A stretch of DNA of 64,000 bases, taken from Bacteriovorax sp. MedPE-SWde. Its GTDB lineage: Bacteria > Bdellovibrionota > Bacteriovoracia > Bacteriovoracales > Bacteriovoracaceae. The translations under genes were made by a program, and so were the position numbers. Positions within the stretch are counted from its first letter, which is position 1; the number at the start of each line of letters is the position of its first letter. The stretch covers positions 1 through 64,000 of the forward strand of contig MPCU01000010.1 of NCBI GenBank assembly GCA_001874305.1, read 5' to 3'. The notes beneath the pieces are model-generated. The model worked only from the letters and a program-made list of their open reading frames with translations, was not told where the DNA came from and ran no database searches. This document shows, one piece after another, positions 1 to 64,000 of the stretch.

Positions 1-202
1 ATTGCTAGGGGAGAAAGGCTGCTGTTGAGCTCTTTAGTGAAGCCAATACCATTTAGCATTCCATGGTGTTGAAGGACTATACTGTCTGCACCATATGGGA
101 CCTTTGGTATGGACTTTAGAAGTAGACTTGCTTTTAGTGCATGTTGTTCGACAAGCTTCTTTTCTTTGGCCGTGAAGTTGTAACTTTTTAGCTAAGGTAA
201 TG

Positions 203-232
203 AAAAAAAAGGCCTTCTCTAAGAGAAGGCCT
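203..232 (-). terminator. Intrinsic terminator of the porin-like gene
   Basis: Perfect AGGCCTTCTCT/AGAGAAGGCCT inverted repeat followed on the minus strand by a T-run (A-run at 203-210 on plus). Confidence 0.85.
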
Positions 233-259
233 GATATTAGATTAGTTTTGAAAATCGAA

Positions 260-1363
260 TTAGAACTTAAGTTGCATTCCAAGAGCTAGTTGAGTAGCGT
301 CATTGTCGTCAGACTTAGCAGTTGTGATTTTGTTGTCAGTTTCCCACTTAAGAGCAGTTAAGCTTGCAGATGCATGCTTATTGAATGTGTGAGTGTAGTT
401 AACAGCAATTTGAGAATAGTCAATTTTGTCATTCTTTACGTGAGCAACATTTGAGTCTTCTCTCGTTTGGTAAGTAAGAGTTAACTTACACTTGTCTTTT
501 GTATAAGCAACTGCTCCAAACATTCTGTCTACTTCGATCATTACTGGTGATGCCCCACCTTCTTCATCTTCTTGTTTAGACATACCAAGATTTAGGTCGA
601 TATTTCCAAAAGATAAATTAGCTCCATACATCATATATGTTTGATCACCTTCATCTGATTGAGAAAAGTTACTTTGACCAACATATAAGTCTAAGTCAAC
701 TGAGCCAAGGTCTCTTTGAAATCTTGCAAGGTACTCGTAGTGAGTAGGTCCTGAAGCACTATCTGTAGCAGCAGCACCGTTGCTGTTGTCATTATCTCTA
801 TCAGCAGCAACACTAATTGTTAATCCATGGATACTTGGAGTTGTATAGGCCATAAGGTCTACTCTTGATCTGTAAGCAAAACCAATTTCTTTAGTAGCTT
901 TAGCAATTCTAGCTTTTTGGTCATCACCTTGGAAACCTGCAACTGTTCCATCTAGTGGGTCAGCGATTTTCGCCATCTTTGATAAAATTGCATAAGTTTG
1001 ACCATATGTGAACTTACCGTAGTTAGTTTTAACGTCTACTTTTGCAGTTCTTAGTCTTGTTCTACCGTATTTACCATCTGTCGTTGATCCAGCGTCACCT
1101 TCATTAGTTGAGTTAAGCCCAAGCTCAAGCTTATATTTTGCAGTTACTGACTTTGTTAGTTTTACTTTACCTTTTACACCAAGTCTTGATTCAGAGTTTT
1201 GAACATCAGTAACACCGTCCATAGACTTTTTAGCGTGTACATCTTCTTGATCTGTGTGAGCAATAACTTTATTGATTTTTCCGTATACTTTTGGCATTTC
1301 CATTTTCATTGCTGATGCAAATGGAGCTGCAGTTACTGCTAGAATAGCGATACTTTTTTTCAT
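260..1363 (-). CDS. Gram-negative porin-like outer membrane protein
   Basis: Signal peptide, KVYGKINKVIAH start, beta-strand alternation, C-terminal LALGMQLKF ending in F. Confidence 0.75.
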   Translation of the reverse strand: MKKSIAILAVTAAPFASAMKMEMPKVYGKINKVIAHTDQEDVHAKKSMDGVTDVQNSESRLGVKGKVKLTKSVTAKYKLELGLNSTNEGDAGSTTDGKYGRTRLRTAKVDVKTNYGKFTYGQTYAILSKMAKIADPLDGTVAGFQGDDQKARIAKATKEIGFAYRSRVDLMAYTTPSIHGLTISVAADRDNDNSNGAAATDSASGPTHYEYLARFQRDLGSVDLDLYVGQSNFSQSDEGDQTYMMYGANLSFGNIDLNLGMSKQEDEEGGASPVMIEVDRMFGAVAYTKDKCKLTLTYQTREDSNVAHVKNDKIDYSQIAVNYTHTFNKHASASLTALKWETDNKITTAKSDDNDATQLALGMQLKF

Positions 1364-1454
1364 GCAAACCTTCCTTGATTTTGTTGATAAATTTCCTATG
1401 TTTATAAAATTGTCCGTATTATTAAAGAGATTGGCAATACTTTTTTTATGACGC

Positions 1455-1483
1455 TTGACACAGCGATCATGATGTTCGATAAA
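1455..1483 (+). promoter_or_regulatory. Putative sigma70 promoter of rimM operon
   Basis: TTGACA (1455-1460), 17-nt spacer, GATAAA (1478-1483). Confidence 0.5.
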
Positions 1484-1488
1484 GGCGT

Positions 1489-2016
1489 ATGGATAAAGAT
1501 AGTTTAATAATATTAGGTGTTTGTAATAAACCTCATGGCATTCGTGGTGGTTTTACATTTGTTTTAGAAAATAGTCAGGACAGTGTTCTTTCAAAGGGGA
1601 CTTCTGTTTATTTATTTCCTTCATCTCCTGCGAGTTCAATATCTTCAGAGGGTGAAGAGCACAAAATAGAGAAGATCAGTTTTGGAAATAAAACTATTGC
1701 CTACCTAAAAGATGTGACTGATAGAAACGTTACAGAGTCTATGATTCCGTTTGAAATAAAGTTTCCAAGAGATCAATTCCCTGAAGCTGAAGAAGGTGAA
1801 TTCTATATTGCTGACTTAGTTGGGATTGAAGTTCTTGAGTTTGGAACAGATGAACTAGTGGGAAAAGTTTCGGATTACTATGATAATAGTGTTCAAACTA
1901 TTTTAACTATTCGAGGGGCCAAGCAATCTTTCGATATTCCATTTGTAGAAAACTTTGTACCTAAAGTTGATGTTGAAGCTAGACGTATTTGGGTTGTAAT
2001 CCCTAAGTTGATATAG
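1489..2016 (+). CDS. rimM: 16S rRNA processing protein RimM
   Basis: LGVCNKPHGIRGGF N-terminus, PRC-barrel-like C-terminus, adjacent to trmD. Confidence 0.9.
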   Translation: MDKDSLIILGVCNKPHGIRGGFTFVLENSQDSVLSKGTSVYLFPSSPASSISSEGEEHKIEKISFGNKTIAYLKDVTDRNVTESMIPFEIKFPRDQFPEAEEGEFYIADLVGIEVLEFGTDELVGKVSDYYDNSVQTILTIRGAKQSFDIPFVENFVPKVDVEARRIWVVIPKLI

Positions 2017-2741
2017 TGAAGAAAATTTGGATTGTTTCTCTTTTTCCTGACTTCTTTAACTCTTTAAAAGGTAATGGAGTAATTGGAAGATTCTTTCAAA
2101 GTGACGATGTCGATTTAGAATGTCTTTACTTAGGAGACTATTCTGCGAAGAGTTTCAAAGGTGTTGATGAAGCTCCTTATGGCGGTGGCCCTGGTGTTGT
2201 TCTTCGCGCAGATGTTCTTGAAAAAGCTATTTTAGATATTAAAGAAAAAAGAAACTTTGGTGACGATTTTAAAAATAAGTTAAAGATCATATATACTGCA
2301 CCACGTGGAAAAGTATTTAACAATACTTATGCACATGAACTTGCAGAGGACTTCTCTAAAGGTGAAAAAGACCTCGTTTTTATTTGTGGTCGTTATGAAG
2401 GAATAGATGAAAGGTTTATTTCTCAGTATGTCGATGAAATATATTCGTTAGGTGACTTTGTTCTCTCTGGGGGAGAGGTTGCGGTGATGACTATAATCGA
2501 CTCATTTTCGCGCTTTGTTCCCGGTGTTCTAGGTAATGCCGACAGTGCTAATGACGACTCATTTGAAAATGGATTAATTGAAGGTCCACAATATACAAGA
2601 CCTGCAATTTTTAATGGTGAAGAAGTACCAAGCGTTTTGACTAGTGGAAATCATGCGAAAATCGAAGAGTTTCGATTGCAAAAGCGACTTGAATTCACTA
2701 AAAAGTTGAGACCAGATCTTTTTGATAAATATAGTAAATAA
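2016..2741 (+). CDS. trmD: tRNA (guanine-N1)-methyltransferase TrmD
   Basis: DEAPYGGGPGVVLRADVLEKAI and SLGDFVLSGGEVAVMTIIDS motifs. Confidence 0.95.
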   Translation: MKKIWIVSLFPDFFNSLKGNGVIGRFFQSDDVDLECLYLGDYSAKSFKGVDEAPYGGGPGVVLRADVLEKAILDIKEKRNFGDDFKNKLKIIYTAPRGKVFNNTYAHELAEDFSKGEKDLVFICGRYEGIDERFISQYVDEIYSLGDFVLSGGEVAVMTIIDSFSRFVPGVLGNADSANDDSFENGLIEGPQYTRPAIFNGEEVPSVLTSGNHAKIEEFRLQKRLEFTKKLRPDLFDKYSK

Positions 2742-3339
2742 TAAAATTGGATTAGATATGAAAGATAATATTTACCTTGGATTAGTTCATGCTCCTATCT
2801 GTAATAAGAAGGGAGAAGTTGTAACAACATCTGTAACAAACTTAGATATTCATGACATTGCAAGAAGCTGTCGTACGTTTGGTGTTTCAAAATACTTTAT
2901 TGTAACTCCACTGCAGGCCCAGCATGAACTTGTGAATAGGATTCTTGGTCACTGGGAAGAGGATAAGGCCGCGGCCTATAATCCTGATCGCCAGGATGCT
3001 CTCGCTATTGCAAGACTTGTAAATAGTGTTGAAGAGGGTGTAAAAAAGATCACCGAAATTGAAGGAATTGAACCCATAATCGCCGTAACTGGTGCAAATT
3101 TCAAGGAAAACAGTGGTGTTGAGTCGGACTTGCTAAACAAGGCGCGCCTTGACAAAAGGCCGGTTTTCTTGTTATTTGGTACAGGATGGGGTCTCCATGC
3201 ACATGTACTCGACCAGGCCCATTTCTCTCTCGAGCCAATTTTTGGCGCTAGTGAGGATGGTTATAATCACCTGTCTGTTCGATCTGCGGTTGCAATCTAT
3301 TTAGATAGATTGGCCCGTGCCTCTGAGACAAAAAAATAG
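2722..3339 (+). CDS. SAM-dependent SPOUT-type RNA methyltransferase (PF09936-like); translation may start at the internal ATG 2758
   Basis: IYLGLVHAPICNKKGEVVTTSVTNLDIHDIARSCRTFGV...FLLFGTGWGLHAHV; overlaps trmD end. Confidence 0.8.
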   Translation: MINIVNNKIGLDMKDNIYLGLVHAPICNKKGEVVTTSVTNLDIHDIARSCRTFGVSKYFIVTPLQAQHELVNRILGHWEEDKAAAYNPDRQDALAIARLVNSVEEGVKKITEIEGIEPIIAVTGANFKENSGVESDLLNKARLDKRPVFLLFGTGWGLHAHVLDQAHFSLEPIFGASEDGYNHLSVRSAVAIYLDRLARASETKK

Positions 3340-3402
3340 GACTTGCTTAAGAGCTGCATTTCGCCGTTCCTCTGAGAAGCCCAAAATGAATTAGGAGTTA
3401 AC

Positions 3403-3765
3403 ATGAACTTAATTGACATCGTTAATGAAGATCACAAAAATGCAAACACAGCTAACATGCCTCACTTTATTACAGGTGACACTGTAACTGTACACGCTAG
3501 AATTACTGAAGGTTCTAAGTCTAGAATCCAGATTTTTCAAGGTGTTGTAATTGCAATTAAAGAAAGAGGAAGACTTTCAGGTCACTTTAGAGTGAGAAAA
3601 ATTTCTTCTGGTATTGGTGTAGAGAGAGTATTTCCTTTCCATTCACCAAATGTTGAAAAAGTTGAAGTAGCTCAAAAAGGTAAATCTAGAAGATCTAAAC
3701 TGTACTATCTTAGAGATAGATCAGGTAAATCTGCTAGAATCGCAATTGACTACGATAGAAAGTAA
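3403..3765 (+). CDS. rplS: 50S ribosomal protein L19
   Basis: [29 protein letters not shown]...[13 protein letters not shown]...[15 protein letters not shown]. Confidence 0.97.
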
Positions 3766-3793
3766 TTCATTGATTTACATTTTTTCAAATATT

Positions 3794-3820
3794 GGGGCCT
3801 GCTATTGTGGGCCCTTTTAT
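3794..3820 (+). terminator. Intrinsic terminator after rplS
   Basis: GGGGCCTGCTATTGTGGGCCC hairpin followed by TTTTATTTTT. Confidence 0.7.
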
Positions 3821-3844
3821 TTTTATACATGTTGAGAGAGTTTT

Positions 3845-4537
3845 GTGATTGAAAGCGAATATATTTCTAAGAGTGATACATTTATCGCTGGAACAGATGA
3901 GGTTGGACGAGGTCCGCTGGCCGGTCCTGTTGTTGGTGGGTGTGTACTCATTCAAGGAAACCTGAATAATCTTAATGACCTTTCAAAATTTCTTAGAGAG
4001 ATGGGAGTTACAGACTCTAAGAAACTAACAGATCTTAAAAGAAAAAAGATTCTCGATAAGCTTAGCATTTCATTTGAGAAAGGAATGTACTGTAAAATTC
4101 GATTATGTAAATTAAATGTACATATCTCTGTTGTTGAAAAAAGCCCTCGCGATATTGAGAAGGTTAATATTCTACAGGCATCCTTAATTTCAATGAAGAG
4201 TGCTCTTGATACATGCCTTAAAAATGTGAATCGAAAAACAATTAAAGGATCTATTTTAATTGATGGGAATAAAGTATTTGAAGCTCCTTTGGGACAAAAG
4301 TGTTTTCCAGTTATAAAAGGAGATAGTAAGTCTGTTGTAATTGGCCTGGCTTCAATAGCTGCTAAAGTTTATAGAGACGACCTTATGACTAAGCTGTCTA
4401 AGAAATACCCTAATTACGGTTTTGAAAAAAATGCTGGTTACCCAACACAATTTCATCGCGACGCTATTGAGTCTCATGGTATCACTCCTGCTCATAGAAA
4501 GAGTTTTAGAGGAGTTAAGGAATTTGTCACAAATTAG
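3845..4537 (+). CDS. rnhB: Ribonuclease HII
   Basis: AGTDEVGRGPLAGPVVGGCVLI; IKGDSKSVVIGLASIAAKVYRD; YPNYGFEKNAGYPT. Confidence 0.95.
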   Translation: MIESEYISKSDTFIAGTDEVGRGPLAGPVVGGCVLIQGNLNNLNDLSKFLREMGVTDSKKLTDLKRKKILDKLSISFEKGMYCKIRLCKLNVHISVVEKSPRDIEKVNILQASLISMKSALDTCLKNVNRKTIKGSILIDGNKVFEAPLGQKCFPVIKGDSKSVVIGLASIAAKVYRDDLMTKLSKKYPNYGFEKNAGYPTQFHRDAIESHGITPAHRKSFRGVKEFVTN

Positions 4538-4811
4538 AATCAAAAAGGGGAATACCCTTGAGAGAGATGCTTCCTTAAAGGTTCATAAGAAAGGGAAGGC
4601 GCTATTGGTACATCCAAAGGTTTTACGAGATCTTGGTGCAGGACAAATTGACCTTGCTAGAATCCAGAATGGAATGATTGAAGTTTTTGAAGTTAAAAGC
4701 TTTGCTGCTATTTCAAGAATTCAGAAACGTCGTTTATTGCGTAGCGCAGAATACTTGAGCAGTATTTTTGATCTGTCATGCCGTATATCCGTGATTTTTC
4801 AGGATTTTTAG
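4524..4811 (+). CDS. YraN-like (UPF0102) endonuclease-fold protein, probable TTG start at 4524
   Basis: GAGQIDLARIQNGMIEVFEVKSF...QKRRLLRSAEYLSS resembles the YraN GEIDLIA...VFVEVK core; follows rnhB; RBS-like ggagttaagg upstream of TTG. Confidence 0.6.
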   Translation: MSQIRIKKGNTLERDASLKVHKKGKALLVHPKVLRDLGAGQIDLARIQNGMIEVFEVKSFAAISRIQKRRLLRSAEYLSSIFDLSCRISVIFQDF

Positions 4812-5312
4812 TTGCGTTTTGCCAAGATGATATTTATCCTTTTATACATGATAAAAAAGATCTTTATAACATTCTTCATTATATTTTTAGCAATCAATTC
4901 AAATGCACGTGCAGAGGGTAGTTCTCGAGGTAAGGCACTTGGTACAATGGCCCTTTACGGAACTATTGGTGGTGCACTTCTTGGAACAGCTTCCTTGGCC
5001 TTTGGCGCAAGTGGTAGATCTGTCGCAATTGGTGCTTCTCTTGGACTTTATTCAGGTCTATTATTTGGTGGATATGTAGTTGGCTCTCATGAAATGATGA
5101 AGAGAAAATATAAAGGACCAAAAGAAAGTGAGGAGCAGTATTATCCTGACACTGAGGGAAGTCCCTATGAAGATCAGCAATCTGACGTTTATGACCCAGG
5201 TTATAATCAAGGATCAAATGATGCTGGACCTGCCGATCATGGGCTTTCTAAGAAAGATCAATCAAGACCAGGTCAAACATACTATGTTCAATTACTAAAT
5301 TATCAGTTTTGA
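4812..5312 (+). CDS. Secreted/membrane glycine-zipper-like protein of unknown function (true start possibly internal)
   Basis: Hydrophobic signal IFITFFIIFLAINSNARA; Gly/Ala-rich zipper; acidic tail. Confidence 0.5.
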   Translation: MRFAKMIFILLYMIKKIFITFFIIFLAINSNARAEGSSRGKALGTMALYGTIGGALLGTASLAFGASGRSVAIGASLGLYSGLLFGGYVVGSHEMMKRKYKGPKESEEQYYPDTEGSPYEDQQSDVYDPGYNQGSNDAGPADHGLSKKDQSRPGQTYYVQLLNYQF

Positions 5313-5686
5313 AATGTTCTACCTTTTTGACCGAAGTAATTACTTACTTCTGTCTCATCTGAGTCAAACTCGTTAATTAGAACTTCCATTGCATTAAAAT
5401 TATATAGCTTAAAGACTTTGAAGAATTCTGAGCTTACATTTGAAAGACGAATTTGATCTCTTCTGTCATTTAGAGACTTTATCGTATCTACAAAAATTCC
5501 AATTCCTGAAGATCCTACAAACTTTAAAGACGTTAAATCCAGAGTTATTTGGGCCGAAGGATATTGTCCTGTCAGTCCTGCGAGTTCTTGTCTAAGAGGA
5601 ACAATATTTTCATAATCCATACCACCTTCCATTAGAACAGTGATATTTCCAGTTGCATCAGTTGTAACTCTCGCTTTCATTGTCAT
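5303..5686 (-). CDS. STAS-domain anti-sigma factor antagonist-like protein
   Basis: ITLDLTSLKFVGSSGIGIFVDTIK motif. Confidence 0.85.
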   Translation of the reverse strand: MTMKARVTTDATGNITVLMEGGMDYENIVPLRQELAGLTGQYPSAQITLDLTSLKFVGSSGIGIFVDTIKSLNDRRDQIRLSNVSSEFFKVFKLYNFNAMEVLINEFDSDETEVSNYFGQKGRTFQN

Positions 5687-5819
5687 CGCATTCTCCTATT
5701 TGTTTATTGTCCCTGTAATATTACATTAATTGTGCACCATGTTAAATCCGGTAATCTTTTACATTTCTGCTCCTCTTTTCTGGGCAAAACTTTGTAAACC
5801 TGCTAAAAAACATTAAAAG

Positions 5820-6647
5820 GTGACTAAAATGATAAAGCTTAAGTTAATAACAACTCCAATTGGAAATCTCGATGATCTTACTCCTAGAGCTAAGTTAGCA
5901 CTTGAAAGCTCTACGCTTGTGTTAGCAGAAGATACAAGAACAACGAGGAATCTATTTGATTTGTTGGAAATACCTGTTGTTGGAAGGAAATTTATGGCCT
6001 TTCATGATCATAGTCAGAAGCAGATCGATTCACTTTTGCATACTCTTAAAAGTCACGATGAATGTTGTATTGTATCAGATGCTGGGAGCCCAATTATTAG
6101 TGACCCTGCTTATCCCTTAGTTAGAGCTGTGATTGATGCTGGTGGTGAAGTCGTTTCTGTACCGGGTGTTACTTCTGTTGTTACTGCTTTGGAAATGTCA
6201 GCACTACCTCCTCAGCCTTATACATTTCATGGTTTCCTAGGGCGTAAGAAATCTGAAATAGCGAATAAGTTAGATGAATGTACATCTTTTGGTGGAACTC
6301 ATATTTTCTTTGAATCACCACATCGAATAGAGTCGACTCTAGATCTACTTGCTACGACTATTCCAAATAATGATGTCGCGATATGTAGAGAGATTACTAA
6401 GAAGTTTGAAAGTGTTTATCGCTTCAAAGCAAGAGATTGGAAATCTCAAGAAATTAACGTTAAAGGTGAATTTGTAGTTGTTATCCATTTTGATAAGACT
6501 AATCAAACCTCCATGGGACAAAAAGATCTAAAAAAGTTCGCAGAAGGTTATTTGAAAAAGAAAACTCCTAAGAACCTGGCCAAGCTTTTGGCCCCTGCAT
6601 TGGGAATCACTTCTTCTGAGGCATATTCTCTCTTAACTGATCAGTAA
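5820..6647 (+). CDS. rsmI: 16S rRNA (cytidine1402-2'-O)-methyltransferase RsmI
   Basis: LITTPIGNLDDLTPRAKLALESSTLVLAEDTRTTRNL; SDAGSPIISDP; FFESPHRI. Confidence 0.96.
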   Translation: MTKMIKLKLITTPIGNLDDLTPRAKLALESSTLVLAEDTRTTRNLFDLLEIPVVGRKFMAFHDHSQKQIDSLLHTLKSHDECCIVSDAGSPIISDPAYPLVRAVIDAGGEVVSVPGVTSVVTALEMSALPPQPYTFHGFLGRKKSEIANKLDECTSFGGTHIFFESPHRIESTLDLLATTIPNNDVAICREITKKFESVYRFKARDWKSQEINVKGEFVVVIHFDKTNQTSMGQKDLKKFAEGYLKKKTPKNLAKLLAPALGITSSEAYSLLTDQ

Positions 6648-6712
6648 GGTCGAGTATGCTAAAGTAGTTCTTCTTTACTGACGATATATATCTAGTAAAG
6701 GAGTGCTAAGAA

Positions 6713-7837
6713 ATGAGTTCTGATAATTTAGAAAAGAAAATTGAGAGATATGAAGACTTAATAAAGCTTGGTCAACTAGCTTCATCTTCATTAGACTACA
6801 AAAATATTCAAAAGAAAGCAGAGGGGAAGATAAAGAAACTTCTCGACTGTGAAAAAGTTGTTATTTATCTCTATGATACAAAGTCAGAACTACTAACTCA
6901 TAACTTCTATAAAGATACCAAAGTTGAAACTGTTGAAGTCAAGATAGACGAACATACATTTCTCGGATCTTGTGCACACTATAGTGCTATCTTACATATT
7001 ACAGATATTCAATCAGACATACGCTTTAGAAAATCTCCAGAATATCTTCAAGCGGTAAATGCACAGGGTTTATTGCTGATCCCTTTATTGTCTAAGGGGC
7101 AGTTACTAGGCGTAATTGAGGCGATCAATTCCCACAGTGGTGAGTTCTCTAATGAAGATATCCACTTTGCAGAGGCGGTTGCAAACCAAATGACAATGTC
7201 ATTAGAAAACTTTCAACTCTTTGAAAAACTACAAAAGCAATTTATACAAGTTGTTGAATCTCTTGCGGACGCAATTGGAAAAAAAGATGCTTATACTGGT
7301 GGACACACTAAGAGAGTACGTCACTTTTCTGAGATGATTGGCCGAGAGCTTGACCTGACTTATGAGGATATGAATAACTTAAGATTAGCTGCAGTTCTTC
7401 ATGATATTGGAAAAATAGGAATTGAAGACAGTATTCTCAAAAAGGAAGCTCCTCTTACTGCAGAAGAGTTTGTGATAATGAAAGATCATCCGCGTCTTGG
7501 TTACGAAATTATTGGTCATATAGAGTCTCTTTCTGAAGTTGTTGACGGAATGAGGTTTCATCACGAAAGACCAGATGGTAAAGGATATCCATTCGGACTA
7601 AAGGGAGATGAGATACCTGTTATTGCTATGATTATCTCTGTAGCGGATTCGTTTGATGCCATGATTTCTACTAGACCATATAGAAAGGGCCTTGCTCCTA
7701 TGATTGCTTGGCAAGAAATCTTAGACAATAAGGGAACGCAATTTTCCGAAAAAGTAGTTGATGCATTTGATACGGCATTTAGAAAGACAAAAATGTTCCG
7801 CCCAGAAAAAATGGAAAAAATTAAAAAAGCCGGTTAA
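6713..7837 (+). CDS. GAF plus HD-GYP domain cyclic-di-GMP phosphodiesterase-like protein
   Basis: N-terminal GAF; HDIGKIGI and HHERPDGKGYPFGLKGDEI. Confidence 0.9.
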   Translation: MSSDNLEKKIERYEDLIKLGQLASSSLDYKNIQKKAEGKIKKLLDCEKVVIYLYDTKSELLTHNFYKDTKVETVEVKIDEHTFLGSCAHYSAILHITDIQSDIRFRKSPEYLQAVNAQGLLLIPLLSKGQLLGVIEAINSHSGEFSNEDIHFAEAVANQMTMSLENFQLFEKLQKQFIQVVESLADAIGKKDAYTGGHTKRVRHFSEMIGRELDLTYEDMNNLRLAAVLHDIGKIGIEDSILKKEAPLTAEEFVIMKDHPRLGYEIIGHIESLSEVVDGMRFHHERPDGKGYPFGLKGDEIPVIAMIISVADSFDAMISTRPYRKGLAPMIAWQEILDNKGTQFSEKVVDAFDTAFRKTKMFRPEKMEKIKKAG

Positions 7838-7867
7838 AATAACTATTATAGAGAAAGGGAAGTTTCG

Positions 7868-8632
7868 ATGATAGTTAAAATAGTTGGCGGACACGGTGGT
7901 GTCTCTCCTGGCTTTAGGGCCACTTCATATTTAGTTGATGGAAAATTACTTATTGATGCTGGATCTGTTGCCAGTGGTATTCCAATAGCTGAGCAAGCGC
8001 TAATTGATAATATATTAATCTCACATTCACATCTTGACCATATATCAGATCTTGCATTCTTGGCCGACAATTGTTTTGGAATGAGAGGAAAGCCCTTTGA
8101 TATTTGGACTAATAATGAAGTTAAAGACAATGTGATGAAGCATTTATTAAATGATGCGATCTGGCCTGACTTTACAAAACTCCCTAGTGAAAAAGACCCA
8201 ACACTACAGTTTAACCTTTTCGAAGCAGAAGAGGTTAAGCAAATTGGTGACTATAAAGTTACAGCTGTTAAAGTTAATCACTACGCAGGTTCTTTAGGTT
8301 TTATTATTGAGAAGGATGGGGCCTCTGTGGTTTTCACGCAAGACACAGGACCAACGGATAGAATTTGGGAACTAGCTAAAGAACAAAAGAATCTCAAGGG
8401 AATTTTCTGTGAGGTAAGCTTTCCAAATAGTATGACCCAAATTGCAATTGACTCTCGTCATCACACACCAGCAACGATGAGAGAAGAGCTAAAGAAAATG
8501 CCTCAAGAAGTTCCTGTTTTCTTAGGGCATCTCAAACCGAACTTTCAAGCGCAACTATATCAAGAGATTGCGCAGTTAAATGAATCAAGAATAACAATAC
8601 TAGGTTCTGATAATTCTAATTTTGTTTTCTAA
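7868..8632 (+). CDS. Metallo-beta-lactamase-fold hydrolase, class II cyclic-nucleotide phosphodiesterase-like
   Basis: LISHSHLDHISDLAFLADN; FTQDTGPTDRIWELAK; HHTPATMREE; LGHLKP. Confidence 0.8.
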   Translation: MIVKIVGGHGGVSPGFRATSYLVDGKLLIDAGSVASGIPIAEQALIDNILISHSHLDHISDLAFLADNCFGMRGKPFDIWTNNEVKDNVMKHLLNDAIWPDFTKLPSEKDPTLQFNLFEAEEVKQIGDYKVTAVKVNHYAGSLGFIIEKDGASVVFTQDTGPTDRIWELAKEQKNLKGIFCEVSFPNSMTQIAIDSRHHTPATMREELKKMPQEVPVFLGHLKPNFQAQLYQEIAQLNESRITILGSDNSNFVF

Positions 8633-8635
8633 ACC

Positions 8636-10435
8636 TTAACCTTCAAGTAAGATTGGAATATCTGGTATTTTGATTTGCTGTTGAGGTGATTGCGGTGGTG
8701 CAGGTGGTATAACTGGCATCCTAAAGTTATCTCTCTTCTTAGAAGACATACACTTTGAACCTGAACATATATCTATATACGTTTTGATTTCTTTTCCTGT
8801 TTTTGATCTGTACGGCTTCCACTGCTTTTTAGTATCTTCTTCATCCTTATCTTTACACTGAATATATACGTTAAATCCCTTTTTTAGACCTCTCTTGAAT
8901 TTGTGAGAGTTATCCGCGACAGTTTTACAACCTTTCGCCTTTTTCTGGTACTTTTCAAAAGAGCAAGTGCTATAGCGACAAGTTTCTTCTGTCTTCATTG
9001 TTAATTTGTAATGAGTATCAGAAGGCTCTTTTGTGAGCTCTATATCAAACTCCATATCATCATCTTTCTTGTCGTCATCATTGGTCGGTACGACATCAGG
9101 CTTAGTTTTAGGTTTTGGTTTTACTTGTTGAGGTACATTAACTGGTACCTTAGATGGGTGACCAATACAGTTTTCTAAATTCATTTCTCTAGAGTCTTGT
9201 TGACTCCCTTGAAAGTTGAGATCGAGATCTGCATTTATACGGTTATCATGGTCAAGCTTAATTGTTTTAGGAATATTATCTTGGCCATCAAACTCTATAG
9301 TTTGTCTAAAACCAAACTCTGCCTTCTTTTCGGTGTTCTGAATTGGAAGAGACTTATCTCCGGCCTTAAATGACCAATGGGACTTATTGATACCTTCGAA
9401 GTTAGTTAATCGCGCATCGATAGTAAGTCTGTATTTTCCGTCTAGTTCCTCTATCTCACAATTTACATTTGCTTTCGCTCCTGCAACATGAAGGAATACA
9501 TTTTGTATTTCAGGATTCTTACTTTGAAGGGCCATAAGGATATCTTCAAAGTCGCTAAATTTATTATCGATGAGGTTTGTTGCGGCACATGCAGCGTTAT
9601 CTGCATCGAGAAGAGACTTTAGTTCTTCCTGACACTTTTCATCGAGTTGTTTTATCAATGTTGGTATCTGACCTGCAATTTCTTTTGCAAAAAGATCTTT
9701 GAATTCTTTTACTGTATCTGTCGAAGCGGCCTTCATTGTTTTTTCATCATTTTCAGGAAATGCTCTTTCTGGAAAATGCTTCTTCATTTGTGAAAGAGTA
9801 AAGTCTAGTAGAGTAGGGTTTCCTTTATTATCAGTTTTAAGAGCTTTTCTTAAAAAGAATAAATCAACAGTGTTAATGTGGTACTCTTTTTGTTTTGGAA
9901 ACATGACATATGAAGGTCCAGCGAGTGCTCTATTTAACATTTGTTCTGTAAGCTTTTCTTGAGGAAACTTTTCTTTTTCTGCTTTGTCCATTGCGGCCGC
10001 AGTAAGTTCAATTTGTTGCATTGGTGTTATAGGATTTTTAATTGATTCAGCGATTAAGGCCTTTACTTCATCTTCACTCATTTTAGAGTAATCAATTTTC
10101 TCTTCTTGTAATCCAAGTTGACCTTGAAGGTAGAGAAACATAGCGCCTTTTACTTCTTTGTTATACGGAGCATAGTATCTTTCAAGATCCTTTTCTAATT
10201 TTTGTACATAAGCTTTATCGGCCTTATAATTTTGTTGAACTTTATAAAAAGTAAGAGAAGACTTAATTAGGGCGACTTCGGCCCTCTTTCGTACTAGTGC
10301 TTGAAAGTTTTCTGAATTGGATAGGTTTTCATTTAGAGAGTTCTTTAACAATCCAATTAACTGTTGGTCGCAGTTATTCGCGCTTGAATAACTGAAAACA
10401 AATATAAATGTAATAAGCAGTTTAATAATTTGCAT
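8636..10435 (-). CDS. Secreted protein of unknown function
   Basis: 599-aa ORF with N-terminal signal sequence and Pro-rich C-terminal tail. Confidence 0.6.
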   Translation of the reverse strand: MQIIKLLITFIFVFSYSSANNCDQQLIGLLKNSLNENLSNSENFQALVRKRAEVALIKSSLTFYKVQQNYKADKAYVQKLEKDLERYYAPYNKEVKGAMFLYLQGQLGLQEEKIDYSKMSEDEVKALIAESIKNPITPMQQIELTAAAMDKAEKEKFPQEKLTEQMLNRALAGPSYVMFPKQKEYHINTVDLFFLRKALKTDNKGNPTLLDFTLSQMKKHFPERAFPENDEKTMKAASTDTVKEFKDLFAKEIAGQIPTLIKQLDEKCQEELKSLLDADNAACAATNLIDNKFSDFEDILMALQSKNPEIQNVFLHVAGAKANVNCEIEELDGKYRLTIDARLTNFEGINKSHWSFKAGDKSLPIQNTEKKAEFGFRQTIEFDGQDNIPKTIKLDHDNRINADLDLNFQGSQQDSREMNLENCIGHPSKVPVNVPQQVKPKPKTKPDVVPTNDDDKKDDDMEFDIELTKEPSDTHYKLTMKTEETCRYSTCSFEKYQKKAKGCKTVADNSHKFKRGLKKGFNVYIQCKDKDEEDTKKQWKPYRSKTGKEIKTYIDICSGSKCMSSKKRDNFRMPVIPPAPPQSPQQQIKIPDIPILLEG

Positions 10436-10482
10436 TATACATATCTCTCCGTTAAATTTTATCGGCAGATAGCGTTCTTTAG

Positions 10483-11718
10483 TTGATTAAAACAGTAGGA
10501 AATGTGAAGAATATATATAAAATTAATAAGTTATACGATCAGATTAAAGAAGAAAAGTTGATGGCTGACTTAATTTCACTGGCAGGAAAAGAAGGCTTTA
10601 GGCCTCGATTAGAGCATTTAAAGGACTTGCTTAGTGCTGAAATCTCTAAAATTGAGTCTAGTGGATGTGAAGTTGTTGTTATCGCTGGAACTAACGGTAA
10701 AGGTGAAGCTGCACATGGACTAAAGTACCTTCTTGAAGAGTCTGGTAGTTCTGTCTCATTGTGGAGTAGTCCTCACGTTTTAACTATCTTAGAGCGCTTG
10801 TACATTAATGGTCACTATTTAAGCTATGAGAGACTAGAAGGCCTTTTTAATCAAGATAAGAGCACTATTAGTGAGGAGGGTCTTTCGTTCTATGAAATGC
10901 TCTTTTATATTTTCTTAAAAGAGTGTGCGAATGACATTTCTGACTTCATCATACTTGAAGTTGGTCTTGGTGGTCGTTTTGATGGAGTTAACGTTTTTAA
11001 TAACCCGTTAACTGCAATTACCTCAATTTCTTTGGATCATACTCAAATCTTAGGAAATACCTTAAAAAAGATATTATTTGAGAAGTATGGGGTTACCAGA
11101 AATGGGGGAAGACTCATATCTAGTGTTGAACAAAAACATTTAAATGAGACTCTTACCACTTGGTGCGAGCGAGATAGCATCTCATTAGATATATTAAAAT
11201 TTAAAAATAATGAAAACTACTCTCAGCGAAATCAGAGAATGTCTTTAGAGCTATTTAAAGAGTTAACGGGTGAGTGCTTTAATGGAGAGTTGCGTTGGCC
11301 ATTGACGAAGGGACGCAGAGAAAGGGTGACATTTCATAATAGAGATTTTATCTTTATAGGTGCACATAATTTGGATGGGCATCGAAAGATGCTGCAGATG
11401 ATCAAGGATGAAGACGAAGCGTCAAAAGATGACGTATTGGTGCTAAGTTTTTCAACAGGTAGAGAAGATCAAATTAAATCAATTTTAGATCTTTATCAGA
11501 CTTATCCTTGTTTATTTACTTCAAAATATCTTACTGCTTTTTCAGGAGAAAGATCTATCTGTAGTGATGATCTAAAAAGTTACTTGAAAGAAGGTTATGA
11601 TTTTTTAGAAGATTGGAATTACTTATTAAATGACCAATATAAGAATAAGAAAATATACATTACTGGATCCTACTTCTTCATTAGTGAAGTTCAAAAATAT
11701 TTCAATATGTTTACTTAG
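10483..11718 (+). CDS. folC: Folylpolyglutamate/dihydrofolate synthase family (FolC-like, Mur ligase fold); start may be the internal ATG at 10561
   Basis: VVVIAGTNGKGEAAHGLKYLLEESG; SLWSSPHVLTILERLYINGHYL; EVGLGGRFDGVNVF; SLDHTQILGNTLKKILFEKYGV. Confidence 0.8.
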   Translation: MIKTVGNVKNIYKINKLYDQIKEEKLMADLISLAGKEGFRPRLEHLKDLLSAEISKIESSGCEVVVIAGTNGKGEAAHGLKYLLEESGSSVSLWSSPHVLTILERLYINGHYLSYERLEGLFNQDKSTISEEGLSFYEMLFYIFLKECANDISDFIILEVGLGGRFDGVNVFNNPLTAITSISLDHTQILGNTLKKILFEKYGVTRNGGRLISSVEQKHLNETLTTWCERDSISLDILKFKNNENYSQRNQRMSLELFKELTGECFNGELRWPLTKGRRERVTFHNRDFIFIGAHNLDGHRKMLQMIKDEDEASKDDVLVLSFSTGREDQIKSILDLYQTYPCLFTSKYLTAFSGERSICSDDLKSYLKEGYDFLEDWNYLLNDQYKNKKIYITGSYFFISEVQKYFNMFT

Positions 11719-14077
11719 TATTTACTTACTTTCATTTCAAGTAATCGCCAAAGAAACTTTCTCATTTGGCGCCAATAATGATGTTCAAATTTTATCGGAT
11801 AAGGCCTTTAGAAAAAGTTCTGAAAACTCTTATGAAGCCCATGGAAACGTTATCATTAAACTTAAGAATGATTCAATCTATGGAGAGAAGGCTTCTCTTT
11901 CTTTTGAGACTGGACAAGGTCGAGTTTGGGGAAATGTTAGGTACGTTGGAGCGGAGTTTACTCTTTATGGTACAGAGATAAGTTATCAGCTAAAAAACGA
12001 AAACCTAACAATTGAAAATGCGAAACTTGTTGATGAAAACTTTGTAATTCTTGGAAAGAAAATACAGCGATTCGAAAATGGAAACTTTGAAGCGATTGAT
12101 GCCGAATACTCTACTTGTAAAGATTGTCCTGAGTCTTGGAGTATTCAAGGGAGTGAAGTTCGAGTAATCCCTAATGAATATATTTATATGAAGCATGCCT
12201 TTGTAAAAATTAAAGGCGTTATTGTTGTCTATATCCCATATATAGTTCTACCTATAAAAAAGGACAGAGAGTCTGGGCTTCTCTTTCCAAAGTTAGGTTT
12301 TGATCTTGAAAAAGGCTTCTATTTTCAACAACCTTATTTTTGGGCAATCAATAAGAGCTCCGACCTCACTCTTTCTCCAACTTCTTACGGCCAGCGTGCA
12401 GTAGGTACAGAGTGGGAATATAGAAAGGCCATAAATAATGATTCTGACTTTTCATTATTTAATATGCAGAGTTTGGATAGAATCTGGAAACCTGGAAAGC
12501 TGAATGAGGACTTGAATTCTCAACGAGACTTGAGACAGTTCTATGATTTCCAATATTTCTATAAACCAAATAATATGCGCTCATTATATTCTCGTGGAAA
12601 ATATCTTTCTGATTTAGATATCCTTAGTGACTATAATACTTACCTTGAAAGTAGATTATTAGATAATGAACATGGATATATGGCCGGAGTGCAAGAGGTT
12701 TTTCCTAACTTCTATATTGCTGCAGAAGGAAACTTTCAAAATAACAGTTTCCATTCGAATCCAAAAGGCTTTGACCATTCCTATGTTCAGTCTTTAGGCC
12801 AAATTGAACTTGCCCATACTCCTGTTAACTTTATTCAATCTAGCGGACCCATATCGAAGATCTCCCTTTGGCAGAGTTTAAAGTTTGACTACTTTAAACA
12901 GAACCACGTTGAAGAATCTGAAAATATTAGAAATATCCAAAGAGCAGATTATACACCAACAGTTGATATACATTTTAGACCCTTTGGTCCACTTAACTTA
13001 AAGACGCAACTGCAACTTGATTATCAGCATTATAATATTCCCCATGAGGTTGTTGGCACTCAGTCTGCCAGAAAATATGGAAAATCGATCAAATCTTCAC
13101 TATGGTTTGAAGTTGAAAAGATTTTTGGTCACCCTTATATTGAACAAGTTAAAACGCCTCCTGTTATAGAAGAGACAAGTTCAAGTCATTTAATCTCAGA
13201 TGTTCCAAATATAAAGAAAGAAACCAAGACACAGGAAGTTATTCATAGTTCATATAAGCATCTTTTAAAGTATGGGATAAATCACTCATTCTATGAAGCG
13301 CAAGAGATTAGTGGAAATAAGAAGCTGCAAGACCAGTTTCTAAAAGATAGTACAGAAGGGCGTTTTGATACTAGAGATACTGTCAAAGGACGAGATCAGA
13401 ATATTTTTGATGTTGCCACGAGAACAGATCTTCCTGAATCGAATACTCTTGAATTTGCGATTGGAAATTCTCTACTAAAGAAAAGTCCTAGAGCTAATAT
13501 GAAACCTTTTGAAAATTTTAAATATCAAATGGATAACTTTGATTATTCTAAGATTGCATATTTTGATATTTCTCAAGGTCTACTTCTCGACACTGATGAT
13601 GGAACTAGAGAACTTGAGTTTGAAGAAAGGCTTACGAGACTCTATACAAATTTTGGACTTTCATTTGGTAACTTCAGTATCTCTGGTTCAGAGTATTATT
13701 TCCATCAGACTGATGAGCATATTACTTCATTAGGAATTGATCATAACTTAAAGTATTTTCTCTATAGTATTGACTATGTATATGACTCTTTCTCTGCGCA
13801 ACGAAGGTATACAACACTCGACTTTAAGTTCTTCTTTTCTGATTTTTTTGAAATGAGGATGGGGCATTATTTTGATTTTGAAAAGGATAGAGTTTATGAG
13901 TCTTACTTAGGAGGTTTATATATTCCTAAGAATAACTGTTGGAAACTTGATGTTGAGTATCGTCAAAAAGACCAAATTAGAAATGGCTCATTAACTAAAG
14001 ACCAGATATTTGGATTTAACTTTCTTCTAAATTACAATAGTAAGGGGTTTAATTCGGTCTTAGGACTTAAGCTTTAA
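11684..14077 (+). CDS. lptD: LPS-assembly protein LptD (probable GTG start at 11684 giving a clean signal peptide)
   Basis: OstA-type N-domain, PIKKDRESGLLFPKLGFDLEKGFYFQQPYFWAINKSSDLTLSPT, C-terminal beta-barrel; VKFKNISICLLSIYLLSFQVIAKE. Confidence 0.85.
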   Translation: MKFKNISICLLSIYLLSFQVIAKETFSFGANNDVQILSDKAFRKSSENSYEAHGNVIIKLKNDSIYGEKASLSFETGQGRVWGNVRYVGAEFTLYGTEISYQLKNENLTIENAKLVDENFVILGKKIQRFENGNFEAIDAEYSTCKDCPESWSIQGSEVRVIPNEYIYMKHAFVKIKGVIVVYIPYIVLPIKKDRESGLLFPKLGFDLEKGFYFQQPYFWAINKSSDLTLSPTSYGQRAVGTEWEYRKAINNDSDFSLFNMQSLDRIWKPGKLNEDLNSQRDLRQFYDFQYFYKPNNMRSLYSRGKYLSDLDILSDYNTYLESRLLDNEHGYMAGVQEVFPNFYIAAEGNFQNNSFHSNPKGFDHSYVQSLGQIELAHTPVNFIQSSGPISKISLWQSLKFDYFKQNHVEESENIRNIQRADYTPTVDIHFRPFGPLNLKTQLQLDYQHYNIPHEVVGTQSARKYGKSIKSSLWFEVEKIFGHPYIEQVKTPPVIEETSSSHLISDVPNIKKETKTQEVIHSSYKHLLKYGINHSFYEAQEISGNKKLQDQFLKDSTEGRFDTRDTVKGRDQNIFDVATRTDLPESNTLEFAIGNSLLKKSPRANMKPFENFKYQMDNFDYSKIAYFDISQGLLLDTDDGTRELEFEERLTRLYTNFGLSFGNFSISGSEYYFHQTDEHITSLGIDHNLKYFLYSIDYVYDSFSAQRRYTTLDFKFFFSDFFEMRMGHYFDFEKDRVYESYLGGLYIPKNNCWKLDVEYRQKDQIRNGSLTKDQIFGFNFLLNYNSKGFNSVLGLKL

Positions 14078-14694
14078 TGATTCACTTCATAGACTTTGAT
14101 GATAGTTTCAATTTAAATATTGTAGAAAATCTTCGAAGAATTTCCCATTGTGAAGTTACACACTTTAGTTTACTTGATTCACTGTACTCGAAAATAAAGG
14201 CTAAGGACGTAATCTGTTTTGGTCCAGGCCCTGGCCATGTTGATGATTATAAAGAGATAAACAGGACAGTATCTAAACTAGCTTTAAGAGACGATATTTT
14301 TCTTATGGGGATCTGTCTTGGTCATCAGATTTTACTAAAGACTGGCTTCGAAGCTGTTGTAAAGAAAAGTCCAAGGCCTATGCATGGACGAACAATAAAG
14401 CTGGTATATGACGGAAACCGTCAAGATTTAAAGAAGCTTCATGCACAAGTAGTTCAAAGGTATAATTCTTGGTGTGTTGAAATTTCTAATAAAGATATCA
14501 ATATATTAGAGGATACATTGACTGATTCCTTAGGAGAGTTGGCGCTTGTTTCTATTCCTAATCGATTCTTAACTATGCAGTTTCATCCTGAATCTGTTGG
14601 AACATCTTGCCCTGATATTTTTTTTCAACCAGTAGCAGCATTTTTAAGATACTCTATATATGATGGAAATAATCAAGCTAAGCGGAATTTATGA
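14077..14694 (+). CDS. Class I glutamine amidotransferase (PabA/TrpG-like)
   Basis: FGPGPGHVDDY; MGICLGHQILL; MQFHPES triad motifs. Confidence 0.85.
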   Translation: MIHFIDFDDSFNLNIVENLRRISHCEVTHFSLLDSLYSKIKAKDVICFGPGPGHVDDYKEINRTVSKLALRDDIFLMGICLGHQILLKTGFEAVVKKSPRPMHGRTIKLVYDGNRQDLKKLHAQVVQRYNSWCVEISNKDINILEDTLTDSLGELALVSIPNRFLTMQFHPESVGTSCPDIFFQPVAAFLRYSIYDGNNQAKRNL

Positions 14695-15316
14695 CAAACG
14701 AACTTTAAAAATGGCCCAAGAAATTGGTGTTAAGTTCTTTGAATTTGATTTTCGCCCCCGCAGTTTTAATTTCGTTCAACAGTATGTATTAGAAGAAGTT
14801 TTAGAGTCTGTTACGAGTAGTGATGATATCGTTTCACTACATTTTCAAAATGAAGCTAACTTCGTGGTTGATAATATTTTGAATAGCTTCAAAGACATTG
14901 CTATTAAGCCTCAGCTTGTTTTTTCGGATACTCAGTCACCTGTTTACTATGATTCTTTTAAACGTCCATATATGTGGCATCATTCGCCGGACGCTGATCT
15001 TAAGGCCGTATTAAAATCTAAGTATAATATGGGTATAATTCTTAGTTATGGATACTTAGAAGACCTTCACCGTCTAGGTACGCTACAGAGCTTCATTACT
15101 AATCTCTATGTTCAACTAAAGGAAGTTGGAGGGTTAAACAAAACAATTGGCCTTAAGATCGATTGGGACAGTAACCTCGCTCCAAGTATTTTTGAGTTAG
15201 TTGACTTTGACTTTCTTGATTTACCTATAAATGACAAAGTAGAAGTGTGCTATAGAAATGTAGATTCAACTAAGCTTCGAAGAAATATAGAAATTCTCAA
15301 GAATCTTGCTTGCTAA
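14660..15316 (+). CDS. TrpF (phosphoribosylanthranilate isomerase)-like barrel protein, probably catalytically divergent
   Basis: IIKLSGIYDKRTLKMAQEIGVKFFEFDFRPRSFNFV resembles the TrpF VKICGI..DA..A.E.GAD.iGFvFyP.SpR.V N-terminus; Cys replaced by Ser. Confidence 0.5.
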   Translation: MMEIIKLSGIYDKRTLKMAQEIGVKFFEFDFRPRSFNFVQQYVLEEVLESVTSSDDIVSLHFQNEANFVVDNILNSFKDIAIKPQLVFSDTQSPVYYDSFKRPYMWHHSPDADLKAVLKSKYNMGIILSYGYLEDLHRLGTLQSFITNLYVQLKEVGGLNKTIGLKIDWDSNLAPSIFELVDFDFLDLPINDKVEVCYRNVDSTKLRRNIEILKNLAC

Positions 15317-15344
15317 AGCAGTAGAATAATCCTAAAAATTCCAT

Positions 15345-16106
15345 ATGAAAATTCTTATAAGTAATGATGATGGTATATATGCACCGGGTATTAATATTTT
15401 GCATGAGGCACTTTGTGACATTGCAGATGTGACAGTAGTCGCTCCACTGACCGAGAGAAGCGCTACAGGACAAACCTTAACTCTTGATCATCCGATTCGT
15501 GTAGAAGAGATTAAAAAAGGCTTCTACGGTACCACAGGCTATCCAGCTGACTGTACTCTTATGGGAATCATTCATATCCTTGACGAGAAACCAGATCTTG
15601 TTATATCTGGAATAAATCGTGGTGCGAACCTTGGTCAAGATATTTACTATTCTGGTACTGCCGCTGCGGCCAGACAGGGAAGCTTTCATGATGTTCCTTC
15701 AATTGCTGTTAGTACTGTAATTGATGGAAAGTCTCATGACTTTAAAGATATTCACTTTGATACTGCTGCTCAATTTATGAGAAAAATGGTTCTAGATGGT
15801 ACTTATAAGAATATTTCACCACTAACAATGCTAAATATTAATGTTCCAAACCTTGCTGCATGCGATATTGAAGGTGTTAAGGTAACTAAGCTTGGTCAAA
15901 GATTCTACTCTGAAGAAGTTGAAAAAAGGCTAGATTCCAAAAATAGGGAGTATTTCTGGATAGGTGGTAAGTTCCTTGGTCACTCAAAAGAGGCCGGTAC
16001 AGATTGCTATGCTATTGATAACAGGCAAATCTCGATCAATCCACTCAACCTTTTGGGGGATTCAGCCGAAGAATTCTCTAAGTGGACGGAAATATTTGCC
16101 GATTAA
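15345..16106 (+). CDS. surE: 5'/3'-nucleotidase SurE
   Basis: MKILISNDDGIYAPGI; PLTERSATGQTLTLDHPIRV; SGINRGANLGQDIYYSGTAAAARQG. Confidence 0.96.
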   Translation: MKILISNDDGIYAPGINILHEALCDIADVTVVAPLTERSATGQTLTLDHPIRVEEIKKGFYGTTGYPADCTLMGIIHILDEKPDLVISGINRGANLGQDIYYSGTAAAARQGSFHDVPSIAVSTVIDGKSHDFKDIHFDTAAQFMRKMVLDGTYKNISPLTMLNINVPNLAACDIEGVKVTKLGQRFYSEEVEKRLDSKNREYFWIGGKFLGHSKEAGTDCYAIDNRQISINPLNLLGDSAEEFSKWTEIFAD

Positions 16107-16164
16107 TGGCGTTTCTTAGCTAAGTCTTTAAGAAAGAGACTCCGTCCAAACTTAGGGCGAGAAA

Positions 16165-16821
16165 ATGATCTTCAAAAGATTTCTAGTATTATTTATATTT
16201 TGTTTTATAACATCATGTTCTTCTATGAGAAGTGGACGTTATGTAACGTTAACAAAAAACTATTCTGCTGAAAATTTAGAAAAGTTATTTCATGTTCCGG
16301 CCTGGAAGATTAAAGAGTTTAATAAGGGAAGATCATTTAAAAGAGGAACTCAGATTTTCATTCCTACTAAAGGTGGAGTTGTGGCCTCTCAATATAATGG
16401 TAGAAGTATTGCTAGTGTAAACTATAAGGCGCTTAGATCAGCATCTCGCTTTCTATGGCCAGTACCTTCATCAAAACGTGTCTCTTCAAAGTTTGGACGT
16501 CGCTGGGGTAGAAAGCATGAAGGAATCGATATTGCTGCACGAAGAGGCGCACATATTATAGCAGCGGATGATGGGGTTGTTGTTTATTCTGGTAAAGAGC
16601 TTGGTGGTTATGGAAATATAACTGTCGTGTCACATCCTGATGGCTTTTTTACAGTCTATGCTCACGCAGATAAGAACTATACTAGAAAAGGTCAGAAAGT
16701 TCATAGAGGCCAAGTTATAGCAGCTGTAGGAAGCACTGGTCGCTCAAGTGGGAATCACCTTCACTTTGAAGTGAGAAGAGACTCCCATGCTTTTGATCCT
16801 AAGAAATTCTTTAAGCACTAA
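16165..16821 (+). CDS. LysM + M23 peptidase lipoprotein (NlpD-like)
   Basis: Lipobox FCFITSCSS; HEGIDIAARRGAHI; YAHADKNYTRKGQKVHRGQVIAAVGSTGRSSGNHLHFEVR with Zn ligands intact. Confidence 0.88.
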   Translation: MIFKRFLVLFIFCFITSCSSMRSGRYVTLTKNYSAENLEKLFHVPAWKIKEFNKGRSFKRGTQIFIPTKGGVVASQYNGRSIASVNYKALRSASRFLWPVPSSKRVSSKFGRRWGRKHEGIDIAARRGAHIIAADDGVVVYSGKELGGYGNITVVSHPDGFFTVYAHADKNYTRKGQKVHRGQVIAAVGSTGRSSGNHLHFEVRRDSHAFDPKKFFKH

Positions 16822-16829
16822 GTCTAAGC

Positions 16830-17423
16830 TTAGTCTTCTTTCTTAGATGCAATATTCATTAATTTGAAATACATGATAGCGGTATTTATCGCATCCTCAA
16901 GTGCAGTATGAGCAACTTCGCCCATATCTAAGTGTGACATTAATTTTGAGCCAGACTCACATTCTGCTGGAATATGCTTCATATCTATTAAATTATATGC
17001 AACAGAAGAGAGATCTAATTGTCTATGGTTAAAGTACTTTCTCATAAATTCCCAACCTAGATCTCTAGTTAGGAATGGCAGGTCTATAGCACTCATCGAT
17101 TTTCCAAATAATGTGATTCTCTCATTGCTAAAATAATTTTTAACATCAGAAGATTCCAAGTATGAGATTAACTCATTTTTAAAGGCTTCGATTTCTATAC
17201 CTTCATTATGGGCCTTATCAATGAGCTCTTTGTTATGGTCAATTACCCATTGATTAAGTTTAGGCTTAAGTGATTCGAATGAAGGACATTTAATAAAGAA
17301 GTGTCTTTTAAGGGATTCTTCAAATTCTTGTTTTTCACTACAAAATGGAATCATTGCAAACTCTATAATCAGGTCATGCTCTTCAAGGCCTGTTGCTTCA
17401 ATATCAAATGACAAATACTTCAT
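16830..17423 (-). CDS. DnaQ-like 3'-5' exonuclease
   Basis: LSFDIEATGLEEHDLIIEFAMIPF; HTALEDAINTAIMYFKL. Confidence 0.75.
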   Translation of the reverse strand: MKYLSFDIEATGLEEHDLIIEFAMIPFCSEKQEFEESLKRHFFIKCPSFESLKPKLNQWVIDHNKELIDKAHNEGIEIEAFKNELISYLESSDVKNYFSNERITLFGKSMSAIDLPFLTRDLGWEFMRKYFNHRQLDLSSVAYNLIDMKHIPAECESGSKLMSHLDMGEVAHTALEDAINTAIMYFKLMNIASKKED

Positions 17424-17431
17424 AATTTTTC

Positions 17432-17689
17432 CTATAAGTAATTGAGTACGACCTTGTGGCCATATTTATTTATAAAATCATGTACGGTAATTTGACATGA
17501 TATAACACTTTCATTTACAGAGCAAAGCTTGCAAGCATTTACCCCTGAACAACTTGAGGCCACCGGGATTCCATTTACAATGAGTAGCTCCATTAAAGTC
17601 ATCTGATCTTCTCCAGAAATTATCTGAGAAGATATAGCAATTTCCTTAACAGTCTTTTGAGATGCATTACCAAAAACTATTAATGACAC
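17432..17689 (-). CDS. Small 2Fe-2S ferredoxin-like protein
   Basis: LMELLIVNGIPVASSCSGVNACKLCSVNESVISCQ (C-x5-C-x2-C-x8-C). Confidence 0.5.
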   Translation of the reverse strand: MSLIVFGNASQKTVKEIAISSQIISGEDQMTLMELLIVNGIPVASSCSGVNACKLCSVNESVISCQITVHDFINKYGHKVVLNYL

Positions 17690-18879
17690 TTTAGTATACC
17701 AGTCCTAGGTTCTTTAAATATTTCAAAACCTTTATTGTAGGAGATGATATCTACCTTACCAAGGGTTGGAACATTGTAAACTGATCGATCTTTATCAATA
17801 ATTTTCTTTCTTCCATAAATCTCTTGAATAGTTCTTTCTGGATAGAGAAGATTTACATGTCTTTTAAGATTTATAATTTCTTTTGGTCCATCCGAGCTTG
17901 AACTGCTCTTTAGAACATTATTAATTAACTGTTCTGAATGAATAAGGTTCTTCGCTAAGATAAACTCTGTTCCCTTATTTGCCGAGCAGATAGCAGCATT
18001 AAAAGAAGAGATAGGATGAGATTTAAGTATAAACTCACCACTAATGTATTTCTGAGAACTTGGCATTGAGCTTGTTAGTGATATAAAGAAGTTATCCTCA
18101 TTAACAAAGACACCAAAGAAATTTGATTTTATTTGATTTGTTTTACGTTGAAATATTGGATTAGAACTAAATAATCTATTGTCAAAGTTACAAGTATATT
18201 TATCTGTAGCATTAAAGAGTTGTGTGACTTTAAATACGTCTTTATTCATTGTTCTTAAGCTTCTGATAACTTTTTGAAAGCTAGGAGATTGAATACTTTC
18301 TCCTTGTCGAACAATTTGATTACCCTTAAATACATACCTTCTTATTTGTTTGTCCTTATAAAATGCTACTTTATTTCTCTCTATGAAGTTTTGAATTGGA
18401 GCAGAAACAGGAATTAATGATGGAAACTTTGAATCAATCTCTCTTGCATAGAAATTTAGGCTTCTGCGTACCTTATAATACTTCCTTACTTCTTCGAGTC
18501 CGACTATAAAGCTAACACTCTCTGATGACTTTGGTGCAGTTACAAGAAAGAACTCTTTTCCTTTGTACTTTACGAAATTAAGTGTTCTTGAGTTTAAGGT
18601 TGTAGCATCTGGTCTTGAGGCCAGCTGTATCAAAGACCACTTAAAGAAATTATCTAATAGTGATCCCTTATGATCTTGCATGAATTTAGCATATCTTTTA
18701 TTAAGCTTAGAATTTTCACTATGAACAAGGATCTTCTCTCTTTTGACAGGGCACATGATGTCAGTCTTTTTAAGTTTAGCTTCATTAACATCGTCAAATG
18801 AAAATTTTGCACAGGAACTTAGAAGAAGTAGTGATAAGAGAGTTATTGAATAAACTTTTTTATTAATCATGTATCTCAA
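17680..18879 (-). CDS. Lipoprotein of unknown function
   Basis: Lipobox LLLLSSCAKF; 399 aa ORF. Confidence 0.6.
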   Translation of the reverse strand: MRYMINKKVYSITLLSLLLLSSCAKFSFDDVNEAKLKKTDIMCPVKREKILVHSENSKLNKRYAKFMQDHKGSLLDNFFKWSLIQLASRPDATTLNSRTLNFVKYKGKEFFLVTAPKSSESVSFIVGLEEVRKYYKVRRSLNFYAREIDSKFPSLIPVSAPIQNFIERNKVAFYKDKQIRRYVFKGNQIVRQGESIQSPSFQKVIRSLRTMNKDVFKVTQLFNATDKYTCNFDNRLFSSNPIFQRKTNQIKSNFFGVFVNEDNFFISLTSSMPSSQKYISGEFILKSHPISSFNAAICSANKGTEFILAKNLIHSEQLINNVLKSSSSSDGPKEIINLKRHVNLLYPERTIQEIYGRKKIIDKDRSVYNVPTLGKVDIISYNKGFEIFKEPRTGILKCH

Positions 18880-19260
18880 CTATAGTTTAAAGTTTTCTAG
18901 GTTTGAAAATTCGTTATCGCCTTCACTAATTAGCTCTATTTCGTCCTCTTCTTGAGACGAGCTAAGTTTGTGTTCTTGATACTCCGCAGAGTTCCTTAGT
19001 TCCTTTAACTTCGCACTAGGCGCCTTTAGTACAAATAGGGTCCAGAATCCTGTTTCACAATTCACAGTTGATTTTATTTCAAAGTCTACTTTGTAAGTAG
19101 AAAAGAGATTTGCAATAAGATCCAGCTCTTTTTCTCTATAACCCTTACTTCTGATAGGTGGGTTAGGTATGAAGTAAGTGAAAAGCTCGGTTATTTTGTC
19201 TTGATCATTAGACTTTTTATTGAATAAAAACATCATGTTTCCTTTTATTGTAAACTTCAA
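18880..19260 (-). CDS. Hypothetical protein
   Basis: Uninterrupted ORF abutting the downstream lipoprotein gene on the same strand. Confidence 0.5.
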   Translation of the reverse strand: MKFTIKGNMMFLFNKKSNDQDKITELFTYFIPNPPIRSKGYREKELDLIANLFSTYKVDFEIKSTVNCETGFWTLFVLKAPSAKLKELRNSAEYQEHKLSSSQEEDEIELISEGDNEFSNLENFKL

Positions 19261-19345
19261 ACTTCGTTCTAAAGGTTGTGTGCTATTAGTATAATGGAAA
19301 AGATTACCTATTTAAAATAATTCTGCAATTTTTGAAAAATAAAGT

Positions 19346-19351
19346 TATAAT
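19346..19351 (+). promoter_or_regulatory. Putative -10 element for sRNA candidate
   Basis: TATAAT about 7 nt upstream of predicted 5' end; -35 is weak. Confidence 0.45.
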
Positions 19352-19357
19352 TTAATT

Positions 19358-19432
19358 GATCGACAGGATGTCGTCGCAAGAGTAGGCAGGATGCCGAAGA
19401 AACGGGCCTTATTGCAGTAGGGCCCGTTTTTT
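19358..19432 (+). ncRNA. CsrB/RsmZ-like CsrA-sequestering sRNA candidate
   Basis: Hairpin CGAC-AGGAT-GTCG (19361-19373), hairpin GGC-AGGAT-GCC (19385-19395), intrinsic terminator; both loops expose GGA within CAGGATG. Confidence 0.6.
19402..19432 (+). terminator. Intrinsic terminator of the sRNA candidate
   Basis: ACGGGCC-TTATTGCAGTAG-GGCCCGT followed by TTTTT. Confidence 0.85.
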
Positions 19433-20051
19433 ATTTATACAATTCAAAAAGCTTTAATTCTTCTTTTTTTATTCCTGGTGCTAATTTTATAATTTCAAAC
19501 TTTCCATTATCAATTTTAAAAACACCTTTATTTGTTACAACTTTATTTACTACAGAATGCCCTGTTAGAGGTAGGTCACACGTTTTAACAAGTTTAGATA
19601 CTCCGTCCTTAGATTCATGACCCATCATAATGATTACTTCTTTCGCTCCATTTACGAGGTCCATTGCACCACCCATTCCTGTAACTTTCTTACCAGGTAT
19701 CATCCAGTTTGCAAGACTTCCATCTGTATCAACTTGCATACCACCAAGGATGCAAAAATCAATATGGCCACCTCTTATCATTCCAAAACTTAAAGAGCTA
19801 TCAAAGAAGCTCGCTCCTTTAATTGTTGAAATTGTTTCTTTACCTGCATTAATTAAAGTAGGTGAGACTTCACTTTCACAGGGCCTCTGTCCCACTCCAA
19901 GTACTCCATTTTCAGAGTGAATCATATAGGTGTGATTCTCTGGAAGGACCTCACTTACAATTGTTGGTTGTCCAATACCTAGATTTATACTTGAGTTCTC
20001 TGGGATTAAGTTTAGAACTTCTTGTGCCATTTCATGTTTTGTCCAAGTCAT
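19431..20051 (-). CDS. scoB: 3-oxoacid CoA-transferase, subunit B
   Basis: LGIGQPTIVSEVLPE; SENGVLGVG; FCILGGMQVDTDGSLANWMIPGKKVTGMGGAMDLVNGAKEVIIMM. Confidence 0.88.
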   Translation of the reverse strand: MTWTKHEMAQEVLNLIPENSSINLGIGQPTIVSEVLPENHTYMIHSENGVLGVGQRPCESEVSPTLINAGKETISTIKGASFFDSSLSFGMIRGGHIDFCILGGMQVDTDGSLANWMIPGKKVTGMGGAMDLVNGAKEVIIMMGHESKDGVSKLVKTCDLPLTGHSVVNKVVTNKGVFKIDNGKFEIIKLAPGIKKEELKLFELYK

Positions 20052-20053
20052 AT

Positions 20054-20746
20054 TTATTCCTTAACCTTTTTAAATTCAATTGCATTTTCATAATTTGAAC
20101 CTTTATAGATTCGTTGGACAAAAATACCTGGTAGGTGAACATCTTCTGGTGCAATATCTCCAAGTTCTACTAGTTCTTCAACTTCTACAATTGTAACCTT
20201 TGCCGCCATGGCCATAAGGGGAGAGAAGTTTCGTGCAGTCTCTTTAAACCATAAGTTTCCATAGGGATCTGCTTTTTGTGCTTTTATTATTGCAAAGTCT
20301 GCATGAAGTGCAGTTTCTAATATACATGGACGATCAAATTCTTTTACTTCTTTACCTTCTGCGACAAGTGTTCCGTGACCAGTCGGTGTGTAGAAAGCAC
20401 GAATACCAAGGCCTGCAGCTCTTATTCTTTCACTAAAGGTTCCTTGGGGGACAAGTTCCACATCAATCTCTTTTGCAAATATTCTCTTTTCAAGATCTGG
20501 ATTTCCTCCAACGTACGAACAATACGCCTTGGTGATCATGTCTTTTACGAGTAGCTTTACGAGGCCTCTTCCTGAGTTTCCTATATTATTTGATATGAGT
20601 GTGAGATTTCGAATAGGCATCTCTGAAAGAGTATTTATACTATTTTCAGGGATACCACAAAGTCCGAATCCTCCACTCATAATTGTAGAGTCACTAATAA
20701 CGTCTCTCAGTGCTTCCTGAGAACTTTTGAATATTTTTGTAGTCAT
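20054..20746 (-). CDS. scoA: 3-oxoacid CoA-transferase, subunit A
   Basis: IMSGGFGLCGIPENSI; LVPQGTFSERIRAAGLGIRAFYTPTGHGT. Confidence 0.88.
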   Translation of the reverse strand: MTTKIFKSSQEALRDVISDSTIMSGGFGLCGIPENSINTLSEMPIRNLTLISNNIGNSGRGLVKLLVKDMITKAYCSYVGGNPDLEKRIFAKEIDVELVPQGTFSERIRAAGLGIRAFYTPTGHGTLVAEGKEVKEFDRPCILETALHADFAIIKAQKADPYGNLWFKETARNFSPLMAMAAKVTIVEVEELVELGDIAPEDVHLPGIFVQRIYKGSNYENAIEFKKVKE

Positions 20747-21933
20747 GATAGATCCTTAATAGCATCTTCCAATTTCTCTAAGGCCTTTTCTAGACGTTTA
20801 GGAGTTGTTGTCAAAATTGGAGTTAAAATTAATGCTCCATTTGAGGAGTTGATGTAGATGCCGTTTTTTATAAAGTAGTTCCAGTCTAGCTCAATCCCTT
20901 TCGTTTGAATTGCGGCCAGTAATCCGATCGCTCGAACCTCTACTATATTTTCTAGAGTGATTATTCTCTTAGAGAACTTAGATAGAACATCCTCAAGAGC
21001 TTTAAAATTCTGATTAAATTCCTGTGTGTGAATTAAGTCAATTATCGCAGAACATAACTTAAGTCCTACTGGATGAGCATAGTTTGTTAGCCCACAACTG
21101 AGTACGTTCTTATCAAAGTATTTTGAAATTTTCTCACTTGTATAGACTGCACCAAAAGGAAAGAGCCCTCCACTTATTCCTTTGGCCATACAGACTATGT
21201 CCGGGACAAGTTTATAGTTGTGAAAACCAAAATTACGGCCAGTTCTTGCAAAGCCACATACAACCTCATCAAGAATAAGTAGTATTTCATACTTTTTGCA
21301 TAGAGCTTGAATACCGTCATACCACTTTTGAGTAGGGATAATGACACCATTTCCACCTGTGATTGATTCTAGGCATAGTGCTGCAATTTTAGAAGAACCT
21401 ATTTTATTTATGAGTTCTTCAGTTTCTTCTAATGCATTTAAAGCATCTGGTTCAGGAATAAACTCTGTGAGAGCATCCATTGTAGGACTTCCGTCTCTGC
21501 GCCAATCTCCTGTGATGGATAGAGCACCAACAGTGGCCCCGTGATAGGACTTCTTTCTCGAAAGTATAATATCTTTGCCTGTATATTGTCGGGCAATCTT
21601 TAATGCATTCTCAATAGCTTCTGCACCTGAAACAGTGTAGAAAATCTTACCATTGTCTTCTAGTTCTAAAAAGTTAATGAGTTTCTTAGTTGTTTCTTGC
21701 TTTAGTGGATAAACTATTTTTGGGCCTGCAACAGGTAGATCATGGTACTGAGTTGTGATGACCTTAGTTAGGGTATCATTTCGAAGTCCAAAGCTTAAGT
21801 GATAGCTACAGCTGCTTAGGTCATATACTTCTTGATTATCTTTTAGGACATATGAGTCCTGAGTAGTAGTCTGGATCTCAAGTTGTGGCGCGTCCTCTTG
21901 TTTTGTCCAGGTGAAGTAGTATGGTTGATTCAT
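20743..21933 (-). CDS. Class III PLP-dependent aminotransferase
   Basis: VSGAEAIENALKIARQYTGKDIILSRKKSYHGAT; LILDEVVCGFARTGRNF; DIVCMAKGISGGLFPFGAV. Confidence 0.88.
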   Translation of the reverse strand: MNQPYYFTWTKQEDAPQLEIQTTTQDSYVLKDNQEVYDLSSCSYHLSFGLRNDTLTKVITTQYHDLPVAGPKIVYPLKQETTKKLINFLELEDNGKIFYTVSGAEAIENALKIARQYTGKDIILSRKKSYHGATVGALSITGDWRRDGSPTMDALTEFIPEPDALNALEETEELINKIGSSKIAALCLESITGGNGVIIPTQKWYDGIQALCKKYEILLILDEVVCGFARTGRNFGFHNYKLVPDIVCMAKGISGGLFPFGAVYTSEKISKYFDKNVLSCGLTNYAHPVGLKLCSAIIDLIHTQEFNQNFKALEDVLSKFSKRIITLENIVEVRAIGLLAAIQTKGIELDWNYFIKNGIYINSSNGALILTPILTTTPKRLEKALEKLEDAIKDLS

Positions 21934-23003
21934 AAGTCTCTCAATGAAAAGTCATATTCGACATAATTGTCGTCATATACCTTACAACCTCGCCAGAGAT
22001 GAAATATATCACTGTTATAGTCATAGACTGCACCGCCACAGGTCATCGAGGGATCTTGTGCTCCACTATCATAGTGAGAGCAGATTGATTTTGGATGTCC
22101 TTCGTGATCTTTTAGTAAGTCTGTAAACTGAATAGAGGTGGCAACCTGACTATATTTCTTATTAAGTATTTCAAAACGTGGAAAAGTTGTTGAACTAATA
22201 CTTGCTTGATCTTCAATTTTCTTTGTTTCTGGACCTAAGCAGTGGTTTGTATGAAAGATATTTTCATCAATATTCGAATCAAGAACCTTTTCAACAGTAC
22301 ATGGTGTTATTTCCCAGTGCTCTGCATTTGCTTCATCTGAGATGAGGTAATTATGACCCGAGGTAACAGGAGAGTTTTTAAGTGTTTCTCTCATGATATC
22401 TAGGCTTGTTGCATGTAGAGCTTTTCTAACAAGTACTGGCCATATAAGACCTATCTTTGCGTTTAATGTATTTATATTATTCACTCCAATAAATACTTTA
22501 TTAGAGTTAATCCCCATCATACCAACACAACCAACGAGGCTGAAAGAATAAGAGGCAAGAGTTGTTTCAGTTTTAGGTATCTTCATAACACAGACAAACC
22601 TCTTGGCCGAACTATGCATATCCCAAGTTTGACCAGACAAATTGATTGTGTCAGTTTTCTTATTAAGAGTAGAGCAGCCTTCATCAGATAATTGGATATC
22701 TCTAAAGTCAGTGTAGTTATTTAAAATGACAATATCTTCAATTGGAAGTTCTGCTCCCTGTGCGATCCCTTCTAGCTCCTCCGTTATTTTCGGAGCAAAG
22801 TCACGAGATACTTTTAATTGCTGAAGCGCGAGTTCCTTTAGCTGAGATGAGAGTGCGGGATTCTTTGCAAGCATTAGCTTCTTTCTAATACCCGCTAGTT
22901 CCTTTATCTCCTCTTTAAATTTTTTTCCATGAGATATTCCCCACTGGAGATGAGTTTCACCTTGCTTATATTCTATTAATGGGAAATTTAAATCTTTAGT
23001 CAC
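21930..23003 (-). CDS. C45-family autoproteolytic acyltransferase/hydrolase (Ntn fold, acyl-CoA:6-APA acyltransferase-like)
   Basis: DEGCSTLNKKTDTINLSGQTWDMHSSAK matches the G-C self-cleavage site and GQnWD motif. Confidence 0.8.
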   Translation of the reverse strand: MTKDLNFPLIEYKQGETHLQWGISHGKKFKEEIKELAGIRKKLMLAKNPALSSQLKELALQQLKVSRDFAPKITEELEGIAQGAELPIEDIVILNNYTDFRDIQLSDEGCSTLNKKTDTINLSGQTWDMHSSAKRFVCVMKIPKTETTLASYSFSLVGCVGMMGINSNKVFIGVNNINTLNAKIGLIWPVLVRKALHATSLDIMRETLKNSPVTSGHNYLISDEANAEHWEITPCTVEKVLDSNIDENIFHTNHCLGPETKKIEDQASISSTTFPRFEILNKKYSQVATSIQFTDLLKDHEGHPKSICSHYDSGAQDPSMTCGGAVYDYNSDIFHLWRGCKVYDDNYVEYDFSLRDL

Positions 23004-25944
23004 TTAATTGTCCAATTGTTGGAAAGAATGGTCCGTTTGAAGAATAGATTTGTTTATTCTTATAAGAGAGTGTCTTTATTGAATCTATTTTTCTAGTCTG
23101 TCGTTTGTTTTTCTTTACTTGAAGAAGATTAGTCGACTCTACATATTGAGCAAGTGATAGTGCGTCTCCATCCCAAGTCGATATCATCATGAGTGGTTTT
23201 TCAACAAAGATATCTTCTTTCATAAATGTCATTGCCGCTTGTCCTCCGAGATATGAAAAGAAAGCATCTGGAGTATAATCTTCATTTGATGACAACCAGT
23301 GGTTATCCTCTGAATGTCCTAAATAGGCATGAGATGTCTCGTTATAAACGATTTTAGTATTTGTTTTTTTTGCCAGTACTTTTAACTCCTTTAAAAACTC
23401 AAGAGGGACGTGACCATCAATCTTTTGCGGAGTTGGCTCAATATAAATGGCGATGATATCTTCTGCACTTAGATATTGATTGAGTTGTTGTAAAATGTCG
23501 GAATAATTCTTCTCTGTTGGATGATCTAAGAAAGTTACAGGGAAGTAAGTGTTTTCCTCCTGAGATAGAGATCTTGATAGAAAACTTCCATCTCCAAAGT
23601 AATGACCTCTAAATGATATGAACCTCTGTCGATTCTTATCTTCTGTATTGAAGTATATGGATTTTGCAATTTTATCAACACTCTCTGCTTGCCCACTGGC
23701 CGTATAGACGTGTCTAAGAGGTTTTGGTGCGGAATGAGCAACTGTTTGAATATTTTTTAGAAAAGATTCACTAACAAAATTTGAAAGACAAATCTTATTA
23801 ATCATTTTGTCGATATTCTCTTCAATAAAGTCTGGAGTAATTTCTGAGTCTTTTAATGGAGAGCTCAATACTCCTGAAATTTTAGATTCTATAGATTTCC
23901 ACTTTAAAGGTGAGCGATAAATAAATACATCTCTATATTCTTCATCGTCAGGGTAGTCTTCTTCAAGGTAGATTTCAGGTACACATCCTAATGAGACATT
24001 CACGCCAAACATAGCTCCTGCAAGCTTGTCTCTATTTCTTCCATAGATATAGTTAAGCTCCTGAGCAATACCAATGATCTCAAGAGTATATTTAAGGTAT
24101 TTTCCTAATCCTTTGCCCTGCTCAGAACTACAGATTGTTGTATCAACCATATATAGTGTTTTATCGTCATTAAAGTGGCGACATCTTCTAAGACCTCTTT
24201 CATTTGGAAAGAGTGACATTCTTCCAGCAAAAGAAATACCTATCATTTTGCTATTCTTATCCAGTAGAGCGAGTGCAATATTTGGTTGATTATCAATCAG
24301 CTTATCAAATTCTTTAATATCTGTTTGTCTTGTTGGCTCGTATATTTCTTTTTCAAGCTCAATAATATCTGATCTAAATGTTTTATAATTCTCTTTGTTA
24401 ATAACGACTAAAGAGAGGTCAAAGTTTGTTCTGAAAAAGTTTTGGGCGTAATCTACAACCTCTTCTTTCGTTGTCTTCTTTGATCTTGTTTGGATAATCT
24501 TACTATGCCAATCATATTCCCAGTCTATCTCAGTATCTTTTTTCTCAATAGGTGCAGGGGATCTGAGGTCTTTTTTAAGATAGATATGATCACAAAGATT
24601 TTCAATCATATCAAAGAGAAAATCTATGTCTTGTGTCTTATATGCAGTATTGAGTCTAAAACGCAGTGTTTGAGCTCCTGCTTGATAGAATAATAGTCCA
24701 GCTTTAAATCTGTTAGCAATAAACTTAGGTATATCTTCAGCATTATCAATTTCAAAAGCAAAGGCCATTCCAAATGCTCTTGGTTTAGATAATTGTTCAT
24801 AATTTTCAACAAGCTTACTCAATTTAGCTTGTACATATTCTTCTAGTTCTAAAATTACAGAATTCTTCTGATCAATAATTAGGCCATGATAGAAGCCCCT
24901 TAGGATTGATGCGAATTGATTTTCTTGATTGTGCCAAGGAAGTTGTTTATCTCCAATAACAAGACCCGTTTGTGATTTTTTTGCACAAGTTATGTAGTCT
25001 GGAGTTACAGAATTTCCACTACTGTCTGTAATATCAAATGTTCTGTGCCAAAAGAAGTCTCTGCCTAATCCAAAGCCTGTTTGAACTTCATCAAAAATCA
25101 GTGGGATATCATATGACTTTGCAAGTAAGAGTAGTGCCGTATTAAACCTATTCGTACAATATCTATCACCACCTTCACACTGCATCGGTTCAGTTATTAT
25201 TACAAAAATCTCTTTTGCTTCTAGTTGCTTCTTAACAAATAGTAATGACTCAATTTCTTTGTCGAGTTCATTATCATTTCCTTCAAACTTTTTAAGATCT
25301 TTTGAGAAATCTTCACTTTGTGGATCTTCCCAAATTTTTCTCCAACTATCTTTTACTTCCACCATAAAGTTAGAATGAGTAAGTGAAGGGAAGGGAGAAA
25401 ATACAGTTTCAAAGCCTTTTAGTTGGAAGGGTTCTCTCTTGGTTTGATTCCATGTAGAAAAGAGTGAAACCATAAATCTTCCATGAAAAGATCCTTCAAA
25501 GGCAAGTACCTTTTTAGCATTTGGATTTACACGATTTTGATATGCCATTCCCATTGCTGTTTCATTTGCTTCTGCACCTGAATTTACGAAGCATAGATCA
25601 ATATCTCTATTTGCTGTTTTCTTTTTTAAAAAGCCTTTAAATGCTTTGATTAGATCTTTTGCATCTTCAGTATCTTGATTGTTAGTCCATGACTCTTGAA
25701 AGTGTGGAACTCCAAAGAATGGAGTTGGATTAAACCCGAGTCCAAGTGTTGCTATCTGACTTGCGGCATCTTGAATATACCCGCATGAGTTTTCACCTTC
25801 AACTGCTAGGTAAGGCCCAAATGACTTTCTATGAAGTGATAGGAACGGTTTTTTTTCTGCTGGTATAAGTTCTTCTTTATAATAAGTAGCTAACTTATCC
25901 TGGGCATGAGTTGAGTGTTCTGTTTCTACAAAGTTAATTTTCAT
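22996..25944 (-). CDS. Fusion protein: class III aminotransferase + GNAT acetyltransferase + degenerate aminotransferase domain
   Basis: N-term FVNSGAEANETAMGMAYQNR, LIFDEVQTGFGLGRDFFW, YITCAKKSQTG; middle DTTICSSEQGKGLGKYLKYTLEIIG GNAT motif A; C-term VYTASGQAESVDKI...KIVYNETSHAY...SYLGGQAAMTF. Confidence 0.82.
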   Translation of the reverse strand: MKINFVETEHSTHAQDKLATYYKEELIPAEKKPFLSLHRKSFGPYLAVEGENSCGYIQDAASQIATLGLGFNPTPFFGVPHFQESWTNNQDTEDAKDLIKAFKGFLKKKTANRDIDLCFVNSGAEANETAMGMAYQNRVNPNAKKVLAFEGSFHGRFMVSLFSTWNQTKREPFQLKGFETVFSPFPSLTHSNFMVEVKDSWRKIWEDPQSEDFSKDLKKFEGNDNELDKEIESLLFVKKQLEAKEIFVIITEPMQCEGGDRYCTNRFNTALLLLAKSYDIPLIFDEVQTGFGLGRDFFWHRTFDITDSSGNSVTPDYITCAKKSQTGLVIGDKQLPWHNQENQFASILRGFYHGLIIDQKNSVILELEEYVQAKLSKLVENYEQLSKPRAFGMAFAFEIDNAEDIPKFIANRFKAGLLFYQAGAQTLRFRLNTAYKTQDIDFLFDMIENLCDHIYLKKDLRSPAPIEKKDTEIDWEYDWHSKIIQTRSKKTTKEEVVDYAQNFFRTNFDLSLVVINKENYKTFRSDIIELEKEIYEPTRQTDIKEFDKLIDNQPNIALALLDKNSKMIGISFAGRMSLFPNERGLRRCRHFNDDKTLYMVDTTICSSEQGKGLGKYLKYTLEIIGIAQELNYIYGRNRDKLAGAMFGVNVSLGCVPEIYLEEDYPDDEEYRDVFIYRSPLKWKSIESKISGVLSSPLKDSEITPDFIEENIDKMINKICLSNFVSESFLKNIQTVAHSAPKPLRHVYTASGQAESVDKIAKSIYFNTEDKNRQRFISFRGHYFGDGSFLSRSLSQEENTYFPVTFLDHPTEKNYSDILQQLNQYLSAEDIIAIYIEPTPQKIDGHVPLEFLKELKVLAKKTNTKIVYNETSHAYLGHSEDNHWLSSNEDYTPDAFFSYLGGQAAMTFMKEDIFVEKPLMMISTWDGDALSLAQYVESTNLLQVKKNKRQTRKIDSIKTLSYKNKQIYSSNGPFFPTIGQLSD

Positions 25945-25947
25945 ATT

Positions 25948-26940
25948 CTACCTTAAATCTTTTAAAATATTGTTCTTTAAAAATTCTTCAAACTTAAGAC
26001 CTGTTGCCTCAAGCATTTGTGGGAACATTGATATAGGAGTCATACCAGGGAAGGTATTGATTTCATTTAAGAATATTCCATCGTCAGATAAAAAGAAGTC
26101 AATTCTTGATAAGTGACGAAGCCCAATCGATTTAAACGACTTTAGTGCAATTGATTTCATTAAATCAATTTGCTCTTGTGTTACATTCTGTGCTTTTACT
26201 TCTGTGTCTGTATGTGACTTCTTAGAGTACTTTTCTTCGTAAGTATAGAAGCCGTCTGGGCATATTATTTCGCCTGGGTCTGAAGCCTTGATCTCTCCTT
26301 CTATTTCATAGACGGCCACTTCAAGCTCTCTTCCTTTAATTGTTCTTTCAATCAATACATTATCAGAATAGTTGAAAGCTTCTTTAATTTTAGGAATGAG
26401 GTCTTCTTTTATTTGGACATGAAAGCATCCAACTGATGAGCCTTGGTTTGCCGCTTTAACAAATACATCGTTAGCGTTTTTATCAAAGAAGTCGATATAT
26501 TCTTGTTCTATAAGTTCGTTATATTTATTCGCAAATATCCAAGGTGTATTTGGTATTTTTAAAGTATCAAACCAAAGTTTAGTTGTTACTTTGTTAAAAC
26601 AAATTGAGCTAGATTCTGGGCCAGGTCCAAAGTAGGGGATGTCGAGAGTTTGAAGAAAGCTTTGTATCTCTCCTGTCTCCCCTGGTGGCCCATGAATAAC
26701 TGGGATAACGTAGTCAATATAAGGTTGTTCTGTTGGTGTTTTTAGAATACGACCATTGAGAGAGGACTTTCGTCCTTCGCTTTCCCAGTGTCCTTCTTTT
26801 GTGATTTCGACAAGAATCGGGTTGAAAATGTCTATCTTCTTGAGACAGTCATAGACATATTTAGACGAAATTGCAGAGATTTCGTGCTCAGTTCCTCCGC
26901 CTCCGAAGAGTACGAGGATATTTTTCCTTTCCGTGGACAT
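25948..26940 (-). CDS. ddl: D-alanine--D-alanine ligase family ATP-grasp enzyme
   Basis: LFGGGGTEHEISAIS; IPVIHGPPGETGEIQ; FVKAANQGSSVGC; LSRIDFFLSDDGIFLNEINTFPGMTPISMFPQM. Confidence 0.85.
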   Translation of the reverse strand: MSTERKNILVLFGGGGTEHEISAISSKYVYDCLKKIDIFNPILVEITKEGHWESEGRKSSLNGRILKTPTEQPYIDYVIPVIHGPPGETGEIQSFLQTLDIPYFGPGPESSSICFNKVTTKLWFDTLKIPNTPWIFANKYNELIEQEYIDFFDKNANDVFVKAANQGSSVGCFHVQIKEDLIPKIKEAFNYSDNVLIERTIKGRELEVAVYEIEGEIKASDPGEIICPDGFYTYEEKYSKKSHTDTEVKAQNVTQEQIDLMKSIALKSFKSIGLRHLSRIDFFLSDDGIFLNEINTFPGMTPISMFPQMLEATGLKFEEFLKNNILKDLR

Positions 26941-26969
26941 ATATCCTTCCTTGAATGTAGGTGCCGAGC

Positions 26970-28715
26970 TTAGAGCTCGGCAGGTATTTTCTTACTATTT
27001 AATTCATTGAATCTTGAAAAGAGATCATCGTTAGACCATGTGAATGTTTTCTTTTCACCGTGCTTTCTAACTGAAACTGATCCACTTTCCATTTCTCTAT
27101 CACCGATAACTAGCATAAATGGTACTTTCGCTTTTTGAATCTGGCGAGTCTTGTAGCCCATTGATTCATTACGATCGTCAACCTTCACTCTGTAACCTTT
27201 AGAGAATAGCTCCTTTTGAAGCTTTCTTGCGTACTCACCATGAATATCAAGATTAACTGGAACAATAATGGCCTGTTCTGGTGCTAGCCAGAATGGGAAT
27301 ACACCAGCAACGTGTTCTAGATATACTCCAAAAAATCTCTCAAGTGATCCAAGAAGTGCTCTGTGAATAACTACTGGTCTCTCTTCTCCACCTTCTTGAG
27401 TTGTAAACTTAAGGTCGAAACGATCTGGAAGTTGGAAGTCTAGTTGGATAGTCCCTAATTGGTGATATCTTCCTAGTGCATCAGCAACATCTATATCAAT
27501 CTTTGGCCCATAGAATGCACCATCACCTTCTTTTATAAAGTACTCTTGTCCTGAGTTATCAAGGGCATCTTTAAGTGCTTTTTCAGCAATGTCCCATGTT
27601 TCATCACTTCCGGCCTTCTTTTCAGGTCTTGTTGAAAGATTAACTTTAACGTTTTGAAAATCAAACATTTCGTATGCTGTTAAAATCATCTTCATAGTTC
27701 TTTGAATTTCTTCTTGAACTTGAGCTAGTGCTAAGAAGATATGTGCATCGTCTTGGCAAAATGTTCTAACTCTAGTTAGACCAGCAAGAGCACCAGCTTT
27801 TTCATATCTATGTAGTCTACCAAAGTCAGCATATCTCATAGGTAGGTCACGGTAGCTATATTTGTAATGCTTAAACATTAGCATATGACATGGGCAGTTC
27901 ATTGGCTTTACAGCGTACTCACGCTCGTCAACTTTTGAAAAGAACATATTTTCTTTATAGTGCTCATAGTGGCCAGAAGTGTGCCATAGCTCACTATCTA
28001 ATACCTGAGGAGTAATAACTTCATCATACTCATAAATTCTATAAAGCTTTCTGATATATTCGATAAGTTCGTTATATACGAAGGCACCCTTTGGCATAAA
28101 GAATGGTGCTCCTGGAGATGATGCTTCAAAGTGGAATAGCTCCAACTCTTTTCCAAGTTTTCTGTGATCTCTCTTCTTTGCTTCTTCCAGCATCATTAGG
28201 TGCTTTTTTAAGACTTTTCTATCTTGAAAACAAACAGCGTAAATTCTTTGTAGCATTTGGTTCTTTTCATCACCACGCCAATAAGCTCCAGCAATAGATA
28301 GTAGCTTGAATCCTTGTGGGAGTTGTGAAGTGCTTTCAACGTGTGGTCCACGGCAAAGGTCAATGAATTCACCTTGTTGATAACAAGAAACTTCTTCACC
28401 CTCAGGAATTGCTTCAATAAGCTCAACTTTTAAGTCTTGCCCTTCTTTTTTAAAGAAATCTACAGCTTCATCACGTGCCATTACTTTTCTTTCTATCGGA
28501 AGACCTTCTTTGATGATTGTTTTCATCATATCTTCAATCTTAACAAGATCTTCTTCATTCAAGGTTGAGGTCATTTGAACATCATAATAGAACCCATGCT
28601 CAATAACTGGACCAACACCGAATTGAACGCTTTCATTCGGGTAAAGTCTTGAAATTGCTTGGGCCATGAGGTGAGCAGACGAGTGTCTAATCGTATCAAT
28701 GTCAAATTTGGCCAT
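26970..28715 (-). CDS. thrS: Threonyl-tRNA synthetase lacking a TGS domain; likely start at 28715 (MAKFDIDTIRHSSAH)
   Basis: Editing domain RHSSAHLMAQAI, CRGPHV; catalytic MNCPCHMLMFKHYKYSYRDLPMRYADFGRLHRYEKAGALAGLTRVRTFCQDDAHIF. Confidence 0.95.
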   Translation of the reverse strand: MAKFDIDTIRHSSAHLMAQAISRLYPNESVQFGVGPVIEHGFYYDVQMTSTLNEEDLVKIEDMMKTIIKEGLPIERKVMARDEAVDFFKKEGQDLKVELIEAIPEGEEVSCYQQGEFIDLCRGPHVESTSQLPQGFKLLSIAGAYWRGDEKNQMLQRIYAVCFQDRKVLKKHLMMLEEAKKRDHRKLGKELELFHFEASSPGAPFFMPKGAFVYNELIEYIRKLYRIYEYDEVITPQVLDSELWHTSGHYEHYKENMFFSKVDEREYAVKPMNCPCHMLMFKHYKYSYRDLPMRYADFGRLHRYEKAGALAGLTRVRTFCQDDAHIFLALAQVQEEIQRTMKMILTAYEMFDFQNVKVNLSTRPEKKAGSDETWDIAEKALKDALDNSGQEYFIKEGDGAFYGPKIDIDVADALGRYHQLGTIQLDFQLPDRFDLKFTTQEGGEERPVVIHRALLGSLERFFGVYLEHVAGVFPFWLAPEQAIIVPVNLDIHGEYARKLQKELFSKGYRVKVDDRNESMGYKTRQIQKAKVPFMLVIGDREMESGSVSVRKHGEKKTFTWSNDDLFSRFNELNSKKIPAEL

Positions 28716-28928
28716 TACCTTTCTCCAATTGCAAAAAAAATGCAAAAATATTTTTGTGGTTAAGTGCCTACAATAACAGATAATTAAAGGGTTCATCAAT
28801 GGTATGCGTGTAATATTTTTCACATTTTTTACTTGTTTTGACTTGTTGCACAGTGACGTGCTATGACTTATTCGTGGTAAGATTCCGCAACTATCTCACA
28901 TTTGTAATTTTTTACGGGGAGGACACAG

Positions 28929-30206
28929 ATGGAGACGACACAAAATGGACTTGGAGAAAGTTCTTTAAAGGCCGATAGACAAACGCTTGCGTTCATTGGT
29001 CCAGGTGAGGGCTTAATACCATCACCAGAACGTTTAACTAAGTTAGAAGTGGGTAAAGCTTACTACCAATTAGGAAAACTATATTACGATAAGGCCGACC
29101 TTGATAATGCGGAAATCAATTTCATAAAGTCACTAGAGTGTGCTGAGCTTCCTCAGGATAACTTCTCTGTACTTAAGATTCTTGGTTTCTTAATTAGAAT
29201 TGCGGCAGAAAAGCTTGAGACTGATAAGGCCTCAAAGTATATCTCAATGTCAGAATCTATTGTAGAAGATCTTGCTACTAATTTAGGAAGTCTTTCTGCT
29301 GAGTTCTTCTATTACTCAGGTCTTGTTAAAGGTTATAAAGGAGACTTTGAAGGTGCAAATCTTGATTTCTCTATGTCTTATAAGAAGTCTAAAGAAGAGA
29401 ATGATCCTGACTTATTAGCAAAGTGTTTACTTGCTCATGCAAACAACTCTCTTAATAAAGGTGAGTCTGCAGTTGCTCTAGATTATCTACTTCAACTTGA
29501 AGATCTATTAAGAATTATTAATAAAGAATACCTTGGTGGTTCAATGCATATGACTTTTGGTAAAGTCTATTTAGCTATTGGCGATCATGTTAAGTCCCTT
29601 GAGCATTTTAAAATTGCAAATGAAACACTTCAATCTAAAAAGTGTTGGAACTTATACGGATACGTACTTCTTGGAAAAGGACAGGTTAATAAAATCGCAG
29701 GATCTTTTGAAAGGTCTCTTGTGTACTTTAATCTAGCAAAAGAAGCTATCGACGGTGATAAGTTTAAGAGACTTGGAAACCTGTTAAACTCTGAGATTCA
29801 TGAAGTTAATGATTCTAGTGTTGATATCTATCTTGATAGAGGTAATAGAAAAGTTAAAGAGAGAACTCTTGGAGTTATCGACTTTAAACATCGTTTTGTA
29901 CTTCTTGAAATTCTTTTCTTACTTGCGAAAAACTGTGGTGAGTATTTTGATAAAGATAAGCTTGCAAAGTCGATTTGGAAAGATGAGTACAATCCACTTA
30001 TCCATGACAAACTTATTTATACAAGTGTCTCTCGATTAAGAAAGTTAATTGAGCCAAAAGATAATTCTGAAACAAAGAGAAAGTATATTATCCGTGGTAA
30101 AGACGGTTATACATTTAACCCAACTGTTAAGATTAGATTTCAAATGGAAAACAGATTGTCACCAGGTAAAGCAATTGCCAATGTTGATATATCTTCACCA
30201 GTTTAG
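28929..30206 (+). CDS. TPR-repeat protein with C-terminal OmpR/PhoB-type winged-helix DNA-binding domain
   Basis: TPR helices; C-terminal LFLLAKNCGEYFDKDKLAKSIWKDEYNPLIHDKLIYTSVSRLRKLIEP...IIRGKDGYTFNP. Confidence 0.75.
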   Translation: METTQNGLGESSLKADRQTLAFIGPGEGLIPSPERLTKLEVGKAYYQLGKLYYDKADLDNAEINFIKSLECAELPQDNFSVLKILGFLIRIAAEKLETDKASKYISMSESIVEDLATNLGSLSAEFFYYSGLVKGYKGDFEGANLDFSMSYKKSKEENDPDLLAKCLLAHANNSLNKGESAVALDYLLQLEDLLRIINKEYLGGSMHMTFGKVYLAIGDHVKSLEHFKIANETLQSKKCWNLYGYVLLGKGQVNKIAGSFERSLVYFNLAKEAIDGDKFKRLGNLLNSEIHEVNDSSVDIYLDRGNRKVKERTLGVIDFKHRFVLLEILFLLAKNCGEYFDKDKLAKSIWKDEYNPLIHDKLIYTSVSRLRKLIEPKDNSETKRKYIIRGKDGYTFNPTVKIRFQMENRLSPGKAIANVDISSPV

Positions 30207-30218
30207 TACATTGTACTA

Positions 30219-30725
30219 ATGGCACTAATTAAAATTACTTTTATATTTTTGATGATAAATACATGGGCCCTAGAAGATAGGGCCCTTTTTTCTATTGGGC
30301 AAAAGGTTTACTTTTCTAGAGATGCTAATCGCTATGTTCAGGCGATGAATTTTCTTTCATGTTACTATGGAAAAAAAACGCTAACACACAAGCTTTTAAG
30401 CGTACCTTCAAATATTAAATATATTAGTCCTAAATCAGACTCTCTTTCTAATAATGAGAGCAGTGAAACAAGGTCCGTATCGAATATAGTTAAAACACTT
30501 CAATTGACAGGTAAGTCTAAAGTGACTCTTCTTTCTTCTAAGCTTGCTCGAAAATGTTCTCTAAGAAAAGAGTTCAGATCTGAGATTAATGATATTATTG
30601 CTATAAATAATTATTTAAGAGATCGAGTAATCTCAAAAGTCCAGACTCCGTCTCAAATAGATAAGTCTTTAAAGGCCTTCTTAGCATCAATTAATGATAA
30701 ATTTATCATTAGAAAGTACCAATAA
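30219..30725 (+). CDS. Small secreted protein of unknown function
   Basis: N-terminal signal-like segment; stop overlaps downstream rimI start. Confidence 0.5.
   Translation: MALIKITFIFLMINTWALEDRALFSIGQKVYFSRDANRYVQAMNFLSCYYGKKTLTHKLLSVPSNIKYISPKSDSLSNNESSETRSVSNIVKTLQLTGKSKVTLLSSKLARKCSLRKEFRSEINDIIAINNYLRDRVISKVQTPSQIDKSLKAFLASINDKFIIRKYQ
30265..30291 (+). terminator. Terminator-like hairpin located inside the 30219 ORF
   Basis: GGGCCC-TAGAAGATA-GGGCCC followed by TTTTTT. Confidence 0.65.
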
Positions 30726-31210
30726 TGTCGAGTTCTAGAGAAGATATTAAAATATTCAATAAAGATAATGTGTCAGAACTTATAAACGATGGTTATTTGT
30801 TTGATTCTCTAGTCACTTTTGAGCAAGAACACTTTACTTGGCCTTGGAAGAAAGAAAGTTGGGAGTGCTTCTTAGAGTCTAATAGAGACTTTAGCCTCGC
30901 ACTTATGTTTGGAGCTGACGGTGTTGTTGGTTTTTGTTTATTCGAGCTCTTTATTCTTGATATGCAGTGTCATCTTTATAAGATTGTAGTGTCCCCACAG
31001 GTACGAGGGCAGGGTGTCTCAGTAAATCTTTTTGATAAGCACTTGGCTGAATTAAAGGGGCTTGGGGTAAGTGAAATATATTTAGAAGTTGAAGCTTCAA
31101 ATGAACGGGCCATGGTTTTTTATGAGAAGTATGGTTTGGCGAGGGGCGTCATTAAGAAGAGATTCTATCAAGATGGCTCTAATGCGATCGTTATGACAGG
31201 TAGCTTCTAA
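30725..31210 (+). CDS. rimI: Ribosomal protein S18 alanine N-acetyltransferase (RimI-like GNAT)
   Basis: LYKIVVSPQVRGQGVSVNLFDKHLAELKGLGVSEIYLEVEASNERAMVFYEKYG. Confidence 0.85.
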   Translation: MSSSREDIKIFNKDNVSELINDGYLFDSLVTFEQEHFTWPWKKESWECFLESNRDFSLALMFGADGVVGFCLFELFILDMQCHLYKIVVSPQVRGQGVSVNLFDKHLAELKGLGVSEIYLEVEASNERAMVFYEKYGLARGVIKKRFYQDGSNAIVMTGSF

Positions 31211-31325
31211 AAGTAAATAATTTTTCATATCAGTTGACAATCCCTTATAATTTTCGATAATTAGAAACAGTAGCTTTTAATTTTAAGTTATTTTTAAATC
31301 GATTTTTAGCACATGGCTTAATATC

Positions 31326-31355
31326 GGGTAGACATTAGATCTACCCTTTTTTTTT
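31326..31355 (+). terminator. Intrinsic terminator upstream of rimP
   Basis: GGGTAGA-CATTAGA-TCTACCC then TTTTTTTTT. Confidence 0.8.
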
Positions 31356-31369
31356 ATTACAGGGACCAA

Positions 31370-31912
31370 ATGGTTTTAAAGCAGGAAAGAAAAGGACTTG
31401 AAAAAAAGTTCTATGAAATTGCAACAAAGGTTATCGCAGAGACAGATTTTGTTCTCTATGATCTCGATTATAATAACGGAGGAAAAACTCTTCGTGTTTT
31501 TATAATGGACCCTAAAACTAATACTGCTGTAATTGATGACTGTGTTGCTGTTGATCGTGGTTTCACTCCATTTATGGAAGAAGCTGATTGGATTCCAGAT
31601 GATATCGTTTTAGAAGTTTCATCTCCAGGGATGTTCAGGTCTCTTAATACAATAGAACATTTTAAAATGGCCGGTAGTACACCTATCACTCTTAACTTAA
31701 AGAAGACTCTTGGAGATATCCTTGAAGGTTCTGAGCTTGATAAGAAAACAGCTAAGGCGAAAACTTTTGTTTGTAATATTGAAGAGGTTAACGAAGATAA
31801 CCTTGTTGTTGCACTCGATGAAGAATTTAGTTTAAAGATTAATTATATAGACATTAAAAAAGCGAATCTTGAGCCAGATGCTCAAGCCGCAAATAGACAG
31901 GAAGGTGAATAG
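31370..31912 (+). CDS. rimP: Ribosome maturation factor RimP
   Basis: Position upstream of nusA; VLEVSSPGMFRSL; LRVFIMD. Confidence 0.88.
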   Translation: MVLKQERKGLEKKFYEIATKVIAETDFVLYDLDYNNGGKTLRVFIMDPKTNTAVIDDCVAVDRGFTPFMEEADWIPDDIVLEVSSPGMFRSLNTIEHFKMAGSTPITLNLKKTLGDILEGSELDKKTAKAKTFVCNIEEVNEDNLVVALDEEFSLKINYIDIKKANLEPDAQAANRQEGE

Positions 31913-33318
31913 TGAATTTTTCTGAACTTGGAAAAGTTATTGAAATACTTGGTAAAGATCGTGGGATTAAAAGAGAAATCATAATTAAAGCGATTGAACA
32001 GGCGTTCCTTGTAACAGCTAGAAAAAAGTTTGGTATTCAAGGTGAATATGAGACTCGTTATAATGAAGGTGATGATGATGTTGAAATCTTTCAATACAAG
32101 AATGTTGTTGAAGATGTAAGAGACGGAATTATCGAAATAAGCCTTAATGATGCAAAAGGTTTAGATGAAGAAGTAGAGATTGGTGATCAACTTGGTATCA
32201 AGATTGAAAACCCTAACTTTACAAGAGTTGATGTTCAAACTGCACGTCAAATCATTTTCCAAAAAGTTAGAGATGCAGAAAGAGAAATTCTATTTGCAGA
32301 ATTCCAACACAGACAAGGTGACCTTATTACAGGTATCGCTAGAAGATATGAAAGAGGGAATATTATCGTTGACCTTGGTAAGGCCGATGCAGTTCTTTCT
32401 AGAAAAGAAATTATTCCTGGAGAAGCATTTAAGCCAGGTGATAGAATTCAAGCATTCTTAACTGAAGTTGTAATGACTAATAGAGGACCAGAGATTCGTC
32501 TTTCAAGAACGACTCCAATGTTCCTTGTTAAGTTATTTGAACTTGAAGTTCCAGAGATTCAAGACGGAACAATTGAAATTAAATCAGCGGCACGTGAGCC
32601 AGGTCAAAGAGCTAAAATAGCTGTTAGATCAGTTGATAAAGATATTGATCCAGTTGGTGCTTGTGTTGGTATGAAAGGAAGTCGTGTACAAAATGTTGTA
32701 AACGAACTTCAAGGTGAGAAAATCGACATTGTTAAATGGCATGACGATCTTCAAACTTTTGCTACAGCAGCACTTGCTCCTGCAGACATTCAAAATATTC
32801 AAATTGACCACGATCAACACTCAATGGATGTTGTAGTTGAAGAAGATCAACTATCTCTTGCAATTGGTAGACGTGGACAGAACGTAAGATTAGCAGCAAT
32901 GCTATCTGGTTATAAAATCAATATCATCTCTAAGTCTAAGCTTCATGAGAAGATTCAAAAAGCTGTTGAAAACTTACTTCAAATACCTTCTATTTCAGAT
33001 GCAATGGCACAGGTACTTGTTCAAAGTGGTGTTATGGCAATTGGTGATCTTGTTGCTGCTTCAGCAGAAGAGATTGCTGGTTTAGTAGAGATTGAAGAGT
33101 CTGCAGCTCAAACAGTTATTGAAGAAGCTACTAAAATGATTGAAGAGGGAAGTCTTGAACTTCAACCGGATGGAGAAGAAGAGCTTGTTTCTGCTTCTGC
33201 TGTTCCGGCTTATAAAGGTATTCTTGATAGCGCATCTGATGATGAAGAAGGACAGAGTAAATTTAGTGATGCAGAGAAGAGGCTTAGAGAAGAGCTTGCT
33301 GCATTTAAAATTAAATAA
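31912..33318 (+). CDS. nusA: Transcription termination/antitermination factor NusA
   Basis: S1/KH features: VGACVGMKGSRVQNVVNELQGEKIDIVKW; LAIGRRGQNVRLAAMLSGYKINI. Confidence 0.97.
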   Translation: MNFSELGKVIEILGKDRGIKREIIIKAIEQAFLVTARKKFGIQGEYETRYNEGDDDVEIFQYKNVVEDVRDGIIEISLNDAKGLDEEVEIGDQLGIKIENPNFTRVDVQTARQIIFQKVRDAEREILFAEFQHRQGDLITGIARRYERGNIIVDLGKADAVLSRKEIIPGEAFKPGDRIQAFLTEVVMTNRGPEIRLSRTTPMFLVKLFELEVPEIQDGTIEIKSAAREPGQRAKIAVRSVDKDIDPVGACVGMKGSRVQNVVNELQGEKIDIVKWHDDLQTFATAALAPADIQNIQIDHDQHSMDVVVEEDQLSLAIGRRGQNVRLAAMLSGYKINIISKSKLHEKIQKAVENLLQIPSISDAMAQVLVQSGVMAIGDLVAASAEEIAGLVEIEESAAQTVIEEATKMIEEGSLELQPDGEEELVSASAVPAYKGILDSASDDEEGQSKFSDAEKRLREELAAFKIK

Positions 33319-33383
33319 TTATTTTAATCCCGACTTGGTTTCTGAGTTGGGATAAAACATAGAGTGGGGACGCCCTACTTTAT

Positions 33384-36146
33384 ATGACGCATATTGGAGT
33401 TATAATGCCTATAAAGATTTTTGATTTGGCAAAAGAGATTGGGAAAGGACCACTTGATCTCGTAGAAGAGCTGAAAAGCCACGGTTTCGCTGTTAGAAAC
33501 CACATGTCGGAACTATCAGACGAAGAGCTAGCAAAGTTCAAAGAACTTCTATCTGCAAGCAAGGAAGCAACAGCTTCTAAGAAGACAGCTAAGAAAAAGG
33601 TTACCAAGAAAAAGGCGACTAAAAAGAAGGTTGTTAAGAAAGCTGCTTCAGGTAAGACTACTGCTGATGGTGATAAGCCAGCTGCAGAGGAAAAGAAAAC
33701 TGTTACTAGAAGAAAGACAGTTGTTCGTAAGAAGGCCACTAAAGCAACAGAAGAAGTTGTTGAGGCCGCGCCAGTTGAGGCAGAAGTTGTTACTACTAAA
33801 GTAGAAACAGAGACTGTTGTAGAGAAAGCGCCAGTTGTTGAAGATAAGACTGAAGAAGTTGTTGCAGCTCCTGAAAAAGAAGCCGCTCCAGCTAAAGAAG
33901 TTAAAGAAGATGCAAACTCAGGAAGATCTCCAGAAGATATTCTTAATACGAAGCAATTTGGATTAAGAGTTGTTGCTGCTGCTCCAGAGAAGAAAGTAGA
34001 GCCGAAGAAACCGGCCGCTGCTAAATCTGCTGATTCTAAAGAGAAAGGTCCACATAAATTTACTCCAGTTTATGTTCCTAAGAAGCCTGAAGATGCAAAA
34101 GCAGGTGCATCGACTACTGGTACAGCTGACTCTAAGAAGAGGATGGGAGGACTTGCTTCTCTTGTTTCTACGGTTAAGAAGAATGTTAATAGGTCTCAGG
34201 TTCTTACTGAGCAAAGAGCAACTTCTGAACTTAAGTCATATGCTTCTCAAAGTGGTACGGGTAGACCAATCTATACTCAGGTTCAAAGAAGACGTGCTTA
34301 TACTGGTCCAAGTAACCGCACTGAAATAACTGAAGTAAAAGATTCTAAAAGAGTTGTTAAATTACATGAAGGTGCACTTTCAGAAGTGTTAGCAAAGAAA
34401 CTTTCTGTAAAACTTAAAGATATGATTGATAAGTGTTTAGAGCTAAACCTTCTTATTAAGAATGGTGATTACCTAGGTCTAAACCTTTGTTCAGAGATTG
34501 CTGCTCTCTATGACTATAGAGTAGAAAATAGCGCATTTGATGAAGATAAAGTTATTGGTAAGACTGAACTTACTGAAGATGAGAAGAGTAAACTTCCACT
34601 TCGTAACCCAATCATTACGATTATGGGTCACGTTGATCATGGTAAAACAACTCTACTTGATCATATTAGAGATGAAAAAGTTGCTGCTGGTGAAGCTGGT
34701 GGTATCACTCAACATATCGGGGCTTACTCGGTAAATGTAAAAGACTCTAAACTTACTTTCTTAGATACTCCTGGTCACGCGGCCTTTGGAGCAATGAGAC
34801 AGAGAGGGGCAGATGTTACAGATATCGTTGTTCTAATTGTTGCAGCTGATGATGGTGTTATGCCACAAACTAAAGAATCTATTAAGTACATCAAGAAAGC
34901 TGGCAAGCCAGTTATTGTTGCTGTCAACAAGATGGATAAAGAAGGGGCTAACCCTGATAGAATTAAGCAAGAGCTTACTGAATTTGAAATTACTCCTGAA
35001 GAATGGGGTGGTGATACTCAGTTCTGTAATATCTCGGCACTTAAAGGTGACGGTGTAGATGCTCTTCTTGAATCAATTGCTCTACAAGCAGAAGTTCTTG
35101 AGCTTAGAGCTGAAGATAAGACTCCTGCTGAAGGTATTGTTATTGAATCTAAAATTGAGCAAGGTCGTGGACCAGTTGCTACAGTTCTTATTCAAACAGG
35201 TACTCTTAAGAAAGGTGATTCAATTGTAGTTGGAGAAACTTTTGGTAGAGCTAGAAGTCTAACAGATCACACAGGTACTCAATTAAGTACTGTTGGTCCT
35301 TCTACTCCTGTTCAAATTCTTGGTCTTGCAGATGCTCCAAGTCCAGGGGATTCTTTAAATATTGTTAAGAATGAAAGAGAAGCTAAGAAAATCTCTGAAA
35401 ATAGAAAGAATGAAAGAGTTAAGATTGAAACTGCTACGGTTGTTAAGCCTAAAGTTTCTCTTGAAGACTTCTTTGCAACTGCTGCAGATGAAGACGGTAA
35501 GAAGAAAGAGCTTAATCTGATCATTAGATCTGATGTTCAAGGTTCTTTTGAGGCGATTAAAACTGCTGTTCTTAGCCTTTCTAATTCTGAAGTTGAAGTT
35601 AGAGTTCTTGCAGGTGGAGTTGGTCCAATAAGTGACTCAGACGTTACACTTGCTGAATCTTCTAATGCATTCCTAATTGGATTCAACATGAGACCATCTA
35701 CTACAGCAAGAAGACTTGCTGAGCAGAAAGGTATCGATGTTAAGACATACCAAATTATCTATGAACTAATTAACGAAGTAACTCTTGCAATTGAAGGTCT
35801 TCTTGATCCTGAGTTTATTGAAGAGTTTATCGGACGTGCAGAAGTTAGAGATACATTCTCTGTACCTAAAGTTGGTCTGATTGCTGGTTCATATGTTATT
35901 GATGGAGCAATTGAAGTTGGATGTAATGTTCGTCTTCTTAGAGATGGGAAAATCCTATTTGATGGGAAAATGTCTTCTCTTAAGCGTTTCAAAGATGATG
36001 TTAAGAAAGTTAATAGCGGTTATGAATGTGGTGTTGGTCTTGAAAACTATAACAATGTTAAAGTTGGAGATCTCTTCGAAGCATATAAAATGAATGAGAA
36101 GAAGAGAACACTTGAAGACGTTAAAACAGACGACGTTACACTATAA
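33384..36146 (+). CDS. infB: Translation initiation factor IF-2 (start may be MPIKIF at 33405)
   Basis: ITIMGHVDHGKTTLLDHIR; DTPGHAAFGAMRQRGADVTDIVVLIVAADDGVMPQT; VNKMD. Confidence 0.98.
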   Translation: MTHIGVIMPIKIFDLAKEIGKGPLDLVEELKSHGFAVRNHMSELSDEELAKFKELLSASKEATASKKTAKKKVTKKKATKKKVVKKAASGKTTADGDKPAAEEKKTVTRRKTVVRKKATKATEEVVEAAPVEAEVVTTKVETETVVEKAPVVEDKTEEVVAAPEKEAAPAKEVKEDANSGRSPEDILNTKQFGLRVVAAAPEKKVEPKKPAAAKSADSKEKGPHKFTPVYVPKKPEDAKAGASTTGTADSKKRMGGLASLVSTVKKNVNRSQVLTEQRATSELKSYASQSGTGRPIYTQVQRRRAYTGPSNRTEITEVKDSKRVVKLHEGALSEVLAKKLSVKLKDMIDKCLELNLLIKNGDYLGLNLCSEIAALYDYRVENSAFDEDKVIGKTELTEDEKSKLPLRNPIITIMGHVDHGKTTLLDHIRDEKVAAGEAGGITQHIGAYSVNVKDSKLTFLDTPGHAAFGAMRQRGADVTDIVVLIVAADDGVMPQTKESIKYIKKAGKPVIVAVNKMDKEGANPDRIKQELTEFEITPEEWGGDTQFCNISALKGDGVDALLESIALQAEVLELRAEDKTPAEGIVIESKIEQGRGPVATVLIQTGTLKKGDSIVVGETFGRARSLTDHTGTQLSTVGPSTPVQILGLADAPSPGDSLNIVKNEREAKKISENRKNERVKIETATVVKPKVSLEDFFATAADEDGKKKELNLIIRSDVQGSFEAIKTAVLSLSNSEVEVRVLAGGVGPISDSDVTLAESSNAFLIGFNMRPSTTARRLAEQKGIDVKTYQIIYELINEVTLAIEGLLDPEFIEEFIGRAEVRDTFSVPKVGLIAGSYVIDGAIEVGCNVRLLRDGKILFDGKMSSLKRFKDDVKKVNSGYECGVGLENYNNVKVGDLFEAYKMNEKKRTLEDVKTDDVTL

Positions 36147-36166
36147 TTGTTGGACTGGAGTAAGTT

Positions 36167-36523
36167 TTGGCAAAGTATAATAAGAAAGAGCAATATGAAC
36201 TGCAAATCAAGAATGAGGTTAATACATTCTTGAGAACTGTTGTGGATAACAAGGCCTTGGCCTTTGTTAGTATCACAAAGGTTGAAATGTCAGCTGACTT
36301 TGCTCTTGCTACTCTTTATTGGGACACTTTTGATGCTAATCAAAAAGGTGATATAAAGAAGGCCATGGAGGGATGCTTAGGTAAAATAAGATCTCACTTG
36401 GCGAAAAACTTAGCTGTTAGACATACTCCAGCACTATCTGCTGAATATGATTCTCAATTTGAAGATTCAAATGCAATTGATAAAATTCTTCAAGATGAGA
36501 AAGATAAAGGCAGAGATTTTTAG
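36167..36523 (+). CDS. rbfA: Ribosome-binding factor A
   Basis: Position infB-rbfA-truB; LAKNLAVRHTPALSAEYDSQFEDSNAIDKIL. Confidence 0.85.
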   Translation: MAKYNKKEQYELQIKNEVNTFLRTVVDNKALAFVSITKVEMSADFALATLYWDTFDANQKGDIKKAMEGCLGKIRSHLAKNLAVRHTPALSAEYDSQFEDSNAIDKILQDEKDKGRDF

Positions 36524-36531
36524 AGAACATA

Positions 36532-37500
36532 ATGAGAAGAAAGAAATACCAAGGCCCTATTTATGGGCCTTTTTACTTTAATATCTACAAGCCTGTAGGA
36601 AAGACATCTTTTGATGTTATTAGAGCTCTACAAAGAAATTTACCAAGGGCGATTGGAAAAATAGGTCACTTTGGAACACTTGACCCATTTGCAGAAGGAG
36701 TCCTTCTTATCGGAATTGGTCAAGCGCCAAGACTTAATCAATGGACACAAGACTTGCCAAAAGAGTATGTCGCTACAGGTATATTCGGTACAAGATCTCC
36801 TACGGGGGATCTAACTGTTGAAGAAGATCAGATCTATAGAGATGAAAGCTTTTCAAATGAGATGATTTCAAAGGATGCTGTTACTGCTGCTTTGAATGAA
36901 TTTGTTGGAGAGTATCGTCAAGTTCCACATCAATATTCGGCCACAAAATATAAAGGAAAGCCTTTGTATGAATGGGCAAGAGATGGTGTTGAGATTGTAA
37001 AGGATCCTGTTGATCGTGAGATATATGAAATAGAGCTACTTGAATTTGATGGTAGAGAGTGTAAATTCAGAGTAAAGGTGTCTTCTGGAACTTATATTCG
37101 TGTATTATTTGAAGATCTTGCGAAAAAACTAGGCACTGTTGGCGTACTTAGTGCTCTTGTGAGAACTGAAGTTGGCCATCATAAGATTGAAAGCTCTGTA
37201 AAAGAGGAAAGCTGGCCTGATCATTTTGAAAATAGTGATGAGTTTTTAGCTAGTTCGGCAAAGGGAGTGGACTCTCTTGTTCATTTTAAAGAGCTAGATC
37301 TTGATGAAACTCAAGCAAAGAAGTATATAAATGGCGTAAAAGTCCCATTTGACGTTGAAGATGGTGACTATTGGGCAGTAAATAACAACATGATTTTAGG
37401 TCTTGCAGAGGCCAAGAATGGTATACTGACGTCCTCGGTTAATTTTCAGCCGAGCGCATCACGAAAAATTGATTTAACTATTCGAAATTCTTTAGACTAA
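36532..37500 (+). CDS. truB: tRNA pseudouridine(55) synthase TruB
   Basis: NIYKPVGKTSFDVIRALQRNL; IGHFGTLDPFAEGVLLIGIGQAPRL; SSGTYIRVLFEDLAKKLG. Confidence 0.96.
   Translation: MRRKKYQGPIYGPFYFNIYKPVGKTSFDVIRALQRNLPRAIGKIGHFGTLDPFAEGVLLIGIGQAPRLNQWTQDLPKEYVATGIFGTRSPTGDLTVEEDQIYRDESFSNEMISKDAVTAALNEFVGEYRQVPHQYSATKYKGKPLYEWARDGVEIVKDPVDREIYEIELLEFDGRECKFRVKVSSGTYIRVLFEDLAKKLGTVGVLSALVRTEVGHHKIESSVKEESWPDHFENSDEFLASSAKGVDSLVHFKELDLDETQAKKYINGVKVPFDVEDGDYWAVNNNMILGLAEAKNGILTSSVNFQPSASRKIDLTIRNSLD
36551..36574 (+). terminator. Terminator-like hairpin inside the 5' end of truB
   Basis: AAGGCCC-TATTTAT-GGGCCTT followed by TTT within truB codons ~7-15. Confidence 0.65.
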
Positions 37501-37546
37501 AGGTTTGAAGTCATGCTAATATTGATAAAATAATTATTTTAATTTC

Positions 37547-38413
37547 ATGTTCCAAGGAGACAATGTGAATACAACACTCATTGCAATGGGAATTGCTTGT
37601 CTAGTTGTAGTTGGTTTAATAGTGAATTTAGGGGTTCTATCTCTTCTTTCAGGTGCATTCCACTTTCTATTCGGTCAACCAAAGTTTGATATCTTAAAGT
37701 CTGAAGGCGGAGACACTAGTTTTGCTTTTGGTTTTAGATGGAATAACGCAAGAGAGCCGGCCAAATTTGATAAGATTAGGCTGAGACTTTTTAATCCATT
37801 TGGAAGCCCGTCACAAGTTGATGTTGTTTCTGAATTCGGTGCAAAGGACTCTGACTTTGGTGCAGATGTTAACTTTGGTCCAGGATTTAAAGATATCTTA
37901 AGTGCTAGTGGATTAGATAACTCTACTATGGAAATTGAAGTTGTATCTCAAAAGAGTGGGATTACTCACTACTTTAAGATGAAAACAAGAAAGTTCTTAG
38001 AGACATATAGAGCAGCTGAGCAAACAGCAACTGAATTTAATGATAAGCATGGTTATGTTAAAACTAAGCCAGTTTATCAATCAGTAACTCAATCATTTAT
38101 TGCAGATGCAATACCTGAATCAGATAAGCCAAAAGCTTTAAGAATTGCTTCTAACCCAATGTTTGCAGCTGAGTTTGCTGCAGGTGCTGGAGCTGGTGAA
38201 GCAGCAGTAGAGAACTTCTCTGTTGCTAAGGTTTGGATTGAAGATGGTTGTATCGTTTGTAATGCATGTGAAGGGATCTTTCCTGAAGTATTTGATGTTA
38301 CAGAAGATAACTGTGTTATTCGTCCTGATGCACCTCTTATAGATGGTCTAAAGATTCTTGAGGCCGCTGAAGCTTGTCCAACAGAAGTTATTAAGTTCGA
38401 CAAAGCTAACTAA
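37547..38413 (+). CDS. Membrane-anchored single-cluster ferredoxin-domain protein
   Basis: N-terminal TM segment; C-terminal CIVCNACEGIFPEVFDV...EAAEACPTEVIKF. Confidence 0.75.
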   Translation: MFQGDNVNTTLIAMGIACLVVVGLIVNLGVLSLLSGAFHFLFGQPKFDILKSEGGDTSFAFGFRWNNAREPAKFDKIRLRLFNPFGSPSQVDVVSEFGAKDSDFGADVNFGPGFKDILSASGLDNSTMEIEVVSQKSGITHYFKMKTRKFLETYRAAEQTATEFNDKHGYVKTKPVYQSVTQSFIADAIPESDKPKALRIASNPMFAAEFAAGAGAGEAAVENFSVAKVWIEDGCIVCNACEGIFPEVFDVTEDNCVIRPDAPLIDGLKILEAAEACPTEVIKFDKAN

Positions 38414-38435
38414 TCAAAAAATAATTTATCTATTC

Positions 38436-38463
38436 AAGGCCTCATGATGAGGCCTTTTTTTTT
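38436..38463 (+). terminator. Intrinsic terminator after ferredoxin-domain gene
   Basis: AAGGCCTCATGATGAGGCC followed by a T-run. Confidence 0.8.
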
Positions 38464-38475
38464 AAGGATGAAATC

Positions 38476-38826
38476 ATGAAAACTCTTCTTATTTTCTTAG
38501 TATCTTGTTTCACATATGCAGCTCAGCTGGACTGTACTGCTCATAGAGAATGGTTAGATGATCAGGGTAATCTTCAAAAAGAGGTGAGTGAGGTTCCTGT
38601 TCTAACTAAGCTTCCAGGAATTACAAAACTTCAGCTTGATACAGATGAAGCATTCTATGCAATTAATGACTTCTCTGAGGGCCCTGTTACCCTCTCTATA
38701 GTATTTCCTCCTAGCTACACTGTTGGTGGATTGTCTAAGGCCGTAATTGGGCCAGGGCAAGAATCTACGTTGAACTCAATTAGTGGTACTGATGTTTTTA
38801 AAATTAGGTGTAAGAGACGTTTATAG
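38476..38826 (+). CDS. Small secreted hypothetical protein
   Basis: Signal peptide MKTLLIFLVSCFTYAA; short mature domain. Confidence 0.5.
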   Translation: MKTLLIFLVSCFTYAAQLDCTAHREWLDDQGNLQKEVSEVPVLTKLPGITKLQLDTDEAFYAINDFSEGPVTLSIVFPPSYTVGGLSKAVIGPGQESTLNSISGTDVFKIRCKRRL

Positions 38827-38942
38827 TTTCTTGGGTTGATTTTATATGTAGTACTGTGTGGAAGTTTTTCTTCTTTCTTTCGTGGGTTTTGTGGTTTGCG
38901 AACCCTCTCTCCTTCGCATCGTGCTCAGTCGTCAGGGTTGTA

Positions 38943-38975
38943 TTGCGTCAAATACCATCGTGGTATTTGACGCAA
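38943..38975. repeat. Perfect 15-bp inverted repeat with 3-nt loop
   Basis: TTGCGTCAAATACCA-TCG-TGGTATTTGACGCAA. Confidence 0.9.
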
Positions 38976-38977
38976 AC

Positions 38978-39003
38978 AAAAAGGCCCGCTGGGAGGCGGG
39001 CCT
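38978..39003 (-). terminator. Intrinsic terminator of the large metalloprotease gene
   Basis: Plus-strand AAAAAGGCCCGCTGGGAGGCGGGCCTT; minus strand GC-rich hairpin followed by TTTTT. Confidence 0.75.
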
Positions 39004-39029
39004 TAGACTTGAAATATTGAGGTCAGATC

Positions 39030-42000
39030 TTATCTGTTCTCTTGTGGGTATAACCAGTAGAAGATTCCTGAAAGTTCTTTCATGTTTCCTTTCACTCGGT
39101 CGTAGATATCTCCGGCCGACTGTGCTGGTCTGTACTGCTCAAGGATCGCTTTATAGTTTGCGTCTAGTGCAGCTGTTTGTTGTGCTGTCTCGTTCACACC
39201 TGCTTCTCTTGGAAGTACTAAACTTAAGTCAAGATTAGATAGTGCCATTGAAACGATTGGGCTGAAAAGGTCTATACCAAGTACATTTCCATCAGCGTCT
39301 CTTACGTATTCAGCATTTGCAAGCTTCTCAAGTTCCTTCTTAGTGATATTTCTTAAGAATTCATCTTGGTGAGATGCTTTTAAACCTTGTAGGTAAGATC
39401 TCTCGTCCGCTGTACATAGTGACTTGTCACTAATACATGCTTCTTTTGCTAAAATTGTCTTCACAATGCTTTCTCTAATGAAAGAGTCTACATCCGAAAT
39501 ACTTAGTTGAGCTAGTCCAAATGATCCAACTGCATCACCAAAGTCTTTCTGTACAAGCTTGTTTACAATAGTATCTGAGATTTCATTAAGCTTAGCAGCT
39601 GCTTCACTTCTTTCTTCTTCAGTTGCTGTCGTATCAGCAAGCTTGTTCTTGTATTGTCCGATTAGAACAGCATGTCCGTTTACTATAGCTTGGAATTCTC
39701 CAGCTTCTACTGCTGTTGCAATCTCTTCTACTGTCTTTGTAATCAATTCTGCATCATATTCTGGAGCTGCCGGAACACTATCTAAGAATCCTGGGATTTG
39801 CTCAAGGTATGTTGCCCAACCTTCCATTACGTCTGGAAGAGTTGATTTAACTAGTGCTCTAAGAGCGTTACCTTTTGAGATCATTCTGTTTGCTGCAGAA
39901 GAATCACTTGCATATGGTACATATCTAATTCCACCGTCTACTAAGTCAACAAATGGTTGTCCTTCAGCTGTTTCATTTGCGTTAAGACCCTTAACTCTAA
40001 ATGAACGAGATGGGTTGAAACCTGGCTCATAAGTATCGATGTTTAAGAAGTACATCGCTCCAAATACTGCGTAGTTTCTTAGGTACTCGTTAACTCCTGA
40101 AGTAAATGCTCCTTTATCAAGGTCATGTAAAGTGTCACCAACTAATACTCTTGGTTGGATCTCATTCATTAGTACTTCTTCTAGTGTTTGAAGTATTACT
40201 GAGTCTTCAATCTCTTTTCTAAAGATAAACTTCTCTACAAGTGTATATGGAATTTTAAGTGAGTGAGATAAGTATCTTCTCGTCCAAGATCTCTCTGCAG
40301 TCATTGCGATAATCGCAGCAACTTTATCACCTTCCATACCCTGTACTTTTGCTCTAAAGTCTTGTGGATCAAATGTTTCACCTTCCATCCACTTAGTTTC
40401 AACTTTAACCATCTTCTTTACTTGTGTTCCTGGCATTCCTGGAATTGGCCCTGGAACTGTTTCAGTAATTACTGCTGGTAAGAACCTATCACCTGGATTC
40501 TTAGTTGTTACGAACGCTGGTGCTTCTGGAGTCGAAATAACCGATCTAAAGAAGTCCATTGATTTTTGGATTGCTCCAATCATATCTTGAAGAGTTTCTT
40601 GGAACTCATCTGATCCGTCATTTTCAAAGATCAGCTTGAACCATAGTTCTTCGTTTATCATTCTTAGTTTAGAGAAAACTCTTACTAGGTAGTTTGAATA
40701 ATCTCTAATCGTAAAGTTCTTCTTATCTTTAGCAAAGTAGTGAAGATCATACATTTTTCTGTAACCCATAATCTCATGGTCTACGATTTCTTTGAACGTT
40801 GAACCTGAATCATGTCTATTACACTGTGGAGATTGACCTGCATCTTCATCTGAACAGAATTTGATTTTCTGTAAGTTGAACTTTGCAAGATCTTCTCTAC
40901 TTACATTTGACCAGTTTTCAACACCTGTAAGTTTCATGATGTCTTTAATTCTAGCTAGTCTTCTGTATACTTTCTTACCGTTTACTGTTTCTTCTGCATT
41001 TGTAACTTTAAGAGTTCCACCTGGAAGACTCATTGTATCTGCTTTTGAGTCAAATAGACCTTCTAGCTCTACGAAACCTGTATATGCTGCTCTGATTGCG
41101 TGAACATCATAAGGTCCAAGTCCATCATAAGTTGCATGGTCATCAATTGTATAATCCATAACTGATGATGAAGTTCTCTTTGCATTGTCATCATTTACTT
41201 TAAATCTCCAGTTCTTCTTATCAAATGAACCGATGAAGTTGTGTCTTAGACCAAAGTTATGTCCGATTTCGTGGGCCAGTGTTGGCATCCAGATATCGAT
41301 CATGATGTCGTTCTTTCCTTTAGCCGTTTTCACTTTTTCAAGAATATCGTAATTCTGTTGAAGTTGTGAAAGAACAAAATCAGCTTTTCTATGTACACAT
41401 AGAGGTGTCTTAGTTGATCCAGATCTCTTATCTGCACCTGACCACTCAAGTTTATTAATTAACTCAGCTCTTTGTGCTTCATGAGAGTGATCTCCGTGAA
41501 GTGCTTTTGCAAGCTCAACTGGGTTATTAAGGTGCTTAAATGCTTTAGTCATTGAAAGAGCTTTTCCTGCAGACTCTTCATTACCAAAGTGTTGGAATAA
41601 TTCGTTGTTAAGTGGTTTCTTAACTCCGTATCCTTCTTTAGAAATCTTTCTTACTTTGTTAACTCCTCTCATAAATGATGAGTTGCTAACATTTACAAAG
41701 TCTTTAAGTGGAATATCCTTTCCGTTTAATAGAGAAAGTATTCTACTCTTTGATGACTTATGATTTTCAATTTCTGCTACAAGACTCTTCGCTGCAGCTT
41801 CTTCTTTTGAAGCATTTCCAACAGGTGTTGTAGTTGTTTCAGTTTCAATTTCTACTTCACCTTGAGGAGCAGTATTTGCCACTTGTGGTGCTGCATCTTC
41901 TTGAACTTGCCAAGTCTTTGGAACTGTCATGTCTTTAACAAGTCTCTTTTCTGCGATAGCTTGCTTTTCCATCCAGTCAATAGAACCTTTCATGTTACCA

Positions 42001-44378
42001 CCGTATAGGTAAACTGATGCTGATTCTACAAATCCGTTTCTTGGGTTATACGTTGGTCCACCAAGACCAATTATTGATAAAGATGTTCCTTTTTCAATCC
42101 AGTAGATATAGTTTCTGTTGATGTCACCGATGTGACCTTTTTCAACAACTTCTAATCCGTTAAATTCTTTTACACCAGCTGGCATAGAGTCATCACGTTC
42201 AATCTTAAGATTGATTACTGCTGATCTACCTTCGTATGGAGTTCCAACGAATGCTTTTTTGAATCCGTCATTTAACTGATTGATTACTGTCTTAGATGAA
42301 GAGATTAGTTTATTTCTAAGGTCTCTTTCTACTTCATTCAGTTCTCTTGTTTGTATACCTTTGTTATTTATTTTATCAGCTGGGATACCTGCAAGAACAT
42401 AAGTAACTTGCTTTCCATCTCTGATATCAAAGATCATTGGCATATGAGTTGTTGTATCAAATGTATTAGTTTGTTCTGTATATCCTTTTGGTGTAGATTT
42501 CTCTGCAGTAAAGATACCGTAGTTAAACTTCTTTTGTACTTCATATGGGATATTTAGGATTGGATTCTCATCAGTTCCATAATATCTTTTGAATGAGATA
42601 CGCTCTTTAAAAGTAAGAGTTTTGTGTGCATCTTCAGTCCAGCTATAAACACCTGAACAATCCTGGTAAGGACTTGAGTTATAAGTATTCTTAATAGTGT
42701 AGTTTAGTAAATCAGTTACACCATCGGCCTTTTGAACAACGTCGTTTGCTTCTTTTGATCCTGCAACCTGTCCTGCAAAACATCTCTCTCCATAGAAAGC
42801 GTCAATTGCAGAGTACATCCTAGGTGCACCATTAGCTGAAAGGTCAACATATGCTGATGCTTGTGGGTCTGTATGACTTGCAACTTCAGTTCTTGTTACC
42901 TTTAACTTTTTCCCCGTTGAAGAGAATTTAATTTCTTTCTTATAAGTTGCTGGGAATGACATGATGATTTCTTCATCAACATCAGTTGTTCCAGTTTTTC
43001 CAAGTAACGGTCTACTTCTTTTAACTAGTACTTTATCTTCTTCAAAGTGAAACTTTACAATTTCTACGTTCCAACCACCTGAAGAACCCGCAAAAGTCAT
43101 ACTGTAAAGATTTGGTGCATCTTCAAGTACTCTTCTGAACATATATTCTTTGTTCTTAAACTTTGATAGCTTTAGTTCTGTCTTTCCGTCAATGTCTGCT
43201 GCTGTTGTTACTTTAGCAGTAGGCTTAGCATCTGTTGATATTTGGATGAATGGAGTTGTTTCTCCGTCAACATTACTTGTATCAATATCTACTGAAGCTA
43301 GAAGAGATCCATCTTCTTGGTCTCTGTCGTATACAAATCTCACGTTTGATATTGCTTGATAGAATTCAGCTCTTAAGTAACAGTCGTCAACAGCTAACTT
43401 TGCAGCAGCTGCGATATCTTCATCACAAGCTAGAATGTCATAACCTGTATTGTTATTTTGAAGAATTTTTCTTTCTACATTCGTTAGTTGTGTCTTAGAG
43501 ATTGGTCTAAAGAATGTTAACTTGTCATTACCAGATACGGCCAGTCTTAAGACATCTGTATCTTTGAAGTTATATCCATTTTGCTTAGACTTTGTAAGAA
43601 CATCGTTTCTATTAAGAATACTTCTTGCTCTTTTTACTGTCCAAACAGTATCTTCAAGGTTCTGTCTATTGTATATCTCTTGTGCTTCTTCAACATCTAA
43701 TCCTAGAAGACCAGTCATTGTTCTGTTTTCTACGATAGGGTTAATTCTAAAGAAAGAAGCTTGAGTTCTATTTGTTTCTTTGAAACGAATATTTCTAGTC
43801 TCTTCATCAAGATCATTTTTTATATTTTCTTTAATACCGTAAGATCCAACACTATATTGAAATAGTGGAACTTTCGTTAACTCAGACGCCATGCTTGGGA
43901 GGTATCTGTTGTTAAGGCCAGCTTCTTTCTTTTCTGCATTTTCAATATACCCAACAAGGTATTCTTGAGTTAGCTTGAAAGTAATTTTAAACTTCTGTCC
44001 TGCTTCTTTAGCATTGATAACAAGATCTTTTACGAAGTCATTATATTTTGAATCATTTGAAGATACGATCTTCGTTTTAAAGAATGTTGAAGCAGATAGT
44101 GCTGATACACCACTTACTTGTCCTTCTTCTTGTGATTCAACACCTGCTCTCATTGGAAGAGTTGCTGTATCCACAGCTACAGTTTCAACAATAATCTCTG
44201 CTGCTGAAACAGAGTTAAGTGCACGAACATCTGTTTCAAATGAATCAGGTTCTTTTTCTGGTAAATCCTTTGCACAACCAACTAGTACAGTTGATAGGGC
44301 AATTGCTGTAGTTAAGCCTCTCAGCTTATTTAGCTTTACCTTTTTCTTTTCACTTTTGAGATTTTTTCTCTTTGTCAT
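39030..44378 (-). CDS. Giant (1782 aa) lipoprotein zinc metalloprotease, metzincin-like
   Basis: Lipobox STVLVGCAK; HEIGHNFGLRH zinc motif; SSVMDYT Met-turn-like motif. Confidence 0.8.
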   Translation of the reverse strand: MTKRKNLKSEKKKVKLNKLRGLTTAIALSTVLVGCAKDLPEKEPDSFETDVRALNSVSAAEIIVETVAVDTATLPMRAGVESQEEGQVSGVSALSASTFFKTKIVSSNDSKYNDFVKDLVINAKEAGQKFKITFKLTQEYLVGYIENAEKKEAGLNNRYLPSMASELTKVPLFQYSVGSYGIKENIKNDLDEETRNIRFKETNRTQASFFRINPIVENRTMTGLLGLDVEEAQEIYNRQNLEDTVWTVKRARSILNRNDVLTKSKQNGYNFKDTDVLRLAVSGNDKLTFFRPISKTQLTNVERKILQNNNTGYDILACDEDIAAAAKLAVDDCYLRAEFYQAISNVRFVYDRDQEDGSLLASVDIDTSNVDGETTPFIQISTDAKPTAKVTTAADIDGKTELKLSKFKNKEYMFRRVLEDAPNLYSMTFAGSSGGWNVEIVKFHFEEDKVLVKRSRPLLGKTGTTDVDEEIIMSFPATYKKEIKFSSTGKKLKVTRTEVASHTDPQASAYVDLSANGAPRMYSAIDAFYGERCFAGQVAGSKEANDVVQKADGVTDLLNYTIKNTYNSSPYQDCSGVYSWTEDAHKTLTFKERISFKRYYGTDENPILNIPYEVQKKFNYGIFTAEKSTPKGYTEQTNTFDTTTHMPMIFDIRDGKQVTYVLAGIPADKINNKGIQTRELNEVERDLRNKLISSSKTVINQLNDGFKKAFVGTPYEGRSAVINLKIERDDSMPAGVKEFNGLEVVEKGHIGDINRNYIYWIEKGTSLSIIGLGGPTYNPRNGFVESASVYLYGGNMKGSIDWMEKQAIAEKRLVKDMTVPKTWQVQEDAAPQVANTAPQGEVEIETETTTTPVGNASKEEAAAKSLVAEIENHKSSKSRILSLLNGKDIPLKDFVNVSNSSFMRGVNKVRKISKEGYGVKKPLNNELFQHFGNEESAGKALSMTKAFKHLNNPVELAKALHGDHSHEAQRAELINKLEWSGADKRSGSTKTPLCVHRKADFVLSQLQQNYDILEKVKTAKGKNDIMIDIWMPTLAHEIGHNFGLRHNFIGSFDKKNWRFKVNDDNAKRTSSSVMDYTIDDHATYDGLGPYDVHAIRAAYTGFVELEGLFDSKADTMSLPGGTLKVTNAEETVNGKKVYRRLARIKDIMKLTGVENWSNVSREDLAKFNLQKIKFCSDEDAGQSPQCNRHDSGSTFKEIVDHEIMGYRKMYDLHYFAKDKKNFTIRDYSNYLVRVFSKLRMINEELWFKLIFENDGSDEFQETLQDMIGAIQKSMDFFRSVISTPEAPAFVTTKNPGDRFLPAVITETVPGPIPGMPGTQVKKMVKVETKWMEGETFDPQDFRAKVQGMEGDKVAAIIAMTAERSWTRRYLSHSLKIPYTLVEKFIFRKEIEDSVILQTLEEVLMNEIQPRVLVGDTLHDLDKGAFTSGVNEYLRNYAVFGAMYFLNIDTYEPGFNPSRSFRVKGLNANETAEGQPFVDLVDGGIRYVPYASDSSAANRMISKGNALRALVKSTLPDVMEGWATYLEQIPGFLDSVPAAPEYDAELITKTVEEIATAVEAGEFQAIVNGHAVLIGQYKNKLADTTATEEERSEAAAKLNEISDTIVNKLVQKDFGDAVGSFGLAQLSISDVDSFIRESIVKTILAKEACISDKSLCTADERSYLQGLKASHQDEFLRNITKKELEKLANAEYVRDADGNVLGIDLFSPIVSMALSNLDLSLVLPREAGVNETAQQTAALDANYKAILEQYRPAQSAGDIYDRVKGNMKELSGIFYWLYPQENR

Positions 44379-44401
44379 TAACTTCTCCCAATATCCAAGT
44401 C

Positions 44402-45241
44402 TTATAAAGAAATGCTTAATGTTGCGTAAACGTTAGCTTTTCTAGAATCAAAAAATTCAATTTGTGTGTCTCTTCCGTTTGGTGCTAGTGGGGATCCTCC
44501 AATTGAGTATCCTAAAGTTAGCCCCATCTTCTTTGGAAGAGAGAATGAAACACTTTCATCAAGACTGTATGAGTCTGTAGTGTTTCCTTGGTAGGTAACT
44601 GATCTTGAGTAACTTCCTGAGAAATCAATACTCATCCAATCTGTTAATCCATATCCAAAACTTAAAGAGTTTCCTACAATCCACTCTCTATTTGATGCAC
44701 CATAAGTTGCAACTTCATATCTATGAAAGTTCTTCTTTGCGAATGGAACATAAGATACATAGGCCTTATCTACTCCTACCTGTGCTGCACTCCATGAAAG
44801 TGGAAGAGCGGTAGTAACGGCAGTTCTTAGGTCTTGTCTTTCTCTGGAAGTTTCTGACGTTGGTATTGTCAGCTTGAAACTTCCGGCCATTCTTGTGTAC
44901 TTATTAAATTTATGTAGTGACTTTGAGTAACCTAACCCAAGATCTCCAGCTTTTTCTTTTCTCTCACCTTGAAGAGGCTTACTAACTGTTCCTGATAGTC
45001 CAAGTTTTCCAGAACCAAGTTTGATACCTAAACTAATTGCAGTTAGGTTGCTCATTCTGTGATCAGCATCATCACTCTTTAAGAGATCGCTTGAAACTGT
45101 ATTACTAATAGAAACTGACCAATCTTTAGACTTCTTGGCACTGGCCTTTACACCCTGGTCCGCTTTGGCACTAGACGTAGATGCCGCTGCTGCAGTTGTA
45201 GAAGTTAATAAAATCAGTAAGATAGACATGTTTTTCGTCAT
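44402..45241 (-). CDS. Putative outer membrane beta-barrel protein
   Basis: Signal peptide, alternating beta strands, C-terminal VYATLSISL. Confidence 0.6.
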   Translation of the reverse strand: MTKNMSILLILLTSTTAAAASTSSAKADQGVKASAKKSKDWSVSISNTVSSDLLKSDDADHRMSNLTAISLGIKLGSGKLGLSGTVSKPLQGERKEKAGDLGLGYSKSLHKFNKYTRMAGSFKLTIPTSETSRERQDLRTAVTTALPLSWSAAQVGVDKAYVSYVPFAKKNFHRYEVATYGASNREWIVGNSLSFGYGLTDWMSIDFSGSYSRSVTYQGNTTDSYSLDESVSFSLPKKMGLTLGYSIGGSPLAPNGRDTQIEFFDSRKANVYATLSISL

Positions 45242-45350
45242 CTAGTATCCTTGTGTAGTCCGTGTCATCAAGTTAGTTTCCAATATATTTGCAATCCGTA
45301 TGCCAATACAGTGGTGCCAAAAGGTGACTAATACCCTCAAGAATATAAAA

Positions 45351-45375
45351 AAAAAGCCCTCAGAGGGGGCTTTTT
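45351..45375. terminator. Bidirectional intrinsic terminator
   Basis: AAAAAGCCCTCAGAGGGGGCTTTTT. Confidence 0.75.
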
Positions 45376-45410
45376 GTAATTAATACATATGGTGTCTAAG
45401 TTTTGGTGGT

Positions 45411-46091
45411 CTACTTTAGGAAGCGTTCATATTGTTTATCGCTGAATATACCTTTGAAAGCGGCTTCATTTTCATCCCAAACAGATTTTAGTGTCACATC
45501 GTCACTAAGAGTTGGGCATTCAAATGTTACTACAGGTGAATTAAGGTTTACCGATCCATAAGTTCCAAGTGAGCCAGGAGTAGGGTAGCCAATATCGTCA
45601 GCAATCTCATAGCCATTATGGGAGTTCATATATTTTGCTATATCTTCACAATCTCCATTGTAATTCACCATTGGTTTCCAAGAATGAACAGAGATAATAA
45701 GGCCTGGTTCGAATTTTTCTAGGAGTTTTGTAAGGAATTGATTTTCAGGTTCGCTAACAGCTTCTTTACCTGGATTATACTTAGGCGCTCTTACTTCAGC
45801 AGTCCAGCAATCTGTAGCAAGGTTTCTATTTAGGTCTACACCGTGAGCATTAACTCTTGTCCCTGCTCTGTATCCGTCAACATTTACGATTGGAATTACA
45901 ACCATTGGGATATCAAAGTCTTGCTCTTTTAGCCATTTGAAGAGTTGGTCTACAACGTAAACTCCTTCAACTTCATCGCCGTGAACCCCTGCCATGAGGT
46001 AGAGATACTTATCTCCTGTGGCCTCACTCTTATAGGCCTTTATTTCGTCGCCTTCTACACTTGTACCAGATCTTAATTCTGAAAATATCAT
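45411..46091 (-). CDS. M14-family zinc carboxypeptidase, murein-peptide-amidase (MpaA)-like
   Basis: LMAGVHGDEVEGVYVVDQL; NAHGVDLNRN; ISVHSW; VVTFECP. Confidence 0.75.
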   Translation of the reverse strand: MIFSELRSGTSVEGDEIKAYKSEATGDKYLYLMAGVHGDEVEGVYVVDQLFKWLKEQDFDIPMVVIPIVNVDGYRAGTRVNAHGVDLNRNLATDCWTAEVRAPKYNPGKEAVSEPENQFLTKLLEKFEPGLIISVHSWKPMVNYNGDCEDIAKYMNSHNGYEIADDIGYPTPGSLGTYGSVNLNSPVVTFECPTLSDDVTLKSVWDENEAAFKGIFSDKQYERFLK

Positions 46092-46100
46092 AATTACCTT

Positions 46101-46586
46101 CTAATTCTCTAATTTATAGATAGCGCATTGGCCGCGAGTTTCTTCAACTTCAATTTCCATTGTCTTGAAAGTGAAGTCAAATCTCTCTTTAGTAAGTTTA
46201 CTTATATTCTTTGCTAGATAGATAGCAAGCCTCTCTGCTGAAGTATTGGACAGAGGTAGAATGAGAACGTCTTGTTTAGGAATTGAGAAGCGAGATCCGT
46301 CTTGTGGAAATATCTCCCAATTAGTATCACCGTCTTCAATCTTTAAATTTGCATTATCACCAGGTAATAGGAGCTTGTGATCAAGTGAATCACAGACCTC
46401 ACGTATTATTGGTTTGATATCAAGGAAGTCAAATACCATATCAGAATCTAGATCAAGGGCATCACCTTTCATTGAGACACGATAGTTGTGTCCATGAAGT
46501 GGCTCTCTTGTTCCATCTTTAAATATAACAAAGTGGCTGGCCGCAAAGTTAAAGTATTCTTTGTAGACTCTAATAGCGTAATTCAC
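46101..46586 (-). CDS. 6-pyruvoyl-tetrahydropterin synthase family (PTPS-III-like, ExxHGH)
   Basis: FNFAASHFVIFKDGTREPLHGHNYRV; catalytic Cys position occupied by R, followed by E. Confidence 0.75.
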   Translation of the reverse strand: MNYAIRVYKEYFNFAASHFVIFKDGTREPLHGHNYRVSMKGDALDLDSDMVFDFLDIKPIIREVCDSLDHKLLLPGDNANLKIEDGDTNWEIFPQDGSRFSIPKQDVLILPLSNTSAERLAIYLAKNISKLTKERFDFTFKTMEIEVEETRGQCAIYKLEN

Positions 46587-46717
46587 TGTATTCTTTCTCC
46601 TGTCAAACGGCGGTTATCCTAACAATTTAGGAAAACTAAGTCTGCAAAAAAATGCCATGTCTGCATGTGGTCTTGGCGACTTATAAAGTTTATGGGTATT
46701 ATTAAGCTTCGAAAAGG

Positions 46718-47368
46718 ATGATTATGAAAAAGAAAACAATATTAAATGCATTAATTGCACTTGAAGCAGTGAGTCAGACATCTGAAGAGAAGTCTGCCAT
46801 CGATTTATTAACAAAATTGGCGAAATCTATTGAAGATGAAGCAGTAGTAGAAAATACTGGTGGTTTTGGTGTCCCTAAAGAGGCAGCAGAGCTAAATGCG
46901 TTTACTCTTTATAGCGACGGGGCCTGCAGAGGGAATCCTGGACCTGGAGCATGGGGCTCTCTAGGCCAAGATGCAAGTGGAGCACTCTTTTTTGAGCGCT
47001 CTGGCTTTGATTATACGACTACTAATAATAGAATGGAACTTGAGGGCGCAATAAAAGCTATTGAAACTTTCCTAGATCATCTTGAAGAAAATGAATTGCC
47101 AATAACGACTCCAGTTTTTCTCTATAGTGACTCAAAATATGTTGTTGATGGATTAGAGAAATGGGTTCCAGGCTGGAAGAAGAGAGGCTGGAAGAAGGCC
47201 GATAAGAAAGCACCTGAAAATCTTGCACAGTGGCAGGCCCTTGATGAGCTGAAAGGGAGAGTTCCACAGCTAAATATGAGATGGGTAAAAGGTCACTCTG
47301 GTCACCCTCAAAATGAGCGTTGTGATGAGCTAGCAAACGTCGCCTTAGACGAAGCAGGAATATCATAA
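46718..47368 (+). CDS. rnhA: Ribonuclease HI with N-terminal extension
   Basis: LYSDGACRGNPGPGAWG; TTNNRMELEGAI; YSDSKYVVDGL; WVKGHSGHPQNERCDELA. Confidence 0.95.
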   Translation: MIMKKKTILNALIALEAVSQTSEEKSAIDLLTKLAKSIEDEAVVENTGGFGVPKEAAELNAFTLYSDGACRGNPGPGAWGSLGQDASGALFFERSGFDYTTTNNRMELEGAIKAIETFLDHLEENELPITTPVFLYSDSKYVVDGLEKWVPGWKKRGWKKADKKAPENLAQWQALDELKGRVPQLNMRWVKGHSGHPQNERCDELANVALDEAGIS

Positions 47369-47474
47369 GCAATAAAAGTAAGGGCTTGAAATAATAGAAA
47401 GCTGCGTTTACCCTAATATAGTTAATAAATTGATAAGAACGGATTTAAATCAATATTTAGACAAAGGATGTTAA

Positions 47475-48197
47475 ATGAAGAAATTATTAGCACTTTCGCT
47501 ATTACTACCGACGATTCTTGTTTCTTGTAATAAGCAAGAAGTAAAAATTGAAACTGAAGATGACAAAACTTTCTACTCTGTAGGACATGTTTACGGAAAG
47601 AGATTTAAAGAATTCAAGCTAACTGAAAGAGAAGCAAACGCTCTTGTTCAAGGTGTTCGTGATGGAATCACTAAAGAAAAAGCTGAAATCGATACGATGA
47701 AATTTGCTTATAAATTTAGAGATATTATCCAAAAGAGAATGGGTGATAAGTCTAAAGGTGAAAAAGAAAAAGGTGCAAAATTCCTAGAGAACTTTGTAAA
47801 GACTGAGAAAGCGTCTAAAACACCTTCAGGTCTTGCCTATAAGATTATCACTGCAGGTGATATGAAGAATAAAGCTGTTGCAACTGATACAGTTAAAGTT
47901 CATTACAAAGGAACTCTTATTGATGGAAAAGAATTTGATTCTTCTTACAAGAGAAAGAAGCCAATTGAATTCCCACTAAATAGAGTTATCAAGGGTTGGA
48001 CTGAAGGTATGCAACTTATTGGTAAAGGTGGAAAAATTAAATTAGTTATCCCATCTGAACTTGCATATAAAGACCAAGGTGCTCCACCATCAATTCCAGG
48101 TGGCGCGACACTGATTTTTGAAGTTGAGCTTATCGACATTAAAAAAGTTGCTAAAGCAAAAACTAAAGGTGGCTCTCATAAAGGTCACAAGCACTAG
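47475..48197 (+). CDS. FKBP-type peptidyl-prolyl isomerase lipoprotein (FkpA/Mip-like)
   Basis: Lipobox [50 protein letters not shown]. Confidence 0.92.
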
Positions 48198-48229
48198 AAT
48201 CTAAATTGATTTGATTTTATTTATATGAG

Positions 48230-48259
48230 AAAAGCCCCTTATTTAGGGGCTTTTTTTTT
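48230..48259. terminator. Bidirectional intrinsic terminator
   Basis: AAAAGCCCCTTATTTAGGGGCTTTTTTTTT. Confidence 0.85.
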
Positions 48260-48686
48260 ATGCTGCTTTCTTTCTTGTTGTAGTTTTCTTTACTGTCTTT
48301 TTTGCCGTTTTCTTAGCTGCTGGCTTCTTTACGACCTTCTTCTTTGCCGATATCTTTACAACTTTCTTAGGTGCTTTCTTTGTAACTTTCTTCTTTTTAG
48401 AAGGTGCTTTTGTAGCTTTTTTTGCAACCTTTTTTACTGGCTTCTTAGTAACTTTCTTGGCCACTTTCTTTGTTGCCTGCTTCTTTTCAGCATAGATATC
48501 TTTTAGCTTTTGGTAGAACTCCCACGTCTTGGCGTCTGGAGTATTTCTAAACTCTTCATTTAAGCTGGTCCAAGACTTAGGATTCTGTGCTTTGATGAGC
48601 ATAAGTAAGTAAAAGCATTCGGACTTATAACTGCCCTTATGAAAATCAAACTTACCTTTCTTTTTCTTAAAATCTGAAAAACTCAC
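48258..48686 (-). CDS. Histone H1-like Lys/Ala/Pro-rich protein with small N-terminal domain
   Basis: KKVAKKVTKKPVKKVAKKATKAPSKKKK... C-terminal tail. Confidence 0.75.
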   Translation of the reverse strand: MSFSDFKKKKGKFDFHKGSYKSECFYLLMLIKAQNPKSWTSLNEEFRNTPDAKTWEFYQKLKDIYAEKKQATKKVAKKVTKKPVKKVAKKATKAPSKKKKVTKKAPKKVVKISAKKKVVKKPAAKKTAKKTVKKTTTRKKAA

Positions 48687-48753
48687 TACACGCTCCTTAG
48701 CTCTTTGTTATATGAACTTATCGGAGAATTGAGATCAGATATTTAAAATAAAA

Positions 48754-49155
48754 CTATTTAGTGTCTAATTTCAAAAGCTTATAGGTTAGAGTTACCCATC
48801 CTGCCAAGAAGAAAACCCCTCCAATAGGTACGAGCATTGCGAATATCTTCTTCGTTGTTAGAGCGTAAATATAGCAATTAAATGAGAAGAATAGGATCCC
48901 AGCAGTAAAAAGAATGAGAACTGACTTTAGGCCAAGCTCCTTTATTTGGATTGAAATCGCTCCAATTATAAGAAGAGATAGGGCGTGGTAGAACTGATAA
49001 GTTACACCAGTCTTATATGTTTCTAGATATTTACCAACCACGATATCCTTTAGGCCGTGAGCACCAAAGGCCCCAAGCGCTACCGCTAGAAAGAGAAATA
49101 TTGCACCAGAAACTAAGGCACACTTTGAAGGTTTAGAGATTTGTGTATTTTCCAT
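48754..49155 (-). CDS. DUF423-family small membrane protein
   Basis: ALGAFGAHGLKD...Y..GVTYQFYHALSLL, multiple TM segments. Confidence 0.85.
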   Translation of the reverse strand: MENTQISKPSKCALVSGAIFLFLAVALGAFGAHGLKDIVVGKYLETYKTGVTYQFYHALSLLIIGAISIQIKELGLKSVLILFTAGILFFSFNCYIYALTTKKIFAMLVPIGGVFFLAGWVTLTYKLLKLDTK

Positions 49156-49244
49156 ATAGGATTTATATATGCTTGCTTAAGACTTATCAATTAATATATT
49201 TTGTGTTAAAAATGAAAAAAAATTGAATAAATTAAGGAATTTAA

Positions 49245-50831
49245 ATGATCAGTACAACGGATATTGCTTTAAGCTTTGGTGGAAAGAAACTATTTAACGA
49301 CGTTAACGTCAAATTTACACCGGGTAATTGCTATGGATTAATTGGTGCAAACGGTGCAGGAAAATCTACTTTTATGAAGATTCTCTCTGGAGATATCGAA
49401 GCACAAAGTGGTTCAGTTAATATCACTCCAGGACGGAGACTTTCAGTTTTAAAGCAGGATCACTTTGCTTATGACGAGTTCACTGTAATGGAAGCAGTTC
49501 TTATGGGTAACGATGTACTTTATAAGATAATGAAAGAAAAAGATGAAATCTATATGAAGGACCCGTTCACTGACGAAGATGGAATTAGAGCTTCTGAGCT
49601 TGAGGCTGATTTCGCAGATATGAACGGTTGGGAAGCAGAATCTGAAGTAGGGGTAATCTTAGATGGTCTCTTTATCGGTACAGAACTTCACCAAACAAAG
49701 CTAAAGGATCTACCTTCAGATCTTAAGGTTAAGGTTCTACTTGCTCAAGCGCTATTTGGTAACCCGGATATTCTTCTATTAGATGAGCCTACAAACCACC
49801 TTGATATAAGAGCAATTAAGTGGCTTGAAAACTTCTTAATGAACTTTAAAAACACTGTAATTGTTGTATCCCATGATAGACACTTTCTTAATAAGGTTTG
49901 TACAAATATTGCTGACCTCGATTTTGGGAAAATTACTGCATATGCTGGAAACTATGAGTTCTGGAAGATGTCTAGTGAGCTAGCTCAAAAGCTAAGAGCT
50001 GCTGAAAATAAGAAAGTTGAAGAGAAAGCAGCAGAGCTAAAATCATTTATTCAAAGGTTCTCTGCTAACGCTTCAAAGTCATCTCAGGCAACATCTCGTC
50101 AAAAACAACTTGATAAACTTAATATTGATGACCTTCCTGTTTCGACAAGAAAGTATCCATTTGTTGATTTCAAATCGACTCGTGAAATTGGTAAAGAAGT
50201 TCTAAGAATTGATGGAATTACAAAGACTGTTGATGGTGTAAAAATTCTTGATAATATAAATATGGTTATCAATAAGGATGATAAGGTTGTCTTTCTTTCG
50301 GATAATGACCTTGCTATTACAACTCTATTTAATATCTTAGCTGGTGAAGAAGAACCAGATTCTGGAAAATTTGAATGGGGTGTAACAACATCTCAATCAT
50401 ACTTTCCAAGTGATAATAGCAAATACTTTGAATCAGGTGAGAAGAACCTTGTTGACTGGCTTAGAGACTTCTCTCCAGAAGTTAAAGACGAATCATTCAT
50501 TAGAGGGTTCCTAGGTAAGATGCTATTTTCAGGTGAAGAAGCACTTAAGAAGACTAATGTTCTATCTGGTGGAGAGAAGGTTAGGTGTATGCTTTCTAAG
50601 ATGATGCTCTCAGGAGCTAATGTTCTTATGTTAGATGGGCCAACAAACCACCTTGACCTTGAAAGTATCTCTTCTGTGAATGATGGCCTAGTAAGAACGA
50701 ACTCTACTCTTTTATTTTCTTCACATGACCATGAGTTAGTTCAAACTGTAGCAAATAGAATTGTTGTACTTGATGGAGGTATAACTTTCGACAAAATGAC
50801 TACTTACGATGATTACCTAGAAACAAAATAA
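49245..50831 (+). CDS. ABC-F family ATPase (YbiT-like)
   Basis: LIGANGAGKSTFMKILSGD; LLLDEPTNHLDIRAIKWLE; second domain LSGGEKVRCMLSKMML...LDGPTNHLDLESI. Confidence 0.93.
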   Translation: MISTTDIALSFGGKKLFNDVNVKFTPGNCYGLIGANGAGKSTFMKILSGDIEAQSGSVNITPGRRLSVLKQDHFAYDEFTVMEAVLMGNDVLYKIMKEKDEIYMKDPFTDEDGIRASELEADFADMNGWEAESEVGVILDGLFIGTELHQTKLKDLPSDLKVKVLLAQALFGNPDILLLDEPTNHLDIRAIKWLENFLMNFKNTVIVVSHDRHFLNKVCTNIADLDFGKITAYAGNYEFWKMSSELAQKLRAAENKKVEEKAAELKSFIQRFSANASKSSQATSRQKQLDKLNIDDLPVSTRKYPFVDFKSTREIGKEVLRIDGITKTVDGVKILDNINMVINKDDKVVFLSDNDLAITTLFNILAGEEEPDSGKFEWGVTTSQSYFPSDNSKYFESGEKNLVDWLRDFSPEVKDESFIRGFLGKMLFSGEEALKKTNVLSGGEKVRCMLSKMMLSGANVLMLDGPTNHLDLESISSVNDGLVRTNSTLLFSSHDHELVQTVANRIVVLDGGITFDKMTTYDDYLETK

Positions 50832-50944
50832 GAAATATTTCATAATTCCCCTGTTTCAAGCAGGGGGATATCTATAAAAATTACCATTGCATAGAACCCA
50901 ATCTTACAAAGTGATACAACGACCCCATACATTTTGGGGGTATT

Positions 50945-52309
50945 ATGTTTAATATGATTAAGGGCGGATTAGTCCTTTCAGCAATTGCGCTATCAATGAA
51001 TGCTGCAGCAGCATTTCAAACACTAGGTGTTGGTTCTAATAAAATTGTTAACGTTAGAGTTAATGACGTTGCAAAGTGGACTAATAATAAAGTTGATCCT
51101 AACTTATCTAAGTTTGTTTCTTGGGCATCTAAGAATAACTCTAAGTTATTTCCAGATTTAAAAGTTAAGAAAGTATATAACCTTTTCTTCACAGATCTAC
51201 CTCAAAGAGATGGTGATCAGTTTAAATATAAGCTAGCAGCATTTGTTAGAACAGAAGGTAGCTTTGAAGAACTTCAGTTTGTTAAATTAAATATTCACGG
51301 TGAATTAAAGTGGGATAAGAAGAAAGTTAAGGGTTATGTTAATTCTATAATCTCTGAGCAAATTGGACTATCTAAAACTAACTTTAAAGTTGAAGTTTCA
51401 CTAGCTGACAGAAAAGCAATCGTTAAAGATACGACAAATGGCCTAAAAATGGTTTTCCCATTAGGTGTTGGAGCATTTGATGAAGGTGTATTAAATGATG
51501 GAGTTTCAATTTTAACTCCAAGATTTAAGGCCGGATTTATTGATAAGAAATTTGCACAGTATGAGAGAAAGAAACCTCGCTATTTTATGGGGAAACCTTT
51601 TATCAGACTACATGCGGGTGATAGATCTAAAGAAGACTATACAAGTATTGGGTTTCACACACAGCCAAATGGTGGAGAGTTCATCAGAGCTTTTGATAGC
51701 CACGGTTGTATTAGAATGCAAAACCCTGATTTATACGCTATGTACTGGATTATTACTCAGGCACCTAGAAGAAAAACTCCTCTAGTTGTAAAGTTTAAGT
51801 TAAATGATAGTGCAGAACATCCATTCCCATTAAAGAATAAGCCTTATAAGCGTGTTCTAAATGTTGGTTCAGCGACAAGTCCAAACTGGACTATGGACAG
51901 AGATGACTTAGTTCAAACTAGTTATAATTGGAATGATACAGCTCCAATCTCTCACTTAGTTGATGATGCTGCTGATGATTACTTTGGTATCTATGACTAT
52001 AAAATGGCATGGAGAGTAAAAGAGAGAAATGCTGCAAAAACTAAGAAATGTGTTGATGCTAATAAAATTGATGAAGCTAAATACAAAGTAGCAAAAGCAC
52101 CATTCTTCACTTGGGGAATGTCAGATAGAGATAAGAAGAAAGCTGAAAAGGCATATAAGAAAGCTGTTAAGAAAGCTCAAAGAGCAAGAAAGAAAGCTCT
52201 AAAGTCAGCTGAAAAATCTTTGAAGTCATGTTTAAAGAAAGCATTTCCTAAGAGATCTTTTAAAGACAACCTATATCGTTGGTGGGTACACGGTAAGAAT
52301 AACCAATAA
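50945..52309 (+). CDS. L,D-transpeptidase (YkuD) family protein with basic C-terminal tail
   Basis: Signal peptide; IGFHTQPNGGEFIRAFDSHGCIRMQNPD (HxxxxxxxSHGCxR). Confidence 0.85.
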   Translation: MFNMIKGGLVLSAIALSMNAAAAFQTLGVGSNKIVNVRVNDVAKWTNNKVDPNLSKFVSWASKNNSKLFPDLKVKKVYNLFFTDLPQRDGDQFKYKLAAFVRTEGSFEELQFVKLNIHGELKWDKKKVKGYVNSIISEQIGLSKTNFKVEVSLADRKAIVKDTTNGLKMVFPLGVGAFDEGVLNDGVSILTPRFKAGFIDKKFAQYERKKPRYFMGKPFIRLHAGDRSKEDYTSIGFHTQPNGGEFIRAFDSHGCIRMQNPDLYAMYWIITQAPRRKTPLVVKFKLNDSAEHPFPLKNKPYKRVLNVGSATSPNWTMDRDDLVQTSYNWNDTAPISHLVDDAADDYFGIYDYKMAWRVKERNAAKTKKCVDANKIDEAKYKVAKAPFFTWGMSDRDKKKAEKAYKKAVKKAQRARKKALKSAEKSLKSCLKKAFPKRSFKDNLYRWWVHGKNNQ

Positions 52310-52324
52310 AGATTTTATATAATT

Positions 52325-52350
52325 AAGGGCCTCATTTTGAGGCCTTTTTT
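52325..52350. terminator. Intrinsic terminator between convergent genes
   Basis: AGGGCCTCATTTTGAGGCCTTTTTT. Confidence 0.75.
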
Positions 52351-53689
52351 ATTTGTTCGAAGTAAAGCCTTTGATTGCATCATTACAGTTAACTGAAGGC
52401 TTAATATCTAAATACTCTCTTTTAATCCAGGCCCTCGCATAATTAGTAACCAGAGGTGAGTTTACGAGTTCTTTATAAAGACTGTCTGGATAAATCATAT
52501 CACTCGTTGTTATTAGTTTTTGAATTCTTTGCTCTGTTGCCCAATCAAGTCTTATTCCTATATTGTCTCTTATATTAAATAACATGAGTAGCTCTTCTAA
52601 ACTTGTTATCTTAGAAGATAAGCTTGTAATAAGAGTTTTGTAATCATTATTGTTGGCAGATAAGTATGACGGAATGACGCTTAAAATTTCACTAGTAGAA
52701 AAGCGTTCTTCTTTTGTAATTATTGAAATTATTGTATCTAAATAATTTTGAGAATATTGCTTCGGAGTTCTTTCAATTATAGCTTTGAACTCTATAAGAG
52801 ACTTCGATTTTTTAATAGAACTGATTTGCTCTTTAATAAACTCTCGTTCTCTTTTAAGTATAGACCTTCTCGAGTTTTCTATTTGTACTTTTGCGTTATT
52901 AAAGAAATCTACTAAGTCTTGTCTGGGCATAAAATCTGGAATCTCTCCTAATTCAGCATCTCCACCTTTTCTATAGTAGATTTCGTCTTTCCACACTTGG
53001 TTTAGTGCCTGAATATCAAATATATTCTTATCATTAATATTCTTAAAGAGGTCGTGTGAAAGAGTCCAATCAATGAGTATCCACTTCTTTTCAGAAAGGG
53101 AGTATACGACTTGTCCTAAGTGAAAGTCTTTTATCTTAGTAAATGATGTGGTCTCCTTAACAAATTGATCTAGTGCTTTAAATGCTTCTTTATATAGATC
53201 ATTATCAATTTTTTCATTGTTAAAGAAAAGCTCTTTGAGCTCTAATGCATTTTCAATCTTCATTTTTTCAACAATAAGAAATTCTTGTTTCTTGTATTCG
53301 TATATTTTAGGAATACTTACACCCTGTCTCTTTAAAACTTCATGCCCTAGATAGTATGCATCAATATAATCTGAATAATTAGAAAATGTATTAAACTGTC
53401 CAATATCTTTAGGGACTCTTAGTGCTAAAGGTTTTCCATATTGGTTTTCTATTTCAAATACTTTTGTTGTATTTCCCGATCCTAGTAGATTCTTGATTTT
53501 ATAGACACCGCTAGAGTCTTCTAACTTTAAAGAGCTACTTTCTTTTAGAAGACCTGAACCTACTAGTTCATCAATAGATATGTCATTAGCAAATGAATTT
53601 GCTGATACTAGTAAGATTAGTATGATGAATATGTGGTTTTTTAGTTTAAACACTAGTGATCTTAATGCATCATCTATGCCATTTTTCAA
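52349..53689 (-). CDS. Exported protein with kinase-like fold
   Basis: Signal-like IFIILILLVSANSFAND; GSGNTTKVFEIENQYGKPLALRVPK; FLIVEKM; KDFHLGQVVYSLSEKKWILIDWTL. Confidence 0.55.
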   Translation of the reverse strand: MKNGIDDALRSLVFKLKNHIFIILILLVSANSFANDISIDELVGSGLLKESSSLKLEDSSGVYKIKNLLGSGNTTKVFEIENQYGKPLALRVPKDIGQFNTFSNYSDYIDAYYLGHEVLKRQGVSIPKIYEYKKQEFLIVEKMKIENALELKELFFNNEKIDNDLYKEAFKALDQFVKETTSFTKIKDFHLGQVVYSLSEKKWILIDWTLSHDLFKNINDKNIFDIQALNQVWKDEIYYRKGGDAELGEIPDFMPRQDLVDFFNNAKVQIENSRRSILKREREFIKEQISSIKKSKSLIEFKAIIERTPKQYSQNYLDTIISIITKEERFSTSEILSVIPSYLSANNNDYKTLITSLSSKITSLEELLMLFNIRDNIGIRLDWATEQRIQKLITTSDMIYPDSLYKELVNSPLVTNYARAWIKREYLDIKPSVNCNDAIKGFTSNK

Positions 53690-53756
53690 TTAAACTTAAT
53701 AAGAAAATAGAGGAGCTTTAGCATATATCTGTCAAATAAATAGACACTTGGTTTGC

Positions 53757-54770
53757 CTACAGACGGTTATTATCCTTCAGCCATTTCTCTATTGATTCAA
53801 TAAGAGCCTTTGCTTCAGGACTCTTTTCTTTGTATTTATTCCAAATAATTGAAGCTTTCTTTCTGGCCTCTTTAATATCAGTCTCTGACCATGTGTAGAC
53901 TTTTATCTTGCTGGCCTTGAGTTGTTTCACAACAGCTTTTGATTGTTGCTTGAGTGACCTTGTATTTTCAATTCTCCAAATATCAGATTGTTTATTTATA
54001 AGTTTCTTTATTTTTTCTGGAAGTTCATTCCATTGTTCTTTGTTAACGACAAATTCAAACATAGGTAGTGAATGAAAACCTGGGTAGTTTGTATGCTTAG
54101 CATTTTCATATAGGCCTTCGCTATGATTTACCCCAACGGTACTAAAGTCTGCTAAATGTACTCTTTTCTTTTTCAAAGCGATTGATACCTTTCCAAGTGG
54201 AAGTGGTCTTGTTATGGCCCCGACTTCTTTGAAAAAATCTTCCGCCATGCTTCCTGGAGGAACCCTTATGATTCTACCCTTAATATCTTTTAACGATCGA
54301 ATAGGTGACGTAGAAATTAAGCTTTCGTGGGGACCAAGAGAGTAGTTTATAAAATGCATATTATATTTGGAATAAGTGTCTTGTATAAGCTTCTTTGCCT
54401 TACTTGATTTAATCCATTTATCAAGGTCGTCACTACTTGACCACGCAGCTATAAGATCACCAATAATAGCAAATACTGGATCTGCGTTTCCCCAGTACAT
54501 AGTTGCTGAAAAATGACCTTGTCGTGTACCGTATTTAGTTGCTGAGAAACTACCATGATTTTTGCTAGAGTTTTCTCTATCTGTAACAAGTTCTATCTTA
54601 AACTCATTCGGGTATTTGGCATTTACTGGCACTACTATATATTTTTTAAAGTTCTTGTAGAGAACTGAATATACGGGTTTGTGAGAGTGTATCTTCCAAA
54701 CATTTGGTTTTGCGGATGTATAACCACAAAGAAGTATTAAACTAATGAAGGTAATTATAGATTTGTGCAT
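53757..54770 (-). CDS. TRAP-type (DctP) periplasmic solute-binding protein
   Basis: ATMYWGNADPVFAI; SLKDIKGRIIRVPPGSMAEDFFKEVGA; FEFVVNKEQWNELPEKIKKLI. Confidence 0.8.
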   Translation of the reverse strand: MHKSIITFISLILLCGYTSAKPNVWKIHSHKPVYSVLYKNFKKYIVVPVNAKYPNEFKIELVTDRENSSKNHGSFSATKYGTRQGHFSATMYWGNADPVFAIIGDLIAAWSSSDDLDKWIKSSKAKKLIQDTYSKYNMHFINYSLGPHESLISTSPIRSLKDIKGRIIRVPPGSMAEDFFKEVGAITRPLPLGKVSIALKKKRVHLADFSTVGVNHSEGLYENAKHTNYPGFHSLPMFEFVVNKEQWNELPEKIKKLINKQSDIWRIENTRSLKQQSKAVVKQLKASKIKVYTWSETDIKEARKKASIIWNKYKEKSPEAKALIESIEKWLKDNNRL

Positions 54771-54819
54771 AGGTTATTTTAGCACAATAAAGAGAGTGTA
54801 ATAATTTTAAAAGATGAGT

Positions 54820-55779
54820 TTATTGAAATTCAAGACCAAGTGAGAACATAGCAGATGTTATATTTGTTGTTTGTTCAACACCATCGCTAAAGCTTTCGCT
54901 AGCATTAACACTTTCGACACTAATTTCAGCTAGCACACTAGTTTTCTTATTCATTTGAAAGTCGACTCCAAGGGTTAGAGAAGGAAGGAGCGTGGCGCTA
55001 CCAGATTGAACAGAGTCATTAATTTGGGATTGAGACTTTCCTGTCCCAAGTGTTAAAGAAACGTATGGAGTTGCATTGGCCGCCCAAAATCTTCTAAATC
55101 TCGCTTGAATTCCTGCTGTCACAAGGTACCTTTGAGATTCAACTTCTACATCTGGGTTTGTTAATGTTAAAATCTCACTGTCATATCTAAACCCAAGCTC
55201 CCATCTAAATGAGTTACTAATAGGCGCTATATATTTAAGCTTGAAGTTCATTCCAGATCTTTCGCCATCATTATTTTCTGAGCTTGAAGTTGACTCGTTT
55301 AGGCCTTGAGTTTTACTTCCAAGTATTTGAAAGCGTGAGTCTGAAGTTGTATTGTATTTTCTTCTAAGTTGCTTTTCTTCTAGTGCAAGGATTTGGTTAT
55401 ACCTCTTGTCTGTCATTAACTTTGGTATTTCAGACCATACACGTTCTACTGAATAGCTGATTGTTACAATTTCTCCCGTTTGGAAGGGGACTTTGGCCTG
55501 TTCATCTTCAATTATCCACTGAGAAAATTCTCTATTTGCAGTAACAACTCTAGCTACTAGTGAGATATTCTTTGTTGTAAAAAGAGACCTTTGCCCAACG
55601 AAGACTTGATCTGCGCGGCCCTTTCGTATAACGAATGATTTTCCTGAACTTGATAGCTTTTGTATGACTACTAAGTGGTGATTCTCTTTTATTTGATTTT
55701 CGAGATCACTTGTATTTGCCTGTATTGCTAGAGGAGATATCAAGGTCGAAATATATGCTAAAGAGAAGAGTCTTTTCAT
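54820..55779 (-). CDS. Putative outer membrane beta-barrel protein
   Basis: Signal peptide; alternating beta-strand C-terminal half; C-terminal MFSLGLEFQ. Confidence 0.55.
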   Translation of the reverse strand: MKRLFSLAYISTLISPLAIQANTSDLENQIKENHHLVVIQKLSSSGKSFVIRKGRADQVFVGQRSLFTTKNISLVARVVTANREFSQWIIEDEQAKVPFQTGEIVTISYSVERVWSEIPKLMTDKRYNQILALEEKQLRRKYNTTSDSRFQILGSKTQGLNESTSSSENNDGERSGMNFKLKYIAPISNSFRWELGFRYDSEILTLTNPDVEVESQRYLVTAGIQARFRRFWAANATPYVSLTLGTGKSQSQINDSVQSGSATLLPSLTLGVDFQMNKKTSVLAEISVESVNASESFSDGVEQTTNITSAMFSLGLEFQ

Positions 55780-55840
55780 TAAGTATTATTTTATGTCATT
55801 TCTCCAATATCTAAAGATAGCTCTTTTTACCGTTAGTTGA

Positions 55841-55870
55841 TTGTATTGGGCGGGTATAAGGTATTATAAT
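55841..55870 (+). promoter_or_regulatory. Putative sigma70 promoter of the S74 fibre gene
   Basis: TTGTAT (55841-55846), 18-nt spacer, TATAAT (55865-55870). Confidence 0.5.
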
Positions 55871-55918
55871 TTTAGTAAACTATTATTTTTTTCTGTCGAA
55901 ATGTGTAGGGGATATAAT

Positions 55919-58735
55919 ATGAAAATACTAAGAAATATAACACATTTAACAATTCTCTTTCTATTGGCCTCTTGTGTACAAGGGATAAAAGAGAAGACTG
56001 AGTCTAATGCGGAAAGTGTAGCGACAAATAAAGTTGTTCAACCCGTGATAAGCAAATTCTATGTTTCAGGCACATCTACACTTGTTGTAGAAGGCGATAA
56101 TCTTGCTGATGCAAAGACTGTTAAAATTGGTCAGGGAAACTCTTTTTCAGAATTAACAATAAGAACTAAGACAAATAGTTTAATTGCCCTAAGTGTTCCA
56201 CCAGCTTTTAAATTTTTTACTGATGTGGCCTACACATTATTCATTTCAAATTCATATGCTCAGGCTTCTTTTCCAATTACTTTTGTAATTGATAATAATG
56301 AGATTACTTCTGCAAAAATTGCAGATGGTGCAATTACCAGTGCTAAGCTAGACTCAATGAGTGCGAATGCTGGTCAGGCGCTAATTTACAATGGTGCATC
56401 TTGGGGACCAGGAAACTTAAATGGCCTTAACTTTATGGGGTCATATACTCCAGCGACATTAACACCTCCTTCAGGAACTCCATCAAATGGAGATTTCTAT
56501 ATTGTTGATACTACAGTTCCTACTGTAGATATTGATGGAAATGGTCTTGTTACATATTTTACAGGGGATTGGGTTGTCTATGATCTGGCCAATGCTCTTT
56601 GGATAAAGATTGATAATACGAGTACAGGAAATTTTTGGGCAAAGCTTGGTAATGATATCAACTATACTCAAGGTAACGTTAGTATCGGTACTACGTTGAC
56701 TCCTGCTCTTTTAACACTTTCTGATACAACTCTTTTGGGTAGTGCAAATGATGGTAATTTTCTTGAAATTACTGGAGATACTGCGGTGGGGACACAGTGG
56801 GCGAGAAGTCTTAGTTTTGGTATGGAAGGAAATAAGCATGTAAGGCTTGGAGCTTCTGGTACTACAGATGGAACAACTGCGCTTGTAGATCAGTTCTATA
56901 TTAATATGGATTCTACTGATACTACGCCTTGGGTCTCTCCTGATTTCGTTGTCACTGCTGGTGGATTTGTTGGTATTAAGAATGTCGCTCCAGCAACTGA
57001 ATTAGATGTAGTGGGAACTATTACTGCTACAAGTTTTGTAGGGGACGGAACAGGTCTTACAAATGTAACAGCAGCAGGTAATTTAAATAATGTAAATGAT
57101 AGTACAATAAATGCAGACGGTAACACTAATGGAACTGGTGAAATTAAGTTTCAAGTTGCAGGAGTTGATCAAGTCATTATTGATCACTCTGGAAATGTAG
57201 GAGTTGGGACATCTACGACTAGATCTGAAATGGATATTAGAAGTACAGCTCAAACTGAAACTTCAGTAATGAGTTATCAGAGTAATGAAGCTATGCTTAC
57301 ACTTGGTTCAAATAGTGGTTTAGCTCCTGGTGCAGAAGTCTCAACTCTAACTAGCACAACTCTTGGTACTTTAAATTTTGCAGGACATGATGGGACAGAC
57401 TTTGCTTCATCATCAACAATACAATCAAATTCAACAGAGGCATGGGGAGCAGCTGCTAGAGGCTCAAACCTTGTTTTTTCAACAACACCTAATACAACAA
57501 TTACTCCTCTTGAAAGATTAAGAATCTCTCATGATGGAAATGTTGGAATTGGAAATAACTCACCAACTGAGGTTCTAGATGTTACAGGGAACTCATTAGT
57601 TTCAGGTAATTCTACTGTTGGAGGGAATGTTGCGGTAACTGGTACAATTACTTCTACTGGTGTAATTACTGGTCCAATGGCACCTACTGGTGGCCTTAAT
57701 CTTTCTACAAACTCTGGTACTTGGACAACTTCAAACTTTGAAAAGAACTTGGAGATTGGTACGGCAGGAACGAGTGGGTTCATTCAGTACCCTTTAAATA
57801 ACGGTGTTGTGTTTGGTACGGGGGTCGCTACAGCTGCAAATGGTGTTGCTGATGGTGTATTTAGGATTGTAAGAAGTACGGCCGTTAATAATTCAGCGGT
57901 TCAAAATAGTGATTTTGAAATTGATACTAATGGTGATGTAACCATTACAAATGGCTTAACTGTTGGTGGTGGGATGCAATTCTCCTCAGGAATCATTGCT
58001 ACGACTGGTGCATTTTCTGGTGCTGTTTCTGGAACAACAGGTACGTTTACTGGTGATGTGACAGGAGTGGCCGGAAATTTCTCTGGTGCTGTTTCTGGAA
58101 CAACAGGAACTTTCACAGGCGCCGTATCAGGAACAACGGGAACATTTACTGGTGCAGTTGCTGGGACTACTGGGACATTTTCTAGTACTTTAACTGCGAG
58201 TGCTGCAGCGGTTGTTACCACAGATCTTACTGTTGATACGAATACTCTCTTTGTTGATTCTACAAATGATAGAGTTGGAGTTGGAATATTAGCACCAACG
58301 TTTGAAGTTCATGTTGTAGGAGATATAGGGGTAACAGGATGTGTTCAAGATATTACCGGTGCTGCAACAATTGGTGGAACTTGTATTTCGGATGTTAGAT
58401 TCAAAAAAGATATAGAAGAAATTGAGTCTATTGCAGACAAGTTTGCGAAAATTAGAACTGTCGAATATGGTTGGAGAGTTGATGAGTTTCCTGAAAGAGA
58501 CTTTCCTAGTGGAAAAACTATTGGTGTTCTCGCTCAAGAAGTTAAAGAGCAGTTTCCAGAATTGGTTATTGAGCAAGATGATGGTTTTTACAAAGTAAAT
58601 CAGTCACGTCTACAGATTTATGCAAACAAGGCCCTCAAGGAACAGATTGTTCGCACTCAAGAGCTTGAAAAAGAGAATAAGCAGATGAAGGACTTCCTCT
58701 GTTCAAAATACGCAGATGCTCCATTTTGTGATTAA
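55919..58735 (+). CDS. Lipoprotein fibre/adhesin with C-terminal peptidase S74 (intramolecular chaperone) domain
   Basis: Lipobox LFLLASCVQG from ATG 55919; VGIG-type shaft repeats; SDVRFKKDIEEIESIADKFAKIRTVEYGWR...GVLAQEVKEQFPELV. Confidence 0.88.
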   Translation: MKILRNITHLTILFLLASCVQGIKEKTESNAESVATNKVVQPVISKFYVSGTSTLVVEGDNLADAKTVKIGQGNSFSELTIRTKTNSLIALSVPPAFKFFTDVAYTLFISNSYAQASFPITFVIDNNEITSAKIADGAITSAKLDSMSANAGQALIYNGASWGPGNLNGLNFMGSYTPATLTPPSGTPSNGDFYIVDTTVPTVDIDGNGLVTYFTGDWVVYDLANALWIKIDNTSTGNFWAKLGNDINYTQGNVSIGTTLTPALLTLSDTTLLGSANDGNFLEITGDTAVGTQWARSLSFGMEGNKHVRLGASGTTDGTTALVDQFYINMDSTDTTPWVSPDFVVTAGGFVGIKNVAPATELDVVGTITATSFVGDGTGLTNVTAAGNLNNVNDSTINADGNTNGTGEIKFQVAGVDQVIIDHSGNVGVGTSTTRSEMDIRSTAQTETSVMSYQSNEAMLTLGSNSGLAPGAEVSTLTSTTLGTLNFAGHDGTDFASSSTIQSNSTEAWGAAARGSNLVFSTTPNTTITPLERLRISHDGNVGIGNNSPTEVLDVTGNSLVSGNSTVGGNVAVTGTITSTGVITGPMAPTGGLNLSTNSGTWTTSNFEKNLEIGTAGTSGFIQYPLNNGVVFGTGVATAANGVADGVFRIVRSTAVNNSAVQNSDFEIDTNGDVTITNGLTVGGGMQFSSGIIATTGAFSGAVSGTTGTFTGDVTGVAGNFSGAVSGTTGTFTGAVSGTTGTFTGAVAGTTGTFSSTLTASAAAVVTTDLTVDTNTLFVDSTNDRVGVGILAPTFEVHVVGDIGVTGCVQDITGAATIGGTCISDVRFKKDIEEIESIADKFAKIRTVEYGWRVDEFPERDFPSGKTIGVLAQEVKEQFPELVIEQDDGFYKVNQSRLQIYANKALKEQIVRTQELEKENKQMKDFLCSKYADAPFCD
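58010..58185 (+). repeat. In-frame degenerate tandem repeat encoding (S/T)GAVSGTTGTF
   Basis: GAFSGAVSGTTGTFTGDVTGVAGNFSGAVSGTTGTFTGAVSGTTGTFTGAVAGTTGTF. Confidence 0.85.
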
Positions 58736-58929
58736 ATCGGCCACTATTAATGGCGATTTCTCATAGTTTTCCTCATTCAATAGCTGTAAATTAGCACTAC
58801 AAGTTTATGAAATTATAGGATTCTTTATGAATCACACTCAAATCTATGAAATTCTTTGGAAAAATAGTCTTAAGACTTAAGAAATAACCTGCTCTGGCGA
58901 TAAGTTATTGAGGTTAGAGGTAAAATTTC

Positions 58930-61900
58930 ATGGGTAAGTTGTTAGGACTATTAACATTAACATTTTTAATATTTTCTTGTACGCCACAAGAAGCGAAGAA
59001 GAATGCTCAATGTGGTTCTCAAGAAGTATTCGATGAATTAAGCAGACTATGTGTTGCTGACTCTTCCCCAAGACTTCCAATTGCTACAACAACGACTTTA
59101 ACAATAGGTGAGAATGACCCTGAGGCATCATTTCCGATTTCATATACTGATGGTGATGGGGACGCGGCCCTTAGTTGTACTATTTCTAGTTCTTTTACTG
59201 GACTTAGGGGAATGTACAAATCTCAAGGTGTCGAGTATAGAATTAATGCAACAGACTTAACTGGGCCATTATATACTCTTACTCTTCAAGATGATGGTGC
59301 AATCACACCAGGGTTCGAAGTTGTTACTTTAACTGGTTTTGATATTAATGTCAGAATGAGAGACTCAATATCAACTTCTCAACAAATTGCTAATGCAGTT
59401 AATTTAGCTCTTCCTGCGACAGTTACGGCGACAGTAACTCAAGCATTTGTCTTTCAAAAGGCTGAGGCCGCTAGTCAATTCCAAGGTGGACTTTGTGAAT
59501 GTACTAATGGAAGTTGTGCCGTTACAGTTCAGCCCGTGACTAACTTTGATGGTACTTCACGTTTAAATTATTTTTTAACAGACAATGATGGAGATGGTCT
59601 TGCTAAATCTCTTGATATAACAGTTACTAATCTAGATGCAGCACCTGTTGCATCTGGTGTTGCTGGTGCAGCGCTTGTTGAGGATGCAAGTTCTCTTATT
59701 ACTCTTCTTTATACAGATGTTGATAGTGATCTTGCTAGCGCTTGTACAATTAGTAACCTCGACGCAAACCTATCTATAACATCTGCTTGTAGTTGTTCTG
59801 TAGGTACATGTCAGGTAGGAATTCAAGGTATAACAAATTATAATAACGCTGCACTATTTAATCTCTTTGATTACACAGTAACAGCTAATGGAGCAACTTC
59901 TGCAACTGCAACGGTCACAGGTACTGTTCTTGCGGTAAATGATGTTCCTTCAACTGTTGGGCTTAATGTAGTCGCAACTGAAGAAGGTACTAATGATGCT
60001 TTCTATGATGTTGCAGTAACGCTTCCAACGATAACAGATGTGGAAACGGCAAGTGCCGCGATTAGATACAGAATACAAGGTGCAACTCCTGTTGATGGAA
60101 CAAACTTTATTTCTATTACTGGCTGTCTTGATTCTACAGTGAATACAGCTTGTACATTTAGATTCGAAGGTGAGTATAACCCTGCTCCATTTACTTTCTA
60201 TTACGAAGTTTCTGACGATGGAGGAGCAACTTGGTTTCCTTCAAGTGGTCTAGGTGGTGCAATTACAGTAATTATTAATTCTGTAAATGATGTACCAGAG
60301 CTTTCTGCGGGAACAATTGCAGAGTCAGGTAATGAAAGTAATACATGGACAGCATCAGCAATTACATTTTCTGGACCTCTTGTAAGTGGAACGGATAATG
60401 ATTCGGCCTTAACTTATTTTCTTTCAGATGCTGGAGGAACTGTTATAGCTAGTGGTGCAGGAACAAATGGAACTCTTTCTGGTTGTTTAAATCTTAATGG
60501 ATCTAATTCAACTTCTGGCTGTGTATATACACCAACAGATGGAAACTTTACTGGGCTTGCTGATACATTTTATTATGTGGCCTATGATGGTACTAGTTAT
60601 TCTAATTCAAAAGCATTTTCTGTAACGGTTAATCCTGTTTCAGATATACCGGTTCTATGTGAGTATTCTCGTTACAATCAAAAATCAGGTAGAACAGAAT
60701 GTGGAGCGAATGGTTGTCTTGGTACTGGGGACCCTCAAATTCTTCCAAGCTCTCATACTGCCACTGATCCAGTCGTTTATTACGATACAACTAGTGGAAA
60801 CTGTCATCAAAGTGTAAGTGTCTCCGCATGGACTAATGTCGCGTCTTCTATTGGAAATATTACTTCGGGTGAAAAAGAGACTATTGTCATTGATAATCTT
60901 ATTGCTAATGAAGGTGGGGACTCAACTGAAGATGCAGAAACTTTCTACATCGATGTGACAAGCCTTGCTGTAACAAATGCAATTTTAATTAATACTTCTA
61001 ATATAACATTTTCATATACTAATGCTGCTGGAACGGTAAGCTCATTTACAGGTGCAGCTCCAGGTGCGATTAATAATTTTGCATCCGAAGCTGGTGGAAT
61101 GGATGATGGCACACTTGCAATCTCAATTATTCCAACAGCTGGGCAGATTGGAACATCAACTGTTAGTTTTGATATTTGTGATGATGCCACTTGCTCTGGA
61201 ACTCCAACAGCGGTGAGTTTTGATGTTGAGGTTGTTGCTCAAAGTATTATTCACAATGGTTGGGCGAAAATAAAATCAGTCGGAATTAAAACTAATAAGT
61301 TTGACCAAGCTCTAGAAAAAAATAATGCATGCTCATACTCTCTTGATATGTGTGATAATGGTGCTGCTTGTACATCTTCCGCATCAGGTACTCCTACTGC
61401 ATCTGCTGATTATGAAGGAGCCGTGTTTAAATCAGAGGGAGATAATACTTGTTATTATGCTTCTGCCAAAGGGGCCGGTAATTGGGTTTCTTTTGCTCCT
61501 TTTTGTAATATTACTAATGTAAAAAAAGAAGATGCAAATATCATTAAGACTTGTGAATTTTCTGCTAATCTTTGTGATTCTGGATCTGCATGTAGTTCTG
61601 CTGTTGCAGGAGTACCTACTGCTAGTGCCGACTCTGCTGGCGCAGTATTTAGGGATGGAAAAGGTGCATGTTATATAGCTTCAGCTCCAGGAACGGCCAG
61701 TTGGGTTCTTCAAAGTTACCTTTCTGATTCAACAAATACTTGTGATACAGATCTTGATAAAGCGAGTTGTATTGGTGCAGATACTCCAGCTGTTGAAGGT
61801 TTAGCTGCAGCTAATAATAAGGGGGTATTCTACTATAACTCTCACGCTACTGCTCTTGATAGTCAAAGATGTTGGTACTCTGACGGTGCTACATGGAATA

Positions 61901-63591
61901 GTTATAGCTCTACAACAGAGATTGATTTTACTTGGGAAGCTTTCACTGTTTCTGGTACAGGAGCAATCTCAGGCTATAACATATTTAGAAGACAAGTCGG
62001 AGAGTCATTTGATTATGAAAATCCAATAAATATTTCTACTATTTCAAATGCTAGTTTTAGTTATACGGATAATGGACAAAACTCTCGAGTTTCTCCTGCT
62101 CCAAATACTGTTTACTTCTATGAAGTGAGACCAATTCTTACTCTTCCTGATACTTCGACTTTAGAAGTTTCAACGAATACAACTTTAAAGAATGTAAGAG
62201 TTATGTCACCACCTGATAATATGGCATTTGCCCATAGATGGATGGTGAATAAGAAGATTTGTGACATGATGCAATCTTCTACAAATTCAAAGTATGAATA
62301 TATTTGTCCATACACAGGACTAGAGGATGTAACACCTCCTGCTGATTATACTACTGATACAGGTATCACTAGTGTATTTGATATTGGTGGTGATTTACTT
62401 ATTAATAGATTTGAATCAGGTTGTTCTTATACAAGTACAGGTTGTTCTACGACAGATGGTTCTTGTATAGATAATAGATCTCCTACTGGTGCTGATGGCT
62501 CTAACGGTGATATCTTCTATGATAGATCTACTGCAACTTGTAGCATTAAGACAGCTGGTACATGGGGAGCGGTTACGACTGAAGACCTTGTTGCTTCACA
62601 AAAAGCATACCTTCCACCTATTGCTAATATTACGAGCGGAAATGCAGCAACTTTCTGTGCTGCCCAAACTGTACCAACTGGGATAGATGGGATAAATGGT
62701 GCTAGTCTAGGTAACTTTACAAATGGCTATGTTCTTCCGTCTAGACCTGATCAGATTGCGTATTCTCATTGGGAAATAACAGCAGCTGTAACTGATTCAG
62801 ATGTCGCAATCTTAGAGCAGGGATTAGCACTAAACTCTGCGAGTAAATGTAACTCAACTAGTGCTAATGGAATCGAATTTGGTTACACTGATAATGAACT
62901 TCCAGACTCTCTAACTTTCTATTCTCTTCCTGGTACAGCATCTTCTAGTATTAGATCTGTCTATACAGGATCTCCACAGACCGCATCTTGTGAGTCTTTA
63001 TTTGGAGTGCAAGATGTAATTGGAAATGTTGCTGAATGGACTACAACTTCTATGGCCTATGATGGTATTGTAGCGAATGCAAATTCATTTAATACATTTA
63101 ACTTTAATAGCTCTGTTGAAGCGGCATCATATTTTAATACTGCCAATATCTTTGGATTTGATTTTCAATCAGGTCCTTGTTTAGATGTTGATTCAAATGA
63201 TATATGTGATGATGGCCTTATGACGAGTTGGCTAATTGAAGACACGGCAACTTATAGTTCAACTCGATTTAATCTTGTAACTGGTATGCCTATTAGTTCA
63301 AATTTTGAAATTGTACAAGTTGGAGATATTGCAATCCCATTCTTATTAGATATTGGGCCTTCTTCAGGTGTAACTAATGATCAATTGCATGATGATACGA
63401 TCATAACTAATATGAGTGCCTTTGATGGTGTTGGTGCAGGAGCTACTGGTGTGATTGCTACAGGTGGTGGTTACACAACAGGTATGGGCGCAGGGACTTA
63501 TAATGCTGAGTTCCTAATTGATTCAGTGACTAGATCTGATATCGGCATGAGATGTATTATCAAAGTTCCACACTCTGATTATGTTGAGTAA
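58930..63591 (+). CDS. Giant (1553 aa) surface lipoprotein: cadherin-like repeats, Cys-rich repeat modules, FN3-like region and FGE/sulfatase-modifying-factor-like C-terminus
   Basis: Lipobox FLIFSCTPQ; DxDGD repeats; repeated C..C..W modules; DVIGNVAEWTTT...RSDIGMRCIIKV. Confidence 0.75.
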   Translation: MGKLLGLLTLTFLIFSCTPQEAKKNAQCGSQEVFDELSRLCVADSSPRLPIATTTTLTIGENDPEASFPISYTDGDGDAALSCTISSSFTGLRGMYKSQGVEYRINATDLTGPLYTLTLQDDGAITPGFEVVTLTGFDINVRMRDSISTSQQIANAVNLALPATVTATVTQAFVFQKAEAASQFQGGLCECTNGSCAVTVQPVTNFDGTSRLNYFLTDNDGDGLAKSLDITVTNLDAAPVASGVAGAALVEDASSLITLLYTDVDSDLASACTISNLDANLSITSACSCSVGTCQVGIQGITNYNNAALFNLFDYTVTANGATSATATVTGTVLAVNDVPSTVGLNVVATEEGTNDAFYDVAVTLPTITDVETASAAIRYRIQGATPVDGTNFISITGCLDSTVNTACTFRFEGEYNPAPFTFYYEVSDDGGATWFPSSGLGGAITVIINSVNDVPELSAGTIAESGNESNTWTASAITFSGPLVSGTDNDSALTYFLSDAGGTVIASGAGTNGTLSGCLNLNGSNSTSGCVYTPTDGNFTGLADTFYYVAYDGTSYSNSKAFSVTVNPVSDIPVLCEYSRYNQKSGRTECGANGCLGTGDPQILPSSHTATDPVVYYDTTSGNCHQSVSVSAWTNVASSIGNITSGEKETIVIDNLIANEGGDSTEDAETFYIDVTSLAVTNAILINTSNITFSYTNAAGTVSSFTGAAPGAINNFASEAGGMDDGTLAISIIPTAGQIGTSTVSFDICDDATCSGTPTAVSFDVEVVAQSIIHNGWAKIKSVGIKTNKFDQALEKNNACSYSLDMCDNGAACTSSASGTPTASADYEGAVFKSEGDNTCYYASAKGAGNWVSFAPFCNITNVKKEDANIIKTCEFSANLCDSGSACSSAVAGVPTASADSAGAVFRDGKGACYIASAPGTASWVLQSYLSDSTNTCDTDLDKASCIGADTPAVEGLAAANNKGVFYYNSHATALDSQRCWYSDGATWNSYSSTTEIDFTWEAFTVSGTGAISGYNIFRRQVGESFDYENPINISTISNASFSYTDNGQNSRVSPAPNTVYFYEVRPILTLPDTSTLEVSTNTTLKNVRVMSPPDNMAFAHRWMVNKKICDMMQSSTNSKYEYICPYTGLEDVTPPADYTTDTGITSVFDIGGDLLINRFESGCSYTSTGCSTTDGSCIDNRSPTGADGSNGDIFYDRSTATCSIKTAGTWGAVTTEDLVASQKAYLPPIANITSGNAATFCAAQTVPTGIDGINGASLGNFTNGYVLPSRPDQIAYSHWEITAAVTDSDVAILEQGLALNSASKCNSTSANGIEFGYTDNELPDSLTFYSLPGTASSSIRSVYTGSPQTASCESLFGVQDVIGNVAEWTTTSMAYDGIVANANSFNTFNFNSSVEAASYFNTANIFGFDFQSGPCLDVDSNDICDDGLMTSWLIEDTATYSSTRFNLVTGMPISSNFEIVQVGDIAIPFLLDIGPSSGVTNDQLHDDTIITNMSAFDGVGAGATGVIATGGGYTTGMGAGTYNAEFLIDSVTRSDIGMRCIIKVPHSDYVE

Positions 63592-63692
63592 AATACTCTT
63601 TTAATTCCCAGAAATATTATTCCTAATTAATGACTCCAAGTCACTATGGTGCTAATATGTATTTGTTTAATTCATTTGCGCTGTGAGGGCCT

Positions 63693-64000
63693 ATGTTCTT
63701 TAAGAAAGTAGAAAAGAAAGAAACTCCAAAAGGAAAGGTCATACCATTTCTCAATCAAAAAGGTGGGGTTGGTAAAACAACAATGTGTTTTAATTCAGCT
63801 TTCGCACTCGCAAAAAAAGGAAAGAAAGTCCTTTGTCTTGATATGGATCCCCAAGCGAACTTAAGTCTTTTATTTGGAATTGATACTTGTGAAAGTGGTG
63901 AGCTTAATATTCACCATCTGCTTGTAAATTCTGTTAGAGAGTTAAAGTCAATCCACACACCTTGTCTTGTGGATGATGTAATTCATGAAGGTGAAGTTGA
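63693..64000 (+). CDS. ParA-family ATPase, truncated by window end
   Basis: Own translation MFFKKVEKKETPKGKVIPFLNQKGGVGKTTMCFNSAFALAKKGKKVLCLDMDPQANLSLLFGID. Confidence 0.9.
   Translation, partial: MFFKKVEKKETPKGKVIPFLNQKGGVGKTTMCFNSAFALAKKGKKVLCLDMDPQANLSLLFGIDTCESGELNIHHLLVNSVRELKSIHTPCLVDDVIHEGEV

Follow-up and report, generated by a model that had tools for sequence, protein, structure and literature searches.

A conserved candidate RNA resembling a minimal CsrA decoy in a family of predatory bacteria that also carry FliW

The control of CsrA by sRNA sponges has been described chiefly from Gammaproteobacteria, whereas control by the protein FliW has been described elsewhere. The two mechanisms have been called mutually exclusive (PMC7366521), a species survey found FliW and the BarA-UvrY system, which drives Csr sRNAs, to be anti-correlated at -0.97 (PMC4682653), and another review states that joint action of FliW and sRNAs "remains to be determined" (PMC7652899). 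The sRNAs CsrB/CsrC and RsmX/Y/Z are free-standing RNAs with GGA in hairpin loops; CsrB has about 18 repeats of the type CAGGA(U/A/C)G (PMC7652899), and E. coli UvrY binds an 18-nt palindrome at csrB/C (PMC4682653). McaS of E. coli is primarily a base-pairing sRNA of enterobacteria, but it has at least two GGA motifs and also binds CsrA (PMC7652899). The TwoAYGGAY motif is a two-hairpin RNA with GGA loops reported from human gut, Gammaproteobacteria and Clostridiales (PMC2864571). In Campylobacter jejuni, a CsrA-FliW organism, the leader of the flaA mRNA titrates CsrA through two adjacent GGA hairpins 21 nt apart, with high CsrA affinity (PMC4894983). An RNA-seq study of Bdellovibrio reported AP-specific RNAs and merRNA, without homology outside Bdellovibrio (PMC3627812). 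No paper reporting a small RNA from Bacteriovorax or Halobacteriovorax, or relating one to CsrA, was found, although an earlier report cannot be excluded because most subscription papers lay outside the literature searched.

The locus considered here lies in a stretch of 64,000 nucleotides (the window) from Bacteriovorax sp. MedPE-SWde (GCA_001874305.1, contig MPCU01000010.1), part of a genome of 3.76 Mb. Several homologous loci come from named records of Bacteriovorax, Halobacteriovorax and Bacteriovoracaceae, that is, from the Bacteriovoracales of the Bdellovibrionota, a group of predatory bacteria. An earlier note, made from the sequence alone, proposed a compact CsrB/RsmZ-like sRNA with two AGGAU hairpin loops, a TATAAT box and an intrinsic terminator in an intergenic interval of the window. 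This observation is confirmed, with all elements at, or within a few bases of, the place indicated. The features of the locus are as follows.

17680-18879 (-): divergent putative lipoprotein gene, in conserved synteny (91 of 104 homologous loci), with no Pfam match
18880-19260 (-): divergent gene for a small protein of a family of unknown function, with the core FTYFIPAPPxRxxGYREKxFD, the nearest upstream gene in 69 of 104 homologous loci, with no Pfam or NCBIfam match
19296-19308 (no strand assigned): conserved upstream dyad GGAAAAGATTACC (family consensus GGAAAAnnTTTnCC), a candidate activator-binding site
19346-19351 (+): -10 box TATAAT
19359-19432 (+): predicted RNA gene of about 75 nt (5' end predicted)
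19361-19373 (+): hairpin 1, CGAC-AGGAU-GUCG, with GGA at 19366-19368
19385-19395 (+): hairpin 2, GGC-AGGAU-GCC, with GGA at 19389-19391
19397-19432 (+): intrinsic terminator hairpin with U-run and a conserved loop motif (here UUGCAG), which probably also terminates the convergent CoA-transferase gene
19431-20051 (-): convergent CoA-transferase gene

No ORF accounts for the interval, and a small coding ORF was rejected because the loop insertions found among homologues (AGGAU to ANGGAU) would break any reading frame. The three hairpins were recovered by folding (-33.0 kcal/mol, z -4.9), but this z-score comes mainly from the terminator, as the stretch containing hairpins 1 and 2, cut just inside hairpin 2, folds no better than shuffled sequences (z -0.14). 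Similarly, two CAGGAWG motifs within 33 nt occur at 6 places in this genome against 5 for a reversed control, and the motif pair alone is, thus, not beyond chance. The case therefore rests on comparison between genomes.

A DNA search found homologues in 11 of 57 relatives. A covariance model built from 12 sequences (R1) matched 19353-19431 of the window at 79 bits and found the RNA in 117 of 132 genomes of the family, and a second model built from 92 sequences with an extended first stem (R2) matched the window at 62.4 bits and found the RNA in 118 of 132 genomes, including 72 of the 75 good assemblies. There is normally one strong copy per genome; the second identical copies in two genomes (G123 and G124) sit at the very ends of contigs. 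A further genome (G101) has the RNA with its terminator lost in a run of N, and in the other genomes without a hit the neighbouring lipoprotein gene is either not found or, in three of them (G079, G090 and G114), cut or near a contig end, as expected of assembly gaps. No intact locus retaining the neighbours but lacking the RNA was found. Outside the family, only 2 of 247 genomes of the phylum matched at E<=0.001, both below 36 bits, and the loci inspected (L044-L050, L194) were not accepted as homologues, because they lack the promoter, the two-hairpin layout or the terminator. One of these (L048 1505-1576, -), from another family of the phylum, carries two strong GGC-AGGA-GCC hairpins between suhB-like and fliL-like genes, with no terminator. 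Exact-pattern hits in other phyla have paired GGA hairpins but no terminator, and one (L163) is in coding-like repeats. They include two-hairpin ACAGGAWGU...GGCAGGAWGCC elements in unrelated phyla (loci L144, L147, L155, L158, L159 and L170), which are repeated in L147, L158 and L159/L170 and are more numerous than a rough chance estimate predicts. A REP-element origin was considered for these hits, and no transposase was seen among the ORFs next to five of the loci, but their nature remains unresolved.

The stems covary strongly. For 18 pairs in 92 aligned homologues, 89.3% of cells are paired, against 77.1% when partners are shuffled and 41-54% when partners are slid by 1-3 columns, and there are 253 cells changed on both sides against 91 expected. 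With the 13 core pairs the corresponding figures are 95.5% against 84.8%, and 143 against 37. A separate count with ungapped arms of hairpin 1 gave 570 pairs against 462 +/- 8 for re-dealt arms. In the alignment of 92 homologues, 100% of the cells of hairpin 2 are paired. The relatedness of the sequences is a caveat for the shuffled controls, but less so for the slid control. The loops keep the A(N)GGA(N) signature of CsrA/RsmE (PMC7652899). Among 104 homologues, hairpin 1 carries AGGAU, AGGAA, AGGAC or AUGGAU in 102 and AUGAA in 2, whereas hairpin 2 carries AGGAN, AAGGAN, ACGGAU or a longer AAAGGAU in 96 and lacks GGA in 8; none lacks GGA in both hairpins. GGA is lost from one hairpin in about 10% of homologues, two of them in the window's own genus. 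AUGAA replaces AGGA(U/A) in hairpin 2 of these two (L065 and L079) and in hairpin 1 of L108 and L127, the same substitution in opposite hairpins in two genera. The hexaloop variants AAGGAU, ACGGAU and AUGGAU are among the loops that CsrA/RsmE prefer (PMC7652899). The two GGA cores are 17-24 nt apart (mode 19, and 20 nt in the window), inside the range of 10-63 nt that one CsrA dimer can bridge and close to the spacing in the flaA leader of Campylobacter (PMC4894983), from which one RNA per CsrA dimer is inferred.

TATAAT or TATACT is present in 87 of the 103 homologues with an assigned -10. The dyad GGAAAAnnTTTnCC was found in 98 of these 103, in 86 of them 48-51 nt upstream of the -10, and has only five matches in the whole genome. 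It is retained in a genus in which the usual upstream genes are gone (locus L061) and, thus, belongs to the RNA; a dedicated activator is inferred. The possibility that the dyad is a general flagellar promoter element was rejected, because its only match near a flagellin (L198) overlaps what reads as a FliA-type promoter. The terminator stem changes freely, with covariation, but its loop keeps [G/A]CAG in 104 of 104 homologues and GCAGG(G/A) in 93, with a full AGGA in 26, and no such loop was found in other terminators of the window. This conserved GCAGG is not explained by CsrA binding alone; a third, weaker CsrA site and a pairing seed are both possible. Hairpins with AGGAA, or AGGAU in L057, lie directly at or after the stop codon of flgE (hook protein) in three loci (L053 1476-1563, -; L193 about 1532-1603, -; L057 1513-1584, -), followed in L053 and L193 by a terminator with the same UUGCAGG loop, and may be CsrA sites or a 3'UTR-derived sponge in the genus of the window and beyond. 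GGA hairpins plus a UUUGCAGG terminator were also seen in L055 (1505-1595, +), where they lie in the 3'UTR of a secreted trypsin-like protease gene, and L058 (1554-1646, -), from another genome of the same genus, has a closely similar sequence.

The genome has one csrA (92.7 bits), in the order flgL-csrA-fliW. The protein has R44 of the RNA-binding surface and a C-terminal extension carrying N55, the residue tied to FliW binding (PMC13407953). Its closest solved match is the CsrA chain (chain D) of the FliW complex 5DMB, aligned over residues 2-74, and the neighbouring FliW best matches the FliW chain of the same entry. CsrA and FliW are each found in 124 of the 132 family genomes, the same 8 genomes lacking both. 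One flagellin leader of this genome carries a hairpin CGUAUAC-ACGGAU-GUAUGCG upstream of its Shine-Dalgarno, the layout expected of a CsrA target, and the flagellin leader in L181 (about 1420-1480, +) has a near-ideal CsrA hairpin (ACGGAU hexaloop) upstream of an AGGAGG Shine-Dalgarno, resembling the arrangement at B. subtilis hag.

The candidate RNA shares with CsrB/CsrC and RsmX/Y/Z the GGA hairpin loops with the CAGGAUG repeat, an intrinsic terminator and an upstream palindromic site resembling in position the UvrY/GacA site, but it has only two GGA hairpins, a different dyad sequence and a conserved terminator loop, is found in Bdellovibrionota and coexists with FliW. Rfam searches at gathering and relaxed thresholds gave only chance-level hits: no Csr/Rsm or TwoAYGGAY model matched at gathering score in the window, at E<=10 in the locus or in 8 further loci. 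The term CsrB/RsmZ-like used in the earlier note, therefore, holds for the motif and the inferred function only, and the alternative it offered, an unnamed two-hairpin family, is the appropriate classification. Relative to the TwoAYGGAY motif, the loop is mostly AGGAU rather than AYGGAY, and a terminator and promoter are parts of the present family. The flaA leader of Campylobacter belongs to a coding mRNA, whereas the present RNA appears to be a separate non-coding gene, and no sequence relation to McaS was found.

These results strongly favour, in the absence of expression or binding data, a dedicated small RNA of about 75 nt that antagonizes CsrA, titrating it by molecular mimicry and working beside FliW, which acts allosterically. 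It is probably transcribed from its own sigma-70-type promoter, under an activator that binds the conserved dyad, and presents two hairpins, predicted to be of high affinity, that one CsrA dimer can bridge. When abundant, it would take CsrA off flagellar and other mRNAs and relieve their repression. With only two sites per RNA, it must be made in quantity to titrate CsrA, which fits a strong promoter with a dedicated activator site, although this too is inference. As the same CsrA is of the FliW-bound type, two antagonists, one RNA and one protein, would act on one CsrA.

A less likely alternative is a dual-function or base-pairing sRNA, in which CsrA binding is secondary (or protects the RNA) and the main action is pairing of the terminator-loop GCAGG, or of other single-stranded parts, with target mRNAs. 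The constancy of this loop while the stem around it changes is consistent with such a role, for which McaS provides a precedent, but the linker between the hairpins, the usual place for a seed, is not conserved, and conservation is concentrated on the two A(N)GGA loops. It seems improbable that the RNA binds a protein other than CsrA, or decoys the ribosome through its AGGA loops, which also resemble a Shine-Dalgarno core: although CsrA binding was not measured, loop variation follows the CsrA rule, including one inserted base between A and GGA, with closing C-G or U-G pairs, and csrA is present in nearly all carriers. A cis-acting leader, attenuator or 3' terminator of a neighbour is very unlikely, despite the terminator abutting the stop codon of the CoA-transferase gene in the window, because both neighbours are on the other strand there, the downstream neighbour changes family and strand between genomes (with the upstream gene on the minus strand, it is on the minus strand in 59 loci and on the plus strand in 40) and the promoter and dyad are conserved, including in a genus in which the usual upstream genes are gone.

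A more far-reaching possibility, which remains tentative, is that in a whole order of predatory bacteria one CsrA is held at once by FliW, reporting the flagellin state, and by a dedicated minimal sRNA under a dedicated activator responding to another signal, perhaps prey or growth state, with this RNA also being dual-function and its terminator loop a third working element; this would end the rule that sRNA and FliW control exclude each other. Here csrA, fliW and a sponge-like RNA co-occur across nearly a whole family, which makes the joint use of the two kinds of control, thought not to occur together, open to testing. The RNA is also among the smallest plausible CsrA sponges, with about one dimer per molecule, and is a candidate regulator of the motile-to-growth switch of predatory bacteria.

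Follow-up and report, generated by a model that had tools for sequence, protein, structure and literature searches.

In the AST pathway (AstC/AstA/AstD/AstE), an amine is acylated, the omega-amine is transaminated, AstD (succinylglutamate-semialdehyde dehydrogenase) carries out an oxidation, and the acyl group is removed. Lysine epsilon-aminotransferase (LAT) likewise acts on the omega-amine of a six-carbon amino acid. In class III enzymes the threonine of the STW loop reaches the PLP phosphate of the neighboring subunit, and in serine palmitoyltransferase (LCB1/LCB2) a lysine-less PLP-fold partner completes the active site of the catalytic one. The gene for lysine aminomutase clusters with that for the beta-lysine acetyltransferase AblB, and the enzyme is distinct from EpmB/YjeK (PMC2821294).

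The locus described here lies in a 64,000-nucleotide stretch of Bacteriovorax sp. MedPE-SWde (contig MPCU01000010.1), referred to below as the window. A preliminary description had marked out positions 19431-26940 as six tightly packed minus-strand genes serving one coupled pathway, and had named their families. All six ORFs are present over that span, and the junctions along the run from CoA-transferase subunit B to Ddl are +2, -4, -4, -8 and +3 nt. The features, with the domains of the fusion protein (FUS) and the adjoining thrS gene, are as follows.

19431..20051, minus strand: CoA-transferase subunit B (CoAB), 206 aa, PcaJ/ScoB family; TIGR02428, 264 bits, over the cut-off; order conserved
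20054..20746, minus strand: CoA-transferase subunit A (CoAA), 230 aa, PcaI/ScoA family; TIGR02429, 246 bits, over the cut-off
20743..21933, minus strand: AT2, class III aminotransferase, 396 aa, Aminotran_3; proposed beta-aminotransferase
21930..23003, minus strand: C45, Ntn autoproteolytic acyltransferase/hydrolase, 357 aa, GTG start; NF040521; proposed deacylase
22996..25944, minus strand: FUS, three-domain fusion of 982 aa (AT1 - GNAT - lysine-less aminotransferase)
24571..25944, minus strand: FUS domain 1 (AT1), aa 1-458, similar to lysine epsilon-aminotransferase and GABA transaminase; K322, HGR156, EGGD257-260
23839..24549, minus strand: FUS domain 2, aa 466-702, GNAT fold with the acyl-CoA motif QGKGLG
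22999..23838, minus strand: FUS domain 3, aa 703-982, degenerate class III aminotransferase; STW(D/E)GD at 922-927
25948..26940, minus strand: Ddl, D-Ala-D-Ala ligase, 330 aa; NF002527, 356.6 bits against a cut-off of 310
26970..28823, minus strand: thrS, threonyl-tRNA synthetase; continues the gene run upstream, 29 nt beyond ddl

The family names were upheld by TIGR02428/TIGR02429, Aminotran_3, NF040521 and NF002527. The label "aminotransferase-GNAT fusion" was correct for two domains, both of which are real, but had missed the third, a lysine-less aminotransferase domain at about residues 703-982. A perfect 9-bp GC-rich inverted repeat (26962-26982) between thrS and ddl has no T-run on the coding strand and is possibly regulatory; no riboswitch was found near the cluster in the window or in four related loci.

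Conservation of a five-gene core

In 20-kb neighborhoods, the run thrS-ddl-FUS-C45-AT2-CoAA-CoAB is conserved among relatives in the window's family, the Bacteriovoracaceae (f1). The core order FUS-C45-AT2-CoAA-CoAB is kept in Bacteriovoracales and in Myxococcota, where FUS identity is 25-37%, and the core is nearly complete in Planctomycetota, with C45-AT2(-CoAA) kept. A genome-wide scan recovered full-length FUS, 25-44% identical, from Bdellovibrionota, Myxococcota and Planctomycetota; the named relatives of the fusion belong to Bacteriovoracaceae and Halobacteriovoraceae. Among the FUS loci for which 4.5 kb or more of downstream sequence was available, C45 follows FUS in 17/17 loci of Bdellovibrionota, 18/24 of Myxococcota and 3/3 of Planctomycetota, and the complete order C45-AT2-CoAA-CoAB follows it in 15/17, 7/24 and 0/3, respectively. 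The five-gene arrangement is thus far beyond chance, its order recurring in many distinct loci of different phyla, and the neighborhood comparison bears out the expected co-conservation for FUS, C45, AT2, CoAA and CoAB. Order kept at such low identity is strong evidence that the five genes serve one function.

The core is not always whole. AT2 is absent from the cluster in two genomes of the window's family (G006 and G002), and genomes of f7, a second family within the phylum, retain just FUS-C45 of the five core genes. The FUS frame of the draft genome G002 (C196, L019) carries an in-frame TAG, which may be a sequencing error or mark a decaying copy.

Ddl stands apart from this unit. Relatives that lack the other five genes still have thrS-ddl as a pair, in 14 loci, and a check for a second ddl found the window Ddl to be the sole ligase of its genome above the Ddl cut-off. 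Ddl is therefore a thrS-linked housekeeping gene, part of an older, separate pair, and peptide ligation is not implied. The idea of six genes in one coupled pathway accordingly survives for five of them and fails for Ddl. A peptide or cell-wall pathway using Ddl was ruled out, since thrS-ddl is the ancestral pair and occurs independently of the cluster. We would caution that tight coupling alone should not bring a ligase into a pathway: Ddl is a neighbor, not a partner.

A GNAT domain fused between two aminotransferase domains

The single-chain AlphaFold2 model of FUS had a mean pLDDT of 88.4 and a pTM of 0.90. Domain 1 is closest to M. tuberculosis LAT by profile (4.7e-47), had 2jjh/2cin as top matches in a Foldseek fold search, and is also close to GABA transaminase. 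Its PLP lysine, K322, aligned to the GKK of LAT, is invariant in a 54-sequence alignment. The FUS score against the L-lysine 6-aminotransferase model TIGR03251 (93.7 bits; about 103 for f7 members) is below the cut-off of 520.8. The STWGGN loop of LAT is absent from AT1, and STW(D/E)GD is found in domain 3 instead.

Domain 3 has profile matches to class III aminotransferases. Profile-profile alignment with domain 1 placed L-G opposite K322-K323, and S922, T923, W924, G926 and D927 are invariant across the 54 sequences. As the loop has been lost from domain 1 and the lysine from domain 3, the two probably form one composite active site. If so, FUS would be a clear case of a duplicated PLP-fold domain that, having lost its catalytic lysine, was retained in-chain to complete the active site of its partner.

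Domain 2, modeled on its own (pLDDT 90.1, pTM 0.87), gave Foldseek matches to RimI/SpeG. The GNAT segment matched no NCBIfam model, those of AblB and the AstA family (TIGR03243) included, and no family match from the libraries or fold matches pointed to a substrate.

Partner enzymes and the adjoining dehydrogenase

C45 scored 168.8 bits against NF040521 (cut-off 85) and has an invariant G109-C110 in 31 sequences. It matched isopenicillin N acyltransferase (IAT; 2x1d) at 8.6e-24, and in that alignment C110 falls on the GC where IAT is cleaved. The best solved relative of AT2 is taurine:2-oxoglutarate aminotransferase, whose substrate is a beta-amino compound. Both CoA-transferase subunits exceed the cut-offs of the 3-oxoacid CoA-transferase models (TIGR02429/TIGR02428). 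The best PDB match of CoAA is B. subtilis SCOT subunit A, and among cluster-bearing relatives CoAA is 68-86% identical, whereas the general ScoA-like paralogue, at ~50%, falls in a different set.

Automatic clustering of ORFs in high-GC loci returned mostly antisense ORFs, yet it exposed a further partner: an aldehyde dehydrogenase (ALDH) adjoins FUS in 25 loci, nearly all from Myxococcota, and is usually directly upstream, as it is for most myxococcal FUS copies. All four cluster ALDHs scanned had AstD models as their best match, at 324-400 bits versus 208-255 bits for succinate-semialdehyde dehydrogenase (SSADH); against the AstD cut-off of 579.3, the four reach 324-393 bits. No ALDH was found inside the cluster in Bacteriovoracales or the planctomycetes. 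A run encoding AstC-like aminotransferase, AstA-like succinyltransferase and AstD-like dehydrogenase lies at L327 3028-6932 (G000:C11), and the AstD-like dehydrogenase of this operon is present in most f1 genomes, those without FUS as well. We also sought a FUS-specific AstD-like dehydrogenase in the window's family and rejected the sole candidate, which occurs in genomes without FUS too.

None of the recurrent cluster neighbors is a synthetase, carrier protein or exporter. The surroundings of FUS-C45 in the f7 genome G041 include a different CoA-transferase pair and a thiolase. A 793-aa LYS1/saccharopine-dehydrogenase-like protein (L221 6599-8980, Pirellulaceae), which has no NCBIfam match at 1e-10, overlaps the start of FUS.

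Association with lysine 2,3-aminomutase

A full-length lysine 2,3-aminomutase (KamA) gene lies on the same strand directly downstream of CoAA in two Pirellulales loci (L168 and L221), and a third planctomycete, G096, carries CoAA-KamA as a lone pair away from FUS. KamA of G000 is full length (447 aa) and keeps the equivalents of R134, D293 and D330 of 2A5H, which we take to be the lysine-binding residues of lysine 2,3-aminomutase. The L221 protein scored 277.5 bits against TIGR03820, below the cut-off of 525.4, and passed the cut-off of the broader TIGR00238.

We compared the occurrence of KamA and FUS by Fisher test. KamA is present in 28/28 f1 genomes with FUS versus 4/31 without; as those with FUS form one clade, the match there amounts to about one event, and a phylogenetically independent test inside the window's family is impossible. 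FUS-bearing genomes from other loci, Myxococcota but for one unassigned, have KamA in 17/19 cases, compared with 21/57 of the Myxococcota sampled without FUS. Among planctomycetes the counts are 3/3 with FUS and 0/79 for the sampled FUS-lacking genomes in the order of the Pirellulaceae genome, a pattern that fits joint transfer of FUS and KamA. Taken as a whole, the link of the cluster to beta-lysine is moderately supported.

No KamA gene linked to the cluster was found in 18 genomes of the window's family. KamA of this subtype is absent from three Bdellovibrionota genomes that have only FUS-C45 (G041, G055 and G237), so FUS and C45 can function in its absence, perhaps with another substrate. 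G088 and G099 may also be without KamA; the sampled taxa are mostly draft genomes, and absences such as these two may therefore reflect incomplete assembly. FUS of f7 is N-terminally extended (L050 7539-11728, L051 1-9326), and there the FUS-C45 pair may have a different substrate. Three genomes of the window's family (G017, G024 and G030) have a full-length KamA, at 63-64% identity, and no FUS, pointing to another use of KamA or to loss of the cluster.

A proposed catabolic route and its alternatives

We propose that FUS, C45, AT2 and the two CoA-transferase subunits form the core of an L-lysine catabolic pathway through KamA and an acyl-protected beta-lysine, a reading to which we give a probability of somewhat under 40%. 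KamA, encoded elsewhere in the window's genome, would make L-beta-lysine, and the GNAT domain of FUS would acylate one amine, most likely the 3-amine, from acyl-CoA. AT1, with the STWDGD loop of domain 3 on the PLP-phosphate side, would then transaminate the free 6-amine to give 3-acylamino-6-oxohexanoate, which would not cyclize because the other amine is blocked, the same logic as in the AST pathway. An AstD-like ALDH, the one within the cluster in Myxococcota and possibly that of the AST operon in the window's family, would oxidize this to 3-acylaminoadipate. C45 would remove the acyl group, AT2 would convert 3-aminoadipate to 3-oxoadipate, the CoA-transferase would make 3-oxoadipyl-CoA, and a thiolase would yield succinyl-CoA and acetyl-CoA. 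Beta-lysine keeps the 6-amine-to-carboxylate spacing of lysine and so suits a LAT-like AT1; 3-aminoadipate has a beta-amine, which suits AT2; and a CoA-transferase of the PcaIJ type would suit the product 3-oxoadipate. In Myxococcota, the gene order ALDH-FUS-C45-AT2-CoAA-CoAB runs roughly parallel to the proposed steps. The substrates, the acyl group, the amine acylated and the composite active site are all things that we infer. More tentatively still, this may be a new lysine route, running by way of acyl-beta-lysine, 3-aminoadipate and 3-oxoadipate to succinyl-CoA and acetyl-CoA and driven by a single-chain, composite-site enzyme built around a fused acyltransferase.

The same gene set could serve the main rival, a route through acetyl-beta-lysine and GABA, reportedly described biochemically long ago in a Pseudomonas. 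There, KamA would be followed by N6-acetylation by the GNAT, conversion of the 3-amine to a ketone (3-oxo-6-acetamidohexanoate) by an aminotransferase, CoA transfer by CoAA and CoAB to give the 3-oxoacyl-CoA, and thiolysis to acetyl-CoA and 4-acetamidobutyryl-CoA; C45 would free GABA, and the second aminotransferase and ALDH would complete the route via succinate semialdehyde. KamA, a 3-oxoacid CoA-transferase, two aminotransferases and a thiolase (in G041) are all accommodated, as is the closeness of AT1 to GABA transaminase. The gene order fits less well, the literature searched gives no genes for such a route, and the cluster dehydrogenase scores far better as AstD than as SSADH. It is because of this last resemblance that we modestly prefer the 3-oxoadipate route, and we consider the GABA route unlikely. 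An AST-like pathway on alpha-lysine or ornithine seems rather improbable. In it the GNAT would act on the alpha-amine, AT1 and the AstD-like enzyme would give N-acyl-aminoadipate or acyl-glutamate, C45 would deacylate, AT2 would form the 2-oxo acid, and the CoA-transferase would work downstream or recycle the acyl group, KamA being incidental. The likeness of AT1 to LAT and of the ALDH to AstD agrees with this, as do the LYS1/saccharopine-dehydrogenase-like gene abutting FUS in L221 and the genomes that have FUS-C45 without this KamA; yet it leaves unexplained KamA in the planctomycete cluster, the lone CoAA-KamA pair and the co-distribution with KamA in three phyla, and a distinct AstC-AstA-AstD operon is already present in the family.

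The preliminary description had favored synthesis or remodeling of an N-acylated amino acid or small peptide, possibly with an omega-amino substrate. The acylated intermediate and the omega-amine are still the best reading and the peptide is not, and synthesis is less likely than catabolism given the 3-oxoacid type of the CoA-transferase and the KamA and AstD-like partners. A biosynthetic cluster would make an acylated beta-amino acid as an osmolyte or as a lipid or peptide building block, with C45 as an acyl-CoA-dependent acyltransferase. IAT, the closest solved relative of C45, can indeed transfer acyl groups, and the pairing of KamA with a GNAT is reminiscent of osmolyte synthesis by AblA/AblB; an osmolyte cluster would not be expected to contain an ALDH, a 3-oxoacid CoA-transferase and two aminotransferases, the neighbors include no recurrent synthetase, carrier protein or exporter, and the GNAT segment does not match AblB or any other NCBIfam model, so that we regard biosynthesis as improbable to much the same degree as the AST-like pathway. 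Replacement of DapD, DapC and DapE by the GNAT, AT1 and C45 in an acyl-diaminopimelate (DAP) pathway is very improbable. FUS-C45 of f7 does adjoin dapF (G055) or dapA-dapB (G041), and no DAP deacylase was assigned, as E. coli DapE has no match in G000 and DapL scores stay below the cut-off in every genome of the family. However, an obvious DapE is missing from genomes without FUS too, so FUS does not occur specifically where the pathway has a gap; DapD, in a dapB-dapA-dapD run, occurs in genomes with and without FUS alike, and the CoA-transferase, AT2, ALDH and KamA would be unexplained. In G000 such a run (C13:48989-52293) is followed by a LysA-like protein of ~403 aa, and another LysA is encoded elsewhere (C8).

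Should the acyl-beta-lysine route be correct, it would provide genes and defined chemistry for beta-lysine breakdown, connect free-living KamA genes, by way of 3-oxoadipate, with central metabolism, and show how organisms that prey on bacteria may exploit a diet rich in protein.

Comparison with known systems

The gene set had been noted as fitting no recognized pathway, and this holds: it looks like a lysine route and matches none of the lysine or GABA degradation routes known to us gene for gene. The literature searched contained nothing relevant on 3-aminoadipate or acetamidobutyrate routes from beta-lysine. The cluster is probably a case of acyl-protected amino-acid catabolism, known in kind, with an unusual enzyme architecture and a proposed route that the literature searched does not describe.

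The AST pathway shares the proposed sequence of acylation of an amine, transamination of the omega-amine, AstD-like oxidation and deacylation. It differs in that the cluster GNAT does not resemble AstA and shares one chain with an aminotransferase domain on either side, deacylation would fall to an Ntn enzyme of the C45 family instead of AstE, the AstD scores are below the cut-off, and a CoA-transferase, a second aminotransferase and KamA are added. AblA/AblB synthesis of N-epsilon-acetyl-beta-lysine likewise brings lysine 2,3-aminomutase together with a GNAT, whereas family searches show no relation of the cluster GNAT to AblB, the domain is fused to aminotransferases, and additional genes of catabolic type are present. 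C45 is like the IAT/C45 family (PF03417, NF040521) in exceeding the cut-off and in its invariant Gly-Cys autoproteolysis site, but it sits in an amino-acid rather than a beta-lactam cluster, and we propose that it would catalyze hydrolysis, not transfer.

LAT (TIGR03251; Rv3290c) is nearest to AT1 by both profile and fold, with K322, HGR and EGGD in common. AT1 is nevertheless far below the cut-off, and LAT has STWGGN in its own chain, while FUS has STW(D/E)GD in a fused, lysine-less domain. The putative pairing of a catalytic and a lysine-less half is functionally analogous to LCB1/LCB2, with the difference that the halves of FUS lie in one chain, have the class III aminotransferase fold and flank a GNAT.
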